Positions 1 to 64,000 of a DNA stretch of 64,000 bases are shown here, one piece after another; within the stretch, counting starts at the first letter, position 1; the number at the start of each line of letters is the position of its first letter. The DNA comes from Rhodoblastus sphagnicola (GTDB taxonomy: Bacteria > Pseudomonadota > Alphaproteobacteria > Rhizobiales > Beijerinckiaceae). The translations under genes were made by a program, and so were the position numbers. The notes below the pieces were generated by a model. The model was given only the letters and a program-made list of their open reading frames with translations, was not told where the DNA came from and did not search any database. The DNA is taken from positions 1 through 64,000 of the forward strand of contig NZ_NHSJ01000057.1 in the NCBI RefSeq assembly GCF_002937075.1. The letters are read 5' to 3'.

Positions 1-188
1 GAGCGCTTGCCGGCATCGACTTCAGCCTTGTTGACCCATTCACGCAGGGTGTGCGGCGAGCAGCCGATCTTCGACGCCACCGACGATACCGCCGCCCAGC
101 GCGAGGCGTGATCGCCTTCGTGATCCAAAACCATCCGCACCGCGCGGGCGCGAACCTCAGGTGAAAATTTGTTGGTCGTAGTGCTCAT
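1..188 (-). CDS. IS3-family transposase OrfA, N-terminal part
   Basis: Reading leftward from an ATG at 188, the peptide starts [20 protein letters not shown] and continues through a helix-turn-helix segment containing [19 protein letters not shown]. This is the classic OrfA DNA-binding start of IS3 elements (HTH_Tnp_1 family). About 62 residues are visible before the window ends; a complete OrfA is usually 90-110 residues. In this family OrfA is normally fused to OrfB by programmed frameshifting to give the active transposase. Confidence 0.85.
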
Positions 189-242
189 GATGGCTCCATC
201 CTATTTGGGAGTTGGAGCCTCCGGCAAACCCGGCGCGGTTCA
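1..242 (-). mobile_element. End of an IS3-family insertion sequence (cut by window edge)
   Basis: The element end reads inward from 242 as TGAACCGCGCCGGGTTTGCC, a terminal sequence typical of IS3-family elements whose first gene follows within about 60 bases. The orfA start lies at 188. Only the 5' end of the element is in the window; orfB and the other terminal repeat would lie to the left. It marks the left edge of a gene-remnant zone, consistent with an accessory island. Confidence 0.75.
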
Positions 243-396
243 CTTCGGCGCCGCCGCCACGCCCAAATCATGTGTTCATCATTCCCGCTCAACGCGACCT
301 GCACGTTCTCTCCAGATGCTAATCGCGCCGTCGATCAATGGCGTTTCGCTTTTCCGCTGACCTCAATTTGAGGCAACCGAAAGCGGCTCCAGCGCA

Positions 397-770
397 ATGA
401 CAGATGCAAAGCCGACATCAAGAGCGATCGAAATGCGGGCGGCGCGCTTTGCTCGATACCGCGCCACACGCCGCCCTGCGCCGAAGGGGCTCCTCGGCGG
501 GTGGGGTCCGGGATTGCTCACCGGAGCCTCGGACGACGATCCGGGCGGAATGAAAACTTACTCGCAAGCGGGCGGCGGTTCGGCTACGCAATATGCTGGG
601 TGGTGCTGCTCTGCTTCCCGCTTATGGCGGCGATACAGGAGATCAGCGCGCGCAGCGGGCGAGTGACCGGGCAAGGCATCGCCGGCAATTTTCGCGCGCG
701 CCGCTCGCCCCGGCTGCTGCGCGCGATGGTCGGGCTCCTGCTGGCCGCGAACATCATCAACCTTGGCCCT
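397..770 (+). pseudogene. NRAMP-family divalent metal transporter remnant (frameshifted, truncated)
   Basis: From ATG 397 the frame reads a family-typical N-terminus with GPGLLTGASDDDPGGMKTYS, the first transmembrane metal-binding region of Mn/Fe NRAMP transporters. Near position 575 the homology jumps to another frame, continuing RFGYAICWVVLLCFPLMAAI, then QEISARSGRVTGQGIAGN and LLLAANIINLG, which matches the next two transmembrane segments. Homology stops around 770, where a glycosyltransferase tail begins. With about 125 of some 400 residues and a frameshift it cannot make a transporter. Confidence 0.75.
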
Positions 771-1003
771 CAAGGGTCAACTCCCTGCAGGTCTTTGTCT
801 CACAGTGATTGGCGCGGAGGGGACGCGCCTTCGCGCATTGGTTGGCGCAAGAATCGGAGCGGATTTCCGAACGCTTGGCGACGGTCGCGATACCGACGCT
901 CGCGGAAGTCCGACGCGCGGCAGCAATCCATTGCCATGTGGGCTACAAGACCACGGGCCGCGCTTGCCTGAGCGGGGCGTTTCCGAGGGCGAAGAAAAAG
1001 TGA
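771..1003 (+). pseudogene. 3' remnant of a GT32-type glycosyltransferase, paralogue of the TPR-GT32 gene at 15178-18291
   Basis: The frame ending at 1003 reads RAFAHWLAQESERISERLAT, then IPTLAEVRRAAAIHCH, then YKTTGRACLSGAFP and a lysine-rich end. It aligns residue by residue with the C-terminus of the intact protein at 15178-18291 (ALARWLSSEPAKLDDRLAST, ILTLAEMRRAVAMHCH, YKTTGRAWLSGAFP). The TPR region and the DXD catalytic region are missing. It abuts the NRAMP remnant, so this is a rearrangement scar. A TTG at 809 could start a 64-residue peptide, but nothing suggests it is made. Confidence 0.7.
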
Positions 1004-1098
1004 TCAGCTTGACTTGGCGCTCCATCATCTACGATATGAATGACCGCAGCGACGCGAATATCCACCACTGTTTCCACGTAGGTAGGAAGGTCCGTATT

Positions 1099-2175
1099 GT
1101 GATTGCTCGACGTACATTGCTAGCGATCCTTACAAGTGCCTTGGCTCGGCTGCCAGCCCACTCAAAATCTGCTGCAGGAGTCAAGATTGGCGCCATTCGA
1201 TGGGATGCGTGGTATACACAGAGCCCAAAGGATGGCATTCGCAATTTTGTTCAAAGAACGCTTAGCCCTGAGCAATGGCGCGACCGCGCGCCGTCCTGCA
1301 CCATAGTAAACGAGCTGAAAGAAATATCATTTGACGAATGCGGGGTGCAGTCCCGCATCGACAGTGAAATTGTCAAAGCCCATGATGCAGGAATTGATTA
1401 TTGGGCCTATTGCTGGTTCGGCGCTGACCATCCCATGCAGAACGCTTGGCGTTTACATCAAAGCAGTACGGTTAACCACCTTGTTAATTGGTGCTGCATC
1501 TTATCGTTTGGTCAATTCGTTCAGTATGAAGATGAAAGCTTACACGAAATGACCCGCCAGCTAAGGTTCCACAATTACCAATCTGTGTTAGGGGGGCGCC
1601 CACTTTTATTCATAATGCAAGACAAGACTGGCTTCGACGCAGTGGCAAATGGCATTCGCAATCTTAGGTTATTTTGTAATAATTCCGGATTGAGAGACCC
1701 ATATGTCGTACTGCTAGTTGCGGCATCACGTCGCGGGATTCTCTCGGAGACTGGCGCCGACGCGATCGGCGCCTATGAGAGAGCGAGCCCGACCCCCGTA
1801 GCCGGAGACTACGAAGAACTAGCTAAAATCGCCGAAAGTTATTGGAGCGCGCTCGCCGGTACGGGGCAAGCAATCGTCCCGACAGCTATGACGGGATGGG
1901 ACACGCGCCCGCGTCAGGAGACGCCCGTTCCTTGGACACCTAATCCCCGGTCTAGCTCCGGCGAAGCACATTATTTCCGGTCGGGAACTCCTGAACAGAT
2001 CGCCGCGCATGTTCATAATATGTTAGAATGGATTCGGTTGAATTACAGTTCGTGTCCGGCGCAGACAGGATTGATTTATTCGTGGGACGAACATGACGAA
2101 GGCGGGTCCGTGCTCAATTCAACCCTCGGCGCCGGGGACAGCATACTAAATGCAATCGGTAAAGTTTTGAAGTGA
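1099..2175 (+). CDS. GH99/GH71-like (WbsX-type) polysaccharide-locus protein
   Basis: About 358 residues. Family-like motifs in order are KIGAIRWDAWY near the N-terminus, AHDAGIDYWAYCWFG, GGRPLLFI, IVPTAMTGWDTRPRQE, and a C-terminal TGLIYSWDEHDEGG. These resemble the (beta/alpha)8 GH99/GH71-like domains of O-antigen and exopolysaccharide loci, so cleavage or transfer of mannose-type glycans is possible but unproven. I choose GTG 1099 because TAGGAAGG sits 7 bases upstream and the start gives MIARRTLLAILTSALA, a signal-peptide-like beginning. ATG 1036 is in frame but has no ribosome-binding site. The next gene starts 7 bases downstream. A decayed relative of its C-terminus lies near 15050. Confidence 0.6.
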   Translation: MIARRTLLAILTSALARLPAHSKSAAGVKIGAIRWDAWYTQSPKDGIRNFVQRTLSPEQWRDRAPSCTIVNELKEISFDECGVQSRIDSEIVKAHDAGIDYWAYCWFGADHPMQNAWRLHQSSTVNHLVNWCCILSFGQFVQYEDESLHEMTRQLRFHNYQSVLGGRPLLFIMQDKTGFDAVANGIRNLRLFCNNSGLRDPYVVLLVAASRRGILSETGADAIGAYERASPTPVAGDYEELAKIAESYWSALAGTGQAIVPTAMTGWDTRPRQETPVPWTPNPRSSSGEAHYFRSGTPEQIAAHVHNMLEWIRLNYSSCPAQTGLIYSWDEHDEGGSVLNSTLGAGDSILNAIGKVLK

Positions 2176-2182
2176 GTTCTCA

Positions 2183-3316
2183 ATGACGGTTGAATCCCAA
2201 GTTCGTTACGCTTCCGAGCGGTCAGTTAAGAACATTTCAATACGGCAGTTGCGACCGGCGTTTCAACGGCAAGCCTCGTCGTTTTCGGCGGCATGGTCGG
2301 GTGTGGCCGGAGGCATCGCGCCTCCTGGGTGGTGGGCTCCCGACCTTCTAATCCCTGGCGCCGCTTTGGAGTTGTTCTCAATAGAAGACGCATACTATGT
2401 GCCTTCGAGTGGGGCCGTCCTGACAGCCGGAGGCCAACTTTTTGCCTCGACCGCTCAACAGGCCATGTACATAGATCCCAAGCTAGAGAAGCTCGCGAAT
2501 ATTTGGTCGACCCGCTTTACGGCGCCGCGGATTGATGAAGGCGTTGTTACTATGCCGTTCGGAGCACTTCACAATTACGGACATTTCGTTCTTGACGCCA
2601 TGACCTCCGTCGCGGCCATCGTTGAAGAGGGTGATTTCCGACAAGTTCCATTCGTAACAGCGCCTCTTAAGGGCTGGCATCGTCAGTACTTCGAACTGTT
2701 GAATGTCCAACCGCTAGAGCTCTCTGAGCCTATTTATTCGTTTGGCCGCATAACATTTTCTTCTGGAATGAATAATTCCTTACACAAGCCGAATTGTCAC
2801 TTCCATACGCTTAGAGATGCAGTGTTCGAAAGGGTTCCCGCAACTACATCTGCCGGAGCAGGTCTGATTTACATCAGCAGGAAGGGTCACCACAGACCGC
2901 TGATCAATGAAGCCGAGTTGGAAGTAGCCCTTAAGGCGATCGGTTTTTCTATTATCCAGCCAGAAACGCTGCCCATCGCTGAGCAGATTAACATTTTTCG
3001 CTCTGCCAAGATCGTTGTCGCTCCTACGGGCGCAGCGATGGCTAATCTACTATTCTCCCGTAAAGAAACGGCTATTGAAATCCTCCCACGGGACATGACA
3101 TTGAGTGATACGGGCCATAAATGGGTTGCCTTTCTAACGGCAATGGGCGAAGGAGACTGGCGGCCCTATTTCTGTGAAGACGTATCGGGAGTTGAACAGC
3201 CGGAAATTAATGGAGTAAAGCGCGCCGGTTTGAAGCCCTTCACATTATCTGTTGCAGATTTAATATCATTTATTGAAAACGTGTTAGACGAGCGAACTCA
3301 CTCGCCCGTATTATGA
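2183..3316 (+). CDS. Glycosyltransferase family 61 (DUF563) protein
   Basis: 377 residues. The C-terminal half carries the GT61 pattern: LHNYGHFVLDAM around residue 125, GLIYISRKGHHRPLINEAEL around 230, QINIFRSAKIVVAPTGAAMA around 268, and NLLFSRKETAIEILPRD. GT61 enzymes transfer sugars such as xylose or GlcNAc to polysaccharides; the acceptor here is unknown. It follows the GH-like gene by 7 bases on the same strand and probably shares its transcript. Its last 6 bases overlap the convergent gene ending at 3311. Base composition here is visibly more AT-rich than in the right half of the window, suggesting acquisition. Confidence 0.75.
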   Translation: MTVESQVRYASERSVKNISIRQLRPAFQRQASSFSAAWSGVAGGIAPPGWWAPDLLIPGAALELFSIEDAYYVPSSGAVLTAGGQLFASTAQQAMYIDPKLEKLANIWSTRFTAPRIDEGVVTMPFGALHNYGHFVLDAMTSVAAIVEEGDFRQVPFVTAPLKGWHRQYFELLNVQPLELSEPIYSFGRITFSSGMNNSLHKPNCHFHTLRDAVFERVPATTSAGAGLIYISRKGHHRPLINEAELEVALKAIGFSIIQPETLPIAEQINIFRSAKIVVAPTGAAMANLLFSRKETAIEILPRDMTLSDTGHKWVAFLTAMGEGDWRPYFCEDVSGVEQPEINGVKRAGLKPFTLSVADLISFIENVLDERTHSPVL

Positions 3317-4366
3317 TAATGTCAAAATGTTCCATTGACCAGATGGCACAAACGTACGGTATTCATCTACATGTAATCCACACTCTACCAAAATTCCTTC
3401 GAGTTCCAAACATTGTTCTCCGTCGAACTCTGAGTATTCTTGCATCGTCATTTCGTCGCACAATTCATCATTTTCGGCCAAGGTGATGGATAGTCTTCCA
3501 TCCCTGTCTTGAACCGTCGTTCTGATAGGCACGATTCTCGCCTCAAATTCCGTCTTCATGTAAGGCCTAAGATTTAAATTCTTGACGAGGGTCACATCTC
3601 CAGAGATACGGATCTTTGATCTGGACTTCGCCGCATTTAGATAAATTGCATGAACTTTCAGGACCCTACCAACGTCAAGCTGGATCTCAGCGCCTTTCGA
3701 AATGCGGATACCAGAAAACGTAATCAGACTATTCTTGTATTTGACGCATTCAAATTGGGGGAAGCGATCCGCCAAATTAACGACCGAAAAATCCCGATAG
3801 CAATACGTAATCGTTCTATTTAGGTTGACAGTGTCGTTTTCGAGCTGAAAGAAGCTACAGATAACTGACGCTAGGCCGTCAACCAGAGATGGGCCAATAT
3901 GAGCTGGGTCAACAAATAGTGACGAAATCCGTTTCTCATCACCAGCAATTTCAGAAACGATTAGATCACGCACATCGATATAAAGGTATCTATTTGCGTT
4001 TATCACAGACATATAAATAGACATCACAGGATGGTCCAAATGGACCTGAACGGGTATGAGCACAAAAATTGGCTGGCAATTATTCATTCTGCATTTATGA
4101 CCAATCCACTCGATCCATTGCGCCACTTGGCATAAGTCTGTACTGTTATTTTTTTGAACCGTTAGATCGACAACGCACGTGTCAATCAGACAGTAATCCG
4201 CGCCGTCAAAAAAACCGTCATCCATATAGTAGGGGCCAATGACTGAGGGGCTGGCTCCAACTAGAGCCGACCGCAGGAAACGCGCTGCCTTACGTTCTTT
4301 GATCTTGTTCAAAAATCCTGCGTGAAGGATGCTATTGGATTGGCCAAGCGCAACAAAAGACTTCAT
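3311..4366 (-). CDS. SGNH-like protein with C-terminal beta domain, polysaccharide locus
   Basis: 351 residues. The N-terminus, MKSFVALGQSNSILHAGF, places a serine in a GQSN context like the nucleophile block of some SGNH hydrolases. A later VDPAHIGPSLVDGLA supplies a D-x-x-H pair where the SGNH catalytic Asp and His are expected (about residue 170). The remaining ~150 residues look like beta strands with no family I recognise. The start overlaps the preceding gene's stop by 4 bases (ATGA), so it is the last gene of the operon that runs from 14197. An acyl-ester hydrolase or O-acetyltransferase role on the sugar is plausible but inferred. Confidence 0.5.
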   Translation of the reverse strand: MKSFVALGQSNSILHAGFLNKIKERKAARFLRSALVGASPSVIGPYYMDDGFFDGADYCLIDTCVVDLTVQKNNSTDLCQVAQWIEWIGHKCRMNNCQPIFVLIPVQVHLDHPVMSIYMSVINANRYLYIDVRDLIVSEIAGDEKRISSLFVDPAHIGPSLVDGLASVICSFFQLENDTVNLNRTITYCYRDFSVVNLADRFPQFECVKYKNSLITFSGIRISKGAEIQLDVGRVLKVHAIYLNAAKSRSKIRISGDVTLVKNLNLRPYMKTEFEARIVPIRTTVQDRDGRLSITLAENDELCDEMTMQEYSEFDGEQCLELEGILVECGLHVDEYRTFVPSGQWNILTLS

Positions 4367-5061
4367 TTTGATGCTCCCAAAAAAGGAATGAGTTGTTGCA
4401 GAATAGCGTAACCGCCCGGCGAAAAGTGTACCATATCAGGAAGAAAGTTGCTGCAGGGCGAGGCGGGTAAGCAACCCATGGCCTCGTCAACGTTGAGCGG
4501 CGTGACGTTCTTCCGCCGCATCGCCATCTGTCGAAGCGATCGATTAAGTGCGAGTCTTTCGGCAATTCGAAATTGCAGCAGCGGGCCGCGCGGAGGGATC
4601 TCAATCAGAGTCGTGTGCGCCCTCGGCCAAGCGCCCTGAACCACATCAAGGATTGCGGCGACGCCAGCAACAACAGAGCAGTTTGGATCGGAGGGTCCGA
4701 AATTGTTAGTGCCGACCAGCAGCACGACGTTTTCCGGAGACACCGAAGAAAGGTTCATGTTGGCTAATCGCCAAAGCACATTTTGTGTTTTGTCGTTGCC
4801 GTCGCCTAAGTTCAATGCGTTGGGGGCATTAACCTGAGGCCACATTTGAACGAGAGAATCGCCGAGGAGCACCGTTTTCGTCGGCTGGGGAACTCCCATC
4901 AGTGCTTTCAATTGAAGGTGACGCTTAAGCGAGACTCCGGACTGAGGCGGAATTGGCGTGGTGGTCACGAGAACATCCGTAGGATCGCACGTCTCGGCAG
5001 CTGCATGAGTTGCAATGACCGAGAAGCAAATTGCGGCAAAAGTAATTCTCGTTACTTTCAT
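4363..5061 (-). CDS. Secreted SGNH/GDSL-family hydrolase
   Basis: 232 residues with a signal peptide (MKVTRITFAAICFSVIATHA, then AAAE). All four SGNH blocks are visible: VLLGDSLVQMW (nucleophile Ser), the block II Gly in LNLGDGNDKT, LLVGTNNFG, and DMVHFSPGGY with the Asp and His. This is the platelet-activating-factor acetylhydrolase-like subgroup, typically removing acyl groups. Export implies it acts in the periplasm or outside, perhaps trimming acetyl or other esters from the polysaccharide. It starts 36 bases after the GT29-like gene and overlaps the next gene by 4 bases, so it belongs to the same operon. Confidence 0.8.
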   Translation of the reverse strand: MKVTRITFAAICFSVIATHAAAETCDPTDVLVTTTPIPPQSGVSLKRHLQLKALMGVPQPTKTVLLGDSLVQMWPQVNAPNALNLGDGNDKTQNVLWRLANMNLSSVSPENVVLLVGTNNFGPSDPNCSVVAGVAAILDVVQGAWPRAHTTLIEIPPRGPLLQFRIAERLALNRSLRQMAMRRKNVTPLNVDEAMGCLPASPCSNFLPDMVHFSPGGYAILQQLIPFLGASK

Positions 5062-5097
5062 GGATTTCCTTGTCGAGGGAACGAAGATTTGTCTTCA

Positions 5098-6267
5098 TCA
5101 CACGCTCCCGGGCATCAAGAGTTTATCTGGAAGAATCCGAGCGAAGAACTGACGCACCATCCATACTTCGTACTGTAGCTCATGGGTAAGATGGGGGTCT
5201 GGAGGCGTTGTGCCAAAATAATACTGCCTATTTAAATCTCTGTAAAAGTCAAAACCAAAAATAGTAACTGTTTTATTTAGTATCAGCGATATTAATAACA
5301 TAGAAAGAAGTCCGGTGGTTGCGTACTGATAACCAAGATACTTAAGGCACTTGCGTGCGGCTGCTGGCATCAGGCAGATGTTTGAAGGAGGTTCACCGCA
5401 GAATTCTGGAAATACCGTCGATACTGTTCTCCCGGCGTCCAGAGCTAGTCCCGGAACGCTGCTGTTGTACTGAGACATTTTTTTCAAAAGACTGTCTTGG
5501 TTAATTGCGCCGTGCATGTATTGCTCAACGAATAGGACGAGCGAAGTATTTGACCCAACGTCATCGCTGTAGCCTTTTATCGCCGGCCAATTAATTCTGA
5601 CAACCACATCGTGGCTGTCAATTGCTTTACCGAGACCACTGCCCTTGAGCACGGAGCCATTTCCCACGAGAGCGACTGAATTTGCTTCGTCAAATATTTT
5701 CAAAGTCTGTCTAAAGGTCGTCCTGTTCTGTTCGCGCCGCAGTTGATAGCTGTCGTCATACCCACCGGCAGGCTCGACATATTCAGAAGCATCGCTGAAT
5801 GCTGCTCGTGCCGCAGTTTGCAAATCTCGACCCAGGTCAATTCTGGACGTTTCCGAATCGGCTGCGATCCTCAGAGCAAATTGCATCTTCTTGAAGGCTA
5901 ATGAGTTAGAAAGCAACGGCGACGCGGTCAAATCCATTGCATCAGCAACGCGCCCTTGAAGCAAAGCCAAACGGATTGCGCGCGCTTGAGCATCTTCGGA
6001 AAATGGTGCTGCGCTTCGGTGACGCGAATTACAGTCCGACGCGATTTTAAAATTACCTTGCCGAAGGTAGTGCAGCGAAAGAAAACGCCAATAATCTGGA
6101 CTAGAAACGTTAGCCGCAGCTAGTGACGAGCCTAGGGCATTAAAAGCGTCCACTTTAGTCGCGCGCAGGTGCAACAACTTATCGAAAACATCGACGTTTT
6201 CCTCGACAATCTCGCTAATGGTTCCCTTCAACGAATTGGCAGCGTCGCCCGCGTAAGGACTTGTCAA
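5098..6267 (-). CDS. GT29 (sialyltransferase-like) glycosyltransferase
   Basis: 389 residues. The N-terminal ~185 residues are a helical region without recognised motifs. The catalytic part shows GT29 sialylmotifs: an L-motif-like SVALVGNGSVLKGSGLGKAI followed by DSHDVVVRIN (about 197-225), an S-motif-like ATTGLLSMLLISLILN followed by VTIFGFDFY, and H-x4-E near the end (HELQYEVW) resembling motif VS. GT29 enzymes use CMP-activated ulosonic acids. The gene overlaps the CMP-sugar synthetase gene by 4 bases, which supports that donor. Donor and acceptor identities are inferred. No signal peptide is evident, so the reaction is probably cytoplasmic. Confidence 0.75.
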   Translation of the reverse strand: MTSPYAGDAANSLKGTISEIVEENVDVFDKLLHLRATKVDAFNALGSSLAAANVSSPDYWRFLSLHYLRQGNFKIASDCNSRHRSAAPFSEDAQARAIRLALLQGRVADAMDLTASPLLSNSLAFKKMQFALRIAADSETSRIDLGRDLQTAARAAFSDASEYVEPAGGYDDSYQLRREQNRTTFRQTLKIFDEANSVALVGNGSVLKGSGLGKAIDSHDVVVRINWPAIKGYSDDVGSNTSLVLFVEQYMHGAINQDSLLKKMSQYNSSVPGLALDAGRTVSTVFPEFCGEPPSNICLMPAAARKCLKYLGYQYATTGLLSMLLISLILNKTVTIFGFDFYRDLNRQYYFGTTPPDPHLTHELQYEVWMVRQFFARILPDKLLMPGSV

Positions 6268-7016
6268 TGCACCGACTCCAATTTCTTCAGAATGGTTCGC
6301 ACCCGTCCCGCATCCTCCGGCGTGTCGACCGCAATTGAATCCGCTGACAGCGGCGCCATTCGCACATCGTAGCCGAGTTCGAGAAAGCGCAAGATTTCAA
6401 TGTCCTCGATGACCTCAAGCGGCGTCTTCGCTGGCGCGCCAGCGAAGGCGCGCAAGGCGTCTGGGGGAAAGGCATAGATGCAAATTTGCCGCCACGCCCT
6501 GACGAATGCAAGGGTCTTGTTGGTGGGGACGGAGCCGCGCGACATATAGAGCAGGCGACCATCCGGACGCATCACGACCTTTGGAATCGTTGGACTGCGG
6601 AATTGGTCTTCGGACTCGATCGGCGCGACGCCGTTCAGCACCTCTCCGGGGTGGGCGGCGGCGACATCGAGCATCACGCCGATGTCGCCGGGATTGAACA
6701 AGGGTTCGTCGCCCTGGACGTTGATGTAAAGATCGGCCTCGACCGTCCGCGCGACTTCCGCTACCCGGTCGGTGCCGGTCAGGCAGTGCGGAGAGGTCAT
6801 CAGCACATTTATGCCGAGCGCCTGACAGTGCGACAATACTCTGTCGTCGTCGGTGGCGACGTGGATCAACTCCTTGGGAAAGCCCAACGCGCAGCGCTCG
6901 AACGTTCGCTGGATCATGCTCTTGCCGCACAAATCGATCAGAGGTTTGCCGGGGAGGCGGCTAGATTGATAGCGCGCGGGGATGACGATGATGGAACGCA
7001 AAACGGGGCCCTTCAC
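6264..7016 (-). CDS. KdsB-like CMP-ulosonate (CMP-Kdo-type) cytidylyltransferase
   Basis: 250 residues, the usual KdsB length. Motifs are IVIPARYQSSRLPGKPL (CTP-binding loop), VATDDDRV, LTGTDRVAEVAR and DLYINVQGDEPLFNP, which characterise 3-deoxy-manno-octulosonate cytidylyltransferases and relatives. It would couple a 3-deoxy-2-ulosonic acid to CMP. Because it sits between an aldolase and a GT29-like transferase with 4-base overlaps on both sides, I infer it activates the locus-specific acid rather than serving lipid A core synthesis; the housekeeping kdsB should be elsewhere. Exact substrate (Kdo, another C8 or a C9 acid) cannot be read from sequence. Confidence 0.85.
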   Translation of the reverse strand: MKGPVLRSIIVIPARYQSSRLPGKPLIDLCGKSMIQRTFERCALGFPKELIHVATDDDRVLSHCQALGINVLMTSPHCLTGTDRVAEVARTVEADLYINVQGDEPLFNPGDIGVMLDVAAAHPGEVLNGVAPIESEDQFRSPTIPKVVMRPDGRLLYMSRGSVPTNKTLAFVRAWRQICIYAFPPDALRAFAGAPAKTPLEVIEDIEILRFLELGYDVRMAPLSADSIAVDTPEDAGRVRTILKKLESVH

Positions 7017-8626
7017 AGATCGGGGGAGTACACCGACGTCTGCGGCACATGGTAGCGCGACGGCGTGATCGCGACCAGTGGCCGCGCTTTGGCGGATTGG
7101 CCATAGACATCAAAAATGGCGTCCATTTCGTGGCTGCGTGGATCGTCGCCGAAATAACCATCGAAGCCGGCCAGGAGAATACGTCGTGCTCCGGCCGCAG
7201 TTGCGATGGCGAGTGCGTAAGCCGCGACGAGCGGCGCGGGCGCGACGGCATAATCAGACTCCGCCTCGAACGCGCCGGGTTCCACGGTCAAGCCGTAATC
7301 GAGCATTTTCACATCCGCGAAGCTCCCGCGAACGGAGGCGTCGAGACGCGCGACAGGCACGAAAACCGGAACCGGGCTTTCCCGGTAATGCGCTGCATCC
7401 ATCAACAGTCGCACCGGATGGCAGGCAGCGCGCGCGGTCAGCAATTCGTCGGGAAGGACCTTGGTCAGGTTGAGACCGATAACGACAGGATTTGCTCGCC
7501 TCACAAAGGCAGCGACGCCATCTTTGTGGCGCTCGGCCTCAGGACTGCCTGAGACCAACAGAACATCCCGGCCCTGAGCCCAGTTCGTAATGTTGAAGCC
7601 GCCCCGGCTCTCGCCTGTGAAAAGGTTGCGCGAAGCGTCCAGGAAGGACCGCCGGTAACTGTCCCTGCCGTTCGTCCTGAGAAATTCAATTGCGCCAAGA
7701 ATTTCTTCTTGTCCATAGCGAGGATCGCTCATCATTTCCTGAATATAAGTCGGATGAATGCCGTAGCTCCCCGACAGATAATAATAAGGGTTCGGCCCCC
7801 AGCCAAACTCACGTTGCATCGGGACAAAATGCTTGTTCAGGAGGTTGAGCAGCGGCGTGATATTATACTTGCCGATTCCGAGCCGGTTCATCTCGATCAG
7901 CATATATTCAGTGCGCACATTGCCGGGTCCGCGTCCCATGCCGAGCACGGTCGCGTCGATCCAGGTCGCGCCACAACGAATGGCTTCAACACTGTTCGCC
8001 AGGGCCCGGCCCATGTTGTCGTGCGTGTGGATGCCGATCGGGCCGCTCCAATGCGCCTTCAGACTCGCTATGATGTTGCTTACATCCGACGGATCGAGTC
8101 CGCCAAGACTGTCGGCGAAGTACAGGGCCTCGATCGGCAGGTCGCTGGCGACGCGTGACAGTTCAACGATTTCTTCGGGCGTACGCTCTCCAATCTGCAT
8201 CAGATTGAGACCAATCAGGTAGCCAAGTTCGGCCAAGGCGTGAATCGCAGGCTCAAGCTTCACAATCTCCCGGAAATGTGCGGCAATGCGTACCAGTTGC
8301 ACGGGCGAATCGGCGCGCTGTCGAAACAGTTTGTGAACGGCGGCGGCGGGCCCTTCGGGGTAATTTGTCAGGTCGGCGGCATTGACCATCACGGCGACGC
8401 CGAGGCGTTTCGGAATGTCGAAACTGCGGATGTAATCGTCCGTCGTGAAGGCGCAGGGTCCCATGAATTTGTCGCCGGCGAAGAACCGGAAGCCAAGCTC
8501 GACATAATCGACGCCGGTCTCTGCCATCACTGAAATGTAATTTTGCACGAGAGTCCGTTCAAATGCCCATTGGTTGTAGTAACCTCCGTCACGAAACGTG
8601 CAGTCGATAATCGTATGAATGGTCAT
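7013..8626 (-). CDS. DRE-TIM (HMGL-like) aldolase fused to a C-terminal DUF115/sialyltransferase-like domain
   Basis: 537 residues, two domains. Residues 1-310 form a DRE-TIM metallolyase barrel: TIIDCTFRDGGYYNQW (catalytic Arg-Asp), VDYVELGFR, ALYFADSLGGLDP and the metal-binding GIHTHDNMGRALANS. This is the 4-hydroxy-2-oxovalerate/HMG-CoA-lyase-like superfamily, which joins or splits pyruvate and an aldehyde. Residues ~325-537 contain GRDVLLVSGSPEA, VVIGLNLTKVLPDE and GARRILLAGFDGYFGDDPRS, like a Rossmann-type MptE/DUF115 or GT42-like fold. With a HAD phosphatase and CMP-synthetase alongside, I infer synthesis of a 3-deoxy-2-ulosonic acid from pyruvate and a sugar aldehyde. It overlaps the HAD gene by 1 base; GGGAGAGG precedes its start. 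Confidence 0.75.
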   Translation of the reverse strand: MTIHTIIDCTFRDGGYYNQWAFERTLVQNYISVMAETGVDYVELGFRFFAGDKFMGPCAFTTDDYIRSFDIPKRLGVAVMVNAADLTNYPEGPAAAVHKLFRQRADSPVQLVRIAAHFREIVKLEPAIHALAELGYLIGLNLMQIGERTPEEIVELSRVASDLPIEALYFADSLGGLDPSDVSNIIASLKAHWSGPIGIHTHDNMGRALANSVEAIRCGATWIDATVLGMGRGPGNVRTEYMLIEMNRLGIGKYNITPLLNLLNKHFVPMQREFGWGPNPYYYLSGSYGIHPTYIQEMMSDPRYGQEEILGAIEFLRTNGRDSYRRSFLDASRNLFTGESRGGFNITNWAQGRDVLLVSGSPEAERHKDGVAAFVRRANPVVIGLNLTKVLPDELLTARAACHPVRLLMDAAHYRESPVPVFVPVARLDASVRGSFADVKMLDYGLTVEPGAFEAESDYAVAPAPLVAAYALAIATAAGARRILLAGFDGYFGDDPRSHEMDAIFDVYGQSAKARPLVAITPSRYHVPQTSVYSPDL

Positions 8627-9333
8627 TACCCTCTCCCGCGCAATGGAATTAGATCGCCGACATTTTCGATAACCTGAAAACCCTGCGCTTCGGCAAGTTC
8701 GAGCATTTTGGACTTCACGGTCGAAAACGGCGCCATGAACACGAAATCGCAGCCTGTCGCTTTGGCCGCTTCCATATCCGCGACGGCGTCGCCGACAAAC
8801 AGGAACCCGCCCTCAGCCTCCCACCCGGCTTCAAGACAGGATTGCTTGACGCGCCCGATGTTCTCGATCTTTGAACCCGGTGAGCCGAAGATGGACTCAA
8901 AATAGGAGCTCAGGTCGCGTTGCTGAAAAACCGTACGCAACTCGGTCTCGTCACTGCCAGAGACAATGAAGAGCCTCGCCCTTTTGACCAGCGCGGACAA
9001 GGCTCCCCTCAGCCCCGGCGTTTCCTCGACCGACAGATATCCGGAAGCGCACATTTTGCCGAAATCGGCCAACAGACGATGCAGATCCGTTCCGATAGGC
9101 GGGCGGCCGAAGCATCCAGCCAGCACTTCGGCGAACAACCGGTGGCGGGGCGTGCCAAAGGCCTGCGATTGCCAGAGAGACGCGGCCGCGACCACGTCCG
9201 GAGCGAAGCCATGAATTTCGAGTGTCCGGCGAAATGCGTCGATCTTCAAATTATTGGAATCGAGCAATACGCCATCACAGTCGAAGATGATGATGTCGTA
9301 GTGCGGCTCGATTTCGCCACTTAGCTCATTCAT
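8626..9333 (-). CDS. HAD-superfamily phosphatase
   Basis: 235 residues from ATG 9333, chosen over an upstream in-frame start because it gives MNELSGEIEPHYDIIIFDCD with the usual spacing before motif I. HAD motifs are FDCDGVLLDSN (nucleophile and acid Asp), FIVSGSDETELR (motif II Ser), GSKIENIGRVK (Lys) and FLFVGDAVADMEAAKATG (acidic motif). It resembles phosphoglycolate phosphatase-type enzymes with an alpha cap. It overlaps the big glycosyltransferase gene by 8 bases and the aldolase gene by 1. I infer it dephosphorylates either the aldehyde precursor or the ulosonate-phosphate, the role KdsC or NanP plays in known pathways. Confidence 0.8.
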   Translation of the reverse strand: MNELSGEIEPHYDIIIFDCDGVLLDSNNLKIDAFRRTLEIHGFAPDVVAAASLWQSQAFGTPRHRLFAEVLAGCFGRPPIGTDLHRLLADFGKMCASGYLSVEETPGLRGALSALVKRARLFIVSGSDETELRTVFQQRDLSSYFESIFGSPGSKIENIGRVKQSCLEAGWEAEGGFLFVGDAVADMEAAKATGCDFVFMAPFSTVKSKMLELAEAQGFQVIENVGDLIPLRGRG

Positions 9334-12300
9334 CAGCTTGAATACCCTGCTCGGCATGGGCAGTGCTTCGAAATGTAGTTACATACAAGTCGCCCAACGC
9401 ATTGACGCTGAACCGTTCGGAAGCGGCCAGCGCCCCCCGTATGAAAGTTTCGTAAGCGACCGCCGAAGAAAACATCTGCTGGATCGCTTCGACGAAAGCC
9501 TTGGCCAAGAGATCGCGATTGCCGAGGCGGTCAATGACAATGCCACCGGCTTCCGACTCCTTCTCCTGCACCATGCGCGGGATTTCCCCGATATCGGTGG
9601 CGGCGACCGGCAGTCCCGTCTGAAAACATTCGAGCAGAAACAGCGGGAAAGTCTCCCCCTCGAAGATCGAAGGAAACAAACCCATGTCAAAGCAGGGAAA
9701 ATAGCGGATCGGACGGTCGATCTGGCCCAGGAAGGTGACGAACGGCGCCTCTTCATATTCCGCTTTGAGTTCGGCGGCGATTGGCCCGTCGCCAATCAGC
9801 ACGAGATGGGTGGGACGATCCACGCATTTGCCGAGACCCTCCACGATTTCGATGGCGGTCCGCCATCCCTTGCTTTCAATGGCGCGAGAGCAGATGACGA
9901 AGACGAACGCGTCCTCCGCAATGGCATGCTGCGCGCGAAACGCTTTTCGGTCCACCCATTCCCCGTCGAAAGGCGCAACGGCGTTGAAGCTGTAAACCAA
10001 CTTGACCGGATCGCGCAGGGCCTGCGGAAGGAAATTCAGATTTTTCTCCGACAGATACAGCCATTTGCTGACCGTACGGCCGAGGAACGCGAGGAAGTCC
10101 TCGCTCATCAAGTCCTGAACGGTTTCGAACCCCCCATGCAGCGACGCGAGGTAGGGAATTTTCAAATCGACATGGCGGCAGTACAGACGGAAGTCGAGGC
10201 TCACATTGTGCGAGTTGATCAACTGTATGCCGTGCGCCGAGATGAACCCGTTGAAATCGTCGCAAACGTCATCCCAATAGACGACGGGGATGTCGGCGCG
10301 GAGGCGGCGGCGCACGGAATTGCCGCGCTCGTCCGCTGGACGCTCAACGACCAGATAGGTGACATGTAACCCGCGGGCCTTGAGCGCATTGGCGAGATCG
10401 ATGGGCAGAATTTCGCCTCCGCCGACCGTAAAGCCATTGGCGCCGATACAAACGCGCAGCGGCGACTTCGCCGCTTCGCGAGCACGCTCGAGAAATCCCT
10501 GACGCACGTCCTCGGCATCGCGCTCCGGAAGATATTGCGCGAGCATATCAGAATGCGCCGCAACCGCAGCGTCATCAATGGCGTAAAGCGACCGGAGATC
10601 ATCGACGACCATCATATGTTCCGCAAGATGACGATCGGTAAAGAACGAACTGCGGGAAGCGCTGGACGGATTGACCCGGAAGAATGAGCGAGCGCGTCGT
10701 GAATAGGCGATGGCGCCGCCGCGCACGACGAGCGCGTAAAAATACCAATCGCCGGCGAAGCGATATTGCAGGAGACGCTCCTGTTCCTCTTCAGTCAGCG
10801 ACGGCTTACGGAAAACGAGGCCGGAGGCATTAGGAATGACGTTGCGGATCGCGAAATCATGCGAAAACGCCTTGAACGCGGGGACCACGCAGGAGACGCC
10901 CCAGGAGAAATTCTCCATGGCGTCGAAATAGCCGTCGAGATCTTTGCGCGGCGCGCCGTCAGGATCAATGCAGGTTATGCGCCCGAAAGCCGCCATGACG
11001 TCGTCGCGCGCGAAGGCGGGCAGAATATTACTGAGGAAACGACGATCGGCGGAATCGTCGGTCTCCGCCACCCAGATCAAATCATATTTTGCAAGGGATA
11101 GACCCTTAAGCCATTGGCGGAAAACGCCTCCGGAGTTTTTCTCGTTAACCACGATCTGATGCGGAATCGGTGAACGTCCCAGTATCTTTCGGGCCACCTC
11201 GACCGAATCGTCGGAAGAGCAATCGTCGAGAAAAATGATTTCGTCGGGCTGAAGGGTCTGGTCGAGCACAGAACCTAAACGTTCGGGCAGAAACCTGGAG
11301 TGATTATAATTTGGGAAGATCACGCTGACGCGAGGGCGCGCGCCAAAACCGACCTCCTCCTGCGGCGCGCGTCGGGCGCGCGCGTTGACCGCCGAAACAT
11401 AAGCCCGAGCCGTGGCGTTGAGGAAAGCCGCGCCGTAATGGACGTCGGGTTCGAGATAGGCGCTCTCCGCCCATTCATTCCAGGCGTTGATGGCGACGAT
11501 CGGCGTCCCGTGAATCGGCGTATCGATGGCGCGGTTGACCAACTCCGTCAACCACTTTTCGTATTTCTTCGGAGCGATGCCTTCGAGCGTCAGTCCCCGA
11601 TTTGGGCGACGACAATCATTGTCCCAACTGGGTACGATGGTTTTGATCAGCGGATAGTCTTCAGGTTCGTCTTCTTCCAGCGAAGCCTTGGCGAAATCAT
11701 CGTAAGCAATAACGCGGCCCGCGAATTCTGCTGAATAGGCGTCGGGCGTCGGACGACCCGGCAAATGATTCGACAGTTTGTGCGGCGGGAATTCCAGGGC
11801 GCCGTCGAGCCCATGGATGCTCGGGTCCGTTTCGCCAAAGGTTTGCGCCATGAATAACAGCGGTTCGACGTCGAGGCGCGCTGTAAGCTTTTCCCGCCAG
11901 CGCTTGATGGTGACGGCGCTGTCGGGAACGTTCTTGGGGTTGTAGATCACCAGCAGCGGCCGATTATTCAGTCGAATATAACGATGATCGCGCAGGTGGC
12001 GCGCAAAATCGTCGATCAAGGCGTCTTCGTCTTCGGCCCTATAGTTCTGTCCAAGCAAAACTTGCGATTCGGACCCATCCCAGGTCCGTGTCCAGTTTTC
12101 GTTAGCCCAGATCAACATGAACGGCATATCTACGTCGGACTGAAGAAGAAGCTCCAACGGACGCTCAAGCACGCGTTTTCGATTGAACCAGTAATAGTAA
12201 TAGGCAAAGCCGCTCACGCCTCCGGCCTTGGCCATTGCGACCTGTTTACGCAGATCCTCGACATTTTCTAGGTTATAAAAGCCGAGATCGCGCGGGATGC

Positions 12301-14197
12301 GGGGCTGGTAATGACCGGGAAAGCGCGGCACGCCTTTTGGCAATTGCCTCCATTCGGTGAATCCTTTGCCCCAGAATAAATCGTTCTCTTCGATCGCGTG
12401 GAATTGCGGCAGATAAAAAGCGATGAGCATGGGCTTCGGCTTGTCGCTCTCGCCTTCAGAAACGCCTGCCAGTATTGTATCGTCGAACTCTTCAAAAAGC
12501 GGCCCCTTCGTGGTGAAGCCGGCATGTTCGTCATAGAGCGCCGAGAATGATCCAGTCGATCGTTTGATAAGATCGTTAGGAGAAACCGGCGGTAGACTCT
12601 TTTCATTGATCAGGAGCCGTCCTAACGACGGGAGCGCTCTGAATTCCGGAGTTTCGGCGCCTGTCACCGCTTCGTCGAACTTAATATCGAAGCCATAAAG
12701 CCCGGTACCCTTGCCATGCTGGGCAAGGTCCGGTCGCGGTTGATCCGCAAGCGCGCGACCAATCACTTTGCCATCAAGTATAACCTCTACCTGAGCTGTC
12801 TGTTCGGGCGCCGAAGGAAACCACGCCCAGCCCACAGCCTCGCGTCGGGTCATGTGATCTACGTGCCCTTCAACGACCGGCAGAAGCGTCGGGGTGTCTG
12901 GTTGAGCCTCCTCGCCGGGCGACTCTTCCACTGGTCTGTCGTGACTCAACTGAACTTTATTGGTGTTGGCGATGACGACCGCGCCCTCGGGGCCGACCAC
13001 TCGAAAAACGGGTGGCGTCTCGTCTTGAAGCGGGCTGGAAAAGCTCAGAACGAAACCATAACGGCCCGTGCCTTTGCCATGCTCCGCGAGATCTGGACGC
13101 GGTTGATCGGCAACGGTCTGGCCGATCACCTTGCCGCTTAGAATGGCTTCGACTTCGAGCGCCTGATCCGGCGCAGAAGGACGCCAGACCCAGCCGGAGG
13201 CAAGCCAGCATGTCACAACGTCAACGCTTCCTTCGATATCGAGGCTCAGCGTCGAGCGTGTTTCCGTTTCAACCTTTTGCGTCGGAGTTGCGATGACGGG
13301 CCCAGTCAGATCAGCAGCAGCCAGACGTACCGTCTCGGTGTTCCACGTCGCAAAGAACTCCGGAGCATCGCCGGAGGACAACGGCGGGTCAAATTTCAGC
13401 GTGAACCCGCTGTATCCCGCGCCGCGTCCGCTCTGCCGAATGTCGTCGCGATACTGATTCGCCACGGCCGTCGCCACTACGCGCTCGGCGACACGCGCCT
13501 CGACTTTCAGCGGAGCAGAGGCGTTTCGCGGTGACCAAGCCCATCCAGACGCGCCCCACTTTTCGACGCTGTCCACGTATCCTTCGACGTTTTCGGGCTT
13601 TCCATTATACAAAATTTTCGTTGTGGTCGAACTCACCGCGCGAATCGTCAATGCGACATCGGTAGGCAGCAATTTTTCGAATCGCAACGAGAATCCGCAA
13701 TTCGCGCTGGCTGCGTGGAATTGCAGGTCGGGTCGCGGAGCGCGCGCAAGTCCCTCGCAAATTACGACACCGTTGAGAATAACCTCGATGCGGGCGGCTT
13801 CTGCTCCGATGTGGGCGCAACGCGCCCATCCCGACACCCCCCAAGGCGTAAGGAAATCAATGGCGCCCTCAATCTGGGGATCAGAGTTATCTTTGCGCGG
13901 ATCGAATTCGATCGGCCCTGGCGGGACTTCCCATCCGCTGTTTTTTTCGACGACGCGCACAACGCATTGCTTGCTACTAAGTTGATCGACTCCGAAGGAG
14001 AGGGAAAATCCAGCTAAGCCGGTTTGACTTGCGCCTCCAATCAAGTCTTCGCGAAATAGTGAGGCGACCCCTTCCGAAACTTTCTGATTGTCAACGAGTA
14101 GCGCAATTTCGACAGGAACAGCCTGATCGTCACCAATAATCCAACCTTCAATTACGCCGTTTTCGATCTTTTCAACCCAACCGCGCATTCTCGCCAT
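9326..14197 (-). CDS. Giant multidomain protein: five GW repeats, GH99-like WbsX domain, GT2 and GT4 glycosyltransferases
   Basis: About 1,623 residues. Residues ~1-520 hold five copies of a ~75-residue repeat separated by linkers; the consensus is (V/I)EGxVD, then SGWAW, VE(A/V)IL, A(D)xxRPDL and a closing YGFxLxF. Residues ~588-945 are a WbsX/GH99-like domain (LIAFYLPQFHAIEENDLFWG, GFTEWR, LIWANENWTRTWDG, NAWNEWAES). Then comes a GT2 domain (VSVIFPNYNHSRFLPERL, IIFLDDCSSDDS) and a C-terminal GT4 domain (FTVGGGEILPIDLANAL, YLASLHGG, GDGPIAAELK, FPSIFEGETFPLFLLECFQT). It is the first gene of the minus operon. ATG 14197 follows AAGGG; a TTG at 14248 lacks a ribosome site and ATG 14188 is an alternative. 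Confidence 0.8.
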   Translation of the reverse strand: MARMRGWVEKIENGVIEGWIIGDDQAVPVEIALLVDNQKVSEGVASLFREDLIGGASQTGLAGFSLSFGVDQLSSKQCVVRVVEKNSGWEVPPGPIEFDPRKDNSDPQIEGAIDFLTPWGVSGWARCAHIGAEAARIEVILNGVVICEGLARAPRPDLQFHAASANCGFSLRFEKLLPTDVALTIRAVSSTTTKILYNGKPENVEGYVDSVEKWGASGWAWSPRNASAPLKVEARVAERVVATAVANQYRDDIRQSGRGAGYSGFTLKFDPPLSSGDAPEFFATWNTETVRLAAADLTGPVIATPTQKVETETRSTLSLDIEGSVDVVTCWLASGWVWRPSAPDQALEVEAILSGKVIGQTVADQPRPDLAEHGKGTGRYGFVLSFSSPLQDETPPVFRVVGPEGAVVIANTNKVQLSHDRPVEESPGEEAQPDTPTLLPVVEGHVDHMTRREAVGWAWFPSAPEQTAQVEVILDGKVIGRALADQPRPDLAQHGKGTGLYGFDIKFDEAVTGAETPEFRALPSLGRLLINEKSLPPVSPNDLIKRSTGSFSALYDEHAGFTTKGPLFEEFDDTILAGVSEGESDKPKPMLIAFYLPQFHAIEENDLFWGKGFTEWRQLPKGVPRFPGHYQPRIPRDLGFYNLENVEDLRKQVAMAKAGGVSGFAYYYYWFNRKRVLERPLELLLQSDVDMPFMLIWANENWTRTWDGSESQVLLGQNYRAEDEDALIDDFARHLRDHRYIRLNNRPLLVIYNPKNVPDSAVTIKRWREKLTARLDVEPLLFMAQTFGETDPSIHGLDGALEFPPHKLSNHLPGRPTPDAYSAEFAGRVIAYDDFAKASLEEDEPEDYPLIKTIVPSWDNDCRRPNRGLTLEGIAPKKYEKWLTELVNRAIDTPIHGTPIVAINAWNEWAESAYLEPDVHYGAAFLNATARAYVSAVNARARRAPQEEVGFGARPRVSVIFPNYNHSRFLPERLGSVLDQTLQPDEIIFLDDCSSDDSVEVARKILGRSPIPHQIVVNEKNSGGVFRQWLKGLSLAKYDLIWVAETDDSADRRFLSNILPAFARDDVMAAFGRITCIDPDGAPRKDLDGYFDAMENFSWGVSCVVPAFKAFSHDFAIRNVIPNASGLVFRKPSLTEEEQERLLQYRFAGDWYFYALVVRGGAIAYSRRARSFFRVNPSSASRSSFFTDRHLAEHMMVVDDLRSLYAIDDAAVAAHSDMLAQYLPERDAEDVRQGFLERAREAAKSPLRVCIGANGFTVGGGEILPIDLANALKARGLHVTYLVVERPADERGNSVRRRLRADIPVVYWDDVCDDFNGFISAHGIQLINSHNVSLDFRLYCRHVDLKIPYLASLHGGFETVQDLMSEDFLAFLGRTVSKWLYLSEKNLNFLPQALRDPVKLVYSFNAVAPFDGEWVDRKAFRAQHAIAEDAFVFVICSRAIESKGWRTAIEIVEGLGKCVDRPTHLVLIGDGPIAAELKAEYEEAPFVTFLGQIDRPIRYFPCFDMGLFPSIFEGETFPLFLLECFQTGLPVAATDIGEIPRMVQEKESEAGGIVIDRLGNRDLLAKAFVEAIQQMFSSAVAYETFIRGALAASERFSVNALGDLYVTTFRSTAHAEQGIQADE

Positions 14198-15177
14198 TCC
14201 CTTACCATTGCTTGTTTCGCACCCAATGGAACGCACCAGCAGAGTCAAAAATTATTTTCAACCGCTTCATATGACAACAGTTTGACGTAAACTCACTCAA
14301 TTTCCAACGAAGTGACCTATTATCGCCTAATCCAAAAGAACGTCGCATTGAACTCACGTGTCGTCAAGCGCCGTATTCGTTCACAGCCGGTCGGTTGTTG
14401 TGCTCAATATTTCTCCAAACAACGTTAAAAGGCGTGAAGCGCCGCCCTTCGTCGAAGCCGGTCAGCTCAACTTAACGTCAAGCCTCTCGATTTTTCTCCC
14501 AATCTCTGGCTTCGCAAGCTTGGCGCCGCACAGATCCACTCGACCTTTCCGCCAACGCCGCCACCCCCGGCCTGGCCTCCGGCCCCTACAACTTCCGCCG
14601 CGTGCTCTCACAGCTGGCGTTTTTGTTGGCCGTGATCGGCGCAGTCGCAATCCAAATGAAGATCGCGATCAGGATCAGACCGTCGTTGCGTAAGCGACGT
14701 TATAGTCCTGACTCTGAAGGACGGCAATAAACGTTACATCTGCATACTGCCATGAATCGTTTTCGGCGTGTCTCGGGACCTTGATGTCGGGGACGTCCAT
14801 CCGGAATGGAGAGCTGGCTCCGGACCCATCCCGCGTCCGCGCCGAGGCGCTGAACCGACCATCTCTGAAGTATGCCGTTGACCTTGTGAGCGCGGCCGGC
14901 GACGGATCTGCGTCCGCTGCGCCCTCCTTTCCCCTGAAGACGTGCAGGTCGCCGGCGTGGGGATCGCGATTCAGCGGCAAAATCGACAACGCGATCCGCG
15001 CGGCGGAAGCCTATGTCGAAAAACACTGCGATGTTTGTCCATCAAAACTTGTGCTGATCTATTCCTGAGATGAATGCGACAAAGGCGGCGGGGCGCTCAT
15101 TTCGAGAGACTACCTTTCTGGCGCGCATCATCTCGGGTAAGCGCGATCGGCTGATCTAGGAGCAGATCGTCGGAAGC
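14198..15177. other. 980-base gene-poor gap with decayed coding remnants
   Basis: No intact gene is supported here. The first ~150 bases upstream of the giant gene (14198-14350) are AT-richer and should hold that operon's promoter, although I cannot pick -35/-10 boxes with confidence. Around 14520-14700 the plus strand encodes an open stretch, including DPLDLSANAATPGLASGPYN, that I do not recognise. From about 14976 a decayed GH-like tail appears (separate entry). The pattern is that of an eroded intergenic junction, not functional coding DNA. Confidence 0.5.
14976..15116 (+). pseudogene. Remnant of a GH99/GH71-like protein C-terminus with an in-frame stop
   Basis: The plus-strand frame reads KIDNAIRAAEAYVEKHCDVC, then PSKLVLIYS, a TGA stop, then DECDKGGGALISRDYLSG. 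It aligns with the C-terminus of the protein at 1099-2175 (NMLEWIRLNYSSCPAQTGLIYS, W, DEHDEGGSVLNS written as separate blocks). The stop replaces the conserved tryptophan (TGG to TGA). So a second copy of the GH-like gene once stood here, facing the TPR-GT32 gene tail-to-tail. Confidence 0.6.
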
Positions 15178-18100
15178 TCACTTTTTGTCCCGCTTTGGAA
15201 ATGCCCCGCTCAGCCACGCGCGCCCAGTGGTCTTGTAGCTGGCGTGGCAATGCATGGCGACCGCGCGCCGCATTTCCGCCAGCGTCAATATCGCGGTTGA
15301 GGCGAGGCGGTCGTCGAGCTTGGCCGGTTCGCTGGACAGCCAGCGGGCGAGCGCGCGCGTCAGCAGGCCCGGTCCGGTCGTCAGCCAGACCAGATCGCGG
15401 TCGCCGCGCAAAATCCCCGCCACCGCTTCCTTCAGCGCCAGTTCGACGACGGGATGGCGCCGCGCCGCCCCCAGGACGTTGTTGCCAATCGAGCCGAGGT
15501 CCTCCTGATGCGCGAAAAATTCGGCATTCGGCGGAACATGCGCCGCGAGGCCGCCGCGAACCCGGTCGTCGGCGTCGATGAAGAAACCACCCTCGGCGAA
15601 AAGGCGGGCCAGCCGGAACAGATCGGCGCGCTGCGCCGGCTCGCCGGCGCTGCCGAAGGCGCGCGCGACGGACGGATCGCAGCGCTCGCGCAGATAGGCT
15701 AGCGCGGAGGCGTCGTCGAATCGTTCGAGCTTGAAGGCGGGATCGAATTTCCGCCAGGAGTCCATCAGGCGCGCCACGTCGGGCGGGGGGGCGCGGTCGT
15801 TCCAGAACTGAGTGATGAGCCTTGGAATGCGCGGCGCCGAAGCGAGCGGCTCGTCTCGCGGCTGGTCGAATTTTCCCGAACGCCGCAGCGCGATCATCAG
15901 CCCCATGGCCGGCGCGGTGGAATCCGGAAAGCTTCGGACCAAGTCAGCCAGAGGCGCGATCCGCTCCTGCGACGACAGATCCCGCAAAGCCATGAGATCG
16001 CCCGCGAGCGCGCGATCCATGACAAACTCCTCGTAGAACTGGCCGACGAGCGAGTGCAGCGGGTTCTTCTTGCGTTTGGCGCCCACGGATTGCGTCTCCG
16101 CGTTCGCCTTCAGGTCGGTCCACGCGCCCCCCAGGTCGAAGGTGATCAGCTTGAGCTTGGCGCGTTCGTAAGCCGCTTCTGTGTCGTTGGCGTCGATGTC
16201 CATTGCAGCGTCGAGGTCGGCGATCGCCGCCTCCAGCGCCCAGCGCGCCTTGTCGAATTGCGCGCGCAATTTTGCGACATGCCCCCGCTCCGCGATGGTG
16301 GCGGAGGGTGGCGGAGCAGCCAGCGACGCTTCGGCGGCGTCGAAATGGCCCAGGTCGATCGCCGCCGCCGTCAGCGAGCGCCAGGACCAGAATTCGAGAG
16401 GAAACCGCGAACGTGCGGCGATTAACAGTTCATAGCTTTCGTCCAGCAAGCCTTGCTGGTGCAGGATGTCGGCTTCGCGGGAGTCAATATGCGGATTGAG
16501 GCCACAGGATTCGCGCGCCGCTCTCAACATTTGCAGCGCGCCGTCGAAATCGCCTCTCTTGGCCAAAACTTGCGCCGCCGATAGATACGCCCAAACCGAT
16601 CGAGGATGCGCGGCGCGCAAGTTCACATAGAGCGCAAGCGCCGCGTCGGCGTCACCCTTGTCGGCCAGCACGCCGGCTTTCTTGAGGAGCGCGCCTTCAT
16701 GCCAGGGATCCATTTGCAGCGCTCTATCCAGCGCCGCTTCGGCGGCCTCCAGTTCACCGCGCGCGATGTCCTCGGCCGCGATTTCGACCTGAGCCTGCGC
16801 CTCTTCCGGCCTGATTTCTGCGGCGCGGAGGAAGGCGGCGCGGGCGCCCACGCGATCGTTGATCGCGCGCTTTAACGCCCCATCGGCGAGGTATCCCCGA
16901 TAGCACGCGGGGTCGCGCTGCAACAAATGCACGATTATGTCTTTCGCGCCCGAGAAATCGCCCAGCAGGCGTTTCGAAGTGGCCAGATGGCACAAAGCGT
17001 CGGTCGGATCCGCCGCCGTTTCGGCAGCCTGCTCGAAATAGTCCATCGAGATCCGATGATCGCCTCGCGCCCGAGCCATATGACCGAGCATGGATCGGGC
17101 ATGGACATAGACGGGCGAACGACAATCAATCGACTCCAAAGTCGCGACGGCCTCCTCCATGCGTCCAAGTTCGCGCAGCGCCGCGCCGTGTTCGAGTCGG
17201 TTCCATTCATGCCTTGGATCAATCGCGCAGGCTTTCTCGATCAGTTCCAGCGCCTCATCCAGATCGCCGGCCAGCCTCCGCACCACGGCGAGCCCTCCCA
17301 ATGCGGAAACATTCGCCGCCTCGCGCGCCAAAATCTTGCGGTAGATTGTCTCCGCATCTTCAAGCCGCCTTGCCATGCGATATTGATGGGCGAGTTCGCA
17401 GCCGGCTTGGCTATAATTCGGGTCGAGGGCGGACGCTTGTTCAAGAAGACTTATGGCCAACGGCGTGTCGCGCATCCTGTCGCGGGCGAGCCGGCCTGCG
17501 GCAAGCGCCGCATCGCGGCGCTGCGCGAGCGCGATCCGTTCGTCGTTGAAGATCGCCCGATAGGCGGCCAGCGCCTCGGGATAAAGGCCGAGCAAGCAGT
17601 TTTCGGCGATGATCTCAAGCTTGAGAGCAAAATCTTCCGGCTTCTCCAGCAAGGCTGCTTCCCAGGCGACGATAGCTTCCTTGTTTCGCCCTCGGGAACG
17701 CAAAATCCGTGCTTTGGCGCAAAGAAGAGCATGCGTTTCCGGACATGCGTCCAACCCGACAGACAATGCGGCGATTGCTTCGTCGGTCTGGCCTAAATGA
17801 TCGAGCGCTGAAGCTAACGCCGTAAAAGCCTCGGCGTTCGGCGTTTTGAGGCGTGAGGCGGCGCAGAATACCTCTGCCGCTTCGCCGTGTCTGTCGCGGC
17901 GCGCCAAAAGTCTGCCCAGCGCCATGAGGACATGAAAATGGCTGGGATCGAGTTTGAGAGCTTGGCGGAACTCGGTTTCGGCCGCTTCAAAGCGTCCGCA
18001 GTTTTGATGGAGATTGCCGAGTTCAAGCATCGGCCATGGGTGCGAGGGCCAAGCTTCCTTTGCTGCGGCAAACCGGTTAGCCGCTTCTTCGCAATCTTGG

Positions 18101-18291
18101 CGCAAGCGCGACGACACCGCCCCCAGTCCAACGAGTCCGTAGATGTCCCTAGGGTCAAGCGCGAGAAGCGCTCGATAGGCTTCTTCAGCGGCATCCGCGT
18201 CCCGTCGATCCAGAGCCTTGGCTGCCGCAGATCGTAGTTCAGCTATGGACCTCTCGGCCGAAACCGTCGCAGCGTCTTGAAAATCACTCAA
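15178..18291 (-). CDS. TPR-repeat protein with C-terminal GT32 (DXD) glycosyltransferase domain
   Basis: About 1,037 residues. The first ~750 residues are stacked tetratricopeptide-like repeats (many copies ending in ALxLDPxH or similar, alternating small and aromatic helix positions). From ~790 the chain becomes a GT32/Gly_transf_sug domain: IPRLITQFWNDRAPPPDV, RFDDASALAYLRERCD, AQRADLFRLARLFAEGGFFI, then the DADD metal-binding motif. GT32 members are alpha-mannosyl or galactosyltransferases; the donor is unknown here. The start is TTG 18291, 7 bases after GAGG; a TTG 6 bases earlier is too close to that site. A broken copy of the C-terminus lies at 771-1003. Confidence 0.75.
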   Translation of the reverse strand: MSDFQDAATVSAERSIAELRSAAAKALDRRDADAAEEAYRALLALDPRDIYGLVGLGAVSSRLRQDCEEAANRFAAAKEAWPSHPWPMLELGNLHQNCGRFEAAETEFRQALKLDPSHFHVLMALGRLLARRDRHGEAAEVFCAASRLKTPNAEAFTALASALDHLGQTDEAIAALSVGLDACPETHALLCAKARILRSRGRNKEAIVAWEAALLEKPEDFALKLEIIAENCLLGLYPEALAAYRAIFNDERIALAQRRDAALAAGRLARDRMRDTPLAISLLEQASALDPNYSQAGCELAHQYRMARRLEDAETIYRKILAREAANVSALGGLAVVRRLAGDLDEALELIEKACAIDPRHEWNRLEHGAALRELGRMEEAVATLESIDCRSPVYVHARSMLGHMARARGDHRISMDYFEQAAETAADPTDALCHLATSKRLLGDFSGAKDIIVHLLQRDPACYRGYLADGALKRAINDRVGARAAFLRAAEIRPEEAQAQVEIAAEDIARGELEAAEAALDRALQMDPWHEGALLKKAGVLADKGDADAALALYVNLRAAHPRSVWAYLSAAQVLAKRGDFDGALQMLRAARESCGLNPHIDSREADILHQQGLLDESYELLIAARSRFPLEFWSWRSLTAAAIDLGHFDAAEASLAAPPPSATIAERGHVAKLRAQFDKARWALEAAIADLDAAMDIDANDTEAAYERAKLKLITFDLGGAWTDLKANAETQSVGAKRKKNPLHSLVGQFYEEFVMDRALAGDLMALRDLSSQERIAPLADLVRSFPDSTAPAMGLMIALRRSGKFDQPRDEPLASAPRIPRLITQFWNDRAPPPDVARLMDSWRKFDPAFKLERFDDASALAYLRERCDPSVARAFGSAGEPAQRADLFRLARLFAEGGFFIDADDRVRGGLAAHVPPNAEFFAHQEDLGSIGNNVLGAARRHPVVELALKEAVAGILRGDRDLVWLTTGPGLLTRALARWLSSEPAKLDDRLASTAILTLAEMRRAVAMHCHASYKTTGRAWLSGAFPKRDKK

Positions 18292-18588
18292 CGGCAATCC
18301 TCACTCTGTTACATACTCCGCGCCAACAAAGGTCATGCCGGCTTCTAACTCTCAATAGAGACAGGGGCAAACGCGCGGCCCCGCGCCTATCCCGGCGCCA
18401 CGCGGTTAGGTTAATTCAATATTATAGCTGGCCCAGGGAAATCTGCACAATAACTGGCCTTCTAAGTGACCGCGGCGTTGATCGCTGCGCATTGGGAGGC
18501 GCCTCAAGGGGAGAAAAACTCTGAGCGAGCTTGGCCCGGAATATGCGCCGCAGTTTGGCGGATGTAGCTTAAGCTTTTGAGTTCAAAT

Positions 18589-18723
18589 GAGAGTTGACCC
18601 GGCTACGCGGGAAGTCTCCATCAAGAACTGACCCATGTTTGAACTGGCCCTGTCCGTTTTCAGGGGGGCGGAGTGATCAACATGGATTTATTGAGCGTTA
18701 TTCGACGCTGGGCTTTGCGGTGA
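18589..18723 (+). mobile_element. IS21-family left-end remnant with the first codons of istA
   Basis: Three related 10-base motifs recur at 18591 (GAGTTGACCC), 18625 (GAACTGACCC) and 18641 (GAACTGGCCC), like the multiple terminal repeats that bind the IS21 transposase. They are followed by ATG 18682 encoding MDLLSVIRRWALR and then a stop; that is the beginning of many IstA proteins, which normally continue into a helix-turn-helix. The homology breaks at about 18720, where an IS110 fragment in opposite orientation begins. Confidence 0.6.
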
Positions 18724-18894
18724 GCGACGGAACAAGCCTCCATTCCAATCAGGCGCGGCGGCAGCTTGGCGAAATATTCGACAAGATCATGCCAGGCGAG
18801 GCGTCGACGCAATGCGGTCCGGCCTGAGTTCCGACGCCGTGACCTGGAAGACGGTGTTCACGAGATCGAGCCCCACAGTAACAACAGTCGACAT
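18720..18894 (-). mobile_element. IS110-family transposase N-terminal remnant, frameshifted
   Basis: From ATG 18894 leftward the peptide reads MSTVVTVGLDLVNTVFQVTA, the DEDD-transposase start of IS110 elements (V-G-L-D-L-A-K-N-V-F-Q). After a shift of frame the homology resumes as WHDLVEYFAKLPPRLIGMEA followed by CSVAH, matching the KLPPxLIGMEAC block. The remainder of the transposase is gone. The fragment abuts the IS21 remnant. Confidence 0.65.
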
Positions 18895-19201
18895 GCAAGC
18901 CCTTGGCCGCTGGAAAACTCCACCGTACCCCGCACGACGGCAGGGGAAAGGGGGCGATGCCATCAAATTGGCCGCGCAGCGAAGCCGCTACATGACGCTT
19001 GAGACAATGGCGCCGTTGAGCGATGATCCGTTCGTCAGTCTGTCCGTCGCGGCCGCGCTGATCGCTATCCCGATGGAGTGGTTGTCAGGTTCGTCCATCA
19101 AAAGCCACTGCAAACCAGCGCCCAAAATGGGACCCGAATTGGGACAGAATCCTTCGCCGAATTTGATAATATAGCAAAAACAATACGTTGGTTGGCTATT
19201 A

Positions 19202-19291
19202 TGGCGGAGGGAGCGGGATTCGAACCCGCGATACGGTTCCCCGTATACACACTTTCCAGGCGTGCGCCTTCAACCACTCGGCCACCCCTCC
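19202..19291 (-). tRNA. tRNA-Ser (anticodon GGA)
   Basis: Read on the minus strand from 19291 the sequence begins GGAGGGGTGGCCGAGTGG, has an anticodon loop CTGGAAA giving GGA (codons UCC/UCU), a long variable arm, the T-arm GGTTCGAATCC and ends CTCCGCCA with an encoded CCA. The acceptor stem pairs over 7 bp with a terminal G-U. The 90-base length fits a class II tRNA-Ser. Its 3' end faces the IS remnants and the polysaccharide island, the usual geometry of a tRNA used as an integration site. Confidence 0.95.
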
Positions 19292-19429
19292 TGACGCCGC
19301 GCTGCGGAGTCGGCGCCTTTATAGCCGCATCGCGCGCCAGCGCAAGGGCGCGCCCGCGCATATTCCCGAAAAGTGGTCCTCCTTGTCGGATATGAATATG
19401 CGCAAGTCCCAGACCTAAAAACTTCGCGG

Positions 19430-20110
19430 TCAGGCCGAAGTGGTTTCGCCCAATGCTTCCGAAGGCTTCGGCGCGGCCTTCAACTGAACCTCTTCCGAAG
19501 TGGCGCTCACTTCCACCGCCATGCCGCAGTCCCGCGCCACCAGGCCGGTGAAATAAGGCTGGATGCCGTGGGCGTCGACGCCGCCGCTTTCCGAAACGCC
19601 TTGCAGCAGGCTCGCGACATGGTTCGCCAGCTTGAGATTCGGGCCCTTCACCGCGACCGAGAGTTTGAGGTCGTCGCCTTCGCCCTCGATCCTGACGTTC
19701 ATCACCCCGCCGCGCGGGATGCAGGCGCTGGAGATCAGGCAGAGATTGAGCAGCAGCTTGACCTTGTTCTTGGCCACGAAGGCGCGGGGGCCGTCCCAGT
19801 TCAGCGTGGTGCGCTCGTCGGCGCCGAACAGGCCGCGCGCCACCTTTTCGGCGTCGCCCGTGTCGATCGAGGCGCCGGCCGAACCCGCCGCGCCAAAGGC
19901 CAGACGGCAAAATTGCAGGCGCGCCGACGCCGATTTGGCGCTCTTGCGAATCAGGTCCAGCGCGAATTCGCGCATGCCCTCGTCCTTGTCCTCCTCCAGA
20001 ACCTCGAGTCCGTTGACGATGGCGCCGACGGGGCTGATCACGTCGTGGCAGACGCGCGAGCACAGCAGGGCGGCCAGGTCGAGCGGTTCAAGAGAAAGCG
20101 GCGTGGTCAT
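19430..20110 (-). CDS. chpT: Histidine phosphotransferase ChpT
   Basis: About 226 residues. The N-terminus has LDLAALLCSRVCHDVISPVG with the phosphorylated His in the CHDVISP motif, followed by a degenerate ATPase-like fold (LLLNLCLISSACIPRGGVMN, VKGPNLKLANHVASLLQGV, GIQPYFTGLVARDCGM). In Caulobacter and rhizobia ChpT is a dimeric phosphotransfer protein passing phosphate from CckA to CtrA and CpdR, controlling the cell cycle. ATG 20110 gives MTTPLSLEP with GGAAAAG upstream; a start 12 bases earlier is possible. It is a core alphaproteobacterial gene and marks the return to conserved chromosome after the island. Confidence 0.9.
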   Translation of the reverse strand: MTTPLSLEPLDLAALLCSRVCHDVISPVGAIVNGLEVLEEDKDEGMREFALDLIRKSAKSASARLQFCRLAFGAAGSAGASIDTGDAEKVARGLFGADERTTLNWDGPRAFVAKNKVKLLLNLCLISSACIPRGGVMNVRIEGEGDDLKLSVAVKGPNLKLANHVASLLQGVSESGGVDAHGIQPYFTGLVARDCGMAVEVSATSEEVQLKAAPKPSEALGETTSA

Positions 20111-20244
20111 GAGCTTTTCCATCTTTTGGCATTACGGCGGACTATGGCGGCAAATGGTTAGCGAGCGGTTATAACAGATCGTTAAGGAAACATTCACTTG
20201 CCGTTGTGATACTCTTACGTCATCGAGCGGGATGAGGCCTGAAC

Positions 20245-20847
20245 ATGCGACCTTTCCAGATTTCCCGGCGGGACGCCCTGCGCCGTTTTGTCGCTGGCGC
20301 CGGCTTGACGACGGCTTTGGCGGCTGGTCCGGCGTTTGCGCCCGCCGCCTTGGCTCAGGATCGCTCGGTCTATTCCGACAATGAACTGGTCGCGAGCGGA
20401 CACCACTTCTTCGGCAGCCTGTCGCGCGGCCTCGCCGAGGCGATCCAGTCCGTGACCAAGCGCTGGGGGCAGCCCAACGCCTATATTCTGGGCCAGGAAG
20501 GCGGCGGCGCCTTTATCGGGGGGCTGCGCTACGGCGACGGCGCGATGTACACCCGCAACGCCGGCGACCGCCGCATCTACTGGCAGGGGCCGTCGCTCGG
20601 CTTCGACGCCGGCGCGGACGGCGACCGCACCATGATGCTGATCTATAATCTGCCCTCGGCGGATTCCATCTATCAGCGCTTCGGCGGCATTGACGGTTCG
20701 GCTTATCTGGTCGGCGGTTTTGGCGTCACGGCGTTGGGGGCCAATGGCGTGACGGTCGTGCCAATTCGCACCGGCGTCGGCGCCCGGCTCGGCATCAACC
20801 TCGGCTACCTGAAATTCACCCGCGATTCGACTTGGAATCCTTTCTGA
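20245..20847 (+). CDS. eipA: EipA-like DUF1134 envelope protein
   Basis: 200 residues. The N-terminus has a twin-arginine-like signal (SRRDALRRFVAGAGLTTALA, then AGPAFAPAALA). The mature part shows the DUF1134 features: VASGHHFFGSLSRGLAEAIQ, RWGQPNAYILGQEGGGAFIG, GLRYGDGAMYT, IYWQGPSLGFDAGADGDRTM and YQRFGGIDGSAYLVGGFGVT. EipA of Brucella is a periplasmic protein needed for envelope integrity; the same role is inferred here. GAGG lies 7 bases before the ATG. It is transcribed divergently from chpT. Confidence 0.85.
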   Translation: MRPFQISRRDALRRFVAGAGLTTALAAGPAFAPAALAQDRSVYSDNELVASGHHFFGSLSRGLAEAIQSVTKRWGQPNAYILGQEGGGAFIGGLRYGDGAMYTRNAGDRRIYWQGPSLGFDAGADGDRTMMLIYNLPSADSIYQRFGGIDGSAYLVGGFGVTALGANGVTVVPIRTGVGARLGINLGYLKFTRDSTWNPF

Positions 20848-20879
20848 TCCTGTTCTAATTGACAGTGAGTCCATTCGGG

Positions 20880-20979
20880 CTCATGGCGCGTTCAAGCGTG
20901 GACCCCGGTTCGCGTGAAAAAGCGCTTCCAGACAAAACCGGAGTTCCGATCCGAGACAATCGGATGCGGACTTCGGATG
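20880..20979. repeat. Dispersed intergenic repeat, copy 1
   Basis: Contains the core CCCCGGTTCGCGTGAAAAAG followed by a short inverted pair around TCCGATCCGAGACAATCGGA. The core CCGGTTCGCGTGAA and the TCGGAT inverted pair recur at 53331-53430, and a diverged form with its own palindrome occurs at 26546-26648. It lies between the EipA-like gene and the coiled-coil gene. Confidence 0.6.
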
Positions 20980-20992
20980 ACAGGACTTTTCC

Positions 20993-21712
20993 TTGATCGA
21001 GCAACTCGTCGCCTTCGCTTTGGGCTTCTCCATCTGCGGCCTGATCGGCCTCGCCTTTCTGCCGCTGGTTTCCGCCCGCGCGCGGCGATTGACCCTGACC
21101 AGCATCGAAGAGCGTCTGCCGATGACCTTCGATGAAATCGAGGCCGACCGCGACCTTTTGCGCGCCCGCTTCGCCGTGGAAAAGCGCGATCTCGAAATCG
21201 CCGTCGAACGGGAGCGCCAGTTGCGCGCCGCCGCCAGCGCCGAATTGGGCCGCCGCACCGCCGATATCGTTCAGGCCGGGGACAAGCTGCGCGCGGCCGA
21301 GGCGGAGATCAAGGCGCGCGACGAGCAGTTGGCGCAAGCGACGGCGCGGGTCGAGTCGTTCAAGGGCGAACTGGTCGAGATGCAGGGCCGGCTGGCGGGC
21401 CGCGAGCAGGATTTGCGCGAAAAGGCCAAGGAATACGATGCGCTGGCCGAGGCGCATCGCGCTGTCAACATCGAGATGGAGCGGCTGCGCTCACGCCTTC
21501 AGGAGGCGGAGGGGCGCAACCAGGCTTTCGAGGCCCGGCGCGAGCGCCTGATCGCCAAGATCGAAGCGGAACACAAGCGGGTCGAGGAGGTCGAAGCCGA
21601 AGCCAAGACTTTGCGCGAGCGCCTCGACCAGGACGGAGGAGTCGCGGTGGCCGATCTGCGCGCGGCCATCCTGGACATCGGCCGTCAGATCGCCGCGCAC
21701 GATCAGGCGTGA
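20993..21712 (+). CDS. Membrane-anchored coiled-coil protein
   Basis: 239 residues. Residues 3-26 form one transmembrane segment (LVAFALGFSICGLIGLAFLP) followed by RARR, predicting a cytoplasmic C-terminus. Residues ~45-215 are continuous heptad-rich coiled coil with many E, R, A and Q (ERERQLRAAASAEL, AEAEIKARDEQLAQATARVE). The start is TTG 20993 with AGGA 7 bases upstream. No enzymatic motif is present. Such proteins are common in Hyphomicrobiales without assigned function; an envelope or cell-division scaffold is possible, unproven. Confidence 0.7.
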   Translation: MIEQLVAFALGFSICGLIGLAFLPLVSARARRLTLTSIEERLPMTFDEIEADRDLLRARFAVEKRDLEIAVERERQLRAAASAELGRRTADIVQAGDKLRAAEAEIKARDEQLAQATARVESFKGELVEMQGRLAGREQDLREKAKEYDALAEAHRAVNIEMERLRSRLQEAEGRNQAFEARRERLIAKIEAEHKRVEEVEAEAKTLRERLDQDGGVAVADLRAAILDIGRQIAAHDQA

Positions 21713-21714
21713 CG

Positions 21715-21750
21715 GGCGCGCGCTTGTTTCGCGCGCGCCAGATTTTTTTA
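21715..21750 (+). terminator. Intrinsic terminator of the coiled-coil gene
   Basis: An 8-bp perfect stem (GGCGCGCG at 21715, CGCGCGCC at 21732) with a 9-base loop is followed by a run of seven T at 21743-21749. It begins 3 bases after the stop at 21712 and reaches the end of the convergent small secreted-protein gene. Confidence 0.75.
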
Positions 21751-22023
21751 GCGGCAGACGCGCACGCGGCGGCGGCCGACGAATTCGCCGTCCTCGTCAT
21801 AGATCGGGCGGCGCTCCACCCAGCACTCCGGGGCTTCTTCGTAAACCGGGCCGCGATCGGCGTTGGCGGCGGCCGCGCCCAGCATGGCGCCGCCGAGAAT
21901 GCCGGCGGCGATGCCCGCGCCGACGGCCGCGCCGTCATTGGCGGAAGCCGGGGCTGAAACGCCGGCGGCCAGCGCGACGGCGGCCAGAGCGGCGAGCGCG
22001 GCTCTCTTGATGGACAGTGTCAT
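21748..22023 (-). CDS. Small secreted protein with glycine-rich segment
   Basis: 91 residues from ATG 22023, which has GGAGG 5 bases upstream (a longer frame starting at 22086 ignores that site). Residues 1-29 are a signal peptide (IKRAALAALAAVALAAGVSA ending ASA). Then a glycine/alanine zipper-like segment (GAGIAAGILGGAMLGAAAAN) and a basic C-terminus with CWVERRPIYDEDGEFVGRRR and VRVCR, two cysteines that may pair. Similar short proteins with a closing RVRVC are frequent in rhizobial relatives; no function is known to me. Confidence 0.75.
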   Translation of the reverse strand: MTLSIKRAALAALAAVALAAGVSAPASANDGAAVGAGIAAGILGGAMLGAAAANADRGPVYEEAPECWVERRPIYDEDGEFVGRRRVRVCR

Positions 22024-22198
22024 GTGTTCCTCCGTGGAAACTTGCTTCGATAGCGTCGAAAGACGCCCGTCTTTTTGACGGGCCAAGGCCGAAAACCGGA
22101 ATGAGCCGAAAACCGGATTGAAGTTTAGTCTAGTCGCCGCCTATGAACCAGAGTTGAATGAACTGAGCGCAAAATACGGCGAAATTTGAGTCGAGACA

Positions 22199-23119
22199 AT
22201 GCCTGTGACTTCTATTGGGTCTTCTGGAGACTTGTCCGCCGACCGCCGTTACGAATGGGGGCAGGGCGCGCTTGCCGCGGGCGACGCGGAAGGCGCGCGC
22301 GATCTGTTCGCCCAAGCGCTTGAGTGCGCGCCGAACTGGGCCGCGGCTTGGTTCGGGTTGGCGCAGGCGCTGGATCGGCTCGACCGGAGGGTTGAGGCGC
22401 GCGAGGCCTATGCGAAGACGCTGAACCTCGATCCCGGCGACGCGCATGGCGCGGCGCTCGGCCTGGCGCGGCTTGGCGGGCCGGCGCCCGCCGCCGCCCC
22501 GCGCGCCTATGTCAAAACCCTGTTCGATCAATATGCCGCGCGGTTCGACACGCATCTCGTGACGCAACTGGCCTATCGCGGCCCGGAGATCCTTTGCGGG
22601 GCCATCGCGCGCGCCGATGCTGACCGGCGATTCGCCCATGTCCTCGATCTCGGCTGCGGGGCGGGCCTGTTCGCGGCGGCGATTCGTCCCCATGCGGCCA
22701 AAATCTCCGGCGTGGACCTTTCGCCAGCCATGATCGAACAGGCCCGCGCCAAAGGTATATATGACCGGCTGGCGGCGGCGGACCTGACCGAATTTCTCGC
22801 CGCCGAGCCTTCTGAAAGCGCCGATCTCGCTGTCGCCGCCGATGTCTTCGTTTATATCGGCGATCTCGGCGACCTGTTCGCGCAGGTTGCGCGGACCTTG
22901 AGCCTCGGCGGACTGTTCGCCTTCACCGCGCAAAGCGGCCCGTCGCAAGGGTTTGGCGTGGGCGCGGACCTGCGCTTTCGCCACAGCGAAGCTTATCTGC
23001 GCGATCTCGCCTGCGCGCATGGGTTTGACGTCGCGGCGTTATTTGCCGTTTCGGCGCGCCGGGATCGCGGCATTGACGTACCCGGCTGGGCCGCGGTCCT
23101 GCGCAAAAACAGGGCGTGA
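22199..23119 (+). CDS. TPR-containing SAM-dependent methyltransferase
   Basis: 306 residues. Residues ~15-90 are two TPR units (ALAAGDAEGARDLFAQALEC, REAYAKTLNLDPGDAHGAAL). The catalytic domain has the SAM-binding motif HVLDLGCGAGLFAAAIRPHA, the acidic loop ISGVDLSPAMIEQARAKG, ADLTEFLA and a post-motif LAVAADVFVYIGDLGDLF. This architecture matches the class I methyltransferases annotated as TPR/trans-aconitate-like; the substrate is unknown. It lies before scoA by 77 bases on the same strand but may be independent. Confidence 0.8.
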   Translation: MPVTSIGSSGDLSADRRYEWGQGALAAGDAEGARDLFAQALECAPNWAAAWFGLAQALDRLDRRVEAREAYAKTLNLDPGDAHGAALGLARLGGPAPAAAPRAYVKTLFDQYAARFDTHLVTQLAYRGPEILCGAIARADADRRFAHVLDLGCGAGLFAAAIRPHAAKISGVDLSPAMIEQARAKGIYDRLAAADLTEFLAAEPSESADLAVAADVFVYIGDLGDLFAQVARTLSLGGLFAFTAQSGPSQGFGVGADLRFRHSEAYLRDLACAHGFDVAALFAVSARRDRGIDVPGWAAVLRKNRA

Positions 23120-23196
23120 ACCCGCAAAAAGGCTGACTGGACCCGCGTCATGGCGCGCCCTATTGTCGCAGCGTAGTCCAGCAGCGAGTTTCGCTC

Positions 23197-23928
23197 ATGA
23201 AAAAAGTTTACCCCGACGCCGCGACCGCCATGGCCGGTCTGGTCAAGGACGGCATGACGCTGATGGCCGGGGGCTTCGGCCTGTGCGGCATTCCCGAGGC
23301 GCTGATCGAGGCGGTGAAGACGTCCGGCGCGAAAAACCTCACCTTCATCTCCAACAATGCCGGCGTGGACGGCATTGGGCTGGGCGTCCTGCTGGAGACG
23401 AGGCAGGTCAAGAAGATGATCTCGTCCTATGTCGGCGAAAACAAACTGTTCGCGCAGCAATATCTCGGCGGCGAACTGGAGATCGAATTCAACCCGCAGG
23501 GGACTTTGGCCGAGCGCATTCGCGCCGGCGGCGCCGGCATTCCCGCCTTCTACACCAAGACCGGCTATGGCACGCTGGTCGCGGAGGGCAAGGAAACCCG
23601 CGTCTTCAACGGCGAGAATTATGTGATGGAGACCGGCCTCCTCGCCGATGTCGCGCTGGTCCATGCGTGGATGGGCGACCATGAGGGCAATCTGGTGTTC
23701 CGCAAAACGGCGCGCAATTTCAACCCGATGATGGCGACGGCGGGGAAAATCACCGTGGCGCAGGTCGAGCATCTCGTGCCCGCTGGCCAACTCAACCCCG
23801 ACCAGATCCACACGCCCGGCATTTTCGTGAAGCGCATCGTCCACGTGCCCAACAGCGCCAAGCACATCGAGCAGCGCACCACAAGGAAACACACCAGCGC
23901 GCCCGCCGCGACCGGAGGAGAAATCTAA
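23197..23928 (+). CDS. scoA: 3-oxoacid CoA-transferase, subunit A
   Basis: 243 residues. Family motifs are [80 protein letters not shown] and [20 protein letters not shown]. It pairs with the B subunit to move CoA between succinyl-CoA and acetoacetate, in ketone-body or PHB degradation. The gene overlaps scoB by one base (TAATG). The last ~15 residues ([11 protein letters not shown]) are a nonconserved extension. Confidence 0.9.
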
Positions 23929-24569
23929 TGGCCTGGACCCGCGACCAGATGGCGGCGCGCGCCGCCAAGGAACTCCGTGACGGATTTTACGTCAATCTCG
24001 GCATCGGCATTCCCACGCTCGTCTCGAACTTCATTCCCGCGGGTGTGCATGTGCAGTTGCAGAGCGAGAACGGCATGCTCGGCATGGGGCCGTTCCCCTA
24101 TGAGGGCGAGGAAGACCCGGACCTGATCAACGCCGGCAAGCAGACCATCACGGAGCTGCCGACGACCAGCTATTTTTCGTCGTCCGATAGCTTCGCGATG
24201 ATTCGCGGCGGCCATATCGACCTGTCGATCCTCGGCGCCATGCAGGTGGCGGAGACCGGGGATCTCGCCAACTGGATGATTCCGGGCAAGATGGTCAAGG
24301 GCATGGGCGGCGCGATGGACCTCGTCGCCGGCGTGAAAAAGGTCGTTGTGGTGATGGAGCATGTCGCCAAGGACGGCCCCAAATTCTTGCACAAATGCAG
24401 CCTGCCGCTGACCGGCTCGCATGTGGTCGATCTGCTCATCACCGACCTCGGCGTGTTCTCCATCGACAAGCATGGGTCGGGCGGCGTCAAGCTGATCGAA
24501 CTGGCCGATGGCGTCACGGTCGAGGAGATCAGAGCGAAGACGGAAGCGGATTATTCGGTCGCACTCTAA
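23928..24569 (+). CDS. scoB: 3-oxoacid CoA-transferase, subunit B
   Basis: 213 residues, normal length. The catalytic glutamate lies in the [19 protein letters not shown] motif near residue 47; the glycine-rich [19 protein letters not shown] precedes it and [14 protein letters not shown] and [20 protein letters not shown] follow. It forms a heterotetramer with ScoA. A GGAGG site at the end of scoA and a one-base overlap indicate translational coupling. Confidence 0.92.
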
Positions 24570-24587
24570 TTCCAAGCGCGTCAGGCC

Positions 24588-24714
24588 CGGGCTTGTCCCG
24601 GGCATCCACGTCGAGCCGTCGTCTCACTGCCGGCGCGTTCAGGCGCGCTCTCTCCAAAAGCGCGCTTGTCGGGCTGGCGTGGATGGCCGGGACGACGCCC
24701 GGCCATGACGGCTG
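24588..24714. repeat. Rhizobial-type inverted intergenic repeat
   Basis: The left half has GCCCGGGCTTGTCCCGGGCA followed by TCCACGTC; the right half has GCGTGGATGGCCGGGACGAC followed by GCCCGGCCATGACGG. The two halves are partly inverted copies able to fold into a long imperfect hairpin. Similar elements are scattered between genes in Bradyrhizobium and Methylobacterium genomes. Confidence 0.65.
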
Positions 24715-24733
24715 AACCTTCCGGCGCTTTTCC

Positions 24734-25894
24734 ATGCTCACCCGTCTCGCTGTATCAGGCTATCGTTCGTTGCGGTCGCTCACCGTGGAATTGTCGCGGC
24801 TGAACGTGGTCTGCGGCGCCAATGGCGTCGGCAAATCCAGTTTTTATCGCGCCATCCGCCTGCTCGCGGAAACCGCGCAGGGCGGCGCCATCCGGGCGTT
24901 GGCGCTGGAGGGCGGGCTGCAATCCACGCTCTGGGCGGGGCCGGAAAATTTCTCGCGCGAGGTGAAACGCGGTCTGCATCCTGTGCAGGGCTTGAGCGGG
25001 CGCAAGGCCCCGGTCGCCTTGAAACTCGGGTTTGCGTCCGATCTCTGGGGTTATGCTGTCGATCTCGGTCTGCCCTTGAAAAATGAGGTTTCGGCTTTCC
25101 TCGCCGACCCCGTCATCAAAGCCGAGTCGATGTGGACCGGGGCCATGCTGACGCCGCGCGGCGTTTTCGCGGAAAGGCGCGGCCCCTGCGTGCGCCTGCG
25201 CGACGACAAGGCCGCCTGGCGCCAGGCCCATACCGCTCTCGCCACATTCGACAGCATGCTCACCCATTGCGCCGATCCGATCGCCGCGCCCGACTTGCTG
25301 TTGCTGCGCGAGCACATGCGCAACTGGCGATTCTACGATCATTTCCGCACCGATCCGCAAGCGCCGGCGCGACGTCCGCAGGTGGGGACGCGCACGCCCA
25401 TTCTGGCCTCCGACGGCGCCGATCTCGCCGCCGCCACGCAGACGATCATCGAGATCGGCGACAGCGAAGCCTTTGCGGCGGCGATCGAGGACGCCTTTCC
25501 CGGCGCGACGGTCGAAATCGACGCCAATGACGGGCTGTTTTCGCTGAAGATGCGCCAGCACGGCCTTCTCAGGCCCCTGTCAGCAACCGAGCTGTCCGAT
25601 GGAACCCTGCGCTATCTGCTGCTGGTGGTCGCCTTGCTGACGCCGCGCCCGCCGCAACTGATGGTGCTGAACGAGCCGGAGACCAGCCTGCATCCCGACC
25701 TGTTGCGGCCTCTGGCCCGCCTGATCGCGCAAGCTTGCGAACACATGCAGATGATCGTGGTGACGCACGCGGCCGATCTGGCTTGTGAATTGTTGCGCCA
25801 CGAACCCGGCGGCGCGATATCCCTGACCAAGAATTTCGGCGAAACCATTGTCGAGGATCGCGACTCGCCCGGCTGGCGCTGGCCTGAACGCTGA
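24734..25894 (+). CDS. AAA-family ATPase (SMC/RecF-like, AAA_21 type)
   Basis: 386 residues. Walker A is VVCGANGVGKSSFYRAI at about residue 30; an ABC-type signature is ELSDGTLRYLLLVVALL; Walker B is PQLMVLNEPETSLHPDLLRP near 310; a switch histidine follows in MIVVTHAADLACELL. The domain inserted between the Walker A and the signature is short, without zinc hook or long coiled coil, so this is a stand-alone ATPase like those annotated as predicted ATPase or RecF-like. No nuclease (TOPRIM) motif is visible, which argues against an OLD nuclease. It sits 10 bases ahead of the next gene. Confidence 0.8.
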   Translation: MLTRLAVSGYRSLRSLTVELSRLNVVCGANGVGKSSFYRAIRLLAETAQGGAIRALALEGGLQSTLWAGPENFSREVKRGLHPVQGLSGRKAPVALKLGFASDLWGYAVDLGLPLKNEVSAFLADPVIKAESMWTGAMLTPRGVFAERRGPCVRLRDDKAAWRQAHTALATFDSMLTHCADPIAAPDLLLLREHMRNWRFYDHFRTDPQAPARRPQVGTRTPILASDGADLAAATQTIIEIGDSEAFAAAIEDAFPGATVEIDANDGLFSLKMRQHGLLRPLSATELSDGTLRYLLLVVALLTPRPPQLMVLNEPETSLHPDLLRPLARLIAQACEHMQMIVVTHAADLACELLRHEPGGAISLTKNFGETIVEDRDSPGWRWPER

Positions 25895-25904
25895 GAGGAT
25901 CATC

Positions 25905-26546
25905 ATGCGCCTTCATCCCGGCCTCGGCCTTCTGCTGTCATGCGCCTTGGCGCCGTCCCCGGTCGCGGCGGAGGCCGCATGGCCCAACACCGCCGCCAAT
26001 CGCTGGCAGGCCGAGGCGCTGATTCAGGGGCTCAACGCCGAAATCCTCGCCGCGCGCAGCGCCACTTCGGTTCTGGAGCGCTGGTGCGGCGCCCATCATC
26101 TGGCGGCGGAGGCGAAAATCGTCGCGGAGCCGGTCGCCGACACGCCGCCGAGGCAGCCGACGCCCGAGCAGCGCGCGCGGCTTGGCGTCGGGCCGGACGA
26201 AAAGGTCAGATACCGCCATGTGCGGCTGCGCTGCGGCGACCATGTGTTGTCGGAAGCCGATAATTTCTATGTGCCGGCGCGGCTGACGTCGGAGATGAAC
26301 AAGGCGCTGGAGACGACGGACACGCCGTTCGGCAAGGTGGTGAAGCCGCTGGAGCCCTACCGCCGCACCTTCGCCGCCATGAACCTTTGGTCGGCGGCGG
26401 CCGCGCCGAAAGAGGCGGCGACGCTGGCGATCCCGGCAAACCTGTTCGAGCACCGGGCGGTGCTCTACACGCGCGAAAATCTGCCGTTTTCCGAAGTGGA
26501 CGAGATTTATCGGCGCGACCTGTTCGATTTTCCGCCCGAGCGTTAG
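25905..26546 (+). CDS. Secreted chorismate-lyase-like protein
   Basis: 213 residues from ATG 25905, which has GAGAGG upstream. Residues 1-22 form a signal peptide (LHPGLGLLLSCALAPSPVAA). The body shows LERWCGAHHLAAEAKIVAEP, VRYRHVRLRCGDHVLSEADN, FYVPARLTSEMN and TDTPFGKVVKPL, a layout like UbiC-type chorismate lyase folds (VxLxxxxxxxxxAxxxxPxxLT, then TxxPxGxxL). Export to the periplasm would be unusual for a UbiC enzyme, so the fold may serve another purpose. Assignment to the fold is tentative. Confidence 0.5.
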   Translation: MRLHPGLGLLLSCALAPSPVAAEAAWPNTAANRWQAEALIQGLNAEILAARSATSVLERWCGAHHLAAEAKIVAEPVADTPPRQPTPEQRARLGVGPDEKVRYRHVRLRCGDHVLSEADNFYVPARLTSEMNKALETTDTPFGKVVKPLEPYRRTFAAMNLWSAAAAPKEAATLAIPANLFEHRAVLYTRENLPFSEVDEIYRRDLFDFPPER

Positions 26547-26648
26547 AGCATGATCCCAAAAAGTGGACACCGGTTTTTTGGAAAAGATCATGCGCAAACA
26601 AAGAGCTTAGAGCGCGATGCGTTTCCGTGGAAACGCATCGCGCTCTAA
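26546..26648. repeat. Dispersed intergenic repeat, copy 2, with a near-perfect palindrome
   Basis: Begins AGAGCATGATCCCAAAAAGT and contains GGACACCGGTTTTTTGGAAA, a common rhizobial repeat form. Its right part is a 20-bp perfect inverted repeat with a 2-base centre (arms 26607-26626 and 26629-26648). The right arm contributes the TAG stop codon of the nickel transporter at 26645-26647. The hairpin lies between convergent genes and could terminate both. Confidence 0.75.
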
Positions 26649-27697
26649 ACCGCCTCGCGCGACAGATTGTCGTATCCCCGCGCGCGATAGATCGCCATCG
26701 AGCCGATCCAGACCAGCGCGAACAGGCCGATCACGACAAAGCCGAGCGCGCCGAGATTGTCGTTGAGTTGGCCGATGAAACCCCAGCCCGCGCCTTCAAG
26801 CCCGAGTTTTTCCGCGATCAGTCCCAAAGCCTCGACGCCGCCGATGAACAGGGCCACCGCGACCGAGGCGGCGGTCAGGGTGAGATTGTACCAGAGTTTG
26901 CGCAGAGGCTTGACGAAGGCCCAGCCATAAGCGCCGACCATCAGGCTGGAATCGGCGGTGTCCACCAGCGTCATGCCGGCCGTGAACAGGGCAGGGAAGA
27001 GCATGGTCTCCGTGAAGGTGAGGCCATGCGTCGCCTGCGAGGCCGAGAGGGCGAGCACGCCGATTTCCGTGGCGGTGTCGAAGCCGAGGCCGAACAAAAA
27101 ACCGAGCGGATACATTTTCCAGCTCGAATCGACCCAGGCGAAGGCCGGGCGGAACAGGCGCGCGAGAAAACCCCGGCCCGACAGCAGCAGATCGAGGCTT
27201 TGCTCGCAGACGGGAGCGCCGGCGCGGGCGGCGCGGAAGGCGCGCCAGACGCCTTTCAAAATGACCAGATTGGCCGCCGCGATCAGCAGCAGGAACGTGG
27301 CGGAGACCGAGGTTCCGATGGCGCCGCCGACGGTCTTGAAGGACTCGAAGGCCGAGGAGTCCAGCGCGTGCTGGGCGAAGCTCGCGGTCAGCGCCAGCGC
27401 CGCCGCCGCGACGATCACCACGGTCGAATGGCCGAGCGAGAAGTGCAGGCCGACGGCGTAGGGTTTCTGGCCCTGCTGCATCAGCTTGCGCACGACATTG
27501 TCGATGGCCGCGATGTGGTCGGCGTCCACGGCGTGGCGCAGGCCGAACATCCAGGCGAGCAAGGCGCTGGCGAGCAGGGACGGCCGGTCGGAAAAGGCGG
27601 CGAAGGCCAAGGACCACACGACGAGATTGACACCGCTCAGCCCCGCCAGAAGAAGCCCAGCCTCGCCCCGGAAAACCCGCGCGCTCCAGTTCCGCAT
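26645..27697 (-). CDS. HoxN/HupN/NixA-family nickel/cobalt transporter
   Basis: 350 residues with about eight hydrophobic segments. The family signature GLRHAVDADHIAAIDNVVRK (metal site in helix II) is intact near residue 53, and the second and third signatures are GLHFSLGHSTVVIV and FLFGLGFDTATEIG. This inner-membrane permease brings Ni(II) or Co(II) into the cytoplasm with high affinity, for hydrogenase, urease or B12. No such enzyme is encoded nearby, though uptake hydrogenase is common in diazotrophs. The ATG 27697 has a weak GGGGCGG site. A NikR-type operator is not evident in the 27698-27956 divergent gap. Confidence 0.9.
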   Translation of the reverse strand: MRNWSARVFRGEAGLLLAGLSGVNLVVWSLAFAAFSDRPSLLASALLAWMFGLRHAVDADHIAAIDNVVRKLMQQGQKPYAVGLHFSLGHSTVVIVAAAALALTASFAQHALDSSAFESFKTVGGAIGTSVSATFLLLIAAANLVILKGVWRAFRAARAGAPVCEQSLDLLLSGRGFLARLFRPAFAWVDSSWKMYPLGFLFGLGFDTATEIGVLALSASQATHGLTFTETMLFPALFTAGMTLVDTADSSLMVGAYGWAFVKPLRKLWYNLTLTAASVAVALFIGGVEALGLIAEKLGLEGAGWGFIGQLNDNLGALGFVVIGLFALVWIGSMAIYRARGYDNLSREAV

Positions 27698-27956
27698 GTC
27701 CGCCCCGTTGTGATGTTCTTATGAATTTATATTACCTGCTCAGCAAAAGCGGCGCCAGCGCGGCGTCACGGATAATCAGCGGGTTTGGCGGGGGCGAGGC
27801 GGGGGAGAGGCGCCAATTTACCTCTCGGCGGCGAACAAACGCTTTGCAGCGCGGGCATGGCTTTCGCGCGGCGCGACAAAATAGTCTATCAAAAACGTAG
27901 AATATTGCGCTATGAAGGCGATGCGTTCGCACACCACCGCAAACAAGGGGAAACCA

Positions 27957-29252
27957 ATGGCGGTCAGTAGCAAAAATCCCGAAACCCTCGTTCTCCACGC
28001 CGGCTGGCGCGCCGATCCGACCACCGGCTCCGTGGCGCCGCCGATCTTCCAGACCACCAGCTACCAGTTCCGCGACACCGAACACGCCGCCAATCTGTTC
28101 GCGCTGAAGGAGCTGGGCAATATTTACACCCGCCTCGGCAATCCCACGACCGACATTCTGGAGCAGCGGCTGGCCGCGCTCGAAGGCGGCGCGGCGGCCC
28201 TGGTGGTGGCGTCGGGCCAGGCGGCCTCCGCCTTCTCCGTGCAGAACCTCGCCCGCGTCGGCGACAATGTGGTGTCCTCGACCGACCTTTACGGCGGCAC
28301 CTGGAATCTCTTCGCCAACACGCTGAAGGACCAGGGCATCGAGGTGCGCTTCGTCGATCCGTCCGATCCCGAGAATTTTCGCCGCGCCACCGATTCGCGC
28401 ACCCGCGCCTATTACGCGGAAACCCTGCCCAATCCCAAGCTGGCCGTGTTCCCCATCGCCGAAGTCGCGGCGATCGGCCGTGAATTTGGCGTTCCCCTGA
28501 TCATGGACAACACCGCCGCGCCGATCCTGAGCCGGCCGTTCGACCATGGCGCGGCCATTGTGGTTTATTCCACGACAAAGTTCATCGGCGGCCATGGCGC
28601 GGCCATCGGCGGCGCCATCATCGACGGCGGCAATTTCGATTGGGAAAAGTTTCCCGAACGCCAGCCGGCGCTGAACACGCCCGACCCGTCCTATCATGGC
28701 GCGGTGTGGACGCAGGCCGTCAAGCCGATCGGCCCGGTGGCCTACATCATCAAGGCGCGCACGACTTTGTTGCGCGATCTCGGCGCCGCCGCCTCGCCGT
28801 TCAATTCCTTCATCACCTTGCAGGGGTTGGAAACGCTGCCGCTGCGCATGGAGCGCCATTGCCAGAACGCCACCGCCGTCGCCGCCTGGCTGACCAAGCG
28901 ACCGGAAATCGTCAAGGTGATTCATCCCTCGGTTCAGACCGGCGAGGCCCGCGCCCGCGCCGACAAATATTTGCGCGGCGGCTATGGCGCGCTGGTCGGT
29001 TTTGAACTGGCGGGCGGCGCCACGGCTGGGCGCAGGGTCATCGACGCGCTGCAATTGTTCTATCACGTCGCCAATATCGGCGACGCCCGCAGCCTCGCCA
29101 TCCATCCGGCTTCGACCACCCATTCGCAGCTGGACGAAGCGGCGCTGCTCTCCTCCGGCGCTTCGCCCGGCTATGTCCGGCTGTCGATCGGGCTTGAGCA
29201 CATCGACGATATTCTGGCCGATCTGGCGCAGGCGCTGAAGGCGGTGGGCTGA
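27957..29252 (+). CDS. metY: O-acetylhomoserine sulfhydrylase (PLP-dependent, MetY type)
   Basis: 431 residues from ATG 27957, preceded by AAGGGGA at 6 bases. Cys/Met-metabolism PLP enzyme: ETLVLHAGWRADPTTGSVAP, IYTRLGNPTTDILEQRLAAL, VASGQAASAFSVQ, IMDNTAAPILSRPFDHGAAI and the PLP lysine in VVYSTTKFIGGHG. The long chain (about 430, not 390) and the PIFQTTSYQFRDTEHAANLF start favour the MetY type, which uses O-acetylhomoserine and sulfide to make homocysteine, over MetZ or MetB. I see no SAM-II riboswitch in the 200 bases upstream. Confidence 0.85.
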   Translation: MAVSSKNPETLVLHAGWRADPTTGSVAPPIFQTTSYQFRDTEHAANLFALKELGNIYTRLGNPTTDILEQRLAALEGGAAALVVASGQAASAFSVQNLARVGDNVVSSTDLYGGTWNLFANTLKDQGIEVRFVDPSDPENFRRATDSRTRAYYAETLPNPKLAVFPIAEVAAIGREFGVPLIMDNTAAPILSRPFDHGAAIVVYSTTKFIGGHGAAIGGAIIDGGNFDWEKFPERQPALNTPDPSYHGAVWTQAVKPIGPVAYIIKARTTLLRDLGAAASPFNSFITLQGLETLPLRMERHCQNATAVAAWLTKRPEIVKVIHPSVQTGEARARADKYLRGGYGALVGFELAGGATAGRRVIDALQLFYHVANIGDARSLAIHPASTTHSQLDEAALLSSGASPGYVRLSIGLEHIDDILADLAQALKAVG

Positions 29253-29275
29253 GCGCGCGGACACATGAACGGACC

Positions 29276-29333
29276 GCCCTCGCCCTTCGAGACGCCTGCT
29301 GACGCAGGCTCCTCGGGGTGAGGGCTGCTTTTT
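29276..29333. repeat. Rhizobial palindromic repeat
   Basis: CGCCCTCGCCCTTCGAGACG, then CCTGCTGACGCAGG, then CTCCTCGGGGTGAGGGC. The inner CCTGC/GCAGG pair and the outer CCCTC(G)CCC/GGGTGAGGG pair give an imperfect hairpin, the familiar form of a repeat scattered in Bradyrhizobium-like genomes. It follows the metY stop. Confidence 0.6.
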
Positions 29334-29417
29334 GATTACATAGAGAAACCCCTCATGGCGCGGCGGCCCCGCAAGGGGCCGTCTCGGACCACGGCCATCG
29401 TGAGGGGACTGACGCCG

Positions 29418-30602
29418 CTACTGCGCGCTGACCTTATCCCCGTCCACAATCGAATCCGGCGGATTGATGATCACCTTGTCCTCCGGCGTCAGTCCGCCCG
29501 CGAGTTCCAGCGTGGCGCCGAGGTCGTTGACGATGCTGATCGGGCGCAGATGCGCCTTGCCGTCGGCGTCCACTATAACCACGCTCGGGCCTTCCGAGCG
29601 GAACAGCAGCGTGTTGGCCGGGATCGACAGCGGGCCCTTGGGCGGCAGCGGCAGCGCCACCTGCACATAGGCGCCCGGCGTCAGCACGCCATCGGGATTG
29701 GGCAGGGCCAGTTCGATCGTTTGCGAGCGCGTCGCGACATTGATCGCCCCGGCGATCCGCGTGACCTCGGCGGCGAAATCGCGGCCCGGCATTTCCGGCT
29801 GCGTCACGTTCACTTTGTCGCCGACCTTGATTCCCCCCGCATAGGCCTGCGGCGCGTCGATGAAGACGCGCAGCGGGTCCGGCCGCGCCATGGAAAACAA
29901 CGAGGAGCCGGTGCTGCCCGCCGTGATGAGATTGCCGAGATCGACGTTGCGCGCGGTGATGACGCCGTCGAACGGCGCCAGCACATGCTTGAAATCCATG
30001 GTTTCCTGCAATTGCCGCAGATAGGCTTGCGCCGAATTCTGCAGCGCCACAGAGGTGTCGAAGGCGTTCTGCTTGGTGTCCAGATCCTGCTTGGCGACGG
30101 AATTCTGCGCGAACAGGGTTTTCCAGCGCTTTAACGCCACCTCGGCCAGCGCGACATTGGCCTTGGCCTGCTCCAGTTGCGCCTTGGCCTGCGCCACCTG
30201 CTGGTCCAGCTCCGGCGTGTCGAGTTCGGCGAGAACCTGCCCCTTCTTCACCTTCGCGCCGATATCGACGGCGAAAGCGCGGACATAGCCGCTGACGCGG
30301 GCGAAAATCGCGGTTTCGTTGTCGCCGCGCAGAGTCGCGGGCAGGGTGAGCGCATTGGCGCTCTTGCTCAGGGCCGGGCTGACGGTTTTCACGAAAATCT
30401 TCTGGCCCTGCGCCGATTGTTCCTCCAGAGCCGCCCGCGCGGCGCCGCGACCGAGCAGCACGCGCGCCCCGCCCAAGGCGAGGATCACGATGAAGACCAG
30501 CGCGAAAGCTTTGGCGGCGCGCACCGCGCCGTTGCGCCTGGGCAGATGCATCTGGCCGTCCGGGCTTTGCAGGCCCATGGATTGATGGTTCTTTTTCGTC
30601 AC
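29418..30602 (-). CDS. RND efflux periplasmic adaptor (membrane fusion protein)
   Basis: 394 residues. An N-terminal anchor (AFALVFIVILALGGARVLL) precedes the barrel-sandwich half RVSGYVRAFAVDIGAKVKKG, a coiled-coil hairpin (AKAQLEQAKANVALAEVALK), the second lipoyl half APFDGVITARNVDLGNLI and a beta-barrel region. It links an inner-membrane RND pump to an outer-membrane channel. The start is GTG 30602, overlapping the RND gene's stop by 4 bases; GTG in this overlap indicates coupling. No outer-membrane factor gene is adjacent. Confidence 0.88.
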   Translation of the reverse strand: MTKKNHQSMGLQSPDGQMHLPRRNGAVRAAKAFALVFIVILALGGARVLLGRGAARAALEEQSAQGQKIFVKTVSPALSKSANALTLPATLRGDNETAIFARVSGYVRAFAVDIGAKVKKGQVLAELDTPELDQQVAQAKAQLEQAKANVALAEVALKRWKTLFAQNSVAKQDLDTKQNAFDTSVALQNSAQAYLRQLQETMDFKHVLAPFDGVITARNVDLGNLITAGSTGSSLFSMARPDPLRVFIDAPQAYAGGIKVGDKVNVTQPEMPGRDFAAEVTRIAGAINVATRSQTIELALPNPDGVLTPGAYVQVALPLPPKGPLSIPANTLLFRSEGPSVVIVDADGKAHLRPISIVNDLGATLELAGGLTPEDKVIINPPDSIVDGDKVSAQ

Positions 30603-33600
30603 GGCGCGGTCCTGCGGCGGAAGGAATGGGCGCCGGCGAACACCAGCGGCACGAAAAGCAAGGTCGAAAATGTGGCGAAGATCAGGCCGCCGATCACGGC
30701 GCGGCCGAGCGGCGCGTTCTGCTCCGCGCCCTCGCCGAGACCCAGCGCCATCGGGATCATGCCGACGATCATGGCGAAAGCGGTCATGAGCACGGGCCGG
30801 ATGCGGGTCGCGCCGGCTTCGAGCGCCGCCGACAGGGGGCTGAGGCCCTGCGACAGCCGCTGGCGGGCGAAGGAGACCAGCAGGATCGAGTTCGCCGTGG
30901 CGACGCCGGTGGTCATGATGGCGCCGGTCAGGGCGGGCACGGAAAGCGGTGTGCCCGTCAGGAACAGCATCCAGCCGATGCCGGCGATCGCGGCGGGCAG
31001 GGCGCTGACGATGATCAGCGGATCGAGCAGCGACTGGAAATTGACGACGATCAGCAGATAGACGAGGACCATTGCGACGAGCACGCCTATCCCCAAGCCC
31101 AGATAGGAGCTTTTCATGGTCGGGGCCTGGCCGCGCAGGGCGATGTCGTAGCCGCGCGGCAGTTTGCTCCTGGCGTCCGCCACGATTTTTTCCACTTCGG
31201 CGCTGACCCCGCCGAGGTCGCGGCCCTCGATGCTGACATAGATGTCGATGGCCGGGCGCAGGTTGTAGCGCGACATCAGCGCCACTTCGGCGCCGGGTCT
31301 TATGGTGGCGAGATTGCCCAGGAGTTGCGGCGTCGCGCCGCTTCCCGCCGAAATGGGCGTCGCCAGCAGGTCATCGACAGTGTTCATGCGATATTGCGGC
31401 GTCTGCGCTGTCACGTTGTAGGTGATGCCGTTGCGCGGATCGAGCCAGAAGGTCGGCGTGGTCTGGTTGCTGCCCGACAGCGAGATCAGGACGTTTTGCG
31501 CGACGCTGTTGGCGTTGAGATTGACCTGCTGGGCGCGGGTGCGGTCCATGTCGAGCCGCAGGCTCGGCGCGTCCAGCCGTTGCAGGATATGCACATCGAC
31601 CGCGCCGGGGATTTTGCGGATCTCCTGCGCGATCTCCGACGCGCGCGAAAAACTTTGGCGCAGATCGGCGCCGAGAACCTGCACGTCGATCGCCGCCGGC
31701 TGGCCGAAATTGAGGATTTGCGAAACGATGTCGGCGGGCTGGAAGAAGAACTCCACGCCGGGGAATTTTTCCGGCAGGCTTTTGCGCAAGGTTCTCACGT
31801 AAACGCTCGACGGGCGATGCTCGCCTTTGAGCGCGATCATGATTTCGCCGTCGAGCGTGCCGATGGTGCCGGCATTGCTGTAGGACAGGTTGATGCCGGA
31901 ATAGGGCAGGCCGATATTGTCGAGAATGGAATCGAGTTCCTCGGCGGGAATTTGCGTGCGGATGAAGCTGTCGACCTCGTCGGCGATCCGCGCCGTCTCC
32001 TCGATGCGCGTGCCGGTGGGGGCGCGCATGTGCAGGCGGATGCTCGGCGAGTCCACCGCCGGAAAAAAGTCCTGGCCGAGCGTGAGATAAAGCCCGAGCG
32101 ACGCCGTCCAGAACAGCACGAAGCCGCCCCCGATCAGGAGGCGGCGGGTGAGCAAAACGCTGAGCAGCACGACGTAGAAGCCGCGAATCTTCTCGAACAG
32201 GGCTTCGAATTGCTTTTGAAAGCGGGCGAACACATTGCCGCGGCCAGTTTCAGCGGTGGGGAGGCGCAGCATCAGCAGGGCGAGCGTCGGCACCAGCGTG
32301 CGCGACAGCAGGTAGGAGGCGAGCATGGCGAACACCACGGCCTCGGCCAGCGGCACGAACAGGAATTTCGACACGCCCGCCAGGAAGAACATCGGCGTGA
32401 ACACGATGCAGATGCACAGGGTCGAGACCAGCGCCGGCAAGGCGATTTCGCCCGCGCCTTCATAAATCGAGTCGTAGAGCCCGGTCCCCAGATGCATGTG
32501 GCGCTCGATGTTCTCGATGGTGACGGTGGCGTCATCCACGAGAATGCCGACCGCCAGCGCGAGGCCGCCGAGCGTCATGATGTTGATGGTTTCGCCGAGC
32601 GCGTCGAGGGCCAGCAGCGAGGACAGGATCGACAGCGGGATCGAGATGGCGATGATGATGGTGGCGCGCCAGTTGCCGAGGAACAGCAGGATCAGCGCGG
32701 CGGTGAGGCCGGCGGCGATCAGCGCCTCCTTGACCACGCCGGAAATGGCGGCGCGCACATAGACCGACTGGTCGAACAGGCTGCGGATCGTGATCTCCTG
32801 CGGCAGCAGTCTGGTCGCGCGCGCCAGCGTCGTCTTGAGATTGTCCACGATGCGCAAGGTCGAGGCCGAGCCGGTTTTCAGGACCGACTGCAACACGCCG
32901 CGCACGCCGTCGAGCCTGACGACATTGGTCTGCGGCGAGAAGCCGTCGCGCACATGGGCGACTTCGCGCAAATAGGTGACGGCGCCGTTGACCGTGCGCA
33001 CCGGCAGGTTGTTCAAACCCTCGATCGCCGTCGGCGAGCCGTTCAGGCCGATGATGAATTCCGTCGGACCCATTTTCGCCGTGCCGGAGGGCAGGATCAG
33101 GTTTTGCGCGCTCACGGCGTTGACGATGTCGACGGGCGCCAAACCCTTGGCGAGCAGGGCGGCGTTGTCGAGATCGACCGAGATGATGCGCTGCTTGCCG
33201 CCGAAGGGCCAGGGACTGGCGACGCCGGGGATGGTGATGATCTGCGGGCGCAGGACGTTGGTGGCGTTGTCGAACACCGTCTGCTCCGGCAGGGTCGCGC
33301 TCGACAAGGCGAGTTGTGTCACCGGAATGGCCGAAGCCGAATAGGACAGGATCAGCGGCGGCTGCGTGCCGACCGGCAGGGTGCGCACCATCACCTGTTC
33401 GCTCGCCAGCGTCTGCGCGATGGCCGCCCCGATATTGGCGCCGGGCTGGAAGAAGATCTTTATGATGGAAATGCCGCTATAGGATTGCGACTCGACATGC
33501 TCGATGTCGTTCACGGTCGTCGTCAGGATGCGTTCGGCCGGGCCGGTGATTCGACTGCCCATCTCCTGCGCCGAGAAGCCGGTGTAGTTCCAGATCACGC

Positions 33601-33736
33601 TGATGACGGGGATGTTGATTTCCGGCAGGATGTCCGTCGCCATCGTCAGCAGCATGTAGGGCGTGGCAAGCAGGATCGTCAGCGCCATGACGATGAAGGT
33701 GTAGGGGCGCTGGAGCGCTATTCTGACGATCCACAT
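30599..33736 (-). CDS. RND (AcrB/HAE1-like) efflux permease
   Basis: 1,045 residues, the normal size. It begins MWIVRIALQRPYTFIVMALT (first membrane helix) and has two large periplasmic loops; the central GLALAVGILVDDATVTIENI contains the conserved acidic pair in helix 4 used for proton relay, and a C-terminal repeat LTGAIMTTGVATANSILLVS is present. The chain is closer to the divergent heavy-metal/multidrug family with SxxPMFFLAG than to a metal-specific CusA. The substrate is unknown. It precedes the adaptor gene; the aldehyde dehydrogenase ends 81 bases upstream on the same strand. Confidence 0.9.
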   Translation of the reverse strand: MWIVRIALQRPYTFIVMALTILLATPYMLLTMATDILPEINIPVISVIWNYTGFSAQEMGSRITGPAERILTTTVNDIEHVESQSYSGISIIKIFFQPGANIGAAIAQTLASEQVMVRTLPVGTQPPLILSYSASAIPVTQLALSSATLPEQTVFDNATNVLRPQIITIPGVASPWPFGGKQRIISVDLDNAALLAKGLAPVDIVNAVSAQNLILPSGTAKMGPTEFIIGLNGSPTAIEGLNNLPVRTVNGAVTYLREVAHVRDGFSPQTNVVRLDGVRGVLQSVLKTGSASTLRIVDNLKTTLARATRLLPQEITIRSLFDQSVYVRAAISGVVKEALIAAGLTAALILLFLGNWRATIIIAISIPLSILSSLLALDALGETINIMTLGGLALAVGILVDDATVTIENIERHMHLGTGLYDSIYEGAGEIALPALVSTLCICIVFTPMFFLAGVSKFLFVPLAEAVVFAMLASYLLSRTLVPTLALLMLRLPTAETGRGNVFARFQKQFEALFEKIRGFYVVLLSVLLTRRLLIGGGFVLFWTASLGLYLTLGQDFFPAVDSPSIRLHMRAPTGTRIEETARIADEVDSFIRTQIPAEELDSILDNIGLPYSGINLSYSNAGTIGTLDGEIMIALKGEHRPSSVYVRTLRKSLPEKFPGVEFFFQPADIVSQILNFGQPAAIDVQVLGADLRQSFSRASEIAQEIRKIPGAVDVHILQRLDAPSLRLDMDRTRAQQVNLNANSVAQNVLISLSGSNQTTPTFWLDPRNGITYNVTAQTPQYRMNTVDDLLATPISAGSGATPQLLGNLATIRPGAEVALMSRYNLRPAIDIYVSIEGRDLGGVSAEVEKIVADARSKLPRGYDIALRGQAPTMKSSYLGLGIGVLVAMVLVYLLIVVNFQSLLDPLIIVSALPAAIAGIGWMLFLTGTPLSVPALTGAIMTTGVATANSILLVSFARQRLSQGLSPLSAALEAGATRIRPVLMTAFAMIVGMIPMALGLGEGAEQNAPLGRAVIGGLIFATFSTLLFVPLVFAGAHSFRRRTAP

Positions 33737-33817
33737 AGGTGTCGCTGATCCCCGCGCGCCGGCCGGAACCCGGCTAGGCGCTTAATTCTGACTGGCTAGT
33801 CGATTTGGCCGAGGCGT

Positions 33818-35224
33818 TCAACCCCGCAGCATGAAACGCAGCACGGCTTCGGTCAGTTTGCCATAGGGCGGACGCAGCAGGATACGGCTGTCGAGGCGGC
33901 TTTGCAGCAAGACCGGTTTTGCATGGGAGAAAGCCCGGAAACCGGCCTCGCCGTGATAGGCGCCCATGCCGGAGGGGCCGACGCCGCCGAACGGCAGGTT
34001 TTCGGCGACGAAATGGCTCATGGTCTGGTTGACCGTGACCCCGCCGGCATGGGCGCCGGCGAGCAGGCGCCGCAGGTTCCGGTCTTCCGGGCCGAAATAA
34101 TAGAGGGCGAGGGGCCGGGGGCGGGCGTTGACGAAATCGAGCGCGGAATCAAACGTCTGGTAGCCGAGCGCCGGCAGGATCGGCCCAAAGATCTCCTCCC
34201 GCATCACGCACAGGTCTTCCGAGGGATCGAGGATCAGCGTCGGCGCGAACTTGCGGCTGGACGGCGGCGGATTTTCGTTGGCCGGGTCGATGACGACGAT
34301 TTCCGCCCCGCTCTGCCTGGCCTCTTCGACCATTCGCGTCAGACGCATGTAATGGGCGTCGCTAATGACTGACGTATAGTCAGCATTATCAAGAAGAGAC
34401 GGGTAGAGTTTGTTGACCGTTTCGGTGAAAAGCTTGACAAAAATCGGTTTTATTTCGGCGGGCAGCAGCACGTAATCCGGGGCGATGCAGCTCTGGCCGG
34501 CGTTCAGCAGCTTGCCGACCGCGATGCATGCGGCGGCTTGGGCGAGATCGGCGCCGGGCGCGATCACGCAGGGCGACTTGCCGCCCAATTCCAGCGTCGC
34601 CGGGGTCAGAGTCTCCGCCGTCGCGGCCAGAACCTTGCGGCCGACCTCGGTCGAGCCGGTGAACAGCAGAGCGTCGAACGGCAGCGCGCAGAAGGCGGCG
34701 CCGACCTCCGGGCCGCCGAGGACGACCGCGACCTCTTCTTCAAGGAAAAGTCCGCCGAGCATTTCCTTGAGCGTTTCCGCCGTGCGCGGCGTGAGTTCGG
34801 AGGGCTTGAGCATCACCCGGTCGCCCGCCGCGAGCGCGGCGACCAGCGGCGTCAGCGCCAAATTTACCGGATAATTCCAGGGGCTGACCACGCCCACCAC
34901 GCCGAGCGGCTGCGCCATGATGCGGGCGCGGCTCGGCGCGAGTTCGAGGCCGGGCCAGACTGTTCGCGCGCGCATCCAGCGGCGCAGATGGAAGCGGGCG
35001 TGGCGCGCGGCGGCGATGACCGGGAAAATGTCGGCCATCAGCGTTTCATGGCGCGACCTGTGGCCGAAATCGGCCGAAACGGCTTGCGCCAGTTCTTCCG
35101 CGCTCGCCTTCACGGCGTGGCCGAGCCGTTTCAGCGTCTCGCGCCTTTGCGCGAGGTTGGGCGGGCCGGCGCGAAAAGCCTCTCTTTGACGATGCAGGAT
35201 CGCCGCGATCGATTGTTCGTTCAT
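33818..35224 (-). CDS. Coniferyl-aldehyde-dehydrogenase-like aldehyde dehydrogenase
   Basis: 468 residues. Catalytic features are VVSPWNYPVNLALTPLVAAL, KPSELTPRTAE (NAD site), FTGSTEVGRKV, the general base in TLELGGKSPC and the nucleophile cysteine in LNAGQSCIAPDYVLLP. The CIAPDY context and the C-terminal LPFGGVGPSGMGAYHGEAGF are typical of the coniferyl aldehyde dehydrogenase (CalB) clade, which also takes other hydrophobic aldehydes. The real substrate is unknown. The gene is divergent from the calpain-like gene, with 145 bases between starts. Confidence 0.85.
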   Translation of the reverse strand: MNEQSIAAILHRQREAFRAGPPNLAQRRETLKRLGHAVKASAEELAQAVSADFGHRSRHETLMADIFPVIAAARHARFHLRRWMRARTVWPGLELAPSRARIMAQPLGVVGVVSPWNYPVNLALTPLVAALAAGDRVMLKPSELTPRTAETLKEMLGGLFLEEEVAVVLGGPEVGAAFCALPFDALLFTGSTEVGRKVLAATAETLTPATLELGGKSPCVIAPGADLAQAAACIAVGKLLNAGQSCIAPDYVLLPAEIKPIFVKLFTETVNKLYPSLLDNADYTSVISDAHYMRLTRMVEEARQSGAEIVVIDPANENPPPSSRKFAPTLILDPSEDLCVMREEIFGPILPALGYQTFDSALDFVNARPRPLALYYFGPEDRNLRRLLAGAHAGGVTVNQTMSHFVAENLPFGGVGPSGMGAYHGEAGFRAFSHAKPVLLQSRLDSRILLRPPYGKLTEAVLRFMLRG

Positions 35225-35369
35225 CGGCGCGCTCCTCCCCGGAAGCTAAACGAACAGTTTACACCTTTACGAAAATGGCGGCCAGCGCTTGAGCGCGGTT
35301 TTAACGCCTCGCGGGCGGATATCGGGTATCTGGCCCAACCCGGCCGTTTAAGGCGACCCGCGAGGCTCC

Positions 35370-37466
35370 ATGTCAGCCAATTCTTCGTCCACCCGCAATC
35401 TGTTCGGCCAGAACGACGATTCGTCGGCGCCGGTCCTGCCGGCCTTTCAGGCCGGGACGGCCGACTGGAGCGCGCTGCTGTTCTCCGCCGCGAGCGCCGC
35501 GAGCGCGACGACGGCCGCAGGGACCGGCGCCACGACAGGCGTGAAAACCGTCGTCGGGGCGACCTCGACTCCGCCCGCCTGGGTCAACACGCTGGCCAAC
35601 GCCGCCATCGCCACCGACATGAAGGCGGCCCTCGTCAATGGCGCCGTGACCGAGCCCGGCCTCGCCAAGCTGATGACCGATCTCACGACGAACCTCGGCT
35701 CCGGCAAGCTCACCGCCTCCCAGTTCGCCGATCTGAAAACCATCGCCGCCAATCTCAACACCGGCGTCTCGACTTCGGCTTATCTGAAATATGCGTTCAA
35801 CGCCTTGGTCAATGGCAACGCCGCCAACGCCACCTGGACGGGCGGGAACGCCGCTTCAGTCGCGCTCGGCAATCTCGCCGCCGGCGCCACCGCCACGCAG
35901 GTTTCCGAACTCACCGGCAAATGGCTGCTCGGGACCGATCTGCCGAGCAGCAGCGTGGTGATGGGCTCGACCCGGTTCAGCGTCACCGAATCCACCGTCA
36001 ACAAGCCGCTGTTCGCCACGGGCGGCGCCAGCATGAACGACATCAACCAGGGCTATCTCGGCGACTGCTATTTCCTGTCGAGCGCCGCCGAGGTGGTTTA
36101 CCAGAACGCCAGCCTCGTTTCCTCCATGTTCACCGACAACGGCAATGGAACCTACGGCGTGCGTTTGTACGAGAACGGCGTCGCGCAATATGTGACCGTG
36201 AACAGCGCGCTCGCCAATGGCGGTTCGATCTTCAATCACGCCTCGGACCTGTGGGCGAGCCTGGCGGAAAAGGCTTTCGCGCAATTGCAGGCCGGCGGCG
36301 TCTACACCGGCAACAGCGTCAATTACGGCAATTCCTACAGCACGATCGGCAATGGCGGCAATCCGATCTACGGACTCGAAGCCCTGACCGGCGCCAAGGT
36401 CTTGCAGGAGTTCGGCGGCTCCAGCTCCGGCTGGGTCGGCTACAATCTCAACGCCAGCTTCTCCGTCACGAGCTATGTCGCCAACCAGTCCGGCTCGACC
36501 CTGCTGAACGAACTCATCGCCGACCTCAACGCCCATGACGACGTGATCCTGTGCTCCTACACCAACGCTTACGATTCCTTGGGCAAGCAGACGCTGGTCG
36601 CCGGCCACGCCATGTCGATCTATGGTTACGACACCAAGACGGGCCTGCTGGAAGTCCGCAATCCCTGGGGTTCCGCCAGCGGACAATACTGGAACACCAC
36701 TTTTGAAGTGAGCCTCGCGACCTTGCAGGCGGCGGGCGACTGGATCATGACGGACAGCGCCGGCGGCGCGCTCGCGCCCATGCTGGTGAGCCAGACCGCG
36801 ACCCAGAGTTTCGTGAAGGGCAAGGCGACCACCTTCTCGGTCGCGGGCGCTTTTGTCGATCCGGTCGGCCTCGCCCTGACCTATTCGGCGACCCAGGCCA
36901 ATGGAACGGCGCTGCCGAGCTGGCTGTCGCTCAACGCCTCGACCGGCGTGTTTTCCGGCGCGGCGCCGACCACCGCCTCCGCCGTCAGCATCGTGGTGAC
37001 GGCCAGGGACTCGGCCGGGCTTGCCGCCAGCGAAACCATCTCCGTCGCCATCGCCTCGCCCGCCGCGCCGAGGCTGGCGGCCCAGACCGCCAACCAGACG
37101 GTGACAATCGGCAAGGCCGTGAGCCTCGCCCTCTCCGCCAGCACCTTCATCGATCCGCAGGGCGAGGCGCTGACCTACAGCGCGACGCAGGGCAATGGTT
37201 CGGCGCTGCCGACATGGCTGTCGTTCAACGCGGCGTCGCGGCTGTTTTCCGGCACGGCGCCCAGCGCCGCCGGAACTTACGCGCTGAAGGTGACGGCGAC
37301 CGACACGGGCGGCGCCGCCGCGTCCGAGACCTTCAATCTCACCATTTCCTCAAGCGCGGCCAGGGTCGCCGGGATGCTTGGCTCCGGGTCGGGCGGCTTC
37401 TTCAACCCGCAGCCGCACGCCGTCGATCCCGCCGCCGTGCTGCACATGCTCGCGCCGGCGGCCTGA
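35370..37466 (+). CDS. Calpain-like (C2) cysteine protease with two Ig/cadherin-like domains
   Basis: 698 residues. The N-terminal ~200 residues are alanine/threonine-rich without a clear signal peptide. A papain-like calpain core follows: Cys in NQGYLGDCYFLSSAAEVVY (~232), His in GHAMSIYGYDTKTGLLEVRN (~411) and Asn in NPWGS (~430), the complete triad. Two ~95-residue He_PIG/cadherin-like repeats follow (ALTYSATQANGTALPSWLSL and LTYSATQGNGSALPTWLSFN). The C-terminus is a glycine-rich tail. GAGG lies 5 bases before ATG 35370. C2 proteases are Ca-dependent in eukaryotes; here no EF-hand is seen. Secretion is likely but unproven. Confidence 0.8.
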   Translation: MSANSSSTRNLFGQNDDSSAPVLPAFQAGTADWSALLFSAASAASATTAAGTGATTGVKTVVGATSTPPAWVNTLANAAIATDMKAALVNGAVTEPGLAKLMTDLTTNLGSGKLTASQFADLKTIAANLNTGVSTSAYLKYAFNALVNGNAANATWTGGNAASVALGNLAAGATATQVSELTGKWLLGTDLPSSSVVMGSTRFSVTESTVNKPLFATGGASMNDINQGYLGDCYFLSSAAEVVYQNASLVSSMFTDNGNGTYGVRLYENGVAQYVTVNSALANGGSIFNHASDLWASLAEKAFAQLQAGGVYTGNSVNYGNSYSTIGNGGNPIYGLEALTGAKVLQEFGGSSSGWVGYNLNASFSVTSYVANQSGSTLLNELIADLNAHDDVILCSYTNAYDSLGKQTLVAGHAMSIYGYDTKTGLLEVRNPWGSASGQYWNTTFEVSLATLQAAGDWIMTDSAGGALAPMLVSQTATQSFVKGKATTFSVAGAFVDPVGLALTYSATQANGTALPSWLSLNASTGVFSGAAPTTASAVSIVVTARDSAGLAASETISVAIASPAAPRLAAQTANQTVTIGKAVSLALSASTFIDPQGEALTYSATQGNGSALPTWLSFNAASRLFSGTAPSAAGTYALKVTATDTGGAAASETFNLTISSSAARVAGMLGSGSGGFFNPQPHAVDPAAVLHMLAPAA

Positions 37467-37474
37467 GGACAAGC

Positions 37475-37511
37475 AAAAGCCCCGCTCTCCAGGGAGAACG
37501 GGGCTTTTTTC
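37475..37511. terminator. Bidirectional terminator between the calpain-like gene and fixX
   Basis: AAAAGCCCCG at 37475 pairs with CGGGGCTTTT at 37499, a 10-bp perfect stem with a 14-base loop (itself partly pairing), flanked by A-rich and T-rich runs. It lies 9 bases after the protease stop and 17 before the fixX stop, so it can end both convergent transcripts. Confidence 0.85.
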
Positions 37512-37527
37512 TGTTTCGGCCAGCGGA

Positions 37528-37827
37528 TCAGCCGAACTTGAACAGAATTCCGTAGCCGCCGCGCGGATAGTTCCACGTGATTTCGCCGCTCTCCTCGCAC
37601 AGAACGCGGCAGGTGCCGCATTCCAGGCAGCCGTCGGCCGCGAGCTCGACCTGGCCGGATTCGGCTTCGGTGTAGCAGCCCGCCGGACAGAGGTGCGTCA
37701 TCGCCAGCAGGTTCTTCGACGGTTTTTCATGCGGCGCGATTTTGATGTGCGGCTGTCCCGCGTCGACCAGATAGCGGTTCTGGTAGAGTTTCTCTTCGAC
37801 CTTCTGGAACTGCGCCTCAATGCCCAT
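37528..37827 (-). CDS. fixX: FixX ferredoxin-like protein
   Basis: 99 residues, the standard FixX length. It has [10 protein letters not shown] and a ferredoxin knuckle [20 protein letters not shown], then [15 protein letters not shown], a terminal signature of FixX. It acts with FixC as the Fe-S part of the electron-bifurcating FixABCX complex that supplies low-potential electrons to nitrogenase. GGAG lies just upstream of the ATG. It is the last gene of the fix operon and is separated from fixC by 104 bases holding two hairpins. Confidence 0.93.
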
Positions 37828-37850
37828 GTGAGACTCCTCCGATCTGGAAT

Positions 37851-37927
37851 GACGCGCCTGTCGGGTTTGTCCCGTTGGCGCGTCCGTTATGGAAAGTTAC
37901 GCAAGTTCTGCGCCATCGGCGCAGAAC
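37851..37927. promoter_or_regulatory. Two hairpins in the fixC-fixX gap
   Basis: The first pairs GACGCGCC (37851) with GGCGCGTC (37877); the second pairs GTTCTGCGCC (37905) with GGCGCAGAAC (37918) around a 3-base loop. Neither is followed by a T-run in the fix direction, so they look more like mRNA-stabilising or processing structures than terminators. They could set FixX output relative to FixABC. Confidence 0.5.
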
Positions 37928-37931
37928 ATTA

Positions 37932-39239
37932 TCAGCGCCACGCCCGCGCGAAACGGACGGCGTCGCCGAGCAGCCCGAGGGCGCCGCGCGTCTTGCGGAA
38001 GCTCGAAAACGTGTTCTTTTCCTTTTCGATCTTCGGCGTGCCGTCGACGCGGACGAAATTCTCCATCGCCTTGGCGACGAGCTGCGGATAGGTCAGGAAC
38101 AGGTTGGAGGCCTGCGTGTGCAGCAGGTCCGGCATGTCCTTGTACTTCTTCAGATCCTTGATCACGAAGCTGTCGTCGAGCAGCTTCTTGTACAGCGACA
38201 GGTTTTGCGCGGTGCAGGGGTCGCGGCGCGACTTGATCTGGAAGATCGCTTCGCCGGCGAGGCGGCCCGACGTCATGGCGAGGTTGGAGCCCTCGCGATG
38301 CACGGCGTTGTTGAGCTGGGCGGCGTCGCCGCAGATCACATAGCCTTCGCCGAACAGTTTGGGGATGGCGTTGTAGCCGCCCTCCGGGATCAGATGCGCG
38401 GCATATTCCTTGACTTCCGAGCCGGCGATCAACGGCGCCACCGACGGATGCTTCTTGAACAGGTCGAGCAGTTGCGCCGGCGAGGTCTGGTTCTCGGCGA
38501 AATCCGACACCAGGCAGCCCAGGCCGACCGAAATGCTCTCCTTGTTGGTGTAGATGAAGCCCATGCCGGCCATTCCCTTGGAAATGGTTCCGGCGGCCTC
38601 GATCACCACGCCTTCGTCGCCCTTGATGTTGAAGCGCTGCTCGATCACTTCGGCCGGCAGGAAGTGCATTTCCTTCACGGCGAGCGCGACCTGGGAAGCC
38701 TGCGGGCGCGGGCGCAGTTCGGCGCGCGTGCCGAGCAGGCCGTTGACGCCTTCCGCCAGCACCACGACATCGGCGTGGATCGGGCCGCCGGAGCGGTCGG
38801 TGCGCACGCCGATCACCTTGCCATAGCCGTCCCGGATCAGCTCCACCGCCGTGGTCTCGCACAGCAGGATCGCGCCTTTCGCCTGGCTCTCCTTGGCGAA
38901 CCAGCGGTCGAACTGCGAGCGGATGATGGTGTAGCGGTTGCCCTTCTCTTCGTTGAAGTCGTCGTTGCGGTAGTGCATGCCCGTATGGGCGTTGTCGGAC
39001 ATCAGCCAGAAGCGCTGCTCGATCAGGCGGCGCTCCAGCGGGGCCTCGTTGCGGAATTCGGGGATGATCTTTTCCACCATATCCGCATAGAGAATGCCGC
39101 CCTGCACGTTTTTCGAGCCGGGATATTCGCCGCGCTCCAATTGCAGCACTTTCAGCCCGCGCGAGGCCATGGTGAAGGCGGCGGCGTTTCCGGCCATGCC
39201 GGCGCCGATCACGATCGCGTCAAATTTTTCCTCGATCAT
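37932..39239 (-). CDS. fixC: FixC flavoprotein (electron transfer flavoprotein:quinone oxidoreductase type)
   Basis: 435 residues. FAD-binding start [20 protein letters not shown] (GxGxxG), then [20 protein letters not shown], and [40 protein letters not shown] and [20 protein letters not shown]. It is the ETF-QO-like subunit that passes one electron to quinone while FixAB sends the other to ferredoxin. AAGGAG precedes the ATG. It sits 10 bases after fixB. Confidence 0.95.
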
Positions 39240-39249
39240 TTTCGTCTCC

Positions 39250-40365
39250 TTAGCCGGCCAACCGGTCCTTGGAATGGGGCGACAGGCGCTTGCGGAAGGC
39301 TTCCGTCAGCGCCGGCAGCAAGCGGATCGCGTCGGTGACGATGCCGAGATGGGCGAAGTCGAAGATTGGCGCGTTCTTGTCGGTGTTGATGGCCACGATC
39401 AGGTCGGCGCCCTCGACGCCAACGCGATGCTGGATCGCGCCGGAAATGCCGGCGGCGATGTAGATTTTCGGACGGATGGTCTTGCCGGTCTGGCCGATCT
39501 GGCGGTCGGAGCTGATCCAGCCCTTCTGCACCAGCGGGCGCGAGCAGCCATATTCCGCGCCGAGCACCGAGGCGAGGTTCTTCACCAGTTGGAAATTTTC
39601 CGGGCTTTGCAGGCCCATGCCGCCGGCCACCACCACATCGGCGAAGGCGAGGTTGGTCTTGTTGGAATCGCGGTCGGGGATGAACGACAGGATTTTCGTG
39701 ATGATGTCGTCTTCGCGCAGGTCCACCGCGAAGGGCACGATGCGGCCTTCGCGGCCCTCCTGGCGCTCCGGCATGGCCATGGCGCGCGGACGCGCCGTGG
39801 CCATTTGCGGGCGAAAGTTCAGCGTGTAGATGGTGCAGAGCAGCGAGCCGCCGAAGGTCGGGCGCGTCGCGGCCAGCGACTTGTCGTCGTCCACGTTCAA
39901 TTCGGTGCAATCGGCGGTGAGGCCGGTGAGCAGCGTGGTGGCGACGGAGCCGGCGAGATCGCGGCCGAGCGTGGTGGCGCCGAGCAGCAGGATTTCCGGC
40001 TTGTGCGCCTCGACGACCGCGGTCAGCGCCTTGGAATAAGGCTCGTTGCGATAATCGGCGAGCACCGGGTTCTCGATGGTGTAGCAGAGGTCGGCGCCAT
40101 AGGCGAACGACTCCTTGCAGGCGTGCGCGACATCGGCGCCGGGCGCGCCCAGCACCACGCCGGCCAGCTCCACGCCGAGCTTGTCGGCGAGTTTGCGGCC
40201 TTCGCCCAACAGTTCGAACGAGACGGGATGGACCACGCCGCGCTCCATTTCGATGAACACCCAGACGTGCTTGTGGTTGCGGAATTTTTCCGGCAACTCC
40301 TTCTTCATCGTCGCGCGGCTGCCGCCGGCGGGCGCCGCTTTGGGCGCTGGTTTCGGATCGCTCAT
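39250..40365 (-). CDS. fixB: FixB, electron transfer flavoprotein alpha-type subunit
   Basis: 371 residues. After an alanine/proline-rich N-terminus come [20 protein letters not shown] and the ETF-alpha FAD domain with [40 protein letters not shown] and [20 protein letters not shown], the family's FAD-binding signature. It pairs with FixA. TAGGAG lies 7 bases before the ATG and the gap to fixA is 26 bases. Confidence 0.95.
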
Positions 40366-40391
40366 GGTCAGCTCCTAAATCTTTGGCGGCT

Positions 40392-41243
40392 TCAGAAGCC
40401 GGAGGCGAGTTTGACGAGGTCGTCCTCGATCTTCGGGGATTTGGCGAAAATGGCGTTGATCAGCGCTTCGGCGGAGTCGCCGGGCGTGGCGCCGACTTCC
40501 ACCAGAGCGGCCTTTTCCGCGCGGGGCGTGGGGGCGAACACCTTCTTCACCACGGTCGGCGAGCCGCGCAGGCCGCACATGGTGACGTCCTCGATGCCGG
40601 CGTCCTTGGCGCTCCAGGTGATGATTTCGGCGCGGGCCGCGCGCAGGGCGTCGTCGATGCGGCCGCGCCGCACCACATTGGAGCCTTCCAGCATGGTGAT
40701 CATGGCCGGCAGGCTGGTCTTCAGCACCTGCACACCGCCTTCGGAGCGGCGCTCCAGCGTGACCGTGCGGTTCTCACCATCGACCTCGTTGATCCCAGAG
40801 ACATAGGTGATCTGTTCGAGGTTGAGGCGCTTGGCGACGCCGGGGCCGACCTGAGCGGTGTCGCCGTCGATGGTCTGCTTGCCGCAGAACACGATGTCGG
40901 GTTTGCTGAAGGTTTCGCCGATTTTCTTCAGCGCGGCGGACAGGGCGAAGGAGGTGGCGAGCGTGTCGGAGCCGGCGAAGAAGCGGTCGGTCAGCAGCAC
41001 GGCGCGGTCGGCGCCGATGGTCAGCGCCTTGCGCAGCGAGTCCGAGGCCATGGGCGGGCCCATGGTCAGCACGGTGACTTCGCCGCCGACCTTGTCGCGC
41101 CAGCGCAGCGCTTCTTCCAGCGAGAACAGGTCGTAGGGGTTGATGATCGTCGGCACGCCCTGCCGCATGATCGTGTTGGTGACCGGATGGACGCGGATCT
41201 GCGCCGAGTCCGGGACCTGTTTGATACAGACGACAAAATGCAT
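40392..41243 (-). CDS. fixA: FixA, electron transfer flavoprotein beta-type subunit
   Basis: 283 residues from ATG 41243, selected because GGAGG lies 6 bases upstream and MHFVVCIKQVPDSAQIRVHP is the normal FixA start; a longer frame up to 41417 would cross the sigma-54 promoter. ETF-beta motifs are NPYDLFSLEEALRWRD, EVTVLTMGPPMASDSLRKAL and FCGKQTIDGDTAQVGPGVAK, with LPAMITMLEGSNVVRRGRID later. FixA/B host the bifurcating FAD and NADH site. It is the first gene of fixABCX. Confidence 0.95.
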   Translation of the reverse strand: MHFVVCIKQVPDSAQIRVHPVTNTIMRQGVPTIINPYDLFSLEEALRWRDKVGGEVTVLTMGPPMASDSLRKALTIGADRAVLLTDRFFAGSDTLATSFALSAALKKIGETFSKPDIVFCGKQTIDGDTAQVGPGVAKRLNLEQITYVSGINEVDGENRTVTLERRSEGGVQVLKTSLPAMITMLEGSNVVRRGRIDDALRAARAEIITWSAKDAGIEDVTMCGLRGSPTVVKKVFAPTPRAEKAALVEVGATPGDSAEALINAIFAKSPKIEDDLVKLASGF

Positions 41244-41312
41244 ATTCGCCTCCGGCGGATCGGCCCGCTTTGTTGGGGACCAAGCTTCGCGCAATCGTTC
41301 GGGGGCCGCGTC

Positions 41313-41327
41313 GCAAGCTCCGTACCA
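41313..41327 (-). promoter_or_regulatory. Sigma-54 (-24/-12) promoter of fixABCX
   Basis: On the minus strand the sequence is TGGTACGGAGCTTGC, with exactly 10 bases between GG and GC and the TTGC of the RpoN consensus (TGGCAC-N5-TTGC). Transcription would start near 41301, leaving a 57-base leader before fixA. The match was found by eye. Confidence 0.75.
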
Positions 41328-41411
41328 GTCGGGGGAAATTTCTGAATGGGCTGGGAATCCGGGGAAAAGGCGGGGCCGGGCGCAACAGGCGCGCGAGAGA
41401 GGCAACCAAGC

Positions 41412-41427
41412 TGTCACACTTGCGACA
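41412..41427 (-). promoter_or_regulatory. NifA upstream activator site for fixABCX
   Basis: The strand reads TGTCGCAAGTGTGACA, a perfect TGT-N10-ACA. It lies about 90 bases upstream of the -24 element, the usual distance for NifA sites looped to the promoter by IHF. Confidence 0.75.
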
Positions 41428-41591
41428 GGCTTGTTGGATGAAAGCGTTGCGCGCGTCGGACGTGTCGCCCGCCGTCATGGCCGTTCTCGCCACGGCCATG
41501 ATGCGCCCCTGGGGGGCTTTGCGATAGGCGCGCCGGCGCGGGCGATGGGCGTGCAGCGCAAGCGCGTCAATGAACTGTGCGACAGCTGGCG

Positions 41592-42350
41592 TCAGTTCGT
41601 CGTCTCGTCGCGCCGCTCGCGCGCGCGGCGCGCCACTTCCTCATCCGGGTCGTTGACCAGCCGGAGCGCCACCTCGCGCGGGGCGCGGTCGGCGACCACG
41701 AAGCGCAGCCGCAGGTCGGGATCTTCCACCAGCATGGCCAGGGCTTCCGGCGCGCAGCGTTCGGCGGCGGCGCGGCGCACCAAGGCGTCGTCGTCCTTCA
41801 ACAGGACATAAAGCCGGTTGACCGGGACGCGCGCGGCGACCGCGCGGCGCACGTTGGGCGCGGGATCGTCGAGCATCATCGGCAGCAGCGCCGGATCGAG
41901 CCGGCGCGCCACCGCGAAGCGGACCTGATCGTCGTCGTCGCCCGCCATCGCGACGAGGTCGGCGCCTTCCAGCCGCAGCGCGCAGGCTTGCCGCACGGCG
42001 CTGCTCTTGTCGTTGCGCATGTCGCGCACGCGGGGCAGGGGGAGTTTCAGCGCCGCCACGGCGCGGACCTCGGCCTCCGGATCCTTCATCAGCCGGGTGA
42101 GTTGAAAGGGATTGGCGTATTTGGCCGCCAAGGCCCGCACCTCGAAATAGAGGTGGTCGAGATAGTCGCCGGCATATTCGGGATTGCTGGAGAAGAAACT
42201 GTCGATGCGCCGCGCGCGCTTGTCGCGCACGCAGATGCGCCCGAGCACGCAACGCCCGCCTTCCCGCAATTTCTGATGCAGGCAATCCTGACAAGAAAAG
42301 GTGCGGCCGGTCCAATCTTCGGCCGCTTCGTTTTCATCGGACAAAGTCAT
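41592..42350 (-). CDS. 4Fe-4S leucine-rich-repeat-variant (LRV) protein, nif-linked
   Basis: 252 residues from ATG 42350; the predicted transcription start at about 42367 and GAGG upstream favour this over 42362. The N-terminus holds four cysteines in FSCQDCLHQKLREGG, RCVLGRIC, the spacing of the iron-sulfur part of the Azotobacter LRV protein. Then come six to eight ~24-residue repeats (DPEAEVRAVAALKLPLPRVR, DPAPNVRRAVAARVPVNRLY, DDDALVRRAAAERCAPEALA). LRV proteins occur in nitrogenase clusters; their role is not established. A sigma-54 promoter lies immediately upstream. Confidence 0.85.
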   Translation of the reverse strand: MTLSDENEAAEDWTGRTFSCQDCLHQKLREGGRCVLGRICVRDKRARRIDSFFSSNPEYAGDYLDHLYFEVRALAAKYANPFQLTRLMKDPEAEVRAVAALKLPLPRVRDMRNDKSSAVRQACALRLEGADLVAMAGDDDDQVRFAVARRLDPALLPMMLDDPAPNVRRAVAARVPVNRLYVLLKDDDALVRRAAAERCAPEALAMLVEDPDLRLRFVVADRAPREVALRLVNDPDEEVARRARERRDETTN

Positions 42351-42377
42351 TCCACGCCTCATTTGCGTGAAAACTCA

Positions 42378-42393
42378 AGCAAGGCTTGCGCCA
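42378..42393 (-). promoter_or_regulatory. Sigma-54 promoter of the LRV gene
   Basis: Minus strand TGGCGCAAGCCTTGCT has GG-N10-GC and TTGC. The start point would be near 42367, 17 bases before the ATG. I found no TGT-N10-ACA site in the ~90 bases upstream; the nifA gene occupies the DNA beyond. Confidence 0.7.
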
Positions 42394-42413
42394 AAACGGG
42401 GAACGCGCCAATT

Positions 42414-42441
42414 CCCTCTCCCTGCTCGCGCGGGAAGAGGG
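42414..42441. repeat. Small palindromic repeat (CCCTCTCC type)
   Basis: CCCTCTCCCTGCTCGCGCGG followed by GAAGAGGG folds as a short hairpin and belongs to the same type as copies at 50406 and 56300. It lies between nifA and the LRV promoter and may weaken read-through from nifA. Confidence 0.55.
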
Positions 42442-42482
42442 AAAACGCACCGTTGCGTACAAATGGCGGACGCCGCGTACGT

Positions 42483-44312
42483 TCAGAACTTCTTGATGTC
42501 GATGTTCTGCTTGCGCAGGGCGTAGCCGATCTGGCGGGGGGTGAGGCCGAGCAGGCGGGCCGCCTTGGCCTGGACCCAGCCGGTCTTCTCCAGCGCCTCG
42601 ATCAGCCGCTCGCGCTCGCTCTTGCCGGGGTGGACCACCGGGCAATGATCGGGCGAGGGGCAGTCGATCGGCAGGCCGCGCTCCAGCGCGTCCGCCGCAT
42701 GTTCGGCGCAGGGCGAGAGGGCCGGCTCAAGCGGCGGCTCCGGAACATAGGCCTCCGGCGCCGGAGGACGCGGCGGCGCGGGCGCGTAAGGCTCGGGCGC
42801 CGCCTTGTAGGGCTCGGGCGTCGGTCTGGCGGTGATCGGCGGCATGCCCGGTTGCGGCGTCGGCTGGTTGTGCAGCCCGGTCAGCGCGTTATGCCCCTTC
42901 CACAGCGTCGCGGAGAGGCAACAGCCCTGGGCGCAGGCGAGATCGGCCTCGACGATTTCCGCTCCGCCCGCCAAGGTCGCGGTTCGCCGCACGCAATTTT
43001 CCAGCTCGCGCACATTGCCGGGGAAGGCGCAATGCGACAGCCGCTCCAGCGCGGGCGGCGCAAAGCTCTTGTCCAGGCCGTTTTCGCGGCTGAAGGCGTC
43101 CAAGAACCTTTTCGCCAGCAGTTTGATGTCGCCCGGACGCTCGCGCAGCGGCGGGATCAGCAGCGTGACCACATTGATGCGGTAATAAAGGTCGGCGCGG
43201 AAATCGCCGCGCGCCACCGCTTCTTCGAGATTGCGGTTGGTGGCGCAGACAATGCGCACATCGACTTTCAGCGTTTTGGCTCCGCCGACGCGCTCGAACT
43301 CGCCCTCCTGCAACACGCGTAAAAGTTTGGCCTGGAACGAGGCGGAGATTTCGCCGATCTCGTCCAGGAACAAGGTGCCGCCGTCGGCGAGTTCGAAACG
43401 TCCGGCGCGCTGGCTGACGGCGCCGGTGAACGAGCCTTTCTCATGACCGAACAGTTCCGATTCGATCACGCTTTCCGGCAGCGCCGCGCAATTGACCTTG
43501 ACGAAGGCGCATTTCGCGCGGGGCGAGTTTTCATGCACGGCGCGGGCGAACAATTCCTTGCCGGCGCCGGTTTCGCCGCGCAGCAGCACGGTGGCGTTGG
43601 AGCGCGCTGCGATTTCGATCTTTTGCAGCAGGGTTTTTATCCCCGGGCTTTCGCCGATGATGAAATCGAATTTTCCGCGCGGCGCGTTCGCCGGTTTTGA
43701 CGCCCCGCCGACCTCGACCAGCGCCTTTTCCAGCCGGTGCTGCTCCTTGATCAGACGATCGCGGTCGCGGGCGATCAGCGCGTGCATGCGCATGGCCTGA
43801 CCGATCAGATTGGCCACCATGGTGAGCAGGCGCACGTCGTCTTCCAGGCGGAAGTCGAGCTTGTTGTTCCATTCGCGATCGACGGTGAGCGTGCCCTTGG
43901 CGACGCCGTCCACCTTGATCGGCACGCCGAGAAAACTCACCTTGGTCATCGGCGGCAGCAGATGGCGATAGGCCGTGCCGGTGAAATACTGGTGGGTGGA
44001 CACGTCCTCGATCACCATCGGCACGCCGGTGGCGACAATGTGGTCGATCACCTTTTGCGGCAGCAGGGTTTTTGCGCCGCCGCCCTTGGCCGAGGCGTCG
44101 GACGAGGCGGTGATCTCCGGCTCGCCGTCCTCGTCCAATGCGAGAATGAAGCCGCGCCGCATCTGCATGAACGAGGCGAGGACGGCGATGACGGCGCCCA
44201 GCGTGCGATCGAGCGATTGCGCGCCGGTGAGGATTTTGGAGATTTCATAGACGCCGGCGAGAGCGACATCCTTGTAGGCAGGCTCGAAGACAACTTTTTC
44301 AGCTGAACCCAT
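42483..44312 (-). CDS. nifA: NifA, sigma-54-dependent nitrogen-fixation activator
   Basis: 609 residues from ATG 44312 (GGGAG upstream). An N-terminal GAF domain (~20-190) precedes the AAA+ module: GRGKFDFIIGESPGIKT start, Walker A LLRGETGAGKELFARAV, GAFTGA loop as GSFTGAVSQRAG, Walker B GGTLFLDEIGEIS. The inter-domain cysteine pattern is complete: C-x11-C in LSHCAFPGNVRELENCVRRT, 19 residues on a third C, and C-x4-C in CAQGCC, marking the oxygen-sensitive alphaproteobacterial type. A proline-rich linker leads to the helix-turn-helix AKAARLLGLTPRQIGYALRK. It activates nif/fix promoters. Confidence 0.95.
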   Translation of the reverse strand: MGSAEKVVFEPAYKDVALAGVYEISKILTGAQSLDRTLGAVIAVLASFMQMRRGFILALDEDGEPEITASSDASAKGGGAKTLLPQKVIDHIVATGVPMVIEDVSTHQYFTGTAYRHLLPPMTKVSFLGVPIKVDGVAKGTLTVDREWNNKLDFRLEDDVRLLTMVANLIGQAMRMHALIARDRDRLIKEQHRLEKALVEVGGASKPANAPRGKFDFIIGESPGIKTLLQKIEIAARSNATVLLRGETGAGKELFARAVHENSPRAKCAFVKVNCAALPESVIESELFGHEKGSFTGAVSQRAGRFELADGGTLFLDEIGEISASFQAKLLRVLQEGEFERVGGAKTLKVDVRIVCATNRNLEEAVARGDFRADLYYRINVVTLLIPPLRERPGDIKLLAKRFLDAFSRENGLDKSFAPPALERLSHCAFPGNVRELENCVRRTATLAGGAEIVEADLACAQGCCLSATLWKGHNALTGLHNQPTPQPGMPPITARPTPEPYKAAPEPYAPAPPRPPAPEAYVPEPPLEPALSPCAEHAADALERGLPIDCPSPDHCPVVHPGKSERERLIEALEKTGWVQAKAARLLGLTPRQIGYALRKQNIDIKKF

Positions 44313-44342
44313 GGTTCGGCTCCCGATGACAGGCTGGAACGC

Positions 44343-44368
44343 GGTCGGTGAACCCCGGTTCACCGACC
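44343..44368. promoter_or_regulatory. 26-bp palindrome in the nifA leader
   Basis: GGTCGGTGAACC, CC, GGTTCACCGACC: 12-bp perfect arms and a 2-base centre, ending 31 bases upstream of the nifA ATG. It could be a binding site for a dimeric repressor, or an RNA hairpin before the ribosome site. No T-run follows, so simple termination is unlikely. Confidence 0.6.
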
Positions 44369-44625
44369 AGGCTCCAGCTCATTGGTGTTGCACATATTCT
44401 GTTCCGAAAACCGCGCACAATTTATCGGGAATATGCGCCAGGCCCATATCACCGTCTTCTGGTTGAAGGTTACGCCGGGCGCATGGACGGAAGGCGTCAC
44501 ATCCACGGCCTTGCAAGGTTTCCCGAAGGTTTCCCAGGGGCGTCTGACATGCGACAAAGATAGCCTCGGGCGCCGACGCTGGAAACGCCAAAAAACAGGC
44601 GCCACGCCCCGTCCACGCCTAAAAT

Positions 44626-44641
44626 TGTCGCATAATGAACA
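44626..44641. promoter_or_regulatory. TGT-N10-ACA NifA-type site upstream of nifA
   Basis: TGTCGCATAATGAACA matches the NifA consensus perfectly. It lies 314 bases upstream of the nifA start and 8 bases beyond the modD stop. A half-match (CGT-N10-ACA) is at 44541. I could not find a GG-N10-GC promoter with TTGC between here and nifA, so autoregulation is only a possibility. Confidence 0.5.
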
Positions 44642-44648
44642 AAGGCGC

Positions 44649-45518
44649 TCAACAGGACTGCCGAAAATCCTGACAATCCGCGACAAAGGTCACCGCCACA
44701 TCTTTGGGCGGGGCGGAATATGGCGATGACGTGACAAGAATGTCGGCCCCGGCCTCGGCATAGGCGCGGGCATTGTCGCGTTTGACGCCGCCGGCGGCGG
44801 CCAGCAGCGGTCGGTTGGGCAGATCGCGCAGCGCCTCCGCCAAGCGCGAAATGTCCGCGAGAGAAAATTTCTCCGCCTGAATCAGATCGAAGCCGGCGCG
44901 GGCGGCGGCCAGCGCCTCGTCGAGATTTTTCGCCTCCAGCGCCAGTTTCTTCTCCGGCGCCCGCCGGCGCAGCCTTGTCGCGACCTCTACCAAGGTCACG
45001 CCGGGCAGGAAAGCGAGATGTTCGGGAAACACCAGTATGGTTTCCGACAGGCCGAGCCGATGCATCGCCGCGCCGCCGGCCTCCACCGCCGCAATGGCGA
45101 ATTTCTTGGTCCCAGGCGTGTTCTTGCGCGTGCAGGCGACACAGATGTCGGGCGCCGCCGCGCGCGCCTCTTCGACAATGTCGCGCGCCGCGCTGGCGAC
45201 GCCGGCCCAGATCTCGATCAGGGTCTGCGCCACCTTCCAGCCGCGCAACAAGGCCGGGGCGGGGCCTTGCGCGGACAGGATCTCCGCGCCCGCCGCGAGC
45301 GGGTCGCCGCTTCGGGCGGAAAGCGTCACCCGCGCGCCGGCGATTTCGAGGAGGCGCGCCGAGGCTTCGACCAATGCGGCCACCATCGGCCCCCTCGCGC
45401 GAAAATCCATGCGGCCGCTGGCGCCGGCCAGCCCGAGTTGATCGGTGGTGAGGTCGCCATGGGGGACATCGTCCGCCAGCAGGCGTTCAAGATCGGAGTC
45501 GAAGAAGGATACCATCAC
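44649..45518 (-). CDS. modD: ModD, quinolinate-phosphoribosyltransferase-like protein
   Basis: 289 residues (or 288 if the second Met is used). It resembles NadC: DVPHGDLTTDQLGLAG, LLRGWKVAQTLIEIWAGVAS, CTRKNTPGTKKFAIAAVEAG, and ALEAKNLDEALAAARAGFDL. ModD genes sit near molybdate transport or nitrogenase genes in photosynthetic and diazotrophic alphaproteobacteria; the biochemical role is unproven. The gene is 11 bases downstream of the YqeB-like gene and lies upstream of nifA on the same strand. Confidence 0.85.
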   Translation of the reverse strand: MMVSFFDSDLERLLADDVPHGDLTTDQLGLAGASGRMDFRARGPMVAALVEASARLLEIAGARVTLSARSGDPLAAGAEILSAQGPAPALLRGWKVAQTLIEIWAGVASAARDIVEEARAAAPDICVACTRKNTPGTKKFAIAAVEAGGAAMHRLGLSETILVFPEHLAFLPGVTLVEVATRLRRRAPEKKLALEAKNLDEALAAARAGFDLIQAEKFSLADISRLAEALRDLPNRPLLAAAGGVKRDNARAYAEAGADILVTSSPYSAPPKDVAVTFVADCQDFRQSC

Positions 45519-45529
45519 ACTCGTCGGGG

Positions 45530-46357
45530 CTATTTGGGCGCGCGGCGTTTCGCCGCGCCCTTTATAGCCGTGAGCGCGGCTTTGGCGAGGATTTTCGCAT
45601 GGGGGTCGAGGCCGCGCGCCGCCGTTTTTCCCTTGGCGATCTCCGCCAGAGGCGACCCTTCAGGCAGCGCCAGACCGTCGCGGACAAGGCCGACGAGCAC
45701 GCCGTCCAGGCGCGCGCGCACCGAAAACTCGCCGATGCGCCCGAGCAGATCGCCGCTGGTCACGGTTGCGCCGATGTCCAGCGCCGTGTGCCAGACGCCG
45801 CGCCCCGGCGCGACCGCGAAGGCGGGATCGTCGGGGGCGTCGCCGCTCTCGCAGGGCTGCCTGACGTTGCAATGATTGAGCGCGGCGCAATAGGCCGGGG
45901 CGGCCTCGAAGGTGAGATCGCAGTTTTCGCCGACGATGAAATGCCCGCCCAGCCCGACGGACAGGCCGACATAGCGGCGGTAGTCGGGCGTGGCGGAAGT
46001 GGGTTTGAGCCGCGCGTCGATCAGCACCTGGATGCGGCGCAACGCCAAGAGATCGCTCAAGTGCAGCGGCGTCACCGCGACGCAGGCGGGTTCGGCGGCG
46101 ATTTCGGCGAGATGAACGGCGTCCTCGGCGCGGCGCGCGCTGACCCCCTCCAGTTCGCAAGGGTCGTCGTAAAGGGCGTCGTCGAAGGCCATGCCCCGGC
46201 GCAGCACCGGAGGACAGGGCTCGTGGCTGAGGATGACGTGGTAGCCGGACTTGCGCAATTTCACGGCCAGCGCCGAGGCGATTTCATTGGTTCCCAGGAT
46301 CACCGCCACATCGGCGTCATTGGCTGAAACAAAATATGGAAAGGAAGTCGCGTTCAT
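45530..46357 (-). CDS. YqeB/EF2563-like molybdenum-associated protein
   Basis: 275 residues from ATG 46357, preceded by GAGGGGGC; the longer frame to 46471 lacks a ribosome site. Features are VAVILGTNEIASALAVKLRK at the start (Rossmann-like), GYHVILSHEPCPPVLRRGMA, FDDALYDD, LLALRRIQVLIDARLKP, VGLSVGLGGHFIVGENCDLT and a C-terminal IGATVTSGDLLGRIGEF lipoyl-like hammerhead. This matches proteins annotated as selenium-dependent molybdenum hydroxylase system/YqeB. Pairing with modD suggests a molybdenum-related task. Function is inferred. Confidence 0.6.
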   Translation of the reverse strand: MNATSFPYFVSANDADVAVILGTNEIASALAVKLRKSGYHVILSHEPCPPVLRRGMAFDDALYDDPCELEGVSARRAEDAVHLAEIAAEPACVAVTPLHLSDLLALRRIQVLIDARLKPTSATPDYRRYVGLSVGLGGHFIVGENCDLTFEAAPAYCAALNHCNVRQPCESGDAPDDPAFAVAPGRGVWHTALDIGATVTSGDLLGRIGEFSVRARLDGVLVGLVRDGLALPEGSPLAEIAKGKTAARGLDPHAKILAKAALTAIKGAAKRRAPK

Positions 46358-46628
46358 GGCCGCCCCCTCAAAACCCCACCCGCAACGCTTTTGCTTCTTG
46401 TCCGGGTTGTCGTTGGCATGCATGGACCGCGCCATGCGCCAAAACCGTGTCCCGCCCGGATAATCGGCCAAATGCGTCGGGTTCGTCTCGCGAAATGTCG
46501 CAATTTTTCCGATCCGGCCGCTGGCGTGCGACTATCCTGTTTTCGACACCTTTTGCTGAAATACACATCTCGCCAAAACCAAAACGCGCTAAAGCAATGA
46601 CAGTGAAGCCGCGACGGAGCGCGCGTGC

Positions 46629-48323
46629 ATGAAGGAACCGGGTTGGGAAAACGCCGAGCTTGCGCGGCGCGCCGCTGAAGCTCAATGCCGTCAAGGTTTT
46701 GAAGCCTTTCCGGCCCATGTCGCCGTTCTCGACGAAAACGGCGCGATCATGCTGGTCAATCGCGCCTGGACCGCGTTCGCCGCCGCGAACGGGGCGGGCG
46801 TCCGCGGCCTGGCGGTCGGCGCCAATTATCTCGACGTCTGCCGCGTCGCGTCGCGCGACGACCGGACCGCCCGGGAGGCGCTGGAGGGCCTGGAGGCCGT
46901 GCTTGCCGGCGCGCGCCCGCGTTTCGAGATGGAATATCCCTGCGATTCCCCGACCGAGCGGCGCTGGTTCCTGATGAACGTCGATGCGCTCGACCCAAAG
47001 CTCCCTGTCGGGGCCATTGTGTCGCACCAGGATATTTCCGGGCGAAAACAGGCGGAGCTGGCGCTGGGCGCGAGCGAGCGGCGCTACCGCGCCGTTTTCG
47101 ACGGCGCGGCCGTGGGCATGGCGGAAATCGCCGGCGACGGCCATTGGCTGCGCGCCAACGCGGCCATGCTGCGCATCGCCGGCCGCTCGGCCGAGGATTT
47201 GCTGTCGAAGACGATGCGCGACATCACCCATGAAGACGACATCGACGCCGACGCGGCCTATCTCGAAATCTTGCAGGCCGGCGGCGCTGATTGCCGCACG
47301 ATGGAGAAGCGGTTGATTCGGCCCGACGGTTCGTTGGTGTGGACGGAAACGGCGCTCTCCCGCCTGAGCGGCGAAGACGGGTCGGCCGTCGGCTTCATCG
47401 CCGTGGTCAGCGACATTTCCGAGCGCAAGCGCGCGGAAGAGCGGCAGGCGACCCTGATGCGCGAACTGGCGCATCGCGGCAAGAACCTGCTGGCGGTGGT
47501 CCAGTCCGTCGCCCAGCGCAGCCTCGCCGACGACGGGCGCTCGCTGCCCGAGGCGCGCGCGGCGTTCCTGGGGCGGCTCCAGGCGCTGGCCGCCACCTAT
47601 GGCGCCTTGACCGTCAGCACGAAATTCGGCCCCTCGACCTCCGCGCGCGCGGAAGGGGGGGTGCGCGTCACCTGGGAGATCAGGGAGACGGACGCGGGCG
47701 CCCGGCTCGTGTTCGACTGGCGCGAACGGGGCGGGCCTGTCTGCGCTCCGCCTGGCCGCACGGGGTTTGGCGCCACCATCCTGTCGCGGATCGCGGCGGC
47801 CGAATTCGACTGTTTGCCCGAATTGACCTATGCCCCCGAGGGGTTCCACTACCGCTTCGAGGCGGCCTGCGACCGCATCGGCATGGTCGCGCCGATTTCG
47901 CCGGTCCGGCGCGCGCTCAAGAGCGAGATCATCCGTTCGTTTTTCGATCAATGGGCGCGGTTGCGCGGCCCCCACGGGGAATTGCCGCAACTCGCCCATT
48001 TCGACTGGGGCAAGTTCGCCGCGACCGGCGCGCTGACCCTTGCCTCGATCTTGCCCGATGGCGAGCCGCGCTTCGCGGCCATCGGCCGCGTCGCGGCCTG
48101 CGAGCCGGAGGACGAGGATCTGGCCCGAGCCTGCCGCCTCTGCGCCGAGAGAGCCGAACCGCGCCACGATTTCTCGCGCGTTCAGCCCGGCGACGGCGAT
48201 CCGCTCGGCGTCGAGCGGTTGCTGCTACCCTTCAGCGCGATTGGCGGCAAGACGACGCATGTCGTCGGCCTCTGCCTCGATGAGGCGCGCTGGCGGCTTT
48301 CGGGCCTCGCCAAAAGTGGCTGA
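46629..48323 (+). CDS. PAS-PAS HWE-type sensor protein lacking the N-box, with extra C-terminal domain
   Basis: 564 residues. Two PAS domains are visible (~15-135, VLDENGAIMLVNRAWTAFAA; ~150-275, GMAEIAGDGHWLRANAAMLR). The HWE H-box is LMRELAHRGKNLLAVVQSVA. HWE kinases normally continue through a HELATNAAKYGALS N-box; here the chain passes from QALAATYGALTVSTKFGP to GGVRVTWEIRETD, so the N-box region looks deleted while the G-box-like RERGGPVCAPPGRTGFGATI remains. The last ~170 residues form a second globular domain with FDWGKFAATGALTLASILPD. ATP binding is doubtful. A response regulator overlaps its stop. Confidence 0.75.
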   Translation: MKEPGWENAELARRAAEAQCRQGFEAFPAHVAVLDENGAIMLVNRAWTAFAAANGAGVRGLAVGANYLDVCRVASRDDRTAREALEGLEAVLAGARPRFEMEYPCDSPTERRWFLMNVDALDPKLPVGAIVSHQDISGRKQAELALGASERRYRAVFDGAAVGMAEIAGDGHWLRANAAMLRIAGRSAEDLLSKTMRDITHEDDIDADAAYLEILQAGGADCRTMEKRLIRPDGSLVWTETALSRLSGEDGSAVGFIAVVSDISERKRAEERQATLMRELAHRGKNLLAVVQSVAQRSLADDGRSLPEARAAFLGRLQALAATYGALTVSTKFGPSTSARAEGGVRVTWEIRETDAGARLVFDWRERGGPVCAPPGRTGFGATILSRIAAAEFDCLPELTYAPEGFHYRFEAACDRIGMVAPISPVRRALKSEIIRSFFDQWARLRGPHGELPQLAHFDWGKFAATGALTLASILPDGEPRFAAIGRVAACEPEDEDLARACRLCAERAEPRHDFSRVQPGDGDPLGVERLLLPFSAIGGKTTHVVGLCLDEARWRLSGLAKSG

Positions 48324-48696
48324 GCCCCCGCCTCCGCGCCCGCAAGGTCAACGCATTCTCCTGGTCGAGGACGAGGCGCTGATCGCGCTTGACGCGGAGG
48401 ACGCCCTGCTGGCGGCGGGTTTTGTGGTGGTCGGGCCGGCGCACCAGCTTGCAGGCGCGTTGAAATTGGCCGAAAGCGCCGAGTTCGACGCGGCCGTGCT
48501 CGACATCAGTCTCGCTGGCGTCATGGTCTGGCCGGTCGCGGATATCTTGCTGGCGCGTAAAATTCCGTTCGTGCTGCTGACCGGGTTCGGCCGGGGCCTC
48601 GATCTGCCTCCGGCGTGCCGGCGCGCGCCCCTGCTCGCCAAGCCGGTCAAGCCGGATGAACTGAAGGCGGCGGTGAAAATCCTGCTGGCGCGGTAG
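48316..48696 (+). CDS. Single-domain response regulator
   Basis: 126 residues from GTG 48316, which overlaps the sensor gene's stop by 8 bases. The receiver fold is complete: RILLVEDEALIALDAEDALL (acidic pocket), the phosphoacceptor Asp in FDAAVLDISLAGVMVWPVAD, the Thr in IPFVLLTGFGRG and the Lys in PLLAKPVKPDELKAAVKILL. No output domain follows. It is the partner type usually linked to HWE kinases. Target unknown; location beside nif genes is suggestive only. Confidence 0.8.
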   Translation: MAEPPPPRPQGQRILLVEDEALIALDAEDALLAAGFVVVGPAHQLAGALKLAESAEFDAAVLDISLAGVMVWPVADILLARKIPFVLLTGFGRGLDLPPACRRAPLLAKPVKPDELKAAVKILLAR

Positions 48697-48709
48697 GCCT
48701 TTTTCGTTG

Positions 48710-49030
48710 TCAGGCTTTGTTGGTTTCCTGGACGGCGACGAAACCTTCGAAACGCGGCGGTCCCAGATACAGCCCCTGCGTCTTCGGCGCGCCGGCATGG
48801 GCGCGGCGGAACGCCTCGGATTTGGTCCAGGCCTCGAACGCTTGTTCGCTTTCCCAGATCGTGTGCGACACGAAGGTGGTCGCCTCGTTGTCGCTGGCGC
48901 CGCGCAACAGGTGGAAGACGACGAAGCCCGGCATGGCCGGCAGGTCGCTCTGGCGGTTGCGCCAGATGTCCTCGAAATCGGCCTCGCGGCCGAGCGCGAC
49001 GCGGAAACGGTTCATGGCGATAAAGGTCAT
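48710..49030 (-). CDS. Antibiotic-biosynthesis-monooxygenase (ABM) family protein
   Basis: 106 residues from ATG 49030 with GGAG upstream. Beta-rich ABM fold: MTFIAMNRFRVALGREADFE, FEDIWRNRQSDLPAMPGFVV, FHLLRGASDNEATTFVSHTI and WESEQAFEAWTKSEAFRRAH. IsdG-type heme-degrading enzymes share this outline (Asn early, Trp and His later), so a heme or quinol oxygenase is possible. It closes a run of minus-strand genes, 28 bases after the next upstream gene. Confidence 0.75.
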   Translation of the reverse strand: MTFIAMNRFRVALGREADFEDIWRNRQSDLPAMPGFVVFHLLRGASDNEATTFVSHTIWESEQAFEAWTKSEAFRRAHAGAPKTQGLYLGPPRFEGFVAVQETNKA

Positions 49031-49058
49031 GGGGGTTTCTCCAGGCGCATTCAAACGA

Positions 49059-49808
49059 TTAGCGGCGGGCCAGCGAACGCAGGAAGCCGCTCGCCTCATC
49101 GCTCAGATCCTGCTCGATGGCGGGGGCCATTTTCAGCAGCACGGCGGCGACGAACGGCTCGTCGTTGCGGGGCTCGGCCAGAACCTCGCGCAAGACCGGA
49201 ACATTGTCCTCGATATGGGCGAGAAAGGCGACGCCTTTTTCCAGCGTTTCCTTCCAGCGGGCGCGGGTCCAGAGCGCGAGCGGATGGATGATTTCCTGGG
49301 CGAAATTGGAGCCGCGCGCCTTTTCGAGAAAGCGCAGGGCTGTCGCCCAGTTCTCCTTGGCGCGCAGCGGCGGCGGGGTCGGGACGGCGTCGAGCAGCTT
49401 TTGCGCGGCTTGGCCGACATGGTCTTCCAGGCTGACCGCCTCCGCGATCGGGCTGGTGAAACTCCAGAACGCGGGGGCGCCGGGAAAATCCTCGCCATAT
49501 TTCGCGGCGAGGCCGTTTCGCGCCGTGGTGACGGCGGCGCGGTCGCTTTTCAGCGCGGCGGCCATGCAGAAGGCGAAAATGGCGTCGGTGGCGACGGCGC
49601 CGACGCCACCGCTCTTCAACTGCTGGGGGGTGAGAGCCGGGGTGACGCCGTCGGCGGGCGGCGTCGCTTCGCCCGCGCGCAGGGCCGAGATGAAGGCGGT
49701 GATTTCCAGCCAGGGCTCGAAATGGGCGAGAAAGACATTGGCGTCGGCGAACACCACGCCCATGTTGATCGCCTTCTTGCGCTTCACCAGTTCGGTTGTG
49801 TCGAGCAT
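49059..49808 (-). CDS. Conserved hypothetical helical protein of the nif region
   Basis: 249 residues; I do not recognise the family. It begins MLDTTELVKRKKAINMGVVF and looks all-alpha, with KENWATALRFLEKARGSNFA, HPLALWTRARWKETLEKGVA and VPVLREVLAEPRNDEPFVAA. There is no signal peptide, no long hydrophobic segment and only one cysteine. It lies between the Rieske gene (92 bases upstream) and the ABM gene. Position within a nif gene block suggests a nitrogen-fixation accessory, but nothing in the sequence says so directly. Confidence 0.65.
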   Translation of the reverse strand: MLDTTELVKRKKAINMGVVFADANVFLAHFEPWLEITAFISALRAGEATPPADGVTPALTPQQLKSGGVGAVATDAIFAFCMAAALKSDRAAVTTARNGLAAKYGEDFPGAPAFWSFTSPIAEAVSLEDHVGQAAQKLLDAVPTPPPLRAKENWATALRFLEKARGSNFAQEIIHPLALWTRARWKETLEKGVAFLAHIEDNVPVLREVLAEPRNDEPFVAAVLLKMAPAIEQDLSDEASGFLRSLARR

Positions 49809-49900
49809 GTCGCTGTCCTCGGTTTGGCTTGAAGCGCGCGCGACCGCATTCGGGGCCTGTGCGGCAGGTCTCGTTCGCAGCCGTGCTTGAGCTGTGGCTG

Positions 49901-50329
49901 TCAGTCGCTGGTGATCATCACGCCGGGGCCTTCGTCTTCGAGATCGAGGCCGTCTTCTTCAAAAAGTTCGACGCCGGTGACGCAGACGTCGCCATCATCG
50001 ACGACGATCTCAACGGTTTTGAGGCTCTTGCCCTGGCAGGGGCCGGAGAAACATTCGCCGCTGTCGAGATCGAATTGCGCGCCGTGGTGACGGCAGACCA
50101 GGAAATTGCCGGCCTCGTCCATGAAATCCTCGAGTCCGGCGTCGAGGCGCTTGCCCTGATGCGGGCAGGAATTTTCAAAACCGTAGAAATTCCGGCCTTT
50201 GCGCGTGATGACGATGAACCAGGGTTCGCCGACTTTGGCGCCATCCTTCTCGACCGCCTTTTGCAGGACGAAGCCCCGCGCGGAATGGTCTTCGATCTCG
50301 TGTGTGCTACAGATTGCGAAGAGTTCCAT
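49901..50329 (-). CDS. Rieske 2Fe-2S protein
   Basis: 142 residues. The Rieske ligands are complete: SCPHQGKRLDAGLEDF (Cys, His) and FLVCRHHGAQFDLDSGECFS (Cys, His) with the disulfide-free pattern of ferredoxin-type Rieske proteins. The start MELFAICSTHEIEDHSARGF and acidic C-terminus (EEDGLDLEDEGPGV) are soluble. Such small Rieske ferredoxins near nitrogenase genes may carry electrons. It lies 125 bases downstream of sufT on the same strand. Confidence 0.85.
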   Translation of the reverse strand: MELFAICSTHEIEDHSARGFVLQKAVEKDGAKVGEPWFIVITRKGRNFYGFENSCPHQGKRLDAGLEDFMDEAGNFLVCRHHGAQFDLDSGECFSGPCQGKSLKTVEIVVDDGDVCVTGVELFEEDGLDLEDEGPGVMITSD

Positions 50330-50405
50330 GTTTGCCCCCAGGGTCTAGCCCGTCGGTGTATCCCGCGCAGCAACCGGTTTGGCTGGCGCAAAAACATATA
50401 GCGGC

Positions 50406-50437
50406 CCCTCCCTTCTCCCCTTGCGGGAGAAGGGAGA
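50406..50437. repeat. Small palindromic repeat (CCCTTCTCC type)
   Basis: CCCTCCCTTCTCCCCTTGCG followed by GGAGAAGGGAG forms a hairpin with a short loop. It lies between sufT and the Rieske gene and may act as a weak terminator or mRNA boundary. Confidence 0.55.
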
Positions 50438-50454
50438 AACCCCGAGATCGAGGC

Positions 50455-50811
50455 TCAGAGCATCCCGAGTTCCAGCTTGGCTTCGTCGGACATGTTGACC
50501 GGACTCCACGGCGGATCGAACACCAGTTGCATTTTCACGCCCTTGGCGCCCGGCGCCAGCAGCGCGGCTTTTTCAACCCGGCTGAGCAATTCGCCGGCGA
50601 CCGGGCAACCCGGCGCGGTCAGCGTCATGTCGATCTCGATTCTCTCGGGATTGGCGACGTCGAGCCGGTAGATCAGGCCGAGATCATAGACATTGACGGG
50701 GATTTCCGGGTCGAACACGGTGCGTATGCCCGCGATGACATCGGCTTCGAGGTCGCCCGTCCATTCCGGCAGTTCGACCGGGTCGTCTCTGAAAACAGGC
50801 GCTTCGTTCAT
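50455..50811 (-). CDS. sufT: SufT (MIP18/DUF59) Fe-S assembly protein
   Basis: 118 residues from ATG 50811, overlapping the sufS stop by 4 bases. MIP18 motifs are RTVFDPEIPVNVYDLGLIYR, IDMTLTAPGCPVAGELLSRV with the reactive Cys and VFDPPWSPVNMSDEAKLELG. SufT supports Fe-S cluster maturation when demand is high. It ends the sufBCDST operon. Confidence 0.9.
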   Translation of the reverse strand: MNEAPVFRDDPVELPEWTGDLEADVIAGIRTVFDPEIPVNVYDLGLIYRLDVANPERIEIDMTLTAPGCPVAGELLSRVEKAALLAPGAKGVKMQLVFDPPWSPVNMSDEAKLELGML

Positions 50812-52055
50812 GCAAACAACTCCAGCACGCGGCGCAGGCCTTTTGCAAAAATCTCGACCTCTTCGTGCGTGTTGTAGAGCGCGAAGGAGGCGCGGGCGCT
50901 TGCGGTCAGCCCGAGCTTGGTCATCAGCGGCTGCGCGCAATGCGATCCCGCGCGCACCGCTATACCCGCGCGATCGAGAATGGTCGAGACATCCTGCGGA
51001 TGCGCGCCCTCGACATCGAACGTCACCAGCGCGCCCTTGTTTGGCGCGCGGCCGAAGATGCGGATTTTGCCGATCTTGTCGATTTCCTCGGTGGCGTGGG
51101 CGAGCAGGGCGGCTTCATGCGCCGCCACCGCCTCGCGGTCGAGACCCATCATGAAATCGAGCGCGACGCCGAGGCCGATGGCTTCCACGATCGGCGGCGT
51201 GCCCGCCTCGAACCGATGCGGCGGCGCGGCATAGGTGATCTTGTCTTGAAAAACATCGGCGATCATTTCGCCGCCGCCCTGGTAGGGCTGCATTTGCGCC
51301 AGCAGGTCGTATTTGCCGTAGAGAAAGCCAATGCCGGTCGGGCCATAGAGCTTGTGGCCGGTGCAGACGTAGAAATCGACGCCCAGCGCTTGCACGTCCA
51401 CGATTTCATGCACGGAGCCCTGACAGCCGTCGATCAGGACTTTCGCGCCGACCCCATGCGCCAGTTTCACGATCTCCGCCACCGGCGTCAGCGTGCCCAG
51501 CACATTGGACATGTGGGTGATCGCGACGATTTTGGTGCGTTCGGTGAGCAGAGCGGCGAAGGCTTCAAGATCGAACGAGCCGTCTTGCTTGATCGGCGCC
51601 CATTTCAGCACCGCGCCCTTGCGCTCGCGCAAAAAGTGCCAGGGCACGATGTTGGAATGGTGCTCCATTTCCGAGACGATGATTTCATCGCCTTCGCAGA
51701 TTTCCGCGCCGAGGCCGGAGGCGACGAGGTTGATCGCCTCGGTGCCGCCCTTGGTGAAGACGATTTCGTCTGATTTGGCGGCGTTGACGAAGGCGCGGCA
51801 GGATTCTCGCGCCTGTTCGAACGCCATTGTGGCTTCGCCCGAGAGGAAATGCGCGCCGCGATGCACGTTGGAATAGATTTCCGTATAGCCGCGCATCAAG
51901 GCGTCGAGCACGATCTGCGGCTTTTGCGCCGAGGCGCCGTTGTCGAGATAGACCAACGGCTTGCCGTGGACGGTGCGCGACAGGATCGGGAACTGTTCGC
52001 GCAGCGCGCGGACATCGAAACGCGCGGTGTCTTTCAGGGCGAGATTACTCGACAT
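50808..52055 (-). CDS. sufS: SufS cysteine desulfurase
   Basis: 415 residues from ATG 52055 (GAGG upstream), which overlaps sufD by 11 bases. PLP lysine in VDFYVCTGHKLYGPTGIGFL; catalytic Cys in IAVRAGSHCAQPLMTKLG (the class II RxGxHCxQP motif); PLDNGASAQKPQIVLDAL-type start. It takes sulfur from cysteine for SufBCD. No sufE or sufU gene is adjacent. Confidence 0.93.
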   Translation of the reverse strand: MSSNLALKDTARFDVRALREQFPILSRTVHGKPLVYLDNGASAQKPQIVLDALMRGYTEIYSNVHRGAHFLSGEATMAFEQARESCRAFVNAAKSDEIVFTKGGTEAINLVASGLGAEICEGDEIIVSEMEHHSNIVPWHFLRERKGAVLKWAPIKQDGSFDLEAFAALLTERTKIVAITHMSNVLGTLTPVAEIVKLAHGVGAKVLIDGCQGSVHEIVDVQALGVDFYVCTGHKLYGPTGIGFLYGKYDLLAQMQPYQGGGEMIADVFQDKITYAAPPHRFEAGTPPIVEAIGLGVALDFMMGLDREAVAAHEAALLAHATEEIDKIGKIRIFGRAPNKGALVTFDVEGAHPQDVSTILDRAGIAVRAGSHCAQPLMTKLGLTASARASFALYNTHEEVEIFAKGLRRVLELFA

Positions 52056-53319
52056 GGGAGGCCTCGCCGGCATGGGTGGACAGCCAGTTGTGGACGCTGA
52101 GAGACACGGATTCGCGTAAAACCTCGTTGTCGATCTTGTCCAGCGCCTCGCCGAAGAAGGCTTCGATCAGCAGGGCGCGGGCCTGCGCTTCGGGAATGCC
52201 ACGCGCGCGCAGGAAGAACAGCGCGTTGGCGTCGAGTTCGCCGGCGGTGGCGCCGTGGCTGCACTTCACGTCGTCGGCGAAGATTTCCAGTTCCGGCTTG
52301 GTGACGATTTCCGCCTTGTGCGACAGCAGCAAAGCGCGGCTGAGTTGGCGGGCGTCGGTTTTCTGCGCGGCTTGCGCGACCTTGACGCAGCCCTGATAGA
52401 CGCCGCGCGCCGAACCGGCCAGCACCGCGCGAAACACCTGATTTGACGTTGCGTTGGGCGCGGCGTGCTCCATCACCGTGGTATTGTCGGCATGGCGGCT
52501 GTCGGCGACCATGGTGGCGCCGTCGAGTTCGGCGTGCGCCCCTTCGCCGGCGAGTTTTATCAGCGCCTCGTGGCGGGCGAAATGCGCGCCTTGCGTGAAG
52601 TAGAAGGCGTGATAAGTCGCTTGTTCCGCGATTTCGCCGAGGGTGACGGCGGCCTGACGCGCGCCGGCGGCCAAACTTTCCTGCCGGATATGGGTGAGTC
52701 TTGAGCCCTTGGCGAGGCTGAATTCGGTGACGATGGTGGCGAAGCTGGGCGCGCCGTCGTGGGTTTCGTAGATCGTCGCCTCCGCGCCTTCTTCAAGCTC
52801 GATCAACAGGCGCAGATGGCGGCCATCCGACGCGGCGCCGGTCCAGAGGAAGCGCAGGTGCAGCGGCAGGTCGAGTTTCTTGCCGGCCGGCACGCGCAGA
52901 GCAAGACCCTCTTCCAGCAGCGCCGTGTTGAGGTTGACGATGGGGTGGCCGGCCTGCGGATAGACCTTGCCGATGATGGACGCCAGCGGCGAATTCTTCT
53001 CGCCCAGCGCCGTGCGCAGATTGACCGCGCCGACCTTGCCGTAGCTCGAAGCCTTGTCGTCCAGCGCGCCATTGACGAAGGCGGCGAGCGCCGCCCCCGG
53101 CAATTCCGGCGCGCTGACCGGGGTCGCGTCCGCCACCCTGTCTTCACGCAGGGCGCGGGCGAGGTCGGAATAGCGCCAGGCTTCGATGCGGCGGCTCGGC
53201 AGCCCTTCGCGTCGGAAAAGTTCCTGGGCCTGGCCCTGCAATTCGCCGAGCCAGGGCGCGATGGCGCCGCGCCTTTGCTCCATCGTGGCGAGCAGGGTGT
53301 CGGAGAGCGATCCGGTCAT
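52045..53319 (-). CDS. sufD: SufD, Fe-S cluster scaffold subunit
   Basis: 424 residues. The conserved C-terminal beta-helix core is NTTVMEHAAPNATSNQVFRA, GSARGVYQGCVKVAQAAQKT, DARQLSRALLLSHKAEIVTK and CSHGATAGELDANALFFLRA, with the Lys-Pro-Glu-Leu-Glu-Ile motif. It pairs with SufB in the SufBC2D complex. A 107-base interval carrying a dispersed repeat separates it from sufC. Confidence 0.93.
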   Translation of the reverse strand: MTGSLSDTLLATMEQRRGAIAPWLGELQGQAQELFRREGLPSRRIEAWRYSDLARALREDRVADATPVSAPELPGAALAAFVNGALDDKASSYGKVGAVNLRTALGEKNSPLASIIGKVYPQAGHPIVNLNTALLEEGLALRVPAGKKLDLPLHLRFLWTGAASDGRHLRLLIELEEGAEATIYETHDGAPSFATIVTEFSLAKGSRLTHIRQESLAAGARQAAVTLGEIAEQATYHAFYFTQGAHFARHEALIKLAGEGAHAELDGATMVADSRHADNTTVMEHAAPNATSNQVFRAVLAGSARGVYQGCVKVAQAAQKTDARQLSRALLLSHKAEIVTKPELEIFADDVKCSHGATAGELDANALFFLRARGIPEAQARALLIEAFFGEALDKIDNEVLRESVSLSVHNWLSTHAGEASHVE

Positions 53320-53330
53320 GAAAACCCCTC

Positions 53331-53430
53331 AGAGCATTTTCCAGCGAAGTGGATGCCGGTTCGCGTGAAGAAAATGCGTTAAAACAAAAAGCTAGAGCCC
53401 AGATCCGACTCGATCGGATCGGGGTTCTAG
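53331..53430. repeat. Dispersed intergenic repeat, copy 3, inside the suf operon
   Basis: AGAGCATTTTCCAGCGAAGT, then GGATGCCGGTTCGCGTGAAG, then an imperfect inverted repeat around GATCCGACTCGATCGGATC. The right edge TTCTAG supplies the TAG stop of sufC (53427-53429). The core matches copy 1 at 20880. Confidence 0.7.
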
Positions 53431-54176
53431 GCCGCCTTGGCGATCACGGCGTCATAGCCGTTCTGTTCGAGTTGCACGGCGAGGCTCTTGTCGCCGGACA
53501 TCACAATCTTGCCGCCGGCGAGAATGTGGATGACATCGGGCACGATATAGTCGAGCAGGCGCTGGTAATGGGTGATGACCAGGAACGAGCGGTCGGGCGA
53601 GCGCAGCTTGTTGACGCCCTCGGCGACCAGCTTCAGCGCGTCAATGTCGAGGCCGGAATCCATTTCGTCGAGGATCGCCAGTTTCGGCTTGAGCAGCGCC
53701 ATTTGCAGCGTCTCGTTGCGCTTCTTCTCGCCGCCGGAAAAGCCGACATTGAGCGGGCGCTTGAGCATGTCCTCGGAAATGTTCAGCTCTTTCGCGGCGG
53801 CTCTGACCGCGCGTAAAAATTCGGCGGCGTTCAGTTCCTTTTCGCCGCGAATCTTGGCCTGCGAGTTCATCGCGGTTTTCAAGAAATTCATGGTGGAGAC
53901 GCCGGGGATTTCCAGCGGGTACTGGAAGGCCAGGAAAATGCCGCGCGCCGCGCGCTCCTCCGGCGCCAGTCCGGTGACGTCCTCGCCGAAGAAGTCGATT
54001 TCGCCCTTGGTCACTTCATAGCCGGCGCGGCCCGCCAGCGTGTAGGAGGTGGTGCTTTTTCCGGCGCCGTTCGGCCCCATGATCGCATGCACTTCGCCCG
54101 GCGGCACCTTCAGGTTCAAGCCCTTGAGGATTTCCTTGCCGAAGACGTTGACATGTAAATCTTTGATTTCGAGCAT
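53427..54176 (-). CDS. sufC: SufC ATPase
   Basis: 249 residues, ABC-type ATPase. Walker A is HAIMGPNGAGKSTTSYTLAG, the signature LNVGFSGGEKKRNETLQMAL, Walker B KLAILDEMDSGLDIDALKLV and the switch His in FLVITHYQRLLDYIVPD. It drives the SufBD scaffold. The ATG overlaps the sufB stop by one base (TAATG). Confidence 0.95.
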   Translation of the reverse strand: MLEIKDLHVNVFGKEILKGLNLKVPPGEVHAIMGPNGAGKSTTSYTLAGRAGYEVTKGEIDFFGEDVTGLAPEERAARGIFLAFQYPLEIPGVSTMNFLKTAMNSQAKIRGEKELNAAEFLRAVRAAAKELNISEDMLKRPLNVGFSGGEKKRNETLQMALLKPKLAILDEMDSGLDIDALKLVAEGVNKLRSPDRSFLVITHYQRLLDYIVPDVIHILAGGKIVMSGDKSLAVQLEQNGYDAVIAKAA

Positions 54177-55639
54177 TAACCGACGCTCCCTTCGAGGCTG
54201 AGTCCGACGAGTTTTTGCGCCTCGACGGCGAATTCCATGGGCAATTGTTGCAAGACTTCGCGGCAGAAACCGTTGACGATCAGCGACACCGCTTCCTCGG
54301 TCGGAATGCCGCGCGAAAGACAGTAGAACAGCTGATCATCCGAGATTTTCGAGGTGGTGGCCTCGTGCTCCAGGATCGCTTTGGGGTTTTTCGACTGGAT
54401 GTAGGGCACCGTATGGGCGCCGCACTGGTCGCCGATCAGCAGCGAGTCGCATTGGGTGAAGTTGCGGGCGCCATCGGCGCGGGCGTTGATGCTGACAAGG
54501 CCGCGATAGGTGTTCTGCGCCTTGCCGGCGGAAATGCCCTTGGAAATGATGCGGCTCGACGTGTTCTTGCCGAGATGGATCATTTTGGTGCCGGTGTCGG
54601 CCTGCTGGTAATTGTTGGCGATGGCGATGGAATAGAATTCGCCCACCGAATTTTCGCCGCGCAGAATGCAGGACGGATATTTCCAGGTGATGGCCGAGCC
54701 GGTTTCGACCTGGGTCCACGACACTTTGGAGTTCTTCCCGCGGCAATCCGCGCGCTTGGTGACGAAATTGTAAATGCCGCCCTTGCCGTTCTCGTCGCCG
54801 GGGAACCAGTTTTGCACGGTCGAATATTTGATTTCGGCGTCGTCCAGCACCACCAGTTCGACCACCGCCGCGTGAAGCTGGTTTTCATCGCGTTGCGGGG
54901 CGGTACAGCCTTCGAGATAGGAGACGTAGGCGCCGGCGTCGGCGATGATCAGCGTGCGTTCGAATTGGCCGGAATTGGCGGCGTTGATGCGGAAATAGGT
55001 GGACAACTCCATCGGGCAGCGCACGCCCGGCGGGATATAGACGAACGAGCCTTCCGAAAACACCGCCGCATTGAGGGTGGCGTAGAAATTGTCGGTGTCC
55101 GGCACGACGGAGCCGAGATATTTCTTCACCAGTTCCGGGTGGGCGTGGACCGCTTCGGAGATCGGGCAGAAGATCACGCCGACCTTGGAAAGCTCCTCTT
55201 TGAAGGTGGTGACGACGGAGACCGAGTCGAACACGGCGTCCACGGCGACCCGGCGCTGCTCGACGCCGGCCAAAACTTCCTGTTCGTGCAGGGGAATGCC
55301 GAGCTTTTCGTAGATGCGCAGCATTTCGGGATCGACGTCTTCCAGCGTGTGCGGGCCGTCGGTCTTGCTCTTGGGCGCCGAATAGTAGAAGGCGTCCTGG
55401 AAGTCGATTTTGGGATAATGCAGCTTGGCCCAGGTCGGTTCCTCCATGGTCAACCAGCGCTTATAGGCCGACAGGCGGTAGTCGAGCATCCATTCCGGCT
55501 CGTTCTTCTTCGCCGAGATGAAACGAATGACGTCTTCGTTCAGGCCCTTGGGCGCGAATTCGGATTCGATGTCGGAGACGAAACCGTATTTATATTTTTG
55601 TTCGGTCAGTTCTTGCAGGGCAGCTGCTTCTTCGCTCAT
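54176..55639 (-). CDS. sufB: SufB, Fe-S cluster scaffold subunit
   Basis: 487 residues, standard. Conserved blocks include [80 protein letters not shown] with the sulfur-accepting Cys and [20 protein letters not shown]. It is the first gene of sufBCDST and has a sigma-54 promoter 36 bases upstream of the start. Confidence 0.95.
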
Positions 55640-55686
55640 GTCCGAATCCCGACGGCGGTTTTAATTGATCTAGTCGTAGCCTAAAA

Positions 55687-55702
55687 TGCAAGGGTGGCGC
55701 CA
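55687..55702 (-). promoter_or_regulatory. Sigma-54 promoter of sufBCDST
   Basis: Minus strand TGGCGCCACCCTTGCA has GG-N10-GC and the TTGCA half, one of the best matches in the window. Transcription would start near 55676. I saw no perfect TGT-N10-ACA site in the ~150 bases upstream, which lie inside the TPR gene. Confidence 0.75.
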
Positions 55703-55709
55703 GCTTGTC

Positions 55710-56192
55710 TCAAGCCGCGAGTCCCTCGCACAGCGCCGCGATCACGGGCCAGCCGACTTCCCCTTGGGGATCGAGGGTTTTTAGCGTGCTGAGTATTTCT
55801 TGGGCAGACTCGACCTCCTCGCGGCGCAAGTGGATGAAGGACAGGGCTTTCAGCGTGTAAAGCGCGAATCGTCCCGCGCCGTCCGGGAAAGGGTTTTGCG
55901 GCGTCCACTGGCGCCAATCCTCCGGCCAGCCGGCCTGCGCCGCCGCCTTGCGCAGGCCGGTGCGCGCCATTTCCAGCGCGACGTCGAGATCGCCGTGGTA
56001 GGTGTGGATCTTATAGAGGCAGAAATAGCTTGCGAGTTCATCGGGTTCGGCTGCCAGCGCCTGCCGGAAGAAAGTTTCCGCGCGGGCGAAATCGCTGCGA
56101 TAGGCGACGACGCCCTGTTGCAGCAGCGCGTCGATTTCCGGCTTCACCTTGCCGAAACTGACCTCTTCGCTTCCCGGAAAGTTCAACAGCAT
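55710..56192 (-). CDS. TPR-like protein of the nif region
   Basis: 160 residues from ATG 56192 (GGAG upstream, promoter start near 56214); ATG 56216 would precede the transcript. Two to three TPR-like helix pairs are visible: LLQQGVVAYRSDFARAETFF, FYCLYKIHTYHGDLDVALEM-like segment and ALYTLKALSFIHLRREEVES. No enzymatic motif. Similar short TPR proteins occur in nif clusters without a fixed role; a scaffold or chaperone is possible. Its own sigma-54 promoter places it with the nitrogen-fixation genes. Confidence 0.75.
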   Translation of the reverse strand: MLLNFPGSEEVSFGKVKPEIDALLQQGVVAYRSDFARAETFFRQALAAEPDELASYFCLYKIHTYHGDLDVALEMARTGLRKAAAQAGWPEDWRQWTPQNPFPDGAGRFALYTLKALSFIHLRREEVESAQEILSTLKTLDPQGEVGWPVIAALCEGLAA

Positions 56193-56224
56193 GGGCGGTC
56201 TCCGCGTGAAATTCATTTTTGGGT

Positions 56225-56240
56225 AGCAAGTCCGGGGCCG
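56225..56240 (-). promoter_or_regulatory. Sigma-54 promoter of the TPR gene
   Basis: Minus strand CGGCCCCGGACTTGCT, GG-N10-GC with TTGC; the first base departs from T. Start would be near 56214, 21 bases before the ATG at 56192. Confidence 0.65.
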
Positions 56241-56271
56241 GGGTTCGCGTCGGGTTTCGGACATGGCGCCC

Positions 56272-56287
56272 TGTCGATGTTGCGACG
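56272..56287. promoter_or_regulatory. Near-consensus NifA site between divergent sigma-54 promoters
   Basis: TGTCGATGTTGCGACG is TGT-N10-ACG, one base from the NifA consensus. It lies between the TPR promoter (56225) and the grx4 promoter (56386), a position from which one bound NifA could serve both. Confidence 0.45.
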
Positions 56288-56299
56288 CGGCGCCCTTTC

Positions 56300-56364
56300 T
56301 CCCTCTCCCCGCACAGCCCGTCGAAGGCGGGCGTCCTTCCGGACGCCCTTCGCGGGGAGAGGGG
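56300..56364. repeat. Long palindromic repeat between divergent nif promoters
   Basis: CCTCTCCCCGC at the left pairs with GCGGGGAGAGG at the right, and inside GGGCGTCC pairs with GGACGCCC around a TT(CC) loop. It is a larger member of the type found at 42414 and 50406. Confidence 0.65.
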
Positions 56365-56385
56365 ACGGCGCCGTCAAATCGCCGC

Positions 56386-56401
56386 TGGTCCTGCTTTTGC
56401 A
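56386..56401 (+). promoter_or_regulatory. Sigma-54 promoter of the grx4-ferredoxin genes
   Basis: Plus strand TGGTCCTGCTTTTGCA, GG-N10-GC with TTGCA. The start would be near 56412, 55 bases before the grx4 ATG. Confidence 0.7.
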
Positions 56402-56466
56402 TTGCGAAAAACGAAGCGCGGCCTCCGCACTCCGCCGCGCGCCGAAAAAAGCCAAGAGGTCACTTC

Positions 56467-56802
56467 ATGTCGGAAAAAACCAGCGATCGCATCAAGGGCA
56501 TTGTCGAAGGCGCGGATATCGTCCTGTTCATGAAGGGCGCGCCGGCAGCGCCGCAATGCGGCTTCTCCGCCGCCGTGGTCAAAGTGCTGGACGGTTTCGG
56601 CGTGACATACGAGTCCGTCAACGTGCTCGCCGATCCCTTCATCCGCGAGGGCGTGAAGGAATTTTCCAACTGGCCGACCTTTCCGCAGCTTTACGTGAAG
56701 GGCGAGTTCGTCGGCGGCTGCGACATCGTGCGCGAAATGGCGGCGAGCGGCGAATTCGCCAAGCTCCTGGCTGACAGCGGCATCGGAGGCGTCAGCGCAT
56801 GA
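56467..56802 (+). CDS. Monothiol glutaredoxin, Grx4 family
   Basis: 111 residues from ATG 56467 (AGAGG upstream). [20 protein letters not shown], the active-site [14 protein letters not shown] (monothiol CGFS), and [20 protein letters not shown] with the GG-C-D glutathione-binding motif. Grx4 proteins carry and deliver 2Fe-2S clusters. The sigma-54 promoter suggests a version devoted to nitrogenase Fe-S supply. It overlaps the next gene by 4 bases. Confidence 0.92.
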
Positions 56803-57152
56803 ATGTCCACGTCGCCTCGACGTTCGAGGACGTGCCGCAGCTCTACAAAAGGCATGTCTTCGCCTGCTACACTCAGCGCCCCGCCGGCCATCCGCGCGGC
56901 TCCTGCGGCCAACAGGGCGCCCAGCCGCTGTGGGACCGCCTGTCGCGCAAGCTCGAAGCCGAACGCCTCGGGGAGGTCGGTTTTACCGCCGCAGGTTGCC
57001 TTGGCTTTTGCAGCGCGGGACCGTTGATGGTCGTCTACCCCGAAGGCGTCTGGTATGCGCCGAAAACCCCGGAGGACATTGACGAGATCGTCGAAACTCA
57101 CCTAAAGGGCGGTGAACTGGTCGAGCGGCTTGTCGTTGTGTTGAGCCGCTGA
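56799..57152 (+). CDS. Thioredoxin-like 2Fe-2S ferredoxin
   Basis: 117 residues. Cysteines in [20 protein letters not shown], then [20 protein letters not shown], give the C-x(~12)-C...C-x3-C pattern of the thioredoxin-fold 2Fe-2S ferredoxins (Shethna/FeSI type) found in nif clusters. It probably carries electrons or protects nitrogenase. Start overlaps grx4 by 4 bases. It converges on the ankyrin gene, whose stop adjoins its own. Confidence 0.85.
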
Positions 57153-57605
57153 TCAACCGCGGCGCGCCGTCGCGCGCGCCGCGCGCAGCATGTTCAGGAT
57201 TGCGGCATTTCCCGCCATGTCCAGAGCCGAGAAACCGTCGGGCGTTTCGGCTGAAAGATCGGCGCCACGCTTCAGCAGGCGCTCCACGATCGCCGTGCGC
57301 GACGACGAGGCCGCAAACATCAGCGCGGTCGCGCCGTTCTGATTGACGTGATCGATGTCCACGCCCGCATCGATCAGCAGATCGAGCAGGGCGAGGTTTT
57401 CCCCGAAACAGGCGAGCCACAAGGCGTTGTTGCCGTCCGCGTTGAGCGCGGCAATGTCGGCGCCCGCCGCCAGAATCTTCCTGGCCATCTCCACATCGCC
57501 TTCTTGCGCGGCGCGCATCAGCGGCGTGGCCTTGTTTCCGTCGCGGGCCGACAGGCTGTCGAATTTTTCGGCGCGCAGCCAGTCTTCCAGCGCTTGATCC
57601 GTCAT
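57153..57605 (-). CDS. Ankyrin-repeat protein
   Basis: 150 residues from ATG 57605, overlapping the SagB-like gene's stop by 4 bases. Three to four ankyrin repeats are clear: NKATPLMRAAQEGDVEMARK, DGNNALWLACFGENLALLDL and NGATALMFAASSSRTAIVER, with a fourth partial (DGFSALDMAGNAAILNMLRA). No signal peptide. It is the last gene of the gltB-gltD-sagB-like run; such small ankyrin proteins usually bind a partner protein. Confidence 0.8.
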   Translation of the reverse strand: MTDQALEDWLRAEKFDSLSARDGNKATPLMRAAQEGDVEMARKILAAGADIAALNADGNNALWLACFGENLALLDLLIDAGVDIDHVNQNGATALMFAASSSRTAIVERLLKRGADLSAETPDGFSALDMAGNAAILNMLRAARATARRG

Positions 57606-59119
57606 GCGAAGCGCTCCGGGCGAACTTTGTGCGGATAGGCCGGCTCGGTGGCGATGCGCGTATCGACATAGGGCAGGCCGACGGTGAAATGATACAGGCT
57701 TTGCAGGTCGCTGCCGGTCAGGCCGAACAAGGCGTGGGTCTCGTCGTCGAAATAGCAGCCGATGCCCGTGCCGCGCAGGCCGATGCGCTCGGCTTCGAGA
57801 TAAAGGGTCTGGCCGATCAGCCCGGCCTCCCAGTGCAATTGCCGGTAGCGCCAGGGATTTTGCTCGACCAGCGGGCCGAATTCCGCCAGCATCGCCACGC
57901 CGAAAGTGGAGTCGCCGCCGATGGCCTGGTTGCAGAACAGCCGCCGCGCCAGGCCCCGCGTGTCGCCCTCCTTCAGCAGGAACAGCGGCAGAGCGTCGGG
58001 GGCGTCTAAAACTTTGCTCCAGGCGAAATCGGCGGAAAATTTTTGCCGCAGCAGCTTTTCGCCTTCGGCGCTGCGGGGCAGGGCGTAGAGCCCTTGCGGC
58101 AGGCCTTCGACGCGATGGACGAACAGCAACGGGTGAACGCGCGGCGCGAAGGTCCAGAGGTCGAACGGCTGATGGCGCGGCGCCAGCGCGTCGAGCGCCT
58201 CGAAAAACGCGTTCGGCGTCATGCGATGCTTGGGATTGAAGGCCTGCGCGCTGCGGCGTTGCAGGATCAGATCGGCGCTGATGTTTTCCGTCCTGCGCGG
58301 CGCGGGGGCGGTGAAATTTTCGGCGCCGGCGCCAAGGGTCGCTCGGGTCACGTCTTCGATCACCGGCCAGCGATACATCGGGCGGCGGTCCAGCACATTG
58401 GCCGCGCCGGCCCATACGCCAGTTTTCGCCGGGGGCGGCGAGGGCGCGCCATCGTCCGCGAAAATCTCCACCAGCGCGTCGGCGTCCTCGCGTTCGGCGG
58501 GGCCGAAATCTTCGGCGCGGTCGAGGCCGAGTCGATGCGCCAAAGCCGCGCTGTCGAGTCCTTCAACCAGCCGCGCGCGAAACCCGAGCGCCTGCGCGGC
58601 ATAGCCGAGCGCGCCGAGCGCATGGCCGAGGTCGAGTTGGCAATAGCGGAAGGCGCGTTCGCCATATTTCCAGGCCTCGCGCCAGGCGATCGAGGACAGG
58701 CCGATCCACAGCCGCGCCGGGCCGTCGGCGGGCGCGTCGGCGCGGCGGTGTTCGAGAATGTGGTCGCGGCTGAGATAGTGATGCAGGCCGTCGGCGAGGC
58801 CGGGCAAATTCTCGCTTAAAACGTAGGCTTCGGTCGGGTGCAGGTTGCCGCTGGACGGGTTGCAGCGCAAGGCCCAGCGATCCGGGCCATAACTTTTCCA
58901 GGCCGACAGGCCGAAGGCCAGATGCAGCAACGCGCCGAGACCGGCGCGCGAAAAGGGGGCGGAACAGCAGGCTTGCGGCGCGAGATCGAGGTCGATCTTT
59001 TCGGCGCCCTCGAATTCTCGAAAGGGGTTGGGTTGCGCGTCCCAGTCGAGGGTGTCCGGGCTGGCGGCGAAGCCGCCAAACCCGTGCTTGGTGCGTTGGT
59101 GATAGGCGAAAGCCTTCAC
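57602..59119 (-). CDS. SagB/ThcOx-family double nitroreductase-like protein
   Basis: 505 residues from GTG 59119, which overlaps the gltD stop by 4 bases. Two nitroreductase-fold halves are visible: [20 protein letters not shown] and [20 protein letters not shown] in the first; [20 protein letters not shown] and [20 protein letters not shown] with [11 protein letters not shown] in the second. SagB enzymes use FMN to oxidise azolines in peptide natural products, but no cyclodehydratase (SagC/D) or precursor is nearby. Linkage to glutamate synthase and nif genes suggests a different redox role. Confidence 0.8.
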
Positions 59120-60528
59120 CGGGGCAGGTCGCTCGCGCCGGTCAGGAACAGGTCCACGGCGCGGGCGGCCTGACGGCCCTCGCGGATGGCCCAGACCACC
59201 AGCGACTGGCCCCGGCGCATGTCGCCGGCGGCGAACACCTTGTCCACGCTGGTGCGGTAGCCGGTGGTGTCGGCCTGAACATTGCCGCGCGGGTCGAGCG
59301 CCACGCCGAGTTGCTCCAGCAGGCCTTCCTTGACCGGGCTGACGAAACCCATCGCCAGCAGCACCAGATCGGCGCGCAGTTCGAACGCGCTGCCGGGGAT
59401 TTCCTGGAATTTGGCGTCGACGCGGACGCATTTGAGCGCGGCCACGCCGTTGTCGCCGACAAATTCCTTGGTCAGCACGCCGAAATCGCGGTCGGCGCCC
59501 TCCATGTGGGAGGACGAGGTGCGCAGTTTGAGCGGCCAATAGGGCCAAGAGGTGAGCTTGTCCTCTTTTTCCGGCGGCTTGGGCATGATTTCGATCTGGG
59601 TCACCGACAGCGCGCCCTGGCGCACCGAGGTGCCGATGCAATCGGAGCCGGTGTCGCCGCCGCCGATCACCACGACATGCTTGCCGGAGGCCAGGATCGG
59701 ATCGTTGGACAGCCGTTCGCGCGACACGCGGCGGTTCTGCTGCGGCAGGAATTCCATGGCGAAATGGACGCCGGCGAGGTCGCGACCGGGGATTGGCAGG
59801 TCGCGCGGCTTTTCCGAGCCGCCGCTGAGGATCACCGCGTCATGGCCATCCAGGATTTCCTTGGCGGCGACGGTGACGCCGACATGGGCGTCATAATGGA
59901 AGATGACGCCTTCGGCTTCCATCTGGGCGACGCGGCGGTCGATCAGGCCCTTTTCCAGCTTGAAATCGGGGATGCCATAGCGCATCAGGCCGCCCGCCTT
60001 GGCGGATTTCTCGTAGACATGGACCTCGTGGCCGGCGCGCGCGAGTTGCTGCGCGGCGGCGAGGCCGGCCGGGCCGGAGCCGATGATGGCGACTCGTCTG
60101 CCGGTCTTGGTTCCGGCCGGTTCCGGCCGGATAAAGCCGTTTTCCCAGGCGCGATCGACGATGGCGCATTCCACCGTCTTGATGGTGACGGGCGTGTCCT
60201 CGAGATTCAGCGTGCAGGCGGCCTCGCAGGGGGCGGGGCAGATGCGGCCGGTGAATTCCGGGAAATTGTTGGTGGAATGCAGGTTGCGCGACGCCTCTTC
60301 CCAGTCGCCGCGATAGACCAGATCGTTCCAGTCGGGGATCTGGTTGTTGACGGGGCAGCCGTTGTGACAGAACGGGATGCCGCAGTTCATGCAGCGCGAG
60401 GCCTGCTCGCGCGTGCGTTCCTCCGACAGCGGAATCACGAATTCCGAATAGTGGCGGATGCGGTCGGCGGCGGGCTTGTAGCCGCGGTCCTGCCGGTCGA
60501 TTTCCAGAAAACCGGTAACCTTGCCCAT
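59116..60528 (-). CDS. gltD: Glutamate synthase (NADPH) small subunit
   Basis: 470 residues from ATG 60528 (GGAG upstream). [20 protein letters not shown] is the usual start; two 4Fe-4S motifs in [23 protein letters not shown] site [25 protein letters not shown] site [20 protein letters not shown]; and [20 protein letters not shown]. It feeds electrons to GltB so that glutamine plus 2-oxoglutarate gives two glutamates, assimilating fixed ammonia. It follows gltB after 1 base. Confidence 0.95.
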
Positions 60529-60529
60529 C

Positions 60530-64000
<3,471 letters not shown>

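Follow-up and report, generated by a model that had tools for sequence, protein, structure and literature searches.

A candidate PEP-independent gene set for synthesis and CMP activation of a 3-deoxy-2-ulosonic acid, found in bacteria and, as a fusion, in viral contigs

Results

Layout of the locus

The window, which is the whole 64,000-nucleotide stretch of Rhodoblastus sphagnicola DNA analysed here, starts with the first base of its contig, and sequence to the left of it was not visible. Four genes on the minus strand were confirmed at the place where the original prediction had put them, overlapping by 1-4 bases (Table 1). The HAD/aldolase junction was TAATG with an overlap of 1 base, and the aldolase/KdsB and KdsB/GT29 junctions, GTGA and TTGA, each overlapped by 4 bases, a pattern of translational coupling. 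The start of the HAD gene had been set at 9333; the ORF itself opens at 9357, and 9333 corresponds to its second Met. Both starts overlapped the end of the WbsX/GT2/GT4 gene. The protein encoded by this gene is likely the builder of the glycan receiving the acid, and part of it was matched in 14 other loci by tblastn. Three window proteins had no match in PHROGs.

Table 1. Positions of the genes and domains discussed in the text
Feature	Position	Strand	Basis or remark
HAD-IA phosphatase, 243 aa	8626..9357 (alternative start 9333)	-	HAD_2 4e-13
Aldolase gene	7013..8626	-	HMGL-like (PF00682) 4e-27, residues 6-251
Aldolase DRE-TIM domain, about residues 1-320	7667..8626	-	PF00682
Aldolase C-terminal Maf/MptE-like (DUF115) Rossmann-type domain, residues 340-537	7013..7609	-	hhalign
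KdsB-like CMP-ulosonate synthetase, cassette type	6264..7016	-	CTP_transf_3 1e-35
GT29 (sialyltransferase-family) protein	5098..6267	-	PF00777 6.5e-22, residues 196-248
WbsX + GT2 + GT4 multi-domain glycosyltransferase (context, not core)	9326..14248	-	directly upstream

Neither PF00793 (KdsA family) nor PF03102 (NeuB) matched in the window, and the single match of the genome to each was located on another contig, in agreement with the predicted absence of both synthases from the locus. The source genome held its own KdsA and its own KdsB on contigs separate from the cassette.

Recurrence of the gene set in cellular loci

Loci were picked by aldolase patterns alone, and the best 80 of 344 were examined. 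Among these best 80, 79 had a same-strand cytidylyltransferase no more than 6 kb away, in 69 it stood within 60 nt, and the HAD family was found in 74. A CMP-sugar synthetase and the HAD were both present within 6 kb in 73 of the 80. One member was missing in the other seven, two of which were very short contigs. This recurrence is far beyond chance. A chance neighbourhood of a catabolic aldolase and a housekeeping KdsB is scarcely credible given the near-constant synthetase, the viral fusion described below and the separate KdsA and KdsB on other contigs, and it was already contradicted.

The core comprises three genes, for aldolase, synthetase and HAD; only these were common to most loci, and no amino-sugar enzyme was. 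Where the neighbours of the aldolase were named, they were polysaccharide genes. The original prediction described a complete set for making, dephosphorylating, activating and transferring an acid, expected to co-occur in genomes. The genes proposed for the first three steps were conserved, but GT29 was found near the aldolase in only 7 of 81 cellular loci, with two of these matches weak and on the other strand, and it was dropped as a constant member. A Psychrobacter cassette had no match in E. coli genomes when compared as DNA, which is a weak test. Members of the HAD family carried the DCDG motif in 81/81 cases and a GDxxxD-type motif in 80/81, and the HAD-IA protein is proposed to remove phosphate from the aldol product.

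A tblastn search with three queries (E up to 0.01) detected KdsA or NeuB in none of the best 80 of 344 aldolase loci. Sixteen hand-chosen carrier genomes were searched with profiles. KdsA or a clear NeuB was present somewhere in 12 of them, with KdsA in 9, and both were absent by profile in four, namely the isolates of loci L030 and L031 and two MAGs. The isolates of L030 and L031 are Gram-positive and carry the gene set, with the cassette KdsB as their only KdsB. Neither KdsA nor NeuB was found in Metabacillus litoralis or Rossellomorea aquimaris. In these two and in L027, the only NeuB-family matches coincided with a KdsA-family match below the cut-off and are read as DAHP synthase.

The aldolase

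The assignment of the aldolase to the DRE-TIM metallolyases was borne out by the HMGL-like match. Halomonas and Metabacillus have homologues of it. The nearest solved structures by sequence were 3dxi, followed by 4-hydroxy-2-oxovalerate aldolases, which were also the best-scoring families. The reaction of these enzymes yields 4-hydroxy-2-oxo acids. Alignment of the window protein to 4lrs/4jn6 showed that their RD...HxH metal/pyruvate motifs are present. R12, D13, Y16, H200 and H202 were invariant in 62/62 aligned aldolases; R12, D13, H200 and H202 correspond to what we take to be the metal/pyruvate residues of 4-hydroxy-2-oxovalerate aldolases. Tyr16 occupied, in all 62, the column of the His that these aldolases carry after RDG(S), presumably their catalytic residue in the acid-base place. 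With 96.6 bits, the window aldolase was far below the cut-off of 286 for TIGR03217, the 4-hydroxy-2-oxovalerate aldolase equivalog. Given the exchange of His for Tyr and this low score, the enzyme could catalyse another reaction or the reverse one. The domain is proposed to be a pyruvate-dependent 3-deoxy-2-ulosonate(-phosphate) synthase.

Single-domain relatives of the aldolase showed other surroundings. L017 and L021 adjoined a HAD gene, with no KdsB- or NeuA-type gene detected, and in L015 and L016 neither a HAD nor a synthetase gene was detected alongside. Ring-cleavage genes were located about 5 kb from one distant relative.

It is quite improbable that the aldolase breaks down or recycles a 2-oxo acid to pyruvate while the activated acid comes from elsewhere. 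Such a role would suit its best-scoring families, as 4-hydroxy-2-oxovalerate aldolases are mostly catabolic, and the distant relative near ring-cleavage genes. The polysaccharide neighbours, the aldolase-synthetase fusion in viral contigs and the lack of KdsA or NeuB matches in the 80 loci (best 80 of 344) and in the two isolate genomes argue against it.

The original prediction gave the DRE-TIM domain correctly but missed a C-terminal domain, which by profile comparison is Maf/MptE-like. Compared with three Maf domains using hhalign, it reached a probability of 89.9 over 145 columns, with E 1.7e-6; the values for two control profiles were 0.3 and 0.15. With 14.8 bits, the domain of the window protein was below the PF01973 cut-off of 34.6. 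Weak PF01973 matches (E up to 1) occurred in 21 of 54 aldolase members, the best at 6e-6, and DUF498, another weak family, was matched by 23 of 54 (best E 0.012). The domain could perhaps bind CMP or a nucleotide sugar, or take part in transfer. A direct match of the domain to GT29 found no support in profile comparison.

The synthetase

The cassette KdsB passed NF009905/PRK13368, which is named CMP-Kdo synthetase, with 281.3 bits against a cut-off of 255. For the KdsB equivalog TIGR00466 it remained below the cut-off, with 139.1 against 155.2 bits, and the other KdsB copy of the genome scored 198.1 bits. In the tree, one clade with support 99/97 held 50 of 51 cassette KdsB rows from four phyla, and most KdsBs from elsewhere in the carrier genomes grouped apart from it. 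The possibility raised beforehand that the KdsB-like enzyme is the housekeeping copy was thus contradicted by the separate clade and by the position of the other KdsB elsewhere in the genome; judged by sequence, the cassette gene is not the housekeeping one.

The CTP/Mg motifs were kept in the cassette KdsB as PARxxSxRxPGKPL, QGDE (50/51 rows) and VDxP (49/51 rows). On the sugar side, RQxCxYxF and IEILR replaced RHxGxYxY and LEQLR. Q177, C179, F183 and I208 were present in 50, 49, 51 and 50 of the 51 cassette rows; the same columns in 14 other KdsB rows held H, G, Y and Q in 12, 13, 12 and 12. The H and Q are presumably Kdo contacts. The roles of the CTP/Mg residues were transferred by motif from CKS, as given in section 6 of PMC3149649. 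The NCBI name of the KdsB-like member is probably wrong in substrate.

The KdsB-like assignment was right for the window, but many other loci held a NeuA/PseF-like enzyme. The nearest synthetase was of the KdsB type in 47 and of the NeuA/PseF type in 32 of the best 80 of 344 loci. L025 is a locus with a PseF-like enzyme. The two types swapped on one aldolase tree with 20 changes, at least 14 of them forced, as if both activate the product of the aldolase. Alternatively, the swapping could reflect the activation of two different acids.

These observations bear on whether the cassette makes Kdo(-8-phosphate) from pyruvate and D-arabinose(-5-phosphate), with the HAD acting as KdsC and KdsB following. 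Aldol cleavage of Kdo gives pyruvate and arabinose, and the KdsB homology, the NCBI family name and the occurrence of the gene set in genomes without detected KdsA fit such a route. It is nevertheless unlikely, as the sugar-binding half of KdsB is altered, most other KdsBs of the carriers group apart, KdsA is already present in 9 of the 16 chosen carriers and a NeuA/PseF-like alternative would be odd for Kdo. The acid made by the cassette is probably not Kdo.

Activation of phosphonates presumably involves CMP and this nucleotidyltransferase superfamily. According to PMC6697681, bacterial nucleotidyltransferases also activate phosphonates, and the synthetase could act on a phosphonate or another non-2-ulosonic acid derived from the aldol product. 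This is very improbable, since the nearest named families, KdsB and PseF, are both ulosonate enzymes and pyruvate aldol chemistry gives the ulosonate skeleton directly.

GT29 and viral contigs

The GT29 protein exceeded the PF00777 cut-off with 78.6 against 23 bits. Its eight PDB sequence matches were all sialyltransferases, and no family was assigned to its N-terminal half. It is a plausible transferase of the CMP-acid and recurs near the aldolase in some cellular loci and viral records, although it is not a constant neighbour.

Aldolase and KdsB domains were joined in one ORF in 28/28 related viral contigs, with one ORF cut by the contig end. The 20 distinct fusion proteins fell into 14 clusters at 90%. 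Near the fusion, 19 of the 28 loci carried a gene for a GT29 or Maf-like protein, and 21 carried a small HAD-like protein different from the cassette HAD. Three of these small proteins were tested and had no Pfam match, and the viral loci yielded no member of the cassette HAD family. Of the 28 viral records, 22 were searched for terminase, with a match in four; none was rated 90% complete. A view of the viral Maf-like proteins as free-standing counterparts of the C-terminal domain of the aldolase was weakly supported, with profile-profile comparison against the viral-type DUF115 set giving a probability of 20.8 (E 0.0011).

Discussion

Proposed pathway

The gene set would allow PEP-independent synthesis and activation of a 3-deoxy-2-ulosonic acid without KdsA or NeuB, a reading of the families and their genetics that we hold at a probability of about 0.75. 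The DRE-TIM aldolase would hold a metal-bound pyruvate enolate and add it to an aldehyde, which is probably phosphorylated and drawn from central metabolism. The aldol product would be a 4-hydroxy-2-oxo acid, i.e. a 3-deoxy-2-ulosonate, from which the HAD enzyme would then strip the phosphate. The dedicated KdsB-like enzyme, elsewhere the NeuA/PseF-like one, would form the CMP-linked acid. A protein resembling sialyltransferases, which is GT29 in the window and either GT29 or Maf-like in the viral contigs, would place the acid on a surface glycan. 3-Deoxy-pentulosonic and 3-deoxy-hexulosonic acids are known from Klebsiella K38 and Azotobacter; a match of the product to these sugars found no support in the literature searched.

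To our knowledge, bacterial ulosonic acids such as Kdo, sialic, legionaminic and pseudaminic acid are thought to come from PEP-dependent synthases, and genome annotation searches for these. Many bacteria and some viruses appear, from their gene content, to make, CMP-activate and attach an acidic sugar by means of a pyruvate-type aldolase. On balance we favour the reading that ulosonic acid synthases include a third class independent of PEP, in which a metal-dependent pyruvate aldolase would feed a dedicated KdsB-like or PseF-like CMP-synthetase to give a probably undescribed 3-deoxy-2-ulosonic acid on the surfaces of Gram-negatives, Gram-positives and cyanobacteria, with a streamlined fusion form in viral contigs that often has a GT29 or Maf-like transferase nearby. 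If true, acidic surface sugars in several phyla and in viral contigs would go unpredicted by annotation, and one kind of sugar on cell surfaces may have escaped notice. The gene set would also offer new enzymes for making CMP-sugars from cheap substrates and, for the GT29 and Maf-like proteins of bacteria and viruses, a donor that can be tested. Searches of an open-access subset of the literature found no paper linking this aldolase to CMP-ulosonates, which does not prove that such work is absent.

Comparison with known systems

The Kdo pathway (KdsD-KdsA-KdsC-KdsB, WaaA) likewise joins a C3 unit to a sugar aldehyde phosphate and uses a HAD phosphatase and CMP activation. In the cassette, the DRE-TIM aldolase replaces the PEP-dependent KdsA, the HAD-IA protein of 243 aa is larger than KdsC, and KdsB belongs to another clade with a changed sugar side. 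The sialic, legionaminic and pseudaminic acid pathways (NeuB/LegI/PseI, NeuA/LegF/PseF) share CMP-ulosonate activation and the PseF-like synthetase that was nearest in 32 of the best 80 of 344 loci. Unlike these, the cassette loci had no NeuB match (0 of the best 80 of 344), and most of them had only the three-gene core in common, with no shared amino-sugar enzyme.

GT29 and Maf-type transferases use CMP-ulosonate donors. The window protein has the sialylmotif L region in common with GT29 sialyltransferases but is bacterial, with an N-terminal half outside any assigned family. Maf flagellin glycosyltransferases and MptE (PF01973) aligned to the C-terminal domain over 145 columns; the cassette domain is fused to the aldolase and below the Pfam cut-off. 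The 4-hydroxy-2-oxovalerate aldolases DmpG/BphI and 3dxi share the HMGL-like family and the RD and HxH motifs with the cassette aldolase, which differs in the exchange of His for Tyr, in its additional Maf/MptE-like domain (KdsB in the viral form) and in its gene context.

Gene layout and genomic setting

The four overlapping genes that had been read as a complete ulosonic acid set are present where they had been placed. Their junctions (TAATG, GTGA and TTGA) correspond to overlaps of 1, 4 and 4 bases. The aldolase-based CMP-ulosonate pathway put forward for them in the original prediction was well supported genetically, and we estimate its probability at roughly three in four; its substrate, product and direction are inferred. 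No description of such a pathway was found in the open-access literature searched.

The surroundings are those of a glycan locus. The set is preceded by a large WbsX/GT2/GT4 protein, in which repeated modules were apparent by eye at the N-terminus. On the other side were a GDSL hydrolase, a gene without assignment and then a GT61 gene on the plus strand. G+C content was 0.55 in the first 14.3 kb and 0.65 from 15 kb onward, and a search of 10 other genomes from the genus gave no match at E up to 1e-30; the block therefore looks acquired.

Coordinates of the features discussed
Feature	Location	Strand	Size	Remark
Four-gene set	window 5098-9357	minus		transcription order: HAD-IA phosphatase, HMGL-like protein, KdsB-like cytidylyltransferase, GT29
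GT29 protein	window 5098-6267	minus		no family match for residues 1-195
Aldolase protein	window	minus	537 residues	HMGL-like (DRE-TIM) domain at N-terminus
WbsX/GT2/GT4 protein	window 9326-14248		1640 residues	upstream of HAD
Single-domain relative, HAD adjoining	L017:6653-9747
Single-domain relative, HAD adjoining	L021:6881-8691
HpcH/HpaI-type aldolase gene	L053:9599-10360
HpcH/HpaI-type aldolase gene	L083:11449-12234
Kdo/WaaP-family kinase gene	L104:5135-5875			Marinobacter
Kdo/WaaP-family kinase gene	L096:10877-11605			Marinobacter
Viral aldolase-KdsB fusion	L144:4986-6698
Viral aldolase-KdsB fusion	L150:4998-6695

Distribution of the three-gene core

Genome contigs were scanned with aldolase patterns alone, and the best 80 of the 344 relatives found were analysed. 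Among these, a cytidylyltransferase was encoded on the same strand within 6 kb of the aldolase at 79 loci and a HAD of the cassette family, under the same limits, at 74; both were present at 73. The distance between cytidylyltransferase and aldolase was at most 60 nt at 69 of the 80. Seven loci were incomplete (L034, L042, L057, L067, L082, L083 and L095), two of them, L057 and L067, on short contigs. The expected co-occurrence thus held for aldolase, HAD and synthetase, but GT29 was not a constant partner, being found at 7 of 81 cellular loci (best of 344, window counted).

Carrier phyla include Pseudomonadota, Bacillota, Actinomycetota, Cyanobacteriota and Campylobacterota. Close to the lineage of the window, the cassette was rare, with 3 of 60 relatives (own genome and one single-domain form counted) and, in a phylum-level search, 2 of 398 genomes (own genome counted; both at E up to 1e-30). 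On three Leisingera plasmids it lay amid annotated polysaccharide and ABC export genes. A gene for an HpcH/HpaI-type pyruvate aldolase was observed shortly 3' of the aldolase in nine loci, two of these genes being named with Pfam; the enzyme might supply or consume the aldehyde. In some Marinobacter, Kdo/WaaP-family kinase genes were seen nearby, so the cassette may serve the LPS core there.

Activating enzymes

The nearest cytidylyltransferase was KdsB-like at 47 and NeuA/PseF-like at 32 of the best 80 loci of 344. In an 84-row aldolase tree (quick method without bootstrap; 87 rows less three near-copies), the synthetase type switched 20 times, and well-supported branches require at least 14 of these switches. 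L025, the closest relative of the window aldolase among the best 80 of 344 (72% identity), is paired with a NeuA/PseF-like enzyme instead. This repeated switching is most simply read as both types activating the aldolase product.

One clade, covering four phyla, held 50 of 51 cassette KdsBs with support of 99/97. The outlier, L083, grouped with 12 of the 13 KdsBs that carrier genomes encode outside the cassette. The KdsB of L121 (Bacillus sp. PS06) formed a long branch immediately next to the cassette group without belonging to it, both lying on one side of the midpoint root, a placement flagged as unsure by the tree program, as for other long-branched rows. Since L116 duplicates the L083 gene, it was left out of this tree; it was still counted in the residue comparison.

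Comparison of 51 cassette and 14 non-cassette KdsBs (window protein numbering) revealed four distinguishing positions: 177 (Q in 50 of 51 versus H in 12 of 14), 179 (C in 49 versus G in 13), 183 (F in all 51 versus Y in 12) and 208 (I in 50 versus Q in 12). The His and Gln of the non-cassette enzymes presumably touch Kdo directly. All four positions fall in the C-terminal half, and a product other than Kdo is likely. In the sections of PMC3149649 used here, this half of CMP-Kdo synthetase is described as Kdo-binding; compared with the motifs in those sections, the CTP loop and two metal aspartates were retained in cassette KdsBs.

Classical synthases in the host and other carriers

KdsA and NeuB were absent from the window and from the best 80 loci of 344 in tblastn searches with three queries (E up to 0.01), which a very divergent NeuB could escape. 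As predicted, no dedicated KdsA or NeuB adjoined the window set; the search for neighbours covered the right of base 1, where the contig begins. The host genome contained one KdsA-family gene on contig C123, 54% identical to a gene above the KdsA cut-off in another genome, and a second KdsB on contig C65, 35% identical to that of the window. The window KdsB-like gene is thus not the housekeeping copy. A single NeuB-family gene was located on contig C121, and three queries found no cytidylyltransferase in the 18 kb around it.

Sixteen carrier genomes were chosen by hand, favouring Gram-positives. KdsA was above cut-off in nine and a clear NeuB was present in four (L038, L044, L083 and L093). 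Neither was found in Metabacillus litoralis SW-211 (L030), Rossellomorea aquimaris (L031) and two MAGs (L027 and L084). In L030, L031 and L027, the sole NeuB-family match was the same gene as a sub-cut-off KdsA-family match and is read as DAHP synthase. Each of these isolates had a single KdsB-family gene, that of the cassette (E up to 1e-20; L030 and L031), so the aldolase would be the only visible source of the synthetase substrate. Bacillus sp. PS06 (L041), a counter-case, also has a separate KdsA-KdsB pair. On contig G451:C29 (L121) of this Bacillus, KdsA and the long-branched KdsB-like gene were adjacent and apart from the cassette, which is unusual in a Gram-positive.

GT29 and viral fusions

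Besides the window, GT29 was found at L069, L091, L092 and L098, and as weak matches on the opposite strand at L032 and L033. The L069 gene overlaps the aldolase start and was confirmed by Pfam. Maf-like genes occurred at 4 of 81 cellular loci (best of 344), two of them weak.

A scan of viral contigs from IMG/VR gave 28 loci with an aldolase relative (L138-L165). In all 28, a KdsB domain matching the cassette KdsB profile followed the aldolase in one open frame. The fusions represent 20 distinct proteins, which fall into 14 clusters at 90%. Q-x-C-x-Y-x-F and EDIEIxR were kept in 27; the exception, L147, is truncated by its contig end. Within about 5 kb, a small HAD-like gene was present at 21 loci, a DUF115/MptE-like gene at 14, GT29 at five and either of the latter two at 19; the neighbour profiles were made from the hits themselves, and Pfam confirmed four neighbours, one below cut-off. 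The cassette HAD family was not found in the viral loci, and three small HAD-like proteins checked had no Pfam match. L144 has the order GT29, small HAD-like, aldolase-KdsB, which would provide functions like those of the four window genes. Among 22 of the 28 whole records searched, GT29 occurred in seven and terminase in only four, so it is chiefly IMG/VR that identifies the contigs as viral. The recurrence of GT29 near the fusions supports its role as putative transferase of the acid.

The aldolase

By profile comparison, the C-terminal third of the aldolase matched Maf/MptE domains with a probability of 89.9 (E 1.7e-6), against 0.3 for the GT29 and 0.15 for the KdsB profile. Taken by itself, the window protein scored below the Pfam cut-off for the Maf/MptE-like domain. 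Weak Pfam matches were to DUF498 in 23 and MptE-like in 21 of 54 members, and the viral-type DUF115 set was likewise matched weakly. Maf proteins are flagellin glycosyltransferases with CMP-activated nonulosonates as donors, which makes it attractive, by analogy, that this domain may bind or transfer the CMP-acid. Among single-domain relatives, L015 and L016 had neither HAD nor cytidylyltransferase alongside. L017 and L021 adjoin a HAD but no cytidylyltransferase that could be found, an arrangement that points to another pathway sharing this pair of enzymes. Their neighbours, judged by eye, include a DapA-like gene and SDRs.

The solved structures nearest by sequence were 3dxi, a putative aldolase, followed by 4-hydroxy-2-oxovalerate aldolases. 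All 62 aligned aldolases share the RD motif residues (Arg and Asp) and the two metal His without exception. By the chemistry expected of the family, pyruvate enolate and an aldehyde would give a 4-hydroxy-2-oxo acid, the skeleton of a 3-deoxy-2-ulosonate. The 4-hydroxy-2-oxovalerate aldolases have a His after the RD motif, whereas the cassette aldolases have a Tyr.
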